The notes under the pieces: model-generated | What the model was told of the DNA's origin: nothing | Seen by the model: only the letters and a program-made list of their open reading frames with translations | The model's database searches: none | Made by a program: the position numbers and the translations under genes | DNA from: a virus | Length of the DNA stretch: 25,266 nucleotides | IMG/VR virus record: IMGVR_UViG_3300044678_000229 | Coordinates: 1 to 25,266 of that record | Reading direction: 5' to 3' (one strand) | Shown here: positions 1-25,266 of the stretch, in pieces | Numbering within the stretch: position 1 is the stretch's first letter | Layout: every line of letters starts with the position of its first letter

Positions 1-1
1 G

Positions 2-1207
2 CCAACAGGTATTGCATCTGGCCGCGCTGATGCCGTCAGCGGCACAGGCTATGGCTACAACACCTATGGCTCATTTGCTTATGGCGTGGCGCGTCCTGAC
101 GCTGGCGCAGTAGCACCTGCCACCACATGGAGTCTTGACACTTGGGGCGAGTATCTGGTTGCTTGTTCCGACTCTGATGGCAAGCTCTATGAATGGCAAT
201 TGGGATTCACAACGCCAACCTTGGCGGTGGCCATCACCAACGCGCCAACCGGCTGCGCTGCCTTGCTGTCTACTGCCGAGCGATTCCTGTTTGCTTTGGG
301 TGCGTCCAGCAATCCGCGTCTGGTGAAGTGGTCAGACCAAGAGGACAACACGACATGGACGGCGGCAGCCACCAATCAGGCCGGTGACTTTGAACTGAAC
401 ACGGTTGGCTCACTCAAGTGCGGAAAGCGCGTCAGAGGCATCAATTTGCTATTCACTGATGTTGATGTCCACACCGCGACTTATGTCGGCCTACCCTATG
501 TCTATTCGTTTGAGCGTGCCGGTTCAGGCTGTGGCGTGATCTCAAGTCAGTCTGTGGCGGCCATCGACTCTGCCGCTATGTGGATGAGCAGATCAGGATT
601 CTGGATATTTGACGGCTATGTCAAGCCATTGCCTTGCGATGTCTCTGACTATGTGTTCAGCAACATGAACTACAACCAAGCGTCCAAGGTATACGCTGTG
701 CATAACAGCAAGTACGGTGAAGTCTGGTGGTTCTACCCATCAAGCTCAAGCAATGAAGTTGACTCTTATGTCATCTACAACTACCGCGAAGGCCATTGGA
801 ATATTGGCACTTTGGGGCGCACTGCTGGCGTAGACCGTGGCGTGTATCTCAACCCCATCATGGTGGACGCATCAGGCTACATCTACGAGCATGAGGTGGG
901 ATTTGGCTATGACGGTGGCTCTGTCTATGCTGAGTCTGGACCATACGAGATTGGTGTGGGAGAGAACATCATGTCGGTGCGTCAGGTGATACCCGATGAG
1001 ATGACATTGGGCGAGGTGCAGATCAGCTTCAAGTCGCGGATGTATCCGACATCAGTGGAAACGACACACGGACCGTATTCAGCGTCACAGCCCACAGATG
1101 CGCGGTTCTCTGGCCGTCAGGTCAAGATTCGCTACACAGGCGCTGTGCTGGAAGATTGGCGTGTTGGCGTGACCCGAGTTGACGCTGTTGCGTCAGGTAA
1201 GCGTTGA
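2..1207 (+). CDS. P22 gp10-like tail / packaged-DNA stabilisation protein (5' partial)
   Basis: The reading frame is open from the left window edge, so the gene starts upstream; an in-frame GTG at 86 is unlikely to be the real start. The visible roughly 400 residues contain repeated aromatic blade-like segments such as WSLDTWGEYL, GSGCGVIS, AMWMSRSGFWIFDG and WWFYPSSSS, followed by SYVIYNYREGHWNIG. This pattern is typical of the beta-propeller-like tail hub proteins of P22-type podoviruses (gp10, Phage_stabilise family), which seal the portal after packaging. The family assignment rests on recalled similarity in pattern, not a search. It is followed directly, with a 4-base overlap, by the GNAT-like gene, and the ejection proteins come next, which is the expected neighbourhood. 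A different tail protein with a propeller fold is the main alternative. Confidence 0.6.
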   Translation, partial: PTGIASGRADAVSGTGYGYNTYGSFAYGVARPDAGAVAPATTWSLDTWGEYLVACSDSDGKLYEWQLGFTTPTLAVAITNAPTGCAALLSTAERFLFALGASSNPRLVKWSDQEDNTTWTAAATNQAGDFELNTVGSLKCGKRVRGINLLFTDVDVHTATYVGLPYVYSFERAGSGCGVISSQSVAAIDSAAMWMSRSGFWIFDGYVKPLPCDVSDYVFSNMNYNQASKVYAVHNSKYGEVWWFYPSSSSNEVDSYVIYNYREGHWNIGTLGRTAGVDRGVYLNPIMVDASGYIYEHEVGFGYDGGSVYAESGPYEIGVGENIMSVRQVIPDEMTLGEVQISFKSRMYPTSVETTHGPYSASQPTDARFSGRQVKIRYTGAVLEDWRVGVTRVDAVASGKR

Positions 1208-1572
1208 TTGATTGGGAAGAGTTTGGGAGACTGCGCCATCATGTGGCTGCGGCACTAGAATACTCTGGAGGCAGTCACAGTGTTGAGGATATTGCTGAAG
1301 GCATTGGAAAAGGGCATTTTCAGCTCTGGCCAGGTCTTGATTCAGTAATAGTGACAGAGATCATTGTCTACCCGCAGTTAAAGGATTTGCACTTCTTCCT
1401 TGCTGGCGGCGACCTAGATGAACTCCGATTGATGCAACCTATCATCGAATCGTGGGGGAAGAGTGAAGGTTGCAGCCGAGTGTCTCTCGCTGGCCGTAAG
1501 GGTTGGGAGAGGACATTTTTAAGAGACAGGGGATACGAGCCAAAGTGGTTCGTAATGTGCAAAGACTTGTGA
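1204..1572 (+). CDS. Small GNAT-like phage protein
   Basis: A 122-residue protein starting at TTG, whose start overlaps the upstream stop by four bases (TTGA); a CAGGTAA-type ribosome site lies just upstream. The segments HFQLWPG, VTEIIVYPQLKDLHFFLAGG and WGKSEGCSRVSLAGRKGWER, then LRDRGYE, resemble the short acyl-CoA N-acyltransferase-fold proteins often found beside tail genes of phages. In that fold the central strand-helix unit and the terminal GR.GWER..L...GY element form the acetyl-CoA site. No catalytic activity can be inferred. The position between the tail hub and the ejection genes suggests a virion-assembly or host-modifying role, but that is a guess. Confidence 0.6.
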   Translation: MIDWEEFGRLRHHVAAALEYSGGSHSVEDIAEGIGKGHFQLWPGLDSVIVTEIIVYPQLKDLHFFLAGGDLDELRLMQPIIESWGKSEGCSRVSLAGRKGWERTFLRDRGYEPKWFVMCKDL

Positions 1573-1580
1573 GGTGACTT

Positions 1581-2321
1581 ATGTCTAAGGGTGGAAAACC
1601 ACAAACGCAAACGCAAACAACTACGATCAATCCATATGCGATGCAAGCGTATCAGCAGAATTTGAATTTAGCGCGTTCAACGGCTCAAGGTCTTGGTCCG
1701 CAGCAATTTGCTGGATTTGATCCACGATATGAGGCTGGTGAAAAAGCTTTGTATGAACTCAGCATGAAACCCTTTGGCGCTGAAGATATTGCGGCGTTTC
1801 AAAACCCATACGAGAATCAAGTTGTTCAGCAGTCACTGCAAGATATTGAGCGTTCACGCCAGATGCAGTCATTGCAAGATGCAAACAGAGCAACTGCCGC
1901 CAAAGCCTTTGGCGGTTCACGCTATGGCGTGCAGTCTGCACTGACCAATGAAGCGGCACTGCAAGAGGCCGCACGCACCGCTGGACAGTTGCGGTCTGCT
2001 GGCTTTGGCCAAGCTGCACGATTGGCTCAGGAAGCGCGTGACATCAATACGCGTGGCTTTCAAAACGCCATGAATCTTGGATTGACTCGCCAACAGTTTG
2101 CACAGTTGGGCTTGGATGCACAGCGCAATCTGCCATTGCAGCGTCTGGCAATTGAGCAATCAGCCATGGGCGCACAACCTGCAAATCTTGGATCAACATC
2201 AACATCAAGCCAGCCAACAAGTAAGAATGTGCTAACTGGCGCACTTGGTGGTGCTGCGGCTGGCGCACAGTTTGGGCCATGGGGTGCTCTTGCCGGTGGC
2301 GTTCTTGGAGCATTCGGATGA
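1581..2321 (+). CDS. Probable internal virion / DNA-ejection protein
   Basis: A 246-residue protein with a good ribosome site (GAGGTGACTT) before ATG 1581. It opens with a Q/T-rich tail, has a long Ala/Gln/Arg-rich helical body (about residues 60-190, with repeats of the type AAL.EAARTAGQLRSAGFGQAARLA), and ends with a glycine-zipper hydrophobic stretch (GALGGAAAGAQFGPWGALAG) that could insert in a membrane. This architecture is typical of podovirus ejection proteins such as P22 gp7, which leave the virion with the DNA and help form a channel through the cell envelope. No specific homologue was recognised. Its stop overlaps the next start (ATGA), so the two are probably co-translated. Confidence 0.5.
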   Translation: MSKGGKPQTQTQTTTINPYAMQAYQQNLNLARSTAQGLGPQQFAGFDPRYEAGEKALYELSMKPFGAEDIAAFQNPYENQVVQQSLQDIERSRQMQSLQDANRATAAKAFGGSRYGVQSALTNEAALQEAARTAGQLRSAGFGQAARLAQEARDINTRGFQNAMNLGLTRQQFAQLGLDAQRNLPLQRLAIEQSAMGAQPANLGSTSTSSQPTSKNVLTGALGGAAAGAQFGPWGALAGGVLGAFG

Positions 2322-2698
2322 ACTACTTAACGAACTTATTTGGCGGTGGCAATGCCGCAGGCGGTATGCGTAAACCGTCAATGGGTACTGGCATGGATTT
2401 GTATGGTGGTCAGCCAAGCATGAATCTTGGTATGACTATGCCAAGAAATACATATGCTGATTCAGCAACCGGCACAGGCATGATGCCACCATCATCGTTT
2501 GGTCAGATGCCTACTAGCGGCATGAATATGCAAACTGCACTTGGCGCAATGCAAGCCTTGGGTGGGCTTATGGGCAAACCAGAGCAACAAGCGCCAATGC
2601 CGCAAATGGAAATGCCGCAATTGCCCATGGGCAGCAATCAGAACTATGAAGAACTGATGAAGATGTACGGTGTACGCAGTGGCGGCTTACTTGGATGA
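2318..2698 (+). CDS. Met/Gly/Pro-rich small virion-associated protein
   Basis: The start chosen is ATG 2318, which overlaps the upstream stop as ATGA, instead of an earlier in-frame codon inside the upstream gene. The 126-residue product is low-complexity, rich in Met, Gly, Pro and Gln (for example GTGMMPPSSFGQMPTSG and QQAPMPQMEMPQLPMG), and has no recognised domain. Such disordered proteins are common in phage ejection-protein clusters. It ends in LMKMYGVRSGGLLG. Function is unknown; a virion role is inferred only from position between two predicted ejection proteins. Confidence 0.65.
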   Translation: MNYLTNLFGGGNAAGGMRKPSMGTGMDLYGGQPSMNLGMTMPRNTYADSATGTGMMPPSSFGQMPTSGMNMQTALGAMQALGGLMGKPEQQAPMPQMEMPQLPMGSNQNYEELMKMYGVRSGGLLG

Positions 2699-2706
2699 GG
2701 TGACAT

Positions 2707-4446
2707 ATGACTAATGAAGAATTGCAACAGATGTTTGCTGAAACCGCAAGGATTAGAAACCTTGCCAATCCAGCGGCAGTGCCTTACTCCGACTTCCAAG
2801 TGCCAGCATCAAATGTCGCACCATCATCGTTTGCATCAAACCTTGGCGGCTTACTGTTTGGCGGTGCTGACTCAGGATTGAACGAGTATCTGTCAAGGGA
2901 GCAGCAAAAGCAGATGCAGTCTCAGGCACTGATGAGTGCAGCCATGTCGCTGCTGAAGAACAGTGGCTACACCACAAGACCTATTGGACTTGGTGAGGCA
3001 CTTGGCAGCGCGTATGAGGCTGGCACTGCTGGCTACCAAGGCGCACAAGAGAATGCCATCAAGCAGATGCTGACTAAGCAGAAGCTCGATGAGTACAAGC
3101 GTCAAGTGGCTTTGCAAGAGGCAGCACAAAAAATAATGATGGGTGAACCTGGCTTGCCTGCACCATCAACAGTTATCACTCCACAGCAAGCTCTATTAGC
3201 GCCAGTGTCAGCAGAATTGCCTGCTGGACCTACGCTTGCGCGTGCTGAAATGATTGGTCAGACAGCTCAAGGTCAAGCGCCATCACAGCAAGATGTGATG
3301 TATGACCGATACATGAAGTTGGCTAATCTTTTTTCTGTATCTGATCCTGTAAAAGCAAGGTCATATCAAGAACTTGCAAAGACTATCAAGCCAACACCTG
3401 AAGTAATTGGCGAGCCATATCGTGGTGAAGGAGGAAAATTCTTCCAACGCACTAAAACTGGTGGAAGAATAGAAATACCCGCCTCTGAAGCGCCAGCCGC
3501 TAAACCACTTGGCGAGATGAAAGAAGTCACAGACGCAAATGGTCAGCCTGTGCTTGTGCAGAGATATGACGATGGGTCAATTAAGTCTGTTGAGGGCTTT
3601 GGTGTACCGCGTGAATTGGTACAAGTCAATCTTGGCGGTAAGATTCAATTTGTTGACAAGAATAAGATTCCTGCCAATGCAACATATCTGACGGGAATGT
3701 CACCAGGCGAAGAGGCGCGACTCAAAATTGATCAAGCAAATCTTGATATTGCCTTGAAGCGTTTAAATTTGAGTCAACAAGAATTCCTGCGTGGTCAATA
3801 TGAGCGAGTTGAAACTGCTGATGGTTTTGCTTGGGTATCGAAAGTGCCTGGTATGCCCATCATCCCCATCACAGGCGCAGGTGGTGAGCAATTAGTTGGC
3901 AAAGGCGCAGCCACAGAAGATCAGGCAAAGTCGGCTGGATTTGCTTTGCGTATGAACGAGGCAAAGCAAATATTTAGCGCACCTGTCATTGATCCAATGA
4001 CTCAAAAGCCATTGGTTGTTGATGGGAAAGTTGTTACTTTGGAAGATGCGTTTGGAACTCCAAGTAGAACTCAAGCTATTCTGCGAGCAATACCATCTGC
4101 TGGCGTTACAACTGGACTTGCAAATCTATTTGAAGGTGCTGGCCGTCAGCAATATCGTCAAGCGCAAGAAAATTGGGTGACGGCAAATCTGCGTGCTGAG
4201 TCAGGTGCTGTTATTGGCGATGCCGAGATGGAAAGAGAAATTGCAAAGTATTTTCCACAAGCTAATGACAAGCCTGCAACTATTGAGCAAAAAGCGAGGT
4301 CACGCAAATCTGCTGAGTTGGCCATGGAAGTGCGTGGCGGTCCTGCGCTTAAAACAATCAAGAAGGCGCAGCAGAAATCTTCTGGCGGTGGTGGTAGATT
4401 AGTCATTGATCCGGCCACTGGCGAAACTCGATATGTAGAGGAATAA
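2707..4446 (+). CDS. Probable internal virion / DNA-ejection protein
   Basis: A 579-residue protein whose ribosome site and start (GAGGTGACATATG) nearly duplicate those of the gene at 1581 (GAGGTGACTTATG). Residues 60-130 are helical and rich in Gln/Ala/Leu, with SREQQKQMQSQALMSAAMSL and GEALGSAYEAGTAGYQG, a pattern I associate with phage ejection proteins. The middle (about 230-330) looks like a beta-rich region (GEPYRGEGGKFFQRTKTGG, VLVQRYDDGSIKSVEGFG). A final helical block contains FEGAGRQQYRQAQENWVTAN and LRAESGAVIGDAEME, which resembles a motif seen in large internal virion proteins. The protein has no signal peptide. Assignment is by composition, recalled motifs and context. Confidence 0.55.
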   Translation: MTNEELQQMFAETARIRNLANPAAVPYSDFQVPASNVAPSSFASNLGGLLFGGADSGLNEYLSREQQKQMQSQALMSAAMSLLKNSGYTTRPIGLGEALGSAYEAGTAGYQGAQENAIKQMLTKQKLDEYKRQVALQEAAQKIMMGEPGLPAPSTVITPQQALLAPVSAELPAGPTLARAEMIGQTAQGQAPSQQDVMYDRYMKLANLFSVSDPVKARSYQELAKTIKPTPEVIGEPYRGEGGKFFQRTKTGGRIEIPASEAPAAKPLGEMKEVTDANGQPVLVQRYDDGSIKSVEGFGVPRELVQVNLGGKIQFVDKNKIPANATYLTGMSPGEEARLKIDQANLDIALKRLNLSQQEFLRGQYERVETADGFAWVSKVPGMPIIPITGAGGEQLVGKGAATEDQAKSAGFALRMNEAKQIFSAPVIDPMTQKPLVVDGKVVTLEDAFGTPSRTQAILRAIPSAGVTTGLANLFEGAGRQQYRQAQENWVTANLRAESGAVIGDAEMEREIAKYFPQANDKPATIEQKARSRKSAELAMEVRGGPALKTIKKAQQKSSGGGGRLVIDPATGETRYVEE

Positions 4447-4452
4447 ACAATC

Positions 4453-6252
4453 ATGGCTGACAGAATTATTCAAGTACCAAACATTGGACCGGTTGTATTT
4501 CCGGCCACCATGACTGATGAGCAGATAATTCAGGCTATTCAGAATCTATCTGTTAAAGCTGCTGCACAAGTGCCAGTTGCTCCAGCACAACCTACAACTG
4601 TTAGCGGTAAATTGGCGGCATCTCCAGTTGGCGGCTTTATTCGCGGATTGATGGATATTCCAGAGGCTGGCGCTCAGTTGGTAACGCGAGGCTTGGAAGC
4701 TATCTCTCCTGCTGGATCAGGCATGGAAAAATTCATGAAGTCTGAACGCCAGCGCGTTGAAGAAATAAACCGACAAAATGAAATGTTGTACCGCCAGTCT
4801 CGCGCTGGTCAATTTATGCCAGAAGAACTTGATGTTGGCCGTTTGACAGGGAACATTGCTGCATCTCTTGTACCAAGTACAAGTGCAGTACAAGCCTTGA
4901 ATCTAGCCGCCGCTCCTGTCAAAGCTGGCGCTGTTGGTGGCGCGGTCAGTGGTGCATTGCAGCCTGTTACGCCTGGTGCTACCGACTACTTTACGCAAAA
5001 GACACAACAAGTAGGGCTTGGCGGTGTACTTGGCGCTGGTGGTGGATATTTATCTGACAAGATGTTAAATCTACTGCTTGGCAGAGGTCCAATTGTTACT
5101 ACACCAGCAGGCGCGGCAACCGCGCAAGCGCAAACCAGTGCCACAGTTACGCCAACAGCAACGGTTACTGGTGGACAGATCACGCCTGGCGTTGTCGGCG
5201 CTGACACCTCTGCCGCATTGACTCAAGCGCAAAAAGCTATTCTTGATCGCGGTAAGGCGATGGGATTCAAGACAACACCAGGTCAGGAAACCGGCAGCCG
5301 ATCATTGCAGCAGATGGAAGCCCGATTGGAGTCCAATCCAATGACCTCTGGCGCTTTCAATGCTATTAAGGACACCAATCAAAAGGTGCTGAATCGGGCT
5401 ACTGCTCAAGCCATTGGCGTTGATGCGGCCGAGTTAAGCAATCCAGTGCTGGCAACGGCACAGCGTCAGATCAGTGCTGTCTATGACAAAGTTGCAAGCC
5501 CAACTGTCCAAAAATTGGATGATATGTATGTTATGAACGGCATTGACCTGATTGACAATGCTTTTGAAGGATTAACAACAAAGCCATTGAAGTCAAATAT
5601 CTTTGTTAAGCAGTTGCAAGAGTATGCGGCAAAAGGCGAAGCGACTGGCAATCAATTGGCCACTTTGTCATCAAAACTCGGTAGACTTGCAAAGAATGAA
5701 AAAACAACTGCCAATGGAGATCGTGAGCTTGGTGAGGCTTTATTTCAGATCAAAGAGATCGTTGACGATCAATTGGCAGCTGGATTGTCAGCAGCAGATC
5801 AAGCCGCATTTCAAGCAGCGCGTGCTAATTACCGCAACCTGATGACTGTTAGAACAACCTCTGGCGTTATCAATCCATCATCTGGCAATGTCTCAGGCTT
5901 GAATCTGGCATCAGCATTGACTCGCAAAGACCCTCGCGGATTTATGGAAGGTACAAACACCACACCAATGTATGAGGCCGCACGCTTTGCACAGGCATTC
6001 AGACCTATCGTGGGTGACTCAGGTACAGCGACACGCATGATGGAATACACGCCATTAAATATGATGCTGTCAATGCCAACAAACATTGCGGCAAGCGCAT
6101 ACACATCAGCGCCATCAGCCGCAATTGCAAGACGATTGCAGTCTGGACTTGTTCCCGCTGGTGCAGTTAATCCAGCGACTGAGGAAATGCTGAGGCGTGC
6201 CCTGCCACTGACGGCAGGAACAGGATTCACGGCAGGACTTTTAGGACAATAA
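4453..6252 (+). CDS. Large internal virion / ejection protein
   Basis: A 599-residue protein with ATG 4453 six bases after the upstream stop; a GAGGA element overlaps the end of that gene. The N-terminus (IIQVPNIGPVVFPATMTDEQ, then IIQAIQNL) is a short module (pI..pgiG.v.FP..Mtd.qI..ai) recurrent in phage internal virion proteins. It is followed by FIRGLMDIPEAGAQLV, a related version of which occurs in the next gene (GLLDLPYMIEGML). Gly/Ala-rich hydrophobic patches at about 145-210 (AVGGAVSGALQPVTPG, GGVLGAGGGYLSD) could associate with membranes. The C-terminal two thirds are mostly helical and polar. It probably enters the host with the DNA. It abuts the next gene without any gap. Confidence 0.5.
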   Translation: MADRIIQVPNIGPVVFPATMTDEQIIQAIQNLSVKAAAQVPVAPAQPTTVSGKLAASPVGGFIRGLMDIPEAGAQLVTRGLEAISPAGSGMEKFMKSERQRVEEINRQNEMLYRQSRAGQFMPEELDVGRLTGNIAASLVPSTSAVQALNLAAAPVKAGAVGGAVSGALQPVTPGATDYFTQKTQQVGLGGVLGAGGGYLSDKMLNLLLGRGPIVTTPAGAATAQAQTSATVTPTATVTGGQITPGVVGADTSAALTQAQKAILDRGKAMGFKTTPGQETGSRSLQQMEARLESNPMTSGAFNAIKDTNQKVLNRATAQAIGVDAAELSNPVLATAQRQISAVYDKVASPTVQKLDDMYVMNGIDLIDNAFEGLTTKPLKSNIFVKQLQEYAAKGEATGNQLATLSSKLGRLAKNEKTTANGDRELGEALFQIKEIVDDQLAAGLSAADQAAFQAARANYRNLMTVRTTSGVINPSSGNVSGLNLASALTRKDPRGFMEGTNTTPMYEAARFAQAFRPIVGDSGTATRMMEYTPLNMMLSMPTNIAASAYTSAPSAAIARRLQSGLVPAGAVNPATEEMLRRALPLTAGTGFTAGLLGQ

Positions 6253-7302
6253 ATGGCCACCAGTTACTACCAAGACCCATTTGGCGCACCGGACTACTCG
6301 GCTGAAGGAATGCCGAGTCTGCTGTCTCTGAGCAATCTGGAGTCTCTTGGGCGCGGATCGGTGGCCGGTTTGCTTGATCTGCCTTACATGATTGAAGGGA
6401 TGCTCAGAGGTGATGTAGACCCGCGTATGCCGCAGAGAAGGCGTGTTGTCCCATCATCTGAGCAGGTGCTGGCAACGACACCGCGCATGACGCAACCAAC
6501 GCCACAAGCTGGCTTGCTAGAGACTGCTGGTGCATTCATGTCACCAGTGCCAGTGGCTGCTGTTAAGCCTGTTGCGAAGGCTGTTGGTAGGGGTGGCAAA
6601 GCCGTTGCACGCATGGCGGGTGAAGAGATCAATGCCGCCATGATGGGTGAGCGTGGTGGTTTGCTTGGTGCGATGACACCGCAGCCGATGAGGGTAATTG
6701 AATTAGGTCCTGAGTTTCAAGGGAAAAGACCGCCAAAGATTGAAAATCTAGCAAGGACAAGTGATAAATTTTTATTTCATTCATCAACTGCCGACAAAGC
6801 AAAAGATTTGCGCTATGGCATTGAGCCACAAGCTGGTGGTCCTTGGGTTAGAGAAGTTGCTCAAGGTGCTGTTGAGGGTGATATAGATAACTTTTTTGAA
6901 AATGTGACTCCTTTGGCTTGGTTTTCTGACAAGCCAGAATGGATCAAAGCAATGGTTGGCAGAAAGTTAAATAAATCATTTGACAAGGTTACTGTTGACG
7001 ATATTGAGAAGTATGGTCATTTAGCTTTTATCAATAAAAAATCTCCAAGTGCCGAAAACATTACATATATACCAAGCGAAGGATTGATGGAGGGTAGTCA
7101 AAGTAAAGTCTTTGATATTCAAGGAAATCCTAAAAAAGCATGGGAAACAGGTCTATATCAAGAAGGAAATTTTGGTCAAAGACTAGAGCCATTTGGTATT
7201 GAAAGAAATGAATATGTTTCGCCTGAATCTATTGAGCCACTACTTCAATTGACAGGCTCTGAACTTGTGCAATTTATGAAATTAAAAGGTCTACTCGACT
7301 GA
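6253..7302 (+). CDS. Chimeric ejection protein with C-terminal ADP-ribosyltransferase-like domain
   Basis: The ATG directly follows the upstream TAA, with AGGACAAT as ribosome site. Residues 1-145 look like an ejection-protein head (GLLDLPYMIEGML, a Pro-rich linker, then VAAVKPVAKAVGRGGKAVA). From about residue 146 the character changes. KFLFHSSTADKAKDLRYGIE (173-192) resembles the H-[ST]-[ST]...GI.P entry motif of ADP-ribosyltransferases. TPLAWFSDKPEWI (219-231) and GIERNEYVSPESI (315-327) fit the later strands, including an N-E-Y element near the usual catalytic Glu. Such ART domains are known in phage polyvalent proteins injected with DNA. Composition also changes: one early 60-base row (6481-6540) is 58% GC, and rows 6961-7020 and 7021-7080 are 30%, suggesting a domain acquired later. 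The ART reading is inference; a papain-like or unrelated fold is possible. Confidence 0.55.
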   Translation: MATSYYQDPFGAPDYSAEGMPSLLSLSNLESLGRGSVAGLLDLPYMIEGMLRGDVDPRMPQRRRVVPSSEQVLATTPRMTQPTPQAGLLETAGAFMSPVPVAAVKPVAKAVGRGGKAVARMAGEEINAAMMGERGGLLGAMTPQPMRVIELGPEFQGKRPPKIENLARTSDKFLFHSSTADKAKDLRYGIEPQAGGPWVREVAQGAVEGDIDNFFENVTPLAWFSDKPEWIKAMVGRKLNKSFDKVTVDDIEKYGHLAFINKKSPSAENITYIPSEGLMEGSQSKVFDIQGNPKKAWETGLYQEGNFGQRLEPFGIERNEYVSPESIEPLLQLTGSELVQFMKLKGLLD

Positions 7303-7662
7303 TCCATAAAACGCAGCCACCAGCGGATCACGCCTCGGCTTTAACCTCTTACCTCTTTCCCTTGCCAAGCGGAAAGCCTTATCGTCAAGTGACTCGCGCT
7401 CTCTGAATCTACGCAACCTCTCCATGGGTGTCAGTGGTGGAGGTTTGACGGCATCAGTGCCAATCCCATAACGGTACACCGCCACCAGCACTCTGCCCGA
7501 TCTGCGCCACTCTTGTATGTGGACCGTGCCAGCGAGTCGCAGACGGTTGATCATCTGCTGCGCTGACCTCTCGGTGCAGTACACCTTGGCCGCCAGCTCT
7601 GGCGCTGTGCAGGCTGTGCGCTGAAGCAGATCAATTACTCGCGGGAGTCTTGCGGATTTCAT
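7291..7662 (-). CDS. Winged-helix-like DNA-binding protein
   Basis: The last gene of the leftward operon, 123 residues, ATG overlapping the preceding stop (ATGA). Residues 5-60 read as a winged helix: an opening helix (RVIDLLQRTACTAPELAAKV), a recognition helix (CTERSAQQMINRLRLAG) and a wing (TVHIQEWRRSGRVLVAVYRYG). The C-terminal 50 residues are strongly basic (ERLRRFRERESL, RLARERGKRLKPRRDP). This architecture is common in small phage regulators that read DNA through a MarR/GntR-like fold. Its 3' end overlaps the convergent rightward gene by 12 bases with no visible terminator between them, so transcripts from both sides may interfere. It may autoregulate the operon, but no direct evidence is visible. 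Confidence 0.7.
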   Translation of the reverse strand: MKSARLPRVIDLLQRTACTAPELAAKVYCTERSAQQMINRLRLAGTVHIQEWRRSGRVLVAVYRYGIGTDAVKPPPLTPMERLRRFRERESLDDKAFRLARERGKRLKPRRDPLVAAFYGSVE

Positions 7663-7829
7663 TTCTTTGTGCTCAGTGCCTTGGAGTATATGAACACTTG
7701 ATTCTTGTCATTGATGTCACCCTTGTCTTGTCGCTTCTTGGCAAATTCCTCGCCTTGCTTGAAGCGTTTGAGTTTGACATCGCGTGTCCAGATTGAAGGC
7801 TGGCCTTTGTAGTCGAATGCGTTGCTCAC
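7659..7829 (-). CDS. Small NAFDYKG-family protein, copy B
   Basis: A 56-residue product read from GTG 7829, which overlaps the upstream stop as GTGA and has AGGA eight bases before it; an ATG at 7850 lies inside the upstream gene and is less likely. The N-terminus (NAFDYKGQPSIWTRDVKLKR) matches the adjacent 52-residue gene (NAFDYKGPSIWTRDAELKM), so the two are tandem paralogues. The rest is lysine-rich and different from the paralogue. No known domain was recognised. Aromatic plus basic content would suit nucleic-acid binding, but this is speculation. It is translationally coupled to both neighbours. Confidence 0.7.
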   Translation of the reverse strand: MSNAFDYKGQPSIWTRDVKLKRFKQGEEFAKKRQDKGDINDKNQVFIYSKALSTKK

Positions 7830-7984
7830 TTCTTTTTCCTTGGTTTGCATTGGTACTCAATGTGCTTTTCTTTTTCTCTGATTTGCTCTCTGCGTTTTGC
7901 ACCAACAATTTTGCCTGTATTGATCATCTTCAATTCAGCATCTCTTGTCCAGATTGACGGTCCTTTGTAATCAAATGCGTTCAT
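7826..7984 (-). CDS. Small NAFDYKG-family protein, copy A
   Basis: A 52-codon gene read directly from the minus strand. ATG 7984 overlaps the upstream stop (ATGA) and is preceded by GAGGAGAACAC, a strong ribosome site. The product begins MNAFDYKGPSIWTRDAELKM and ends in a basic tail (QCKPRKKK). The first twenty residues are shared with the next gene downstream, showing a tandem duplication that has since diverged in the C-terminal part. Function is unknown. Confidence 0.7.
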   Translation of the reverse strand: MNAFDYKGPSIWTRDAELKMINTGKIVGAKRREQIREKEKHIEYQCKPRKKK

Positions 7985-8400
7985 GTGTTCTCCTCGGCAT
8001 AGCCGTTCTTTTGCTTTAGTTTGGCTTCAATGCTCTTTGCAAATGATGTGACCATAGTCATGGTGCTTCTGTCGGGTTTTGTTGCTTCTTCCCACAAATT
8101 CCTAATTTCTTCTCCCTCTAGCCCTACCCATGTGCGCTGTGGTGGGGTGGTGTAGAGAGGCTTCCAATACAGCAATCCGTCAGAATCTAAATCAGCAAAA
8201 TCGTCTGGTCTGCGCTTCCGAAAGTTTGACCCGTTCATAAACTGCCACGCCACAGGCTCTTGCGTCTGTGCCAAGGCTTCTTTGGTGAACAAAGGAATTC
8301 GATCTAGGTTCGCAACAGTCGGGGTATGCCATTTGATTGGCTCTGCGAATTCCAGCGTGCGCTTCTCGACATTGATGTATGCAATAGGCTCTTGTGTCAT
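7981..8400 (-). CDS. EPVAW/PLYT repeat phage protein
   Basis: A 139-residue protein with AGAGGTGAAGC before ATG 8400, which overlaps the upstream stop as ATGA. It holds two copies of a short module: TQEPIAY (2-8) with IPLFTK (35-40), and TQEPVAW (46-52) with KPLYTTP (80-86). The EPVAW...PLYT.PP pattern is a family seen in very many proteobacterial phages and prophages, with no established function. The first copy is more degenerate, so this looks like an internal duplication. The C-terminal part (about 95-139) is helical (EEIRNLWEEA, SFAKSIEAKLKQK). It belongs to the leftward micro-gene operon. Confidence 0.75.
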   Translation of the reverse strand: MTQEPIAYINVEKRTLEFAEPIKWHTPTVANLDRIPLFTKEALAQTQEPVAWQFMNGSNFRKRRPDDFADLDSDGLLYWKPLYTTPPQRTWVGLEGEEIRNLWEEATKPDRSTMTMVTSFAKSIEAKLKQKNGYAEENT

Positions 8401-8606
8401 GCTTCACCTCTGATTTCAGCTACCACTTCAGTTATGTGCGCCCATGTACCTAAACGCTCAACCACTTCAATAATGCGCTCTTGCTTCTTAGCGGCTACAA
8501 GTTTGGCAAAGGTTTCAATTTCTTCTGCATACATAAGCCAAATCTTATTTTCGTCAGGTGAAGCCCCCGCCTGTATAGCCATGTCAATAATTTCATCTTG
8601 TGTCAT
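8397..8606 (-). CDS. Small MTQDEII-type phage protein
   Basis: A 69-residue, mostly helical protein starting MTQDEIIDMAIQAGA with an AAGGAAAAAGCA ribosome site. The order [MTxxEIIxMAxxAGA...E.iE.FAkLVAA...E] is one I recognise from small phage proteins of unknown role. The acidic and hydrophobic periodicity in residues 24-50 suggests a helical dimer. Both ends overlap neighbours by four bases, which indicates translational coupling. Confidence 0.75.
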   Translation of the reverse strand: MTQDEIIDMAIQAGASPDENKIWLMYAEEIETFAKLVAAKKQERIIEVVERLGTWAHITEVVAEIRGEA

Positions 8607-8755
8607 TGCTTTTTCCTTTTCTCTGCACTCTCAATCAAATACTTTCGCAGCCACAGGCCGCCGCCCAGTTTGCGCCATTCTTTGAATTGCTCCTGCGTCA
8701 ACCGCGCCCCTATGATTTTGGCGTTGGTGGTCAACTCTGTCTTTGGTCTGGGCAT
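8603..8755 (-). CDS. MPRPK-family small basic protein
   Basis: A 50-residue protein read directly from the minus strand, starting MPRPKTELTTNAKIIGARLT, then QEQFKEWRKLGGGLWLRKYL. The pattern MPRPK..LT......RLTQ.....W..LGG..WLR.YL is a family I recall from phages of Burkholderiales and Pseudomonas. Its small-helix layout with a beta-like RLT strand followed by two helices resembles ribbon-helix-helix (Arc/MetJ type) DNA-binding proteins, which would make it a regulator; this is inference. The start lies immediately after the upstream stop (TGAATG) with a GAGG element, and the stop overlaps the next start. Confidence 0.75.
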   Translation of the reverse strand: MPRPKTELTTNAKIIGARLTQEQFKEWRKLGGGLWLRKYLIESAEKRKKQ

Positions 8756-8866
8756 TCACTTATCCTCGGTCTGGTCCAACAAAAATTTGATGACGCAAAA
8801 GATCACCAGTAGCGTGATGGTGATGGAGAGCACCGCCACCAGCAAGAAGTTGATTATGGTTTCCAT
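8756..8866 (-). CDS. 36-residue single-pass membrane micro-protein
   Basis: Read directly from the minus strand: METIINFLLAVVLSITITLL followed by VIFCVIKFLLDQTEDK. About residues 4-30 form one uninterrupted hydrophobic helix, and the tail is charged, so it is a single-pass membrane protein. AAGGTG lies upstream, within the end of the preceding gene, and the next gene starts directly after the stop. The size would suit a lysis regulator, superinfection-exclusion or other membrane-acting peptide; the sequence does not decide which. Confidence 0.6.
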   Translation of the reverse strand: METIINFLLVAVLSITITLLVIFCVIKFLLDQTEDK

Positions 8867-9060
8867 ACTCTAAGCACCTTTGATTTGTGGGTGGGTTCGT
8901 CAACCGCTGGCGCATTGCCAAAGCGTGGTGTCCAACCGTGTCTGCGCCAAATCTCTTGCACATCAGCGCCTCTGGTTGGCGTGAATGCAGCGTCAAACAC
9001 ATGAATGGTTGGCCATGTGATCTTTGTACCGTGTGGGGGTGTCCAGTTGAGCTTTCTCAT
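8854..9060 (-). CDS. Small Trp-rich phage protein
   Basis: A 68-residue protein with four Trp (MRKLNWTPPHGTKITWPTIH, then DVQEIWRRHGWTPRFG). ATG 9060 overlaps the upstream stop (ATGA). No domain was recognised. The regular operon position, and coupling at both ends (13-base overlap with the next gene), support a real gene in preference to the overlapping plus-strand frame. Function is unknown. Confidence 0.6.
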   Translation of the reverse strand: MRKLNWTPPHGTKITWPTIHVFDAAFTPTRGADVQEIWRRHGWTPRFGNAPAVDEPTHKSKVLRVWKP

Positions 9061-9326
9061 TTTTGCGTGGCCAGCAATTCCATCTCAACATCTTTCACGC
9101 GGTCACGCAAGATGATGACTTCGTGCTCCAGCTCGGTGATCTTGCGCTGCATACGATCTCTTGTCATGTTCTCCGCGTGCGCCCATCCGATCAATGTGCC
9201 CTCGGTGACTGCCATACGCGCAAACTTGGCGTATTCATTGCGGGTGAGGAATCCGCCGCCCACTTCCATGGGTGGCGTGAACTTGTTGACAGCGCGGTCA
9301 ATTTCCATTTGCATGGTCTGTGACAT
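9057..9326 (-). CDS. Small coiled-coil phage protein
   Basis: An 89-residue protein. ATG 9326 is preferred over an upstream in-frame ATG at 9356 because AAAGGAGAAAACA lies directly before it. Residues 1-40 (MSQTMQMEIDRAVNKFTPPM, VGGGFLTRNEYAKFA) are followed by a heptad-like coiled coil in the last 35 residues (RDRMQRKITELEHEVIILRD). It probably oligomerises. No known family was recognised. It overlaps the end of the preceding gene by 29 bases. Confidence 0.65.
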   Translation of the reverse strand: MSQTMQMEIDRAVNKFTPPMEVGGGFLTRNEYAKFARMAVTEGTLIGWAHAENMTRDRMQRKITELEHEVIILRDRVKDVEMELLATQK

Positions 9327-9543
9327 TGTTTTCTCCTTTGTGATTGATGATGACATGACAAGAATGGTGCAGTGTGGTTATGCGCCCATTGCGTTTCTTG
9401 AGGTTATAGGGATCATCGTAGGCAACGATGTAGCGCACTCCAAATGGCGTGCCTATTTCTTTTTCAACGAAAAAAAACCACTCGCCAGTGCGTTTGAGCA
9501 TGAACTGCTGGCCAGGTTTGAGTTGACGCACTTTCAGGATCAC
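9298..9543 (-). CDS. Small beta-rich phage protein
   Basis: An 81-residue product read from GTG 9543, chosen because it overlaps the upstream stop as GTGA, the spacing used across this operon; the ATG at 9588 would lie inside the preceding gene. The sequence VRQLKPGQQFMLKRTGEWFF followed by VEKEIGTPFGVRYIVAYDD suggests a small beta-barrel with an L-[KR]-P-G-Q-x-F opening, a recurrent feature of small phage proteins. A His/Cys cluster (TTLHHSCHVIINH) near the C-terminus could bind metal. Function is unknown. Confidence 0.6.
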   Translation of the reverse strand: MILKVRQLKPGQQFMLKRTGEWFFFVEKEIGTPFGVRYIVAYDDPYNLKKRNGRITTLHHSCHVIINHKGENNVTDHANGN

Positions 9544-9740
9544 GCTTCCCTCGCTTTCAGCATTGCGTCTGCCATTTCGTAAGCGCAATCAGCGGTAAGT
9601 CCAACCGTGCAACTGCTGGTGTGCTGTTGGTTTGAGCAATATCCCTGCATAGCCTTTGCCGCAAAGTAGTCCCGAAGCGTCATGCCAGGGTTGTATGGCG
9701 CAACCCCTGTGCCTGTTGGAAATGCTGGTGGGTTGTTCAT
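9540..9740 (-). CDS. MTLRDYFAAKA-family small protein
   Basis: A 66-residue protein, MNNPPAFPTGTG...PGMTLRDYFAAKAMQG...YEMADAMLKAREA. This family is very common in proteobacterial phages and prophages, often annotated only as hypothetical. The start at ATG 9740 is set by family pattern and by the 4-base ATGA overlap with the upstream gene; longer in-frame readings extend into that gene. It carries three Cys between residues 35 and 52 in the usually variable loop. The role is unknown. Confidence 0.8.
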   Translation of the reverse strand: MNNPPAFPTGTGVAPYNPGMTLRDYFAAKAMQGYCSNQQHTSSCTVGLTADCAYEMADAMLKAREA

Positions 9741-9877
9741 GATGACCACCATGCTACGAGCAGTGCGGCCAAGCCTACGCCAATGGCGAGGCACAGCAGG
9801 TAGTCATAGGCTGACTCAGCGCGTTTGCTGAGTTTGCGGTGGTTCTCCACCGTCATAGCGTGTTGTGTGTGGTTCAT
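9737..9877 (-). CDS. 46-residue membrane protein, first gene of leftward operon
   Basis: Read directly from the minus strand: MNHTQHAMTVENHRKLSKRA, then ESAYDYLLCLAIGVGLAALL and VAWWSS. Residues 26-43 form a single transmembrane helix with the basic side at the N-terminus. The ATG is preceded by GAAAGG at five bases, and a strong sigma70-type promoter begins only about 20 bases upstream. Being first in an early-looking operon, it is probably made soon after infection. Function is unknown. Confidence 0.6.
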   Translation of the reverse strand: MNHTQHAMTVENHRKLSKRAESAYDYLLCLAIGVGLAALLVAWWSS

Positions 9878-9905
9878 AAAAGCCTTTCAAGTTGTTGACA
9901 AGTAA

Positions 9906-9933
9906 ATCATATCAGTATTTGCATATCTGTCAA
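9906..9933 (-). promoter_or_regulatory. Strong leftward sigma70-type promoter
   Basis: On the minus strand a perfect -35 box (TTGACA, 9933-9928) is followed after 16 bases by TATGAT (9911-9906), one mismatch from the -10 consensus. The predicted start near 9898 gives a leader of about 20 bases with GAAAGG before the first gene of the twelve-gene operon. No other comparable promoter is visible within that operon. Confidence 0.75.
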
Positions 9934-9952
9934 ATCACCTACAAGTTAGTCA

Positions 9953-9965
9953 GGTATTTCATACC
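9953..9965. promoter_or_regulatory. Operator-like inverted repeat
   Basis: GGTAT-TTC-ATACC is a perfect 5-base inverted repeat with a 3-base centre. A related sequence, AGTATTTGCATATC, lies at 9914-9927 inside the spacer of the leftward promoter. Together they look like binding sites for the divergently placed Cro/XRE-like regulator (10085). Binding is inferred, not shown. Confidence 0.4.
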
Positions 9966-9972
9966 CTACAAT

Positions 9973-10037
9973 GTCTCTGCGCGTTTCTGCTTTCGCGCAG
10001 TTGCCTTTTGGGGATCGGTTCGCTGATCCCCTTTTTT
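9973..10037 (+). ncRNA. Candidate small terminated RNA in the control region
   Basis: A two-hairpin segment with no coding potential. CTGCGCG (9977-9983) pairs perfectly with CGCGCAG (9994-10000) around a 10-base loop, and the second hairpin is an intrinsic terminator. TACAAT at 9967-9972 could be its -10 box, although no good -35 box is seen. It could be a regulatory RNA like the oop-type RNAs of lambdoid control regions, or an attenuated leader of the rightward operon. Confidence 0.3.
10010..10037 (+). terminator. Intrinsic terminator (rightward)
   Basis: GGGGATC (10010-10016) pairs perfectly with GATCCCC (10025-10031) around an eight-base centre containing TTCG, and six T residues follow. 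The reverse orientation lacks a T-run, so it acts rightward. It lies between the divergent promoters and before the regulator, so it must end a short upstream transcript. Confidence 0.8.
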
Positions 10038-10047
10038 CCCTGTACAC

Positions 10048-10077
10048 TTGACCATCTTCACAAAACATGGTTAACAT
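10048..10077 (+). promoter_or_regulatory. Possible promoter for the regulator (leaderless transcript)
   Basis: TTGACC (10048-10053), an 18-base spacer, then TAACAT (10072-10077). The predicted start falls around 10083-10085, at the ATG of the regulator. No ribosome site precedes that ATG, so a leaderless message, as known for the phage lambda cI gene, would explain both observations. Confidence 0.35.
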
Positions 10078-10084
10078 CATACAC

Positions 10085-10321
10085 ATGAAAATTGCACAGC
10101 AAGCCATAAACGACATCAAATACAAGATCGAGTCAGCCGGTTATCGGATGTCGGACTTGTGCCGAGTCGCAGAGATTGATCAGGCGCAGCTCTCGCGCTG
10201 GGTTAACGGTCAGACAGAGCCACTTTACAGCACCGTCATACGCTTGGAAGAGGCCGCCAATGCGCTCATTTCAGCGCGTTTGCAGGTGCTCAACAAAGCC
10301 ATGGAGGATGCCGTCAAATGA
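10085..10321 (+). CDS. Cro/XRE-like helix-turn-helix regulator
   Basis: A 78-residue protein from ATG 10085 (an in-frame ATG at 10067 would add six residues). Residues 22-46 form a helix-turn-helix: MSDLCRVAEIDQAQLSRWVN, ending in NGQTEP, which is the usual turn after the recognition helix in Cro/CI-type repressors. A last helix (STVIRLEEAANALISA) would dimerise. It sits at the head of the rightward middle operon, divergent from the leftward operon, with operator-like repeats between. It probably switches between the two promoters. It overlaps the next gene by four bases. Confidence 0.8.
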   Translation: MKIAQQAINDIKYKIESAGYRMSDLCRVAEIDQAQLSRWVNGQTEPLYSTVIRLEEAANALISARLQVLNKAMEDAVK

Positions 10322-10992
10322 TTCACTATCACGGCACTCCAATCAGTCCCATCAAAGCAATTCAAACAATGGCAGGGAAAAACTTTTGTATTTCCTACGC
10401 CAGACCTGATGATTTGCAAAGATGTTTACAGATTGGACAATCCTTGATGCTGGACAACGGCGCATTTAGTGCCAAAACAAGAGGATTGGAATTCAACTTA
10501 ACTGGCTTTTATAAGTGGGTTGAGCCTTTGCTGGCGCATCCTCATTGGGCGGTTGTTCCTGATGTAATTGATGGGACTGTCGAACAACAAAAAGAGATGG
10601 TTAAAACTTGGTGTTTCCGTAAAGAATTTGGAATTCCTGTATGGCATTTAGGCTTGCCAATTTCATATTTGCTAGAGTTATGTGACCAATGGGGGCGGGT
10701 GTGCTTTGGGTCAGCAGGGGAATATTGGCAGATTGGCACTACAAAATGGTGCGGCAGGATGGATGAGGCATTTAATGCACTGGTTAAAACCTATGGAAGA
10801 CAAATACCTTGGGTACATGGCATGAGGATGTTGGGACAAACAGGATACCCATTAGCAAGTGCAGACTCTACAAATGTTGCTTTACACCATGCAGAACATA
10901 TCGAATGTGCTGGCTGTATGGCAAAAAGAATTGATGCAAGAAACCCCCTAGCTTTGTGGGAAGAAAAACCATTACAGGAGAAGTTAATATGA
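10318..10992 (+). CDS. TGT/DpdA-like (tRNA-guanine transglycosylase-fold) protein, candidate base-modification enzyme
   Basis: A 224-residue protein, ATG overlapping the upstream stop. It starts MIHYHGTPISP and shows ordered motifs that line up with the TIM-barrel of transglycosylases. LMLDNGAFS (43-51) resembles the TDSGGFQ base-pocket motif; VVPDVIDG (79-86) the second Asp; PVWHLGLP (107-114) and CFGSAGEYW (129-137) the substrate-binding glycines; HGMRMLG (168-174) the MG.GTP loop; and ADSTNVA (182-188) the nucleophilic Asp region. C197 and C200 with nearby His echo the zinc site. It is much shorter than bacterial TGT. The next gene encodes a queuosine-precursor transporter, which supports a role exchanging guanine for a 7-deazaguanine in DNA (DpdA) or tRNA. 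The fold call is inference by motif order. Confidence 0.55.
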   Translation: MIHYHGTPISPIKAIQTMAGKNFCISYARPDDLQRCLQIGQSLMLDNGAFSAKTRGLEFNLTGFYKWVEPLLAHPHWAVVPDVIDGTVEQQKEMVKTWCFRKEFGIPVWHLGLPISYLLELCDQWGRVCFGSAGEYWQIGTTKWCGRMDEAFNALVKTYGRQIPWVHGMRMLGQTGYPLASADSTNVALHHAEHIECAGCMAKRIDARNPLALWEEKPLQEKLI

Positions 10993-11468
10993 TTTATGCA
11001 TTCATTTACATTGCCGCATTGGTTGCCGCAAATCTGTTGGTTGCTTGGCTAGGAGTCTGGTTTAGTCTTGTCAATGCCTTTGTCTTGATTGGATTAGATT
11101 TGTCATTGCGTGACAAGTTGCATGATCTTTGGGAAGGTGACAAGTTAGCCATAAAGATGGGTGGCTTGATTGCAACTGCCAGCATCATTTCTTATGCCAT
11201 CAATCCAGCAACAGGAATGATTGCCTTTGCATCTTTGGCGGCATTCAGCTTGTCAATGGTTGCTGATTCATTAGCCTATCAATATCTCAAAGGTAAAGAT
11301 TGGATGATTCGGGTCAATGGATCAAATACCGCTGGCGCATTGGTTGACTCTATTGTTTTTCCAACGATTGCCTTTGGCGGTCTAATGCTAGAAATTGTTG
11401 CATTGCAATTCATTGCAAAAGTTGGCGGTGGATACATTTGGTCAAAATTATTGGTGAAATTTAAATGA
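10989..11468 (+). CDS. VUT family (YhhQ-like) queuosine-precursor transporter
   Basis: A 159-residue integral membrane protein. Start ATG 10989 overlaps the previous stop as ATGA, with AGGAG upstream; a longer frame from 10956 is not needed. About five to six hydrophobic helices are visible. Conserved VUT/COG1738 motifs are recognisable: LIGLDLSLRD (33-42), ISYAINP (67-73), ADSLAY (92-97), R.NGSN (108-113), VDSIVFPTIAFG (119-130). Bacterial YhhQ imports preQ0/preQ1. The protein is shorter than cellular versions and lacks their extra N-terminal helix. It forms a pair with the TGT-like gene and shares its lower GC (26 of 60 bases in one row of each, against 39 of 60 at 11581-11640). It probably supplies modified-base precursor. 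Confidence 0.85.
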   Translation: MIYAFIYIAALVAANLLVAWLGVWFSLVNAFVLIGLDLSLRDKLHDLWEGDKLAIKMGGLIATASIISYAINPATGMIAFASLAAFSLSMVADSLAYQYLKGKDWMIRVNGSNTAGALVDSIVFPTIAFGGLMLEIVALQFIAKVGGGYIWSKLLVKFK

Positions 11469-11935
11469 GAATTATCGGAATCGATCCTGGTCTGTCTGGC
11501 GCTGTGGCCGTCATCTCGCCCGAAAGCCTGAAGATATTCGATATGCCGACTATGACGGTGGAGCGCAACGGCAAAGCCAAGCGGCAGGTCAGCGCCAGCG
11601 AGCTGGCCGAGCTGCTGTACCTGTACTCTGGCAAAGACTGTCATGTCTACTGCGAGCGCGTGTCAGCAATGGCTGGCCAGGGCGTGACAAGCGTCTTCAG
11701 CTTTGGGCGCAGCTTTGGCATGATCGAGGGCATTCTGGCCGCGTTCAAACTGCCAGTGACATATGTCGCACCGGCCACTTGGGTGAAGGCCGTTGGCCGT
11801 GGACAGGGCAAGGATGCCAGCCGCGCAAGAGCCATGGAACTTTTTCCAAGCAATCAGGCCGACTTCAAGCGCGTCAAGGATGACGGCAGATCGGACGCTG
11901 CCTTGATCGCATATTGGGGCAAGCATCATGGCTGA
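11465..11935 (+). CDS. RuvC-like Holliday junction resolvase
   Basis: A 156-residue RuvC/RNase H-fold nuclease. RIIGIDPGLSGA (2-13) carries the first catalytic Asp (D7), VYCERV (61-66) the Glu (E64), and DDGRSDAALIAYWG (139-152) the final acidic pair (D140/D144). The FGRSFGMIEGIL and APATWVKAVG segments are usual for phage members. These enzymes cut branched DNA to resolve replication and recombination intermediates before packaging. The start overlaps the upstream stop (ATGA), and the end overlaps the next gene by eight bases. One row of this gene is 65% GC. Confidence 0.9.
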   Translation: MRIIGIDPGLSGAVAVISPESLKIFDMPTMTVERNGKAKRQVSASELAELLYLYSGKDCHVYCERVSAMAGQGVTSVFSFGRSFGMIEGILAAFKLPVTYVAPATWVKAVGRGQGKDASRARAMELFPSNQADFKRVKDDGRSDAALIAYWGKHHG

Positions 11936-12752
11936 CCCATTCAAGATCATTGAGCCGACCTGTATCAGCTTCAGCGGTGGCCGCACCAGCGCGTATATGC
12001 TGTGGCGTGTACTGCAATCAAATAACGGCCTGCCTGATGAGGCCATCGTTTGCTTTGCAAATACTGGCAAAGAAGACGAGGCCACATTGCGCTTTGTACA
12101 GGATTGCTCTGAGCAGTGGAATGTTGAGATTCATTGGGTGGAGTTTCGTGATGCTGATCCAGCCTTTGAGCGTGTGACATTTGAAACCGCCAGCAGAGAT
12201 GGTGAGCCATTTGAGGCGCTGATTAAAAAGCGCAATTACTTGCCAAATCCAGTAACAAGATTTTGTACTGCTGAGTTAAAGATTCGCACCATCCACAAAT
12301 ATCTGAAATCACTTGGTTGGGATCACAACGAGAAAATGGATTGGATCGGAATGCGTGCAGATGAACAAAGACGCGCCGCCAAGATCGAAGATAAGTCACG
12401 CATCCCTTTAGTTTCAGCTGGAGTGACAAAAGAAACAGTTGGTGAGTTTTGGCGCAATCAGTTATTTGATCTGCAATTGCCAAACATCAATGGCGTGACA
12501 TATCACGGCAATTGCGATTTATGCTTCTTAAAAGGCGGTGCTCAAGTGTTATCTCTAATTGCGGAAAAGCCAGAGCGTGGTATTTGGTGGGCAAAAATGG
12601 AGGCATTGGCATTGGCATTGGCATCCAAGCCAAGCGGTGCGGTGTTCCGTTCCGACCGTCCGTCATACGCATCAATGATTCAATTTGCTGCTGATCAGAC
12701 AGATATGTTTGGACCAGATGACGAATCAATTGCTTGCTTCTGCGGAGACTGA
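11928..12752 (+). CDS. PAPS reductase / ATP-PPi-loop family protein
   Basis: A 274-residue protein. ISFSGGRTSAYML (13-25) is the ATP pyrophosphatase P-loop; CFANTGKEDEATL (42-54) follows the second strand; TRFCTAELKIR (110-120) and DWIGMRADEQRR (138-149) are recognisable PAPS reductase-family motifs. Cys113, Cys196, Cys199 (GNCDLCFLKGG) and a C-terminal CFCGD (270-274) could ligate an iron-sulfur cluster. Phage copies of this family are widespread and of unclear function: sulfate reduction, thio-modification of nucleic acids, or a ligase-like reaction. Neighbouring the TGT-like/VUT genes, a role in nucleic acid modification is possible but unproven. It is not QueC-like: SGGRTS replaces the SGGxDS loop. 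GGCATT is repeated three times at 12602-12619. Confidence 0.8.
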   Translation: MADPFKIIEPTCISFSGGRTSAYMLWRVLQSNNGLPDEAIVCFANTGKEDEATLRFVQDCSEQWNVEIHWVEFRDADPAFERVTFETASRDGEPFEALIKKRNYLPNPVTRFCTAELKIRTIHKYLKSLGWDHNEKMDWIGMRADEQRRAAKIEDKSRIPLVSAGVTKETVGEFWRNQLFDLQLPNINGVTYHGNCDLCFLKGGAQVLSLIAEKPERGIWWAKMEALALALASKPSGAVFRSDRPSYASMIQFAADQTDMFGPDDESIACFCGD

Positions 12753-12754
12753 CC

Positions 12755-12985
12755 ATGCAAGATAAAGAAAGACAAGTTATGCGCGAGCACATCATCTGGT
12801 TGGGCACTCAGTTGGAGTTGCAACGCAAAGCAAATCAGGACAAGGTGGTGCTACTCAAACGCATCCTAGACCCCGAAGACCTTGGACACGCTGTCAGCCA
12901 TGAGGTAAGGCAGTTGGCGTACCAAGTCATCATCAATGACCATCATTTGGAAAGAGACACATGGCAATCAAACAAAGAAGACTAA
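12755..12985 (+). CDS. Small helical protein of unknown function
   Basis: A 76-residue protein starting MQDKERQVMREHIIWLGTQL; ATG 12755 is two bases after the upstream stop and preceded by GCGGAG. It is almost entirely helical and charged (ELQRKANQDKVVLLKRILDP), with a second helix pair from DLGHAVSHEVRQLA. It overlaps the next gene by 25 bases. No family was recognised; the replication-operon context suggests an accessory DNA function. Confidence 0.6.
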   Translation: MQDKERQVMREHIIWLGTQLELQRKANQDKVVLLKRILDPEDLGHAVSHEVRQLAYQVIINDHHLERDTWQSNKED

Positions 12986-14079
12986 GACCCTCGGCATCAT
13001 CACGGTGGATAGCGTGTCCAGGCTCGGTGAAGCTCTGCGCTCAAGTACCGCAACGCCCATCAGGTGAAGCCGCACAGCTTGGCACTGCCATTCACGCGCT
13101 GGCCGAGACTTGCTATCAGTTGGACACCGATCCCATGAAATTCATTGGCGAGGAGATTGAAGGCGTGATCTTGGACGCTGACGATTGTCAGATGGCACTC
13201 GACTACCTCACCGAGATTTGGAATATCGAAGGGCTGACAGAGCGCATGAATGTCGAGCACCCAGTCAAGTATCAGTCTGCTGAATACATCCAAGTGGGCG
13301 GCACTGCTGATGTCGTGGGTTACTCCATGCAGTCAGGCAAGGTCTATGTCACTGATCTCAAGACTGGCAAGGGCTATGTGTCAGAGGACTCAACACAGCT
13401 CAAGATTTACGCGCTTGCGTACACGCAGGGCATGGGGCGCGATTGGATCAAAGAATTCCATCTCACGATTGTGCAACCGCACTCAGGCGAGCCGCGCACT
13501 CTTGTGATGCCAGCAGCAGAGTTGTGGGAGTGGGAAGAGAAGATACTGCGTCCCGCGATGATCGCCACACAGCTCGATGAACCGCCACTCTATATGTCGG
13601 AGTCAGCCTGCCAGTGGTGTGACGCGAAGACCATTTGCCCAAAGCAGAAACAGCAATTTGATGTCGTGGCCACACAGACAGACATCACCGCGATGAACAA
13701 AGATGAGATCGCGGAGGTGATGAAGACACTCACTCCGGATCAGATCAGCGCCATTCTGGACAAAGCACCGATGGTTGAGAAATTCATCAAGGCGGTGGAA
13801 GAGCACGCAATGCAAGCCATGGAAAAGGATGGCATGGTGTTGCAAGGCTGGCAGCTCGCACCGAAACGCCCAACGCGCAAATGGTTGGATGGCGACAAGG
13901 CCGCTGACAAGTTGGCCGAGTTGGGACTTACCCGAACTCAGATTTTCGATACGACACTAATTTCTCCTGCGGCAGCGGAAAAGCTACTGCCAAAGGAACA
14001 AAGAGTTATCTTGGACGAGTTATCGGTCAAGGTATCAAGTGGACTCACACTTGCGAGAGATCGCGGGTTGAGTCAATAA
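12961..14079 (+). CDS. DUF2800 / Cas4-RecB-type Fe-S nuclease
   Basis: A 372-residue protein. The PD-(D/E)XK core is visible: His45 in GTAIHALAE, Asp117 in GGTADVVG, Asp132-x-Lys134 in VTDLKTGKG, then Q146 and Y150 in TQLKIYALAY. Cys19 (WIACPGS) and the cluster Cys217, Cys220, Cys226 (SACQWCDAKTICPK) match the split four-cysteine [4Fe-4S] site of AddB/Cas4-type exonucleases. The C-terminal 140 residues are helical and less conserved (TPDQISAILDKAPMVEKF, GDKAADKLAELGLT). It probably processes DNA ends in phage recombination alongside the SSB-like and RuvC-like proteins. No Cas1 or Cas2 is present. Confidence 0.85.
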   Translation: MAIKQRRLRPSASSRWIACPGSVKLCAQVPQRPSGEAAQLGTAIHALAETCYQLDTDPMKFIGEEIEGVILDADDCQMALDYLTEIWNIEGLTERMNVEHPVKYQSAEYIQVGGTADVVGYSMQSGKVYVTDLKTGKGYVSEDSTQLKIYALAYTQGMGRDWIKEFHLTIVQPHSGEPRTLVMPAAELWEWEEKILRPAMIATQLDEPPLYMSESACQWCDAKTICPKQKQQFDVVATQTDITAMNKDEIAEVMKTLTPDQISAILDKAPMVEKFIKAVEEHAMQAMEKDGMVLQGWQLAPKRPTRKWLDGDKAADKLAELGLTRTQIFDTTLISPAAAEKLLPKEQRVILDELSVKVSSGLTLARDRGLSQ

Positions 14080-14113
14080 TGCAACCCCTGAAACTTTGAA
14101 AGCGAAACGCAAA

Positions 14114-14695
14114 ATGCTAAACCTCTCTTCTGCTGGCGGCTCTGGAAACTACATCCGCTTTTCTCCACAAGCAAACGCTTGGACAAACAATCTCGGTGAA
14201 GAAATCCAACTCAAGAAAGTTGTGTTCGACATCAATGATGTGCAAACAGGTTGGCTGGCACTCGGTGTCGGACTGCGCGATTGGCAAGCCGATGCAACGC
14301 TTGGCAAGAAAGGAGCACAGCCGTCCCCCGACCACAAGCGCGGATTCATCGTCAAGTTTTACAACAAGGAAATCGGTTTGGTGGAATGGTCATCGAATGG
14401 CGTAGGTCCGAACATGGGGCTTGAGGTCATGTACACCGCCTGCGCTGCACAGCAAGCCGCCAATGTGGGTAAGTTGCCTGTGCTGGAGTACACCGGCAGC
14501 AAACTGGAAAAGATCGGCAAGGGCACGACACGCATCCCAGCGTTCAACATCATCAGTTGGATTGATCGTCCCGCTGGCATGGACTCTGAAGGTGCTGATC
14601 ACTCAGCGCCATTCAGCGCACCGGCTGCTGCACCAGTTGCAGCGCCAGCGAAGTCAGTGATGGCCGCAGCCGTGGCTGATGACGAAATGTTTTAA
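14114..14695 (+). CDS. Phage SSB-like DNA-binding protein
   Basis: A 193-residue protein. ATG 14114 is preferred; a TTG at 14096 would add six residues. The sequence holds OB-like strands (NYIRFSPQANAWT, EEIQLKKVVFDINDVQTGWL, GFIVKFYN, GLVEWSSNG), then an Ala/Pro-rich linker (SAPAAAPVAAPAKS) and an acidic DDEMF tip. That layout mirrors bacterial SSB, whose acidic DDDIPF-type tail recruits partners. It lies between the recombination nuclease and the primase-helicase, consistent with coating single-stranded DNA. It is the last gene before a strong terminator. It does not resemble canonical SSB in detail, so the assignment is by architecture and context. Confidence 0.65.
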   Translation: MLNLSSAGGSGNYIRFSPQANAWTNNLGEEIQLKKVVFDINDVQTGWLALGVGLRDWQADATLGKKGAQPSPDHKRGFIVKFYNKEIGLVEWSSNGVGPNMGLEVMYTACAAQQAANVGKLPVLEYTGSKLEKIGKGTTRIPAFNIISWIDRPAGMDSEGADHSAPFSAPAAAPVAAPAKSVMAAAVADDEMF

Positions 14696-14711
14696 CTGAT
14701 TGGCTTTAAGC

Positions 14712-14740
14712 ACCGCTGGCTAACCCCAGCGGTTTTTTTT
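14712..14740 (+). terminator. Intrinsic terminator after SSB-like gene
   Basis: ACCGCTGG (14712-14719) pairs perfectly with CCAGCGGT (14726-14733) around the six-base loop CTAACC and runs into eight T residues. It should end the middle operon. The primase-helicase ATG follows 22 bases later, too close for a separate promoter downstream of it. Confidence 0.9.
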
Positions 14741-14762
14741 CCTCTAAAAAAATGGCAGCTAA

Positions 14763-16829
14763 ATGCAAGCAGAACAAATAGCCAAGCAGCTCGGCAACGC
14801 GAAGAAAGCAAACGGTCAATGGGTGGCTAGTTGCCCTGTTCCGAGTCACGGCAAAGGCAACGGCGACAAGAATCCAAGTCTCAGCATCGACATCAATGAT
14901 GAGGGCAAGCCCTTATTCCACTGTCATGGTGGTTGCTCACAAGAGGATGTCTTTCACACCATCAGAGCACTCAATCTGCTTCCCGAACTCTTGGACAAGC
15001 CTGACCCACTCGCCAACATCAGACCCATTCCGCGCAACATACTGGAACAAGAGTGGGCGTATCAGGATGAGGACAGACAGACAGTGTTTGTCAAGCAGCG
15101 GTACAAGATAGGGGAGTCTGGAAAGACTTATAGACTCTACAAAGTTGATAGTGATGGCAGACGCTCCACAACGCTTGGAGACGCACGCATCGTGCCGTAC
15201 AACTTGCCTGCACTCTTAGACGCGAAGACAGCGGGGCGCAATGTCTTCTTGGTAGAGGGCGAGAAGGCAGCGGATGCGATCAAGTCAATCGGCATGATCG
15301 CCACCACCGCGCACACTGGCGCCGGATCATGGCCAGCCGCCATCACCGAATACTTTGCCGGAGCGCAAGTCATCATCGTGCCGGACAACGATGTGGCGGG
15401 TTGGGGTTATGCATATAAGGCTGCCGAGGCAATCTTGCCCATCGTCAAGTCACTGAAGGTAGTTGACCTCGGACTGCAAGGCCAAGGTGACGATGCCTTT
15501 GAATTCATTGAGGCGGGTGGCGGTAGAGCCGAGCTGGTGGCGCTGGTCAAGGCAGCGGCAGCCATCACATCGCTGGATCAGTTAACGATGCCCGAACGAT
15601 TGAATCCGATCACCAGTGCAGCAACACAGTTGCCGCAGACACCGCAAGCACCGTCAGAGTTTGACATTGCAAAGGAATTCGAGTCAGAACCACCAGCACC
15701 ACCAAAGCCGTCAAAGCAAATACAGATCGAGCATTGGGACAGCATCCAAGACGAGCCGGTGAAGTGGTTGATTGATGGCGTGTTGCCGGTTGGCGCATTC
15801 AGTGCGCTCTATGGACCGCCAGGCTCATTCAAGTCGTTCATTGCCTTGGACATTGCACACGCCATCGCCACAGGAACGCCGTGGATGGACAGAGAGGTCA
15901 ACGAGGCAGGTGCGGTGCTGTACATCGCAGGCGAGGGCTTTGGCGGTATCGGCGCAAGGATCAAGGCACTCAAGATTCACCACCGAACAGAGAGTGGCGC
16001 ACCGATCTATGTGGTCAGGCATCAACTCAATCTCAGATCAAGCATCGAAGACTTCAACGCGCTGGTGCTGGCCATCGAACAGCTTGTGCAGCAGTCGGGT
16101 ATCGAATTCAAGCAGATCGTCATAGACACGCTGGCCAGAGCCTTTGGCGGTGGCAACGAGAACTCCAGTGAGGATATGGGAGCGTTCATCACAGCCTGTG
16201 GACGCATTCAGCAGATCGTGCAGGACTGTGGGCTGATGATCTTGCACCACAGTGGAAAGGATGCCACCAAAGGACTGCGCGGTCACTCCAGCCTACTCGG
16301 GGCAGTGGACACCGAGCTGGAGCTGCTCAGATTCGAAGACAGCATGAAAGGAATCGTCACCATCAGCAAGCAAAAGGACGGTGCGGACAACGACAGGATC
16401 GGCTTTGAGATGGTCACGGTGGAGCTGCCAGCGCCACAAGGATCACTCCAGATCGGTGAGCCGCAGACCAGTTTGGCCGTCAACCCATGCGAACTCGGGC
16501 AGTTTGACGCGCTGAAAAGGGACGCAAAAGGTGCGTCCAGCAACGCAGGACACGGCAAGAATCAGGTCTTGTCGCTCCAATGCTTGGAAAATGCGATTAA
16601 GAAGAATGGCTTCTTGAAGTTAATCGAAGGTTCACAGCGTATGGTGGTGGATTTGAAGCACTGGAGAGAGGAATTGTGGTCAAAGATGGGGTGCACAGAT
16701 GAGGATAAGGACAGCTTCAAGGTCACTTGGCAGCGGGTTAGGAAGGACTTGTCCAGACATGGACATGGACAGATCAGCGATGGATTTGCGTGGTTGACCG
16801 TCAAAAGTGAATCAAGCGAATCGTTCTGA
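14763..16829 (+). CDS. Primase-helicase (zinc finger, TOPRIM, RepA/RecA-like ATPase)
   Basis: A 688-residue fusion. Residues 24-58 hold a zinc-binding CHC2-like finger (CPVPSH ... FHCHGGC). VFLVEGEKAADAI (161-173) and VIIVPDNDVAGW (203-214) are the TOPRIM Glu and DxD motifs. After a Pro-rich linker (about 290-320), GPPGSFKSF (351-359) is the Walker A loop of a RepA/hexameric helicase domain, YIAGEGFGGI (387-396) follows it, IVIDTL (452-457) is Walker B, and LMILHHSGKDATKGLRGHSS (491-510) is the sensor/DNA-loop region. It would unwind DNA and prime replication. The start is ATG 14763 with only a weak ribosome site. The GGAACA array lies just downstream. Confidence 0.9.
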   Translation: MQAEQIAKQLGNAKKANGQWVASCPVPSHGKGNGDKNPSLSIDINDEGKPLFHCHGGCSQEDVFHTIRALNLLPELLDKPDPLANIRPIPRNILEQEWAYQDEDRQTVFVKQRYKIGESGKTYRLYKVDSDGRRSTTLGDARIVPYNLPALLDAKTAGRNVFLVEGEKAADAIKSIGMIATTAHTGAGSWPAAITEYFAGAQVIIVPDNDVAGWGYAYKAAEAILPIVKSLKVVDLGLQGQGDDAFEFIEAGGGRAELVALVKAAAAITSLDQLTMPERLNPITSAATQLPQTPQAPSEFDIAKEFESEPPAPPKPSKQIQIEHWDSIQDEPVKWLIDGVLPVGAFSALYGPPGSFKSFIALDIAHAIATGTPWMDREVNEAGAVLYIAGEGFGGIGARIKALKIHHRTESGAPIYVVRHQLNLRSSIEDFNALVLAIEQLVQQSGIEFKQIVIDTLARAFGGGNENSSEDMGAFITACGRIQQIVQDCGLMILHHSGKDATKGLRGHSSLLGAVDTELELLRFEDSMKGIVTISKQKDGADNDRIGFEMVTVELPAPQGSLQIGEPQTSLAVNPCELGQFDALKRDAKGASSNAGHGKNQVLSLQCLENAIKKNGFLKLIEGSQRMVVDLKHWREELWSKMGCTDEDKDSFKVTWQRVRKDLSRHGHGQISDGFAWLTVKSESSESF

Positions 16830-16846
16830 GGCTGTATGAATATACA

Positions 16847-16956
16847 GGGAACAGGGAACAAACAAGGAACAAAAGGGGAACAAATGTTCCGCACAAGGGA
16901 ACAGGAACAAACCGAGAGTCTAGGACTCGGAGGTTTGTTCCCTGTTGTGTGTTCCC
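16847..16956. repeat. GGAACA repeat array with long hairpin (candidate origin)
   Basis: A 155-base gap after the primase-helicase holds six direct GGAACA units (16848, 16855, 16866, 16877, 16898, 16904) and three inverted TGTTCC units (16885, 16936, 16950). GGAACA-AA-TGTTCC (16877-16890) is an inverted pair. GGAACAAACC (16904-16913) and GGTTTGTTCC (16932-16941) form a perfect 10-base inverted repeat enclosing GAGTC-TAG-GACTC. Such arrays next to a replication gene often bind an initiator. A role as a structured 3' end or control element of the transcript is the alternative. Confidence 0.6.
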
Positions 16957-16984
16957 TATTTGCAACAAAACGAAGGAAAGCGTA

Positions 16985-17659
16985 ATGGCAACAAAGAAGT
17001 CACTCAGACAGCATCCAGTGGTGGTGAGTCCAAGTCCACAAGCAGATGCGTGGACGGTTTATGTGCAATCAAGGTTGGTGGAACTGGAGGCAGCGAAAGC
17101 GGCCAGCGATAGGAAATGGGGAGAAAATCGACTGATTACTTTAGTAGACAGTGAGTTGAGGGAGAAATTCTGGACGCAGAACGGCAGATTGCACCAAGCG
17201 ATTGCGTCAAAGGATCATGCGAAATTCGATTCCAGTCTGGCGGGGATGATCAGGGCTTATGGCGTGTTGGATCAGTGGGCAGCAGATCAAGGCATCACGC
17301 CAGCCAACGATCAGATTCCGAGAATCGAGTGGGAGATGCAGACAGGTCAGGTCATGGTCATTGTCAGGACGGTCAACGAGACGCTGGCTATGCAGCGGGA
17401 GAGACAGGAACTGAGCAACCATTGCATTTGGAGCATGGAAGAGCTGGAGGTGATCTTCAACGATCCGCTGGTGCAAGAAATCATCAAGGTCAAAGCCTTT
17501 GATCCAACCGCCAAGGTGGTCAGCTTCAAAGCCAACAAAATCGGTGGAGAATCAGGCTTTGACGACTTCCCAGATGACCTTGAGGTGCTGGACGGTCCAC
17601 CAGCAGAAAAGAAATTCAACAGCAAACAAGCGGAGAGGTTCAAAAATGGAACAAATTAA
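16985..17659 (+). CDS. Conserved-looking phage protein of unknown function upstream of terminase
   Basis: A 224-residue protein. ATG 16985 is chosen because AAGGAAAG precedes it; a GTG at 16949 would fall in the repeat array. The N-terminus is basic (MATKKSLRQHPVVVSPSPQA). A helical centre (RLVELEAAKAASDRKWGENR ... LHQAIASKDHAKFDSSLAGM) is followed by a beta-like stretch (RIEWEMQTGQVMVIVRTVN) and an acidic tail (GFDDFPDDLEVLDGPP). I did not recognise a family. Position just before the small terminase suggests a DNA packaging or late regulatory role. It overlaps the next peptide gene by 14 bases. Confidence 0.65.
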   Translation: MATKKSLRQHPVVVSPSPQADAWTVYVQSRLVELEAAKAASDRKWGENRLITLVDSELREKFWTQNGRLHQAIASKDHAKFDSSLAGMIRAYGVLDQWAADQGITPANDQIPRIEWEMQTGQVMVIVRTVNETLAMQRERQELSNHCIWSMEELEVIFNDPLVQEIIKVKAFDPTAKVVSFKANKIGGESGFDDFPDDLEVLDGPPAEKKFNSKQAERFKNGTN

Positions 17660-17735
17660 GCGATTAGGGGCTTTGATCAAGGAAAAGGTACTGGACATCG
17701 TCCAGCGGATTAAAACGGCTTTAAAGCGGGTCTGA
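17646..17735 (+). CDS. 29-residue amphipathic peptide
   Basis: ATG 17646 to TGA 17735 encodes MEQIKRLGALIKEKVLDIVQ followed by RIKTALKRV. Hydrophobic residues recur at i, i+3/i+4 and the other face carries eight Lys/Arg, so it would form one cationic amphipathic helix. It fills exactly the gap between the preceding gene (14-base overlap) and the small terminase (start two bases after the stop). It may be a real membrane-active or regulatory peptide, or only a translational-coupling leader. Confidence 0.4.
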   Translation: MEQIKRLGALIKEKVLDIVQRIKTALKRV

Positions 17736-17737
17736 GC

Positions 17738-18172
17738 GTGGTTGGTAACCCAAAACGAAGACAGGACATTGCTTTTCTCAACGATATGCCCGAAGAGATG
17801 ATCTTCAGCATGGTGGAAAGCGGGAAAAGCATTGCCAACATCTGCATCGAACTCGGGATCAGCAAGCGTGCGCTCGATGACTGGATTGAAGAAAATGATC
17901 ACGGTGCTATGATTGCGCGTGCGCGCACGCGTGCAGCAGACCTTTTGGCGTGTGAGACGGTGGAGATCGCGGACGGCATGGATGTCGATCACGCGCAGCG
18001 CGATGTCCAGCGCATCCGAACGCGCCAGTGGCTGGCTGAACGGTGGGATCAGAAGACTTATGGCTTACAAAAAGCCGCGCAAATCAACATCAATGTCCAA
18101 GACCTACGCATGGCGGCATTGCGCCATACCGAGGTGCTCGAGGACTTATCCACAGAAAATCGCAATGGTTAA
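17738..18172 (+). CDS. terS: Small terminase subunit
   Basis: A 144-residue protein from GTG 17738. Residues 29-52 form a helix-turn-helix (SGKSIANICIELGISKRALD), followed by DWIEENDH, RTRAADLLACETVEIADG and RIRTRQWLAERWDQKTYG. This order is typical of the Sf6/P22-like TerS family, which recognises the packaging site and recruits the large subunit. The large terminase follows after a 284-base non-coding region, an unusually long gap for this pair. The 3' end of the gene contains a perfect DnaA box. Confidence 0.85.
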   Translation: MVGNPKRRQDIAFLNDMPEEMIFSMVESGKSIANICIELGISKRALDDWIEENDHGAMIARARTRAADLLACETVEIADGMDVDHAQRDVQRIRTRQWLAERWDQKTYGLQKAAQININVQDLRMAALRHTEVLEDLSTENRNG

Positions 18173-18339
18173 GCACATTGGCCTGTGCATAACTGCAAAG
18201 TGCCTGCTGATTGAGCAGAAACAGGTCAGTTATCCACAATTGACTTAACATAATGGACATCGTGTTAAATGGATATTGTCAGCAATCTGTAAGAAAGCAT
18301 ATGAATCAACGACTTAGTGATGCATACCCCTGTGGATAT
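18146..18339. other. DnaA-box cluster and AT-rich segment, candidate replication origin
   Basis: Three sites match TTATNCACA exactly: TTATCCACA at 18146-18154 and 18230-18238, and TGTGCATAA (reverse strand) at 18184-18192. Two more have one mismatch: TTAAGCACA at 18169-18177 and TGTGGATAT (reverse) at 18331-18339. The row 18241-18300 is only 33% GC (20 of 60), like a DNA unwinding element. Outside this cluster one exact match was noticed, at about 698 inside a coding gene. This resembles a host-DnaA-responsive origin or a DnaA-binding control site. Confidence 0.55.
18276..18305 (+). promoter_or_regulatory. Weak candidate promoter before large terminase
   Basis: TTGTCA (18276-18281), an 18-base spacer and TATGAA (18300-18305) give a plausible sigma70-type promoter in the terS-terL gap. 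It matches the consensus only moderately, so it is offered as a candidate for late head-gene transcription. Confidence 0.25.
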
Positions 18340-18350
18340 CTTTTCGCTGT

Positions 18351-18436
18351 AAAGTGGGCGCGGCCTGCGCCTGGCGCGGCGCGATGCCCCCCCTTGCGCG
18401 TTTGCGGCGGGGGCGGCTGATGACGCAGCCAAACAC
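18351..18436. other. GC-rich block with inverted repeats between terminase genes (possible packaging site)
   Basis: The row 18361-18420 is 82% GC (49 of 60), against 33% a hundred bases upstream. It contains GCCCCC ... GGGGGC and GGCTG-ATGACG-CAGCC inverted repeats and several GCGC clusters. No coding frame is evident. Packaging start sites commonly lie at or near terminase genes, so this is a candidate cos/pac region; direct evidence is lacking. Confidence 0.35.
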
Positions 18437-18456
18437 CTACCGAATCCCATAACCCG

Positions 18457-19929
18457 ATGACCACCACCCCTACCCCCACTGCCACAAAGAAGGCCGCCCC
18501 GAAAAAAATTTCCAATGATTTGGTGGCCAATAACCCTTTTGTCGAATTCGTCAAGCTGTACAAGCACAACCCTGTCCTATTCGTCCGCGAGGTGCTCAAC
18601 ACTGAGCCTGACCAGTGGCAGATTGAATTCTTGAATCACATTGCCAATGGCAACCGCCGTATCTCGGTGAGGTCTGGACATGGCGTTGGCAAGTCCACCG
18701 CTGCGAGCTGGGCGATGATTTGGTATTTGTTCTTGCGCTTTCCGGTCAAGGTGGTGGTGACAGCACCGACCAGTTCACAGCTCTACGATGCCTTATTTGC
18801 CGAGGTCAAGCGTTGGGTGAAGGTGCTGCCGCCAATGCTGGCCGAGCAATTGGATGTGAAGCAAGACCGTATTGAGGTGATTGGCGCAAACGAGGAGGCG
18901 TTCATCTCGGCCAGAACTTCCCGCGCCGAGCAGCCCGAAGCCTTGCAGGGGGTGCACTCTGACAATGTGATGCTGGTGGGGGATGAGGCTTCCGGTATAC
19001 CTGAGAAGGTGTTCGAGGCGGCCAGCGGAAGTATGTCCGGACATAACGCCGTGACGCTGTTACTTGGCAATCCGGTGCGTTCCAGCGGCTTCTTTTACGA
19101 CACCCACAACCGTCTGGCGGGGGATTGGGTGACGATGAAGGTGAGTTGCGCCGACTCGCCCCGCGTCAGTGAGGCGTACATCGAGGAGATGAAGGCGCGT
19201 TACGGTGAGGACTCCAATGCCTACCGCATCCGCGTCTTGGGTGAGTTTCCGAAGAGTGACGAAGATACCGTCATCCCCATGGAATTGCTGGACTTGGCGA
19301 TGAATCGGGATGTAGAGGCGAGTCCTTACGCGCCATTGGTGTGGGGCTTGGATGTGGCACGCTTTGGCTCGGACCGTTCCGCATTGTGCAAAAGGCGGGG
19401 GAATGCGGTGACTGAGCCGATCAAGACTTGGAAGAATCTGGATTTGATGCAACTGACGGGTGCGGTGGTGGCTGAGTTTGAGATATTGCCGCCATCTGAG
19501 AGGCCGACAGAGATACTGGTTGACAGCATTGGACTTGGCGCTGGCGTGGTTGACCGTCTTAGAGAGTTGAATCTGCCAGCTCGCGGCATCAATGTGTCTG
19601 AGAGTCCAGCCATGGGTACGACTTACCGCAACTTAAAGGCCGAGCTTTGGTACAAGGCCAAGTCGTGGCTTGAGGCGCGGGACTGCCGTCTGCCAAAGGA
19701 TGAGCTGCTGATTGCTGAGTTGGCGACAGTCAGGTATTCGTTTACCTCTAACGGCAAGATTCAGATTGAGGGTAAAGATGAGATCAGAAAGCGTGGTTTG
19801 GCCTCGCCAGACAAGGCTGATGCTTTTTGCTTGACCTTTGCTTCTGATGCTGTGATTGGCATGATGGGGTCAAAGGCCAGCACGAAGTGGAGTCAACCAT
19901 TGAAAAGAAACCTATCAAGGGTTGCATAA
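18457..19929 (+). CDS. terL: Large terminase subunit (packaging ATPase-nuclease)
   Basis: A 490-residue protein. Walker A GHGVGKST (74-81), Walker B VMLVGDEA (171-178, with D176/E177) and the coupling motif LLLGNP (201-206) define the ATPase. The RNase H-like nuclease shows GLDVARFG (298-304, Asp299), VDSIGLGAGVVDRL (355-368, Asp356) and SPDKADAFCLTF (450-461, Asp452/Asp455). It pumps DNA into the prohead and cuts it. The ATG is the first in frame, but no ribosome site precedes it. The start has a Thr/Pro-rich tail (TTTPTPTATKKAAPKK). Confidence 0.95.
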   Translation: MTTTPTPTATKKAAPKKISNDLVANNPFVEFVKLYKHNPVLFVREVLNTEPDQWQIEFLNHIANGNRRISVRSGHGVGKSTAASWAMIWYLFLRFPVKVVVTAPTSSQLYDALFAEVKRWVKVLPPMLAEQLDVKQDRIEVIGANEEAFISARTSRAEQPEALQGVHSDNVMLVGDEASGIPEKVFEAASGSMSGHNAVTLLLGNPVRSSGFFYDTHNRLAGDWVTMKVSCADSPRVSEAYIEEMKARYGEDSNAYRIRVLGEFPKSDEDTVIPMELLDLAMNRDVEASPYAPLVWGLDVARFGSDRSALCKRRGNAVTEPIKTWKNLDLMQLTGAVVAEFEILPPSERPTEILVDSIGLGAGVVDRLRELNLPARGINVSESPAMGTTYRNLKAELWYKAKSWLEARDCRLPKDELLIAELATVRYSFTSNGKIQIEGKDEIRKRGLASPDKADAFCLTFASDAVIGMMGSKASTKWSQPLKRNLSRVA

Positions 19930-19952
19930 TTCGTTTATTCAAGGAGTAACGC

Positions 19953-20147
19953 ATGAAGATGACCAAGGCACAAAAGAAAGTCGGTTCTGTAATGAAGGAG
20001 TACAAGGAAGGCACATTGCACTCTGGCAAAGGCGGCAAAGTAGTCAAGAATCCACGCCAAGCGGTGGCTATTGCTTTGAGTTCTGCCAAGATGCCCATGC
20101 GCGGTGCGCGTACAGCGAAGAACATGAAGACCAAGGGGATGCGTTAA
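19953..20147 (+). CDS. DUF6496-like small basic protein
   Basis: A 64-residue basic protein with AAGGAGTAACGC before the ATG. The core KKVGSVMKEYKEGTLHSGKG ... VKNPRQAVAIALSSA matches the pattern of DUF6496 (VG.VM.E...G.LHSG......v..r.QAiAIALS.A), which is frequent in phages and prophages. Function is unknown; basic charge suggests nucleic-acid contact. Its stop overlaps the next start by one base (TAATG). Confidence 0.8.
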   Translation: MKMTKAQKKVGSVMKEYKEGTLHSGKGGKVVKNPRQAVAIALSSAKMPMRGARTAKNMKTKGMR

Positions 20148-20635
20148 TGGCTACGCTCAAGCGCACCATGGATCAGGCCATGGACCAAGATGAGGGTTAC
20201 GAGGATGGCGAAAGCTGCCCCATGTCCACACAAGACATCACGCTGAACTTGAAGAATCGCGCCAAGGCGATTGAGTCTGCGAACTACGGTCCTGAGAATC
20301 CTGCGCTGCCCAACAAGCAGTATTGGATGCAGATGGCCAAAGAGTGGGGCGTTGACGCTGAAGACGCAAAGATGAGCCGCTGCGGTAACTGTGCGGCCTT
20401 TGATCAGGAAAAGTCGATGCTTGATTGCATTGCCAAGGGCATTGGCGATGAGGGCGACCCTTGGGCGGTGATTGATGGCGGTGACTTGGGTTACTGCGAG
20501 ATATTCGACTTCAAGTGCGCGGCCAGCCGCACCTGCTCGGCTTGGGTGGTGGATGAAGAAGGCGAGAGCGAAGATGAGGGCGAGATGCCTGAGTCACTTT
20601 TAACGATCAAGATTGGAGTCAAAGGTGAAGACTAA
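20147..20635 (+). CDS. Cysteine-rich conserved phage protein
   Basis: A 162-residue protein. ATG 20147, directly on the upstream stop, is chosen because a longer frame from 19922 would cover the preceding gene. Residues about 80-150 carry seven Cys: CGNCAAF, LDCIAKG, GYCEIFDFKCAASRTC. The W-D aromatic SAWVV closing segment follows. Regular spacing suggests a metal site (zinc or Fe-S). A similar protein is often found between terminase and portal genes in phages of this type, from memory. The ends are strongly acidic (DEGYEDGES; EEGESEDEGEMPE). Function is unknown. Confidence 0.75.
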   Translation: MATLKRTMDQAMDQDEGYEDGESCPMSTQDITLNLKNRAKAIESANYGPENPALPNKQYWMQMAKEWGVDAEDAKMSRCGNCAAFDQEKSMLDCIAKGIGDEGDPWAVIDGGDLGYCEIFDFKCAASRTCSAWVVDEEGESEDEGEMPESLLTIKIGVKGED

Positions 20636-20786
20636 GCCTAGTTTGTACTCAAACATTAACGCCAAGCAAAAACGCATCGCCGCAGGTTCTGGCGAGAAGA
20701 TGAACAAAGTGGGATCAAAGGCAGCGCCATCCGCTGCCGACTTCAAGTTGGCGGCCAAGACCGCCAAGAAGAAGCCGAAGAAGTGA
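20625..20786 (+). CDS. Small basic phage protein (MKTKPSLY type)
   Basis: A 53-residue product from GTG 20625, with GGAG six bases upstream, overlapping the previous gene by 11 bases. The sequence MKTKPSLYSNINAKQKRIAA is followed by GSGEKMNKVGSKAAPSAADF and ends in a lysine-rich tail (KTAKKKPKK). The SLY.NI.AK.KRIAAGSGE.M...GSK.AP pattern is common in phages next to head genes. It probably binds DNA or the packaged complex; no function is known. Confidence 0.7.
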   Translation: MKTKPSLYSNINAKQKRIAAGSGEKMNKVGSKAAPSAADFKLAAKTAKKKPKK

Positions 20787-21481
20787 TCTCTCCCATATGC
20801 ATTTCAACGGTACACGGCAAAGGTTTGCGGGTGATGCTCACAAGCATTGCCGAATATTGTCCCGAAGTGCCTGTCTATTTGCGCGGTCCAGAGTCCATTA
20901 TTGGCGGCTTTGACGCTGACTTGAAGGTCTTTGGTGCACCGCACAATTTCGGTGAGGATTACAACGACATCATGGACCGTGCCTTTGCCGATGGCTTTGA
21001 GTCAGTGATCTGCGCCAACGATGACATCGTGCTGACACCAACGAGCTACCGTCTGCTGATGGAGGATGTCAAGCAGTTGAAAGAGGAAACCGGCGAGCCT
21101 GTGGGTTGGGTTTCAGCGCGTTGTGATGCTGCCAGACCTGTGCAAAATGTGCGCTCTAATCCCTTTGGGCAGCAGTTGCACTACTTCAAGTACCCCTATG
21201 AGGACGCAATTGTGCCGCTGGAATGCCCATCCCCTATCTTTGCATGGATTGAGCGCGATGCGTGGGAGGCTGCGAAATTTCCACCGCTGAATTGGTACTC
21301 CGATGATGTGCACTGCGAGGATTTGAGAAAAGCAGGCTTTCACCACTACCTGAGTCGGTCATATGTGCACCACATTGGCAGCCAGACTGTGGGCATGAAC
21401 GGTGACGCACTGACCAAGGCTGCCATTCCATGGCTTTTAAAGAACAGGCCAGACTATGCCAAGCAATGGTTTAACTCTTAA
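20783..21481 (+). CDS. GT-A-type glycosyltransferase
   Basis: A 232-residue protein from GTG 20783, overlapping the upstream stop as GTGA. The order PICISTVHGKGLRVMLTSI (nucleotide-sugar strand), VICANDDIVL (76-84, an acidic metal-binding motif like DxD), IFAWIERDAWE and HHIGSQTVG (about 196-204) matches phage GT-A-fold glycosyltransferases. It could modify phage or host surface sugars, or a modified base in phage DNA. It is paired with a methyltransferase inside the head-gene block, an unusual place for either. The target cannot be told from sequence. Confidence 0.75.
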   Translation: MISPICISTVHGKGLRVMLTSIAEYCPEVPVYLRGPESIIGGFDADLKVFGAPHNFGEDYNDIMDRAFADGFESVICANDDIVLTPTSYRLLMEDVKQLKEETGEPVGWVSARCDAARPVQNVRSNPFGQQLHYFKYPYEDAIVPLECPSPIFAWIERDAWEAAKFPPLNWYSDDVHCEDLRKAGFHHYLSRSYVHHIGSQTVGMNGDALTKAAIPWLLKNRPDYAKQWFNS

Positions 21482-22013
21482 TCTGGGTTCGGGCAAGGAC
21501 TACAAGCCTGACTGCGTGAATGCTGACATTCGCGCAGATGTTGGCGCTGATTGGGTGCTGGATATTTGCAAATTGTCACTAGGTGAAGTCATACAGTCAC
21601 CAGTTGGGCTGGTGACTATTAAGCCTTTTTGCTTTGACAGGATCATCGCCAATGATGTGATTGAGCACATACCCGATCTAGTGACGGCCATGACCAACTG
21701 TCGGGATTTGTTGCGTGAAGGCGGCGAGATGCACATTCATGTGCCTTACGATTTGAGTCATGGCGCATGGCAAGACCCGACTCATGTGCGTGCATTCAAC
21801 GAAAAGTCGTGGGTGTATTACTGTGAATGGGCGTGGTACTTGGGCTGGAAGGGCAGCAGGTTTGAGTTGACGCATTTGCAAATGAGTCTCAGCAATTACG
21901 GTGCAAGCCTAGAATTGCCACAAGAAGAGATACTGCGACTGCCGCGTGCAGTTGATTCTATGTATGTGATTTTGAAGAAAGTGCCCTATGAAGACACCCG
22001 CGTGGCAGCGTAA
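21456..22013 (+). CDS. SAM-dependent methyltransferase
   Basis: A 185-residue class I methyltransferase. LTLNLGSGKDYKPDCVNADI (6-25) holds the SAM-binding motif I and the acidic motif II; FDRIIANDVIEHIPDLVTAM carries the conserved EHI.D; LREGGEMHIHVP is motif III-like. ATG 21456 overlaps the glycosyltransferase by 26 bases. It lacks the catalytic motifs of adenine or cytosine DNA methylases (no DPPY, no PC). A sugar, lipid or protein substrate is more likely. Confidence 0.85.
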   Translation: MPSNGLTLNLGSGKDYKPDCVNADIRADVGADWVLDICKLSLGEVIQSPVGLVTIKPFCFDRIIANDVIEHIPDLVTAMTNCRDLLREGGEMHIHVPYDLSHGAWQDPTHVRAFNEKSWVYYCEWAWYLGWKGSRFELTHLQMSLSNYGASLELPQEEILRLPRAVDSMYVILKKVPYEDTRVAA

Positions 22014-22278
22014 AGAGGGAAAGAATCCGAGTGGCGGCCTAAACGCAAAGGGACGCGCCAGCGCAAAAGCCGAGGGCATGAATCTGAAAGCGCCTGTCAA
22101 GAGTGGCGACAACCCGCGCAGGGCCTCATTCCTTGCGAGAATGGGCAATATGCCAGGCCCCGAGTACAAGGACGGCGAGCCAACGCGCTTGCTGTTGAGT
22201 CTGAAGGCGTGGGGCGCGTCAAGTAAGGCTGATGCCAGAGCAAAGGCCAAAGCAATTTCTGCAAGGAACAAGAAATGA
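21988..22278 (+). CDS. DUF6321-like small basic phage protein
   Basis: A 96-residue protein. WQRKEGKNPSGGLNAKGRAS, AKAEGMNLKAPVK and RRASFLARMGNMPGPEYKDG match the DUF6321 pattern (W....GKNP.GGLN..GR.S......LK.PV....PRR.SF.ARM..MPGP). These proteins commonly precede the portal gene and are basic, with unknown function. The start overlaps the methyltransferase by 26 bases; the stop overlaps the portal start as ATGA, showing translational coupling. Confidence 0.85.
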   Translation: MKTPAWQRKEGKNPSGGLNAKGRASAKAEGMNLKAPVKSGDNPRRASFLARMGNMPGPEYKDGEPTRLLLSLKAWGASSKADARAKAKAISARNKK

Positions 22279-24452
22279 TCAACGATATGCAATTGAGCAC
22301 TGATGTGGCCGCAGTCAATCCGATGGACGATACCGAGTTGCAGGGCATCGTCTCTGGCGAACTGGAGGACGCTGTCAGCTACATCGATGCCGACATCTCC
22401 CCTATCCGCGCCAAGGGCACTGAGTATTACCGTGGCGACCCCTTTGGCAATGAGGAAGATGGGCGCTCACAAGTCGTGGCCATGGAGGTGCGCGACACTG
22501 TTTCGGCCATGCTGCCAAGCCTGATGAAAGTGTTTTTCAGCAGTGAGAATGTCGTTGAGTATGTGCCGCGTGGACCGGAAGATGTGACTGGCGCACAGCA
22601 AGCGACTGACTATGCCAATTACATATTCAGCAACGACAACAACGGTTTCATGACCACCTATGCGTTGTTCAAAGACTCGCTGGTGCGTAAGTGCGGTATT
22701 GCTAAATACTGGTGGGATGAGGTGGATGAGGTCAAGATTGACGAGTACTCGGGACTCGATGACCAGACCGTACAACTGCTGATGCAAGAGGGTGCAGAGG
22801 TCAAGATTGTGGTGAGCTATCCTGACCCAATGCAACCAGGCATTCAAAGCATTGATCCAATGACGGGTCAGCCTGGACCTATGCAGCAACCCATGTTGCA
22901 CGATGTGCAGATCAAGCGCACCACCAAAGATGGCCGCATCCGCATCATGGCTGTGCCGCCTGAAGAGTTGGTGCTGGATCGTAGAGCGCGTTCATTTGAG
23001 GATGCAGGCATCATCGCCCACCGTCAGATGGCTACCGTGGACGATTTGCTGGCCATGGGTTATGAGTTGGACGAGATTGAGGAGAACATCTCCAGCACCG
23101 ACTTGGACAGCAATGATGAGTATTTGGCGCGTCAGCCATTAAGCACCACCATGGGATCGGGCGATAGTTTGAATCCTGGCCAACGCCGCGTGCTCTATGT
23201 TGAATCCTATATCCGCGTTGACTTTGACGGTGACGGTATCGCCGAGTTACGCAAGATTTGTTGCATGGGTTCAGGCTACACCGTGGTGCGAAATCTTCCG
23301 GCCAGCTACATCCCCTTTGTGGACTTCCCATGTGACCCAGAGCCACACACCAGCCCACTGGAAGCCATGTCAGTATTCGATCTGACGCACGACATTCAGG
23401 AAATCAAGTCCGAAATATTGCGAAACACTTTGGACTCTTTGGCGCAGTCGATCCATCCACGCACAGCAGTGGTGGAAGGACAGGTCAACATTGACGATGT
23501 GCTGAACAACGAGACAGGCGCAATTATTCGGATGAGAGCGCCAGGCATGGTGCAGCCGTTCAGCTCACCCTTTGTCGGACAGGCCGCATTCCCCATGCTG
23601 GACTACATGGACGCAATGCGCGAAGACCGCACCGGCATGAGCAAAGCCGCCATGGGACTTGATCCTGACGCATTGCAATCAACCACCAAGGCTGCTGTGG
23701 CGGCCACCGTTAGCGCCAGCCAAAGCCGTTTGGAGTTGCAAGCCCGACTCTTGGCCGAGGGCATGAAGAAACTCTTCAAGGGCATTCTGTATCTGATGAC
23801 CACCCATCAAGACAAGCCCCGCATGGTGCGCCTGCGTAATGAGTGGGTGGAGATTGACCCTCGCGTCTGGAATAACTCCATGGATGTATCAATCAACATT
23901 GGTTTGGGTAACGGTGACACCAATGACCGCATCCAAGCACTGACCATGATTGCCGGCAAACAAGAGCAGATCATGCAGCAGTTTGGCTTGGGCAATCCTG
24001 TGGTCACACCAGCCATGTACATCCGCACAATTCAGAAGATCATTGAGTTGTCAGGCTTCAAAGACGCATCAAGCTATTTCCAAGCACTGCCTGCCGACTA
24101 CCAGATGCCACAAGAAGACGCACCGAAACCGACTCCAGAAGAAGTGCTGGCGCAGGTGCAGGCTCAGTCGATCCAAGCAGACATCCAAAAGAAGGCTGCC
24201 GAGCTGGAATTGAAGCGTGAGCAGATGATCCGCGATGACGATTATCGAAGAGATCAAATGGCGCAAGACTTAATGCTCAAGAAATACGAACTTGAGTTAA
24301 AGTACCAGACACAAATTAGCACTGCTGAGATTCAAGCGCAGCAGGCTATGGATCGGGAAGCCATGCAGCAAGAGTCTGCCATCGTCCAACAGGCGGTGCA
24401 GACAGCGGCGAATGTGCCTCCACCCATCAACCTTAATGGAATGGCTCAATGA
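22275..24452 (+). CDS. Portal protein
   Basis: A 725-residue P22-like portal. AAGGAACAAGAA precedes ATG 22275, which overlaps the upstream stop. EYYRGDPFGNEEDGRSQVVA (the usual N-terminal Y.G.p.g.e..grS.vv), LMKVFFSSENVVEYVPRG, FDLTHDIQEIKSEILRNTLD and DREDRTG-like MREDRTGMSKAAMGL are characteristic of podovirus portals. The last 120 residues form a long coiled coil (KKAAELELKREQMIRDDDYR), a barrel-like extension as in P22. The portal is the dodecameric DNA channel at one capsid vertex and the terminase docking site. Confidence 0.92.
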   Translation: MINDMQLSTDVAAVNPMDDTELQGIVSGELEDAVSYIDADISPIRAKGTEYYRGDPFGNEEDGRSQVVAMEVRDTVSAMLPSLMKVFFSSENVVEYVPRGPEDVTGAQQATDYANYIFSNDNNGFMTTYALFKDSLVRKCGIAKYWWDEVDEVKIDEYSGLDDQTVQLLMQEGAEVKIVVSYPDPMQPGIQSIDPMTGQPGPMQQPMLHDVQIKRTTKDGRIRIMAVPPEELVLDRRARSFEDAGIIAHRQMATVDDLLAMGYELDEIEENISSTDLDSNDEYLARQPLSTTMGSGDSLNPGQRRVLYVESYIRVDFDGDGIAELRKICCMGSGYTVVRNLPASYIPFVDFPCDPEPHTSPLEAMSVFDLTHDIQEIKSEILRNTLDSLAQSIHPRTAVVEGQVNIDDVLNNETGAIIRMRAPGMVQPFSSPFVGQAAFPMLDYMDAMREDRTGMSKAAMGLDPDALQSTTKAAVAATVSASQSRLELQARLLAEGMKKLFKGILYLMTTHQDKPRMVRLRNEWVEIDPRVWNNSMDVSINIGLGNGDTNDRIQALTMIAGKQEQIMQQFGLGNPVVTPAMYIRTIQKIIELSGFKDASSYFQALPADYQMPQEDAPKPTPEEVLAQVQAQSIQADIQKKAAELELKREQMIRDDDYRRDQMAQDLMLKKYELELKYQTQISTAEIQAQQAMDREAMQQESAIVQQAVQTAANVPPPINLNGMAQ

Positions 24453-24709
24453 ACGAAGAACAGGTAAGAAAAGGCCGCAAGTCCGAGCAATTTATGCAGG
24501 ACGAGGTATTTGCAACGGCCTTGGAGAAGATGCGCGGAGATTTGCTGTGGGAGTTTGAGAACAGCAAGCCTGAAGAGGCTGCCAAGCGTGAAATCTGTTG
24601 GGCGCAGTTGCGTGCCATCGAGAACTTCAAAAACGAACTCACCAAAATGATTGACAACGGCAAGGTGGCACAGCGTGCCATCGAACGCGCACAGAAAAAT
24701 CTTGTTTAA
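24449..24709 (+). CDS. Small helical phage protein after portal
   Basis: An 86-residue charged helical protein, coupled to the portal by an ATGA overlap. It begins MNEEQVRKGRKSEQFMQDEV and contains KMRGDLLWEFENSKPEEAAK and REICWAQLRAIENFKNELTK. Similar small proteins sit between portal and scaffold genes in related phages, and a role in head assembly is plausible, but the family function is not known to me. Confidence 0.8.
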   Translation: MNEEQVRKGRKSEQFMQDEVFATALEKMRGDLLWEFENSKPEEAAKREICWAQLRAIENFKNELTKMIDNGKVAQRAIERAQKNLV

Positions 24710-24725
24710 TTAAGGAAATAGACCA

Positions 24726-25266
24726 ATGCAAACAGTAGCACCAACGCCAGCGGCGAGTGTTGTACAAGGTCCGATGAATATGGCTGAAGCAGCCAATGCA
24801 CTTGCTGGGATGCTCCCCGATGAGGGACAAGAGGAGAGCAGCGAGGCGCAGTTGCCCGATGAGGGCGCGGCGGTAGATGAGGAGTTGCTAACCGATGCAG
24901 ACGCGGATGGTGACGAAACTGATACCGAACAATCCGAAGAAGATGAGAATTCTGAGGAGGAAGAACAGCCACAAGTCTTCACCGTCAAAGTTGACGGTAA
25001 AGAAGTCGAGGTGACGCTGGAGGAACTCCAAAAGGGATATTCAAGGACTCAGGATTACACACGCAAAACGCAGCAAATTGCGGAGGTCAGGAAACAGACC
25101 GAGGCAGAGTTGCAGGCGGTGCGTGCCGAGCGCGAGCAATACGCTCATTTGTTGGGTGCTCTAGAGGCACAGGTTCAGCAGGCAGCGCAGCCAAACATTG
25201 ATTGGGATCGTCTTTATCAGGAAGACCCCATCGAATGGGTAAGGCAGCGCGAGTTGATGCGTGAAA
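24726..25266 (+). CDS. Probable scaffolding protein (3' partial)
   Basis: The gene starts at ATG 24726 with AAGGAAATAGACC and runs out of the window after 180 codons. The first 100 residues are acidic and disordered (DADADGDETDTEQSEEDENS, EEEEQ). They are followed by FTVKVDGKEVEVTLEELQKG and YSRTQDYTRKTQQIAEVRKQ, which opens a coiled coil (AELQAVRAEREQYAHLL). That order (acidic head, VkVDGke.evtl.eL..gY.r..dYTrKTq) is characteristic of phage scaffolding proteins. It should guide capsid assembly; the coat gene is expected just downstream. Confidence 0.85.
   Translation, partial: MQTVAPTPAASVVQGPMNMAEAANALAGMLPDEGQEESSEAQLPDEGAAVDEELLTDADADGDETDTEQSEEDENSEEEEQPQVFTVKVDGKEVEVTLEELQKGYSRTQDYTRKTQQIAEVRKQTEAELQAVRAEREQYAHLLGALEAQVQQAAQPNIDWDRLYQEDPIEWVRQRELMRE

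What the first reader, a model, noticed from the sequence alone, without database searches (positions are those of the whole stretch)
10318..11468. TGT/DpdA-like protein paired with a queuosine-precursor transporter
A short protein with transglycosylase-like ordered motifs is coupled by a 4-base overlap to a VUT/YhhQ-like transporter. Known phages that put 7-deazaguanines in DNA use DpdA, sometimes with precursor genes or a transporter. Here no synthesis genes (FolE, QueD, QueE, QueC) were seen, so the phage may import preQ0/preQ1 and exchange it into DNA or tRNA. The pair also has a lower GC (43% in sampled rows) than the next gene (65% in a sampled row), suggesting joint acquisition. The transglycosylase is far shorter than usual, so a compact new subfamily is possible.
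Basis: partly seen in the sequence, partly recalled or inferred. Interest (0 to 1): 0.8.

Follow-up and report, generated by a model that had tools for sequence, protein, structure and literature searches.

The report
Phage DpdA–precursor transporter gene pair
This virus carries a small enzyme, related to ones that swap guanine for a 7-deazaguanine in phage DNA, directly coupled to a membrane protein that probably imports the replacement base; both protein families are known, but the two-gene pair recurs in many unrelated phages and seems not to have been described as a unit.

Summary
Window 10318-10992 encodes a 224-aa protein, and 10989-11468 a 159-aa Vut_1 membrane protein that overlaps it by ATGA. 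The first is a genuine phage DpdA relative. It falls in PHROG_887 (E 8e-47), which also holds CAjan DpdA, shown by knockout to be needed for DNA 7-deazaguanines. Profile-profile P against DpdA1 is 2e-14. Asp46, Asp82 and Asp183 are invariant in 59 diverse relatives, and AlphaFold gives a confident barrel.

It is not a new compact subfamily. Short singleton DpdAs (225-285 aa) are common, and two phages with one, 7-11 and MED16, have low-level dADG in their DNA.

What goes beyond the literature I could read is the pairing. Around phage VUT genes, 73 of 79 adequately flanked loci carry this short DpdA on the same strand. Both gene orders occur, and partners have been exchanged (16 DpdA x 14 VUT clusters in 21 combinations). 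The best reading is an import-and-exchange module needing no synthesis genes. Substrate, transport direction and DNA-versus-tRNA target are inferred. Phage preQ0 transporters beside DpdA pathways were published in 2018-2021.

The parts
10318..10992 (+). short singleton DpdA-like guanine transglycosylase, 224 aa; D46, D82, D183, H5, H110, H167, R170 invariant among relatives
   Evidence: PHROG_887 E 8e-47, hhalign to DpdA1 P 2e-14, invariant residues, model pLDDT 93.2 with eight strands, BFVD fold matches to phage queuine tRNA-ribosyltransferases
10989..11468 (+). Vut_1 (COG1738/YhhQ-like) membrane transporter, 159 aa, its start overlapping the preceding gene
   Evidence: Pfam Vut_1 3.6e-14 above cut-off, phrog_4899 4.9e-37, all-helical model pLDDT 91.8
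10989..10992 (+). ATGA start/stop overlap coupling the two genes
   Evidence: sequence
10976..10980 (+). AGGAG, probable ribosome-binding site of the transporter gene, inside the end of the DpdA-like gene
   Evidence: sequence
10303..10307 (+). GGAGG, probable ribosome-binding site of the DpdA-like gene
   Evidence: sequence
10067..10321 (+). small HTH_3 regulator overlapping the DpdA-like gene by ATGA; same transcription direction, not a conserved partner
   Evidence: Pfam HTH_3 2.1e-7; found in only 18 of 81 close loci
11465..11935 (+). RuvC-like Holliday junction resolvase overlapping the transporter gene by ATGA; flanking gene, not a conserved partner
   Evidence: phrog_1770 3.8e-36; 28 of 81 close loci

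Best explanation
The pair is a minimal 'import and exchange' module. The Vut_1 protein brings a free 7-deazaguanine base (preQ0, preQ1 or a relative) into the infected cell. The DpdA-like enzyme then replaces guanine with it in nucleic acid, most likely phage DNA, which would help against nucleases that recognise guanine-containing sites. Shown here: membership of the DpdA group, conserved catalytic Asp pattern, barrel fold, Vut_1 identity, overlapping reading frames, absence of most synthesis genes in the stretches held, and recurrent partnership. Inferred: the transported base, the direction of transport, DNA rather than tRNA as target, and the benefit.
For: PHROG_887 contains P0001, MED16 gp38, the 7-11 protein and CAjan DpdA. 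CAjan dpdA inactivation abolishes DNA 7-deazaguanines (PMC6884629). 7-11 DNA holds dADG (0.02% of G) and MED16 DNA holds dADG (0.13% of G); both encode only a singleton DpdA. Profile-profile P 2e-14 over 175 columns with PCFH/PVWH, HAFG/HGMR and SCDSS/SADST aligned. D46, D82, H110, D183 invariant in 59 sequences. Model pLDDT 93, with BFVD matches to phage queuine tRNA-ribosyltransferases at E down to 1.4e-9. VUT-centred search: short DpdA on the same strand in 73 of 79 flanked loci. DpdA-centred: VUT beside it in 74 of 80 close loci, while other neighbours reach at most 28 of 81. Partner exchange in 21 cluster combinations and both orders. Isolates with the pair: PEAT2, Phc, LHE71, Tbat1_6, AB3P2, Pam5, RHph_N3_2, Phleasolo.
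Against: No biochemical data for any paired DpdA. Modification in the two measured singleton phages is very low and MED16 DNA was cut by most enzymes tested. Hutinet 2019 saw no correlation of YhhQ with a phage group, and Orion (singleton DpdA) had no modification. P0002 misses the NCBIfam equivalog cut-offs for queuosine-precursor transporters (31.9 vs 50.95; 20.1 vs 252 bits), so substrate is unproven. No solved TGT is in the top 50 PDB fold matches, and direct profile comparison with bacterial TGT finds only the DSGGFQ/DNGAFS motif. E. coli phages also carry the VUT although E. coli has its own YhhQ, so need for the transporter is not obvious.
Confidence: 0.6

Rival explanations
1. The pair modifies host (or phage) tRNA rather than DNA: the importer raises precursor supply and the short transglycosylase charges tRNA anticodons during infection.
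For: Enzyme superfamily acts on tRNA in bacteria; annotation in records is 'queuine tRNA-ribosyltransferase'. DNA modification in two singleton phages is under 0.2% of G.
Against: CAjan DpdA of the same PHROG acts on DNA and is needed for it. The TGT C-terminal zinc site is not conserved here (C197 and C200 in 8 of 59) and no homology to bacterial TGT beyond one motif was detectable. A MAG that contains a near relative's contig has its own TGT and QueC, so tRNA modification would be redundant if it is the host.
Confidence: 0.2
2. The Vut protein transports something else (for example another purine or vitamin) or exports, and is linked to the DpdA-like gene for another reason such as shared anti-restriction island mobility.
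For: Vut_1 is a broad 'putative vitamin uptake' family; curated equivalog cut-offs were not met.
Against: Neighbour specificity is far above that of other neighbours, survives partner exchange and order inversion, and the family's best studied member, YhhQ, handles preQ0/preQ1 (literature cited in PMC6884629 and PMC6266253).
Confidence: 0.15
3. The DpdA-like protein is a decayed or repurposed barrel without transglycosylase activity.
For: Short length; undetectable modification in some singleton-DpdA phages such as Orion.
Against: Strong purifying selection (median dN/dS 0.056) and invariant Asp and His residues across 59 sequences.
Confidence: 0.05

Closest known systems
Singleton phage DpdA (Hutinet 2019 third group; MED16 'DpdA/TGT_1' cluster), e.g. 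Salmonella phage 7-11 and Pantoea phage MED16 gp38
   Same: Same PHROG, 30-33% overall identity, same invariant residues, similar length (234-261 aa), no synthesis genes
   Different: Those two have no Vut gene beside the DpdA; here the two genes overlap
DpdA1 of Seuratvirus CAjan / 9g type
   Same: Homologous, with aligned catalytic motifs
   Different: 306 aa, inside a FolE-QueD-QueE-QueC cluster
Phage preQ0/preQ1 transporters of Pantoea phage Vid5 and Enterobacter phage EC151
   Same: Vut_1 transporter in a phage that also has DpdA, proposed to salvage preQ0
   Different: There the transporter sits in a synthesis cluster; here it is a two-gene unit
Bacterial YhhQ (COG1738)
   Same: Vut_1 family
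   Different: Only 159 aa and below equivalog cut-offs

Membership tests
phage DpdA (DNA guanine transglycosylase) | profile-level homology to a proven DpdA (CAjan) | tested here: met
   hhalign P 2e-14, 98.3%; same PHROG_887
phage DpdA (DNA guanine transglycosylase) | conserved catalytic Asp residues | tested here: met
   D46, D82, D183 in 59 of 59; D46 and D183 align with CAjan motifs, while hhalign places CAjan D105 against D85 rather than D82
phage DpdA (DNA guanine transglycosylase) | (beta-alpha)8 barrel like other phage DpdA/TGT proteins | tested here: met
   eight strands, pLDDT 93.2; BFVD matches to phage queuine tRNA-ribosyltransferases, the best at TM 0.68
phage DpdA (DNA guanine transglycosylase) | 7-deazaguanine exchange into DNA | not testable with these tools
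   only relatives measured: 7-11, MED16, CAjan
canonical bacterial tRNA-guanine transglycosylase | detectable homology to PF01702 proteins or solved TGT structures | tested here: not met
   no Pfam match; hhalign P 0.19, motif only; no TGT among the 50 best PDB fold matches shown
canonical bacterial tRNA-guanine transglycosylase | C-terminal zinc site | tested here: not met
   C197/C200 in only 8 of 59 relatives
YhhQ / Vut_1 transporters | Vut_1 match above curated cut-off | tested here: met
   53.8 bits vs 27.2
YhhQ / Vut_1 transporters | equivalog-level match to queuosine-precursor transporter | tested here: not met
   31.9 vs 50.95 and 20.1 vs 252 bits
YhhQ / Vut_1 transporters | six membrane helices | tested here: inconclusive
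   five modelled helices, the first 46 residues long and less certain at 21-30, so possibly two
YhhQ / Vut_1 transporters | preQ0/preQ1 uptake | not testable with these tools
   needs a growth or tRNA assay

The most novel reading that the evidence does not exclude
Short DpdA and Vut transporter form a self-contained, widely exchanged phage module for DNA base hypermodification that lives entirely on imported 7-deazaguanine, with partners re-matched many times, so that many phages treated as unmodified or undecidable carry environment-dependent base modifications.
Probability: 0.4. Interest if true: 0.65.

Novelty: new variant of a known kind. Interest (0 to 1): 0.42.

Why it matters
In 2019 the DNA modification state of singleton-DpdA phages was called hard to predict, and phage YhhQ was said to correlate with no group. 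The near-obligate pairing seen here gives a concrete, testable answer for a part of that group: they import the base. It also predicts that modification depends on the medium, which could explain low or absent modification in laboratory stocks.

Tried and rejected
Sequence search of the PDB with the family profile found nothing relevant. The PDB fold search gave generic barrels (transaldolase, ribulose epimerase; E 7e-3 at best), not TGT, and nothing for the transporter (one ECF S-component at TM 0.54, E 2.6, not significant). A DpdA-VUT fusion suspected in L206 was an ORF-extension artefact. Synthesis genes were sought and not found, except one sub-threshold QueC hit in G004 (14.2 bits vs 22). 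The idea that phages carry the transporter because the host lacks one was dropped: E. coli phages carry it too. Anti-phage defence models did not match. The bacterial-genome scan gave a single MAG contig, too weak to name a host; the MAG's only Vut_1 hit lies on that same viral contig. A paper recalled from memory (Cui et al. 2023, DpdA3/DpdA4) was not held, so its subfamily names were not tested.

Full report
What is there. The window is a 25,266-base viral contig with structural genes, portal, terminase and primase-helicase. On the + strand a run of four genes overlaps by ATGA at each junction: HTH regulator 10067-10321, DpdA-like 10318-10992, Vut_1 transporter 10989-11468, RuvC-like resolvase 11465-11935. 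The pair is the lowest-G+C 1150-bp stretch of the contig (42.1%; mean 50.9%, sd 2.9) and both genes are under strong purifying selection (median dN/dS 0.056 and 0.104).

The 224-aa protein. No Pfam, NCBIfam or PADLOC model matches, but PHROG_887 does at 8e-47. That family also takes in MED16 gp38, the Salmonella phage 7-11 protein and CAjan DpdA. In GenBank phages 105 records have a relative. A profile of 49 viral sequences aligns with a seven-sequence DpdA1 profile at P 2e-14 over 175 columns, with DNGAFS/DSGAFS, PVWH/PCFH, HGMR/HAFG and SADST/SCDSS in register. One register is uncertain: hhalign pairs CAjan D105 with D85, which is not invariant, although D82 is the invariant residue. D46, D82, H110, H167, R170 and D183 are present in all 59 sequences that are under 85% alike. 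AlphaFold gives pLDDT 93.2 and eight strands in the barrel order. The viral fold library returns phage queuine tRNA-ribosyltransferases; the PDB returns only generic barrels. Direct comparison with 31 bacterial TGTs finds just the DSGGFQ motif. So this is a DpdA relative, not a canonical TGT.

Length. Members of 225-285 aa are usual in this group: 7-11 234 aa, MED16 261 aa, SW9 276 aa. The compact-subfamily suggestion therefore falls.

What relatives do. CAjan without dpdA lacks all 7-deazaguanines (PMC6884629). 7-11, with only a singleton DpdA, has dADG at about 0.02% of G; Orion, also singleton, has none. MED16 has dADG at 0.13% of G and little protection against restriction enzymes (PMC8306585).

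The transporter. Vut_1 at 53.8 bits (cut-off 27.2), but below equivalog cut-offs for queuosine-precursor transport. The model is all-helical, with a first helix long enough for two membrane passes.

The partnership. Among 80 closest IMG/VR loci of the DpdA, 74 have a Vut gene beside it, against 18-28 of 81 for the regulator, resolvase and PP-loop neighbours of the window. Loci cut by contig ends lower all these counts. In 40 DpdA clusters (70% identity) spanning several seeds, 19 have a member with a Vut gene nearby, always on the same strand and in either order. Starting instead from three Vut proteins, 73 of 79 loci with at least 1 kb on both sides carry a short DpdA on the same strand. The seeds were themselves Vut genes found beside DpdAs, so this does not sample all phage Vut genes: Mycobacterium and other Rhizobium phages with distant Vut proteins were not examined. 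Partners are exchanged: 149 distinct protein pairs fall in 16 DpdA and 14 Vut clusters in 21 combinations, and the window's Vut type sits beside DpdAs 33-43% identical to the window's in 43 loci. Retention of adjacency through exchange and inversion is the strongest argument for a shared pathway.

Synthesis genes. QueC, QueD, FolE and QueF do not reach their cut-offs in the window or in 13 long relatives, with controls ringing in 8-12 of 14 genomes. The records may be incomplete and QueE was not searched.

What is known. Vid5 (2018) was reported as the first phage with a preQ0/preQ1 transporter and EC151 (2021) as another, both inside synthesis clusters. Hutinet 2019 suggested uptake for singleton-DpdA phages but saw no correlation of YhhQ with any group. 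Literature searches found no description of the two-gene pair, though only open-licence papers are held.

Verdict. An ordinary DpdA relative in an interesting, recurrent and apparently undescribed two-gene arrangement. Import followed by exchange into phage DNA is the most likely mechanism (0.6); tRNA as target is the main rival (0.2).

Noticed in passing
L022:604-1829 (-) and L022:5001-6160 (+): One contig carries two DpdA-Vut pairs on opposite strands; one has a DpdA 37% identical to the window's but a Vut 88% identical to it.
   Followed up: partly
L086:4705-5726: Caulobacter phage DMCA: a short gene annotated 6-carboxytetrahydropterin synthase (QueD-type, 98 aa) abuts the start of a short DpdA-like gene.
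   Followed up: no
window:11928-12752: PP-loop/PAPS-reductase-like protein two genes downstream, in 18 of 81 close loci; whether it could act on a 7-deazaguanine is unknown.
   Followed up: partly
Mycobacterium phages such as MF373843 36152-36424 and Rhizobium phages such as NC_041908 45316-45576: Distant Vut-like genes; RHEph04-type phages have a synthesis-cluster DpdA about 10 kb away, and it was not checked whether the Mycobacterium phages have one.
   Followed up: no
one of L001-L080: A single close relative of the DpdA-like gene reads only 136 aa before a stop, either a broken copy or a sequencing error.
   Followed up: no
window:10010-10037: Inverted repeat GGGGATC...GATCCCC followed by a T run just upstream of the four-gene run, a likely terminator.
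   Followed up: no
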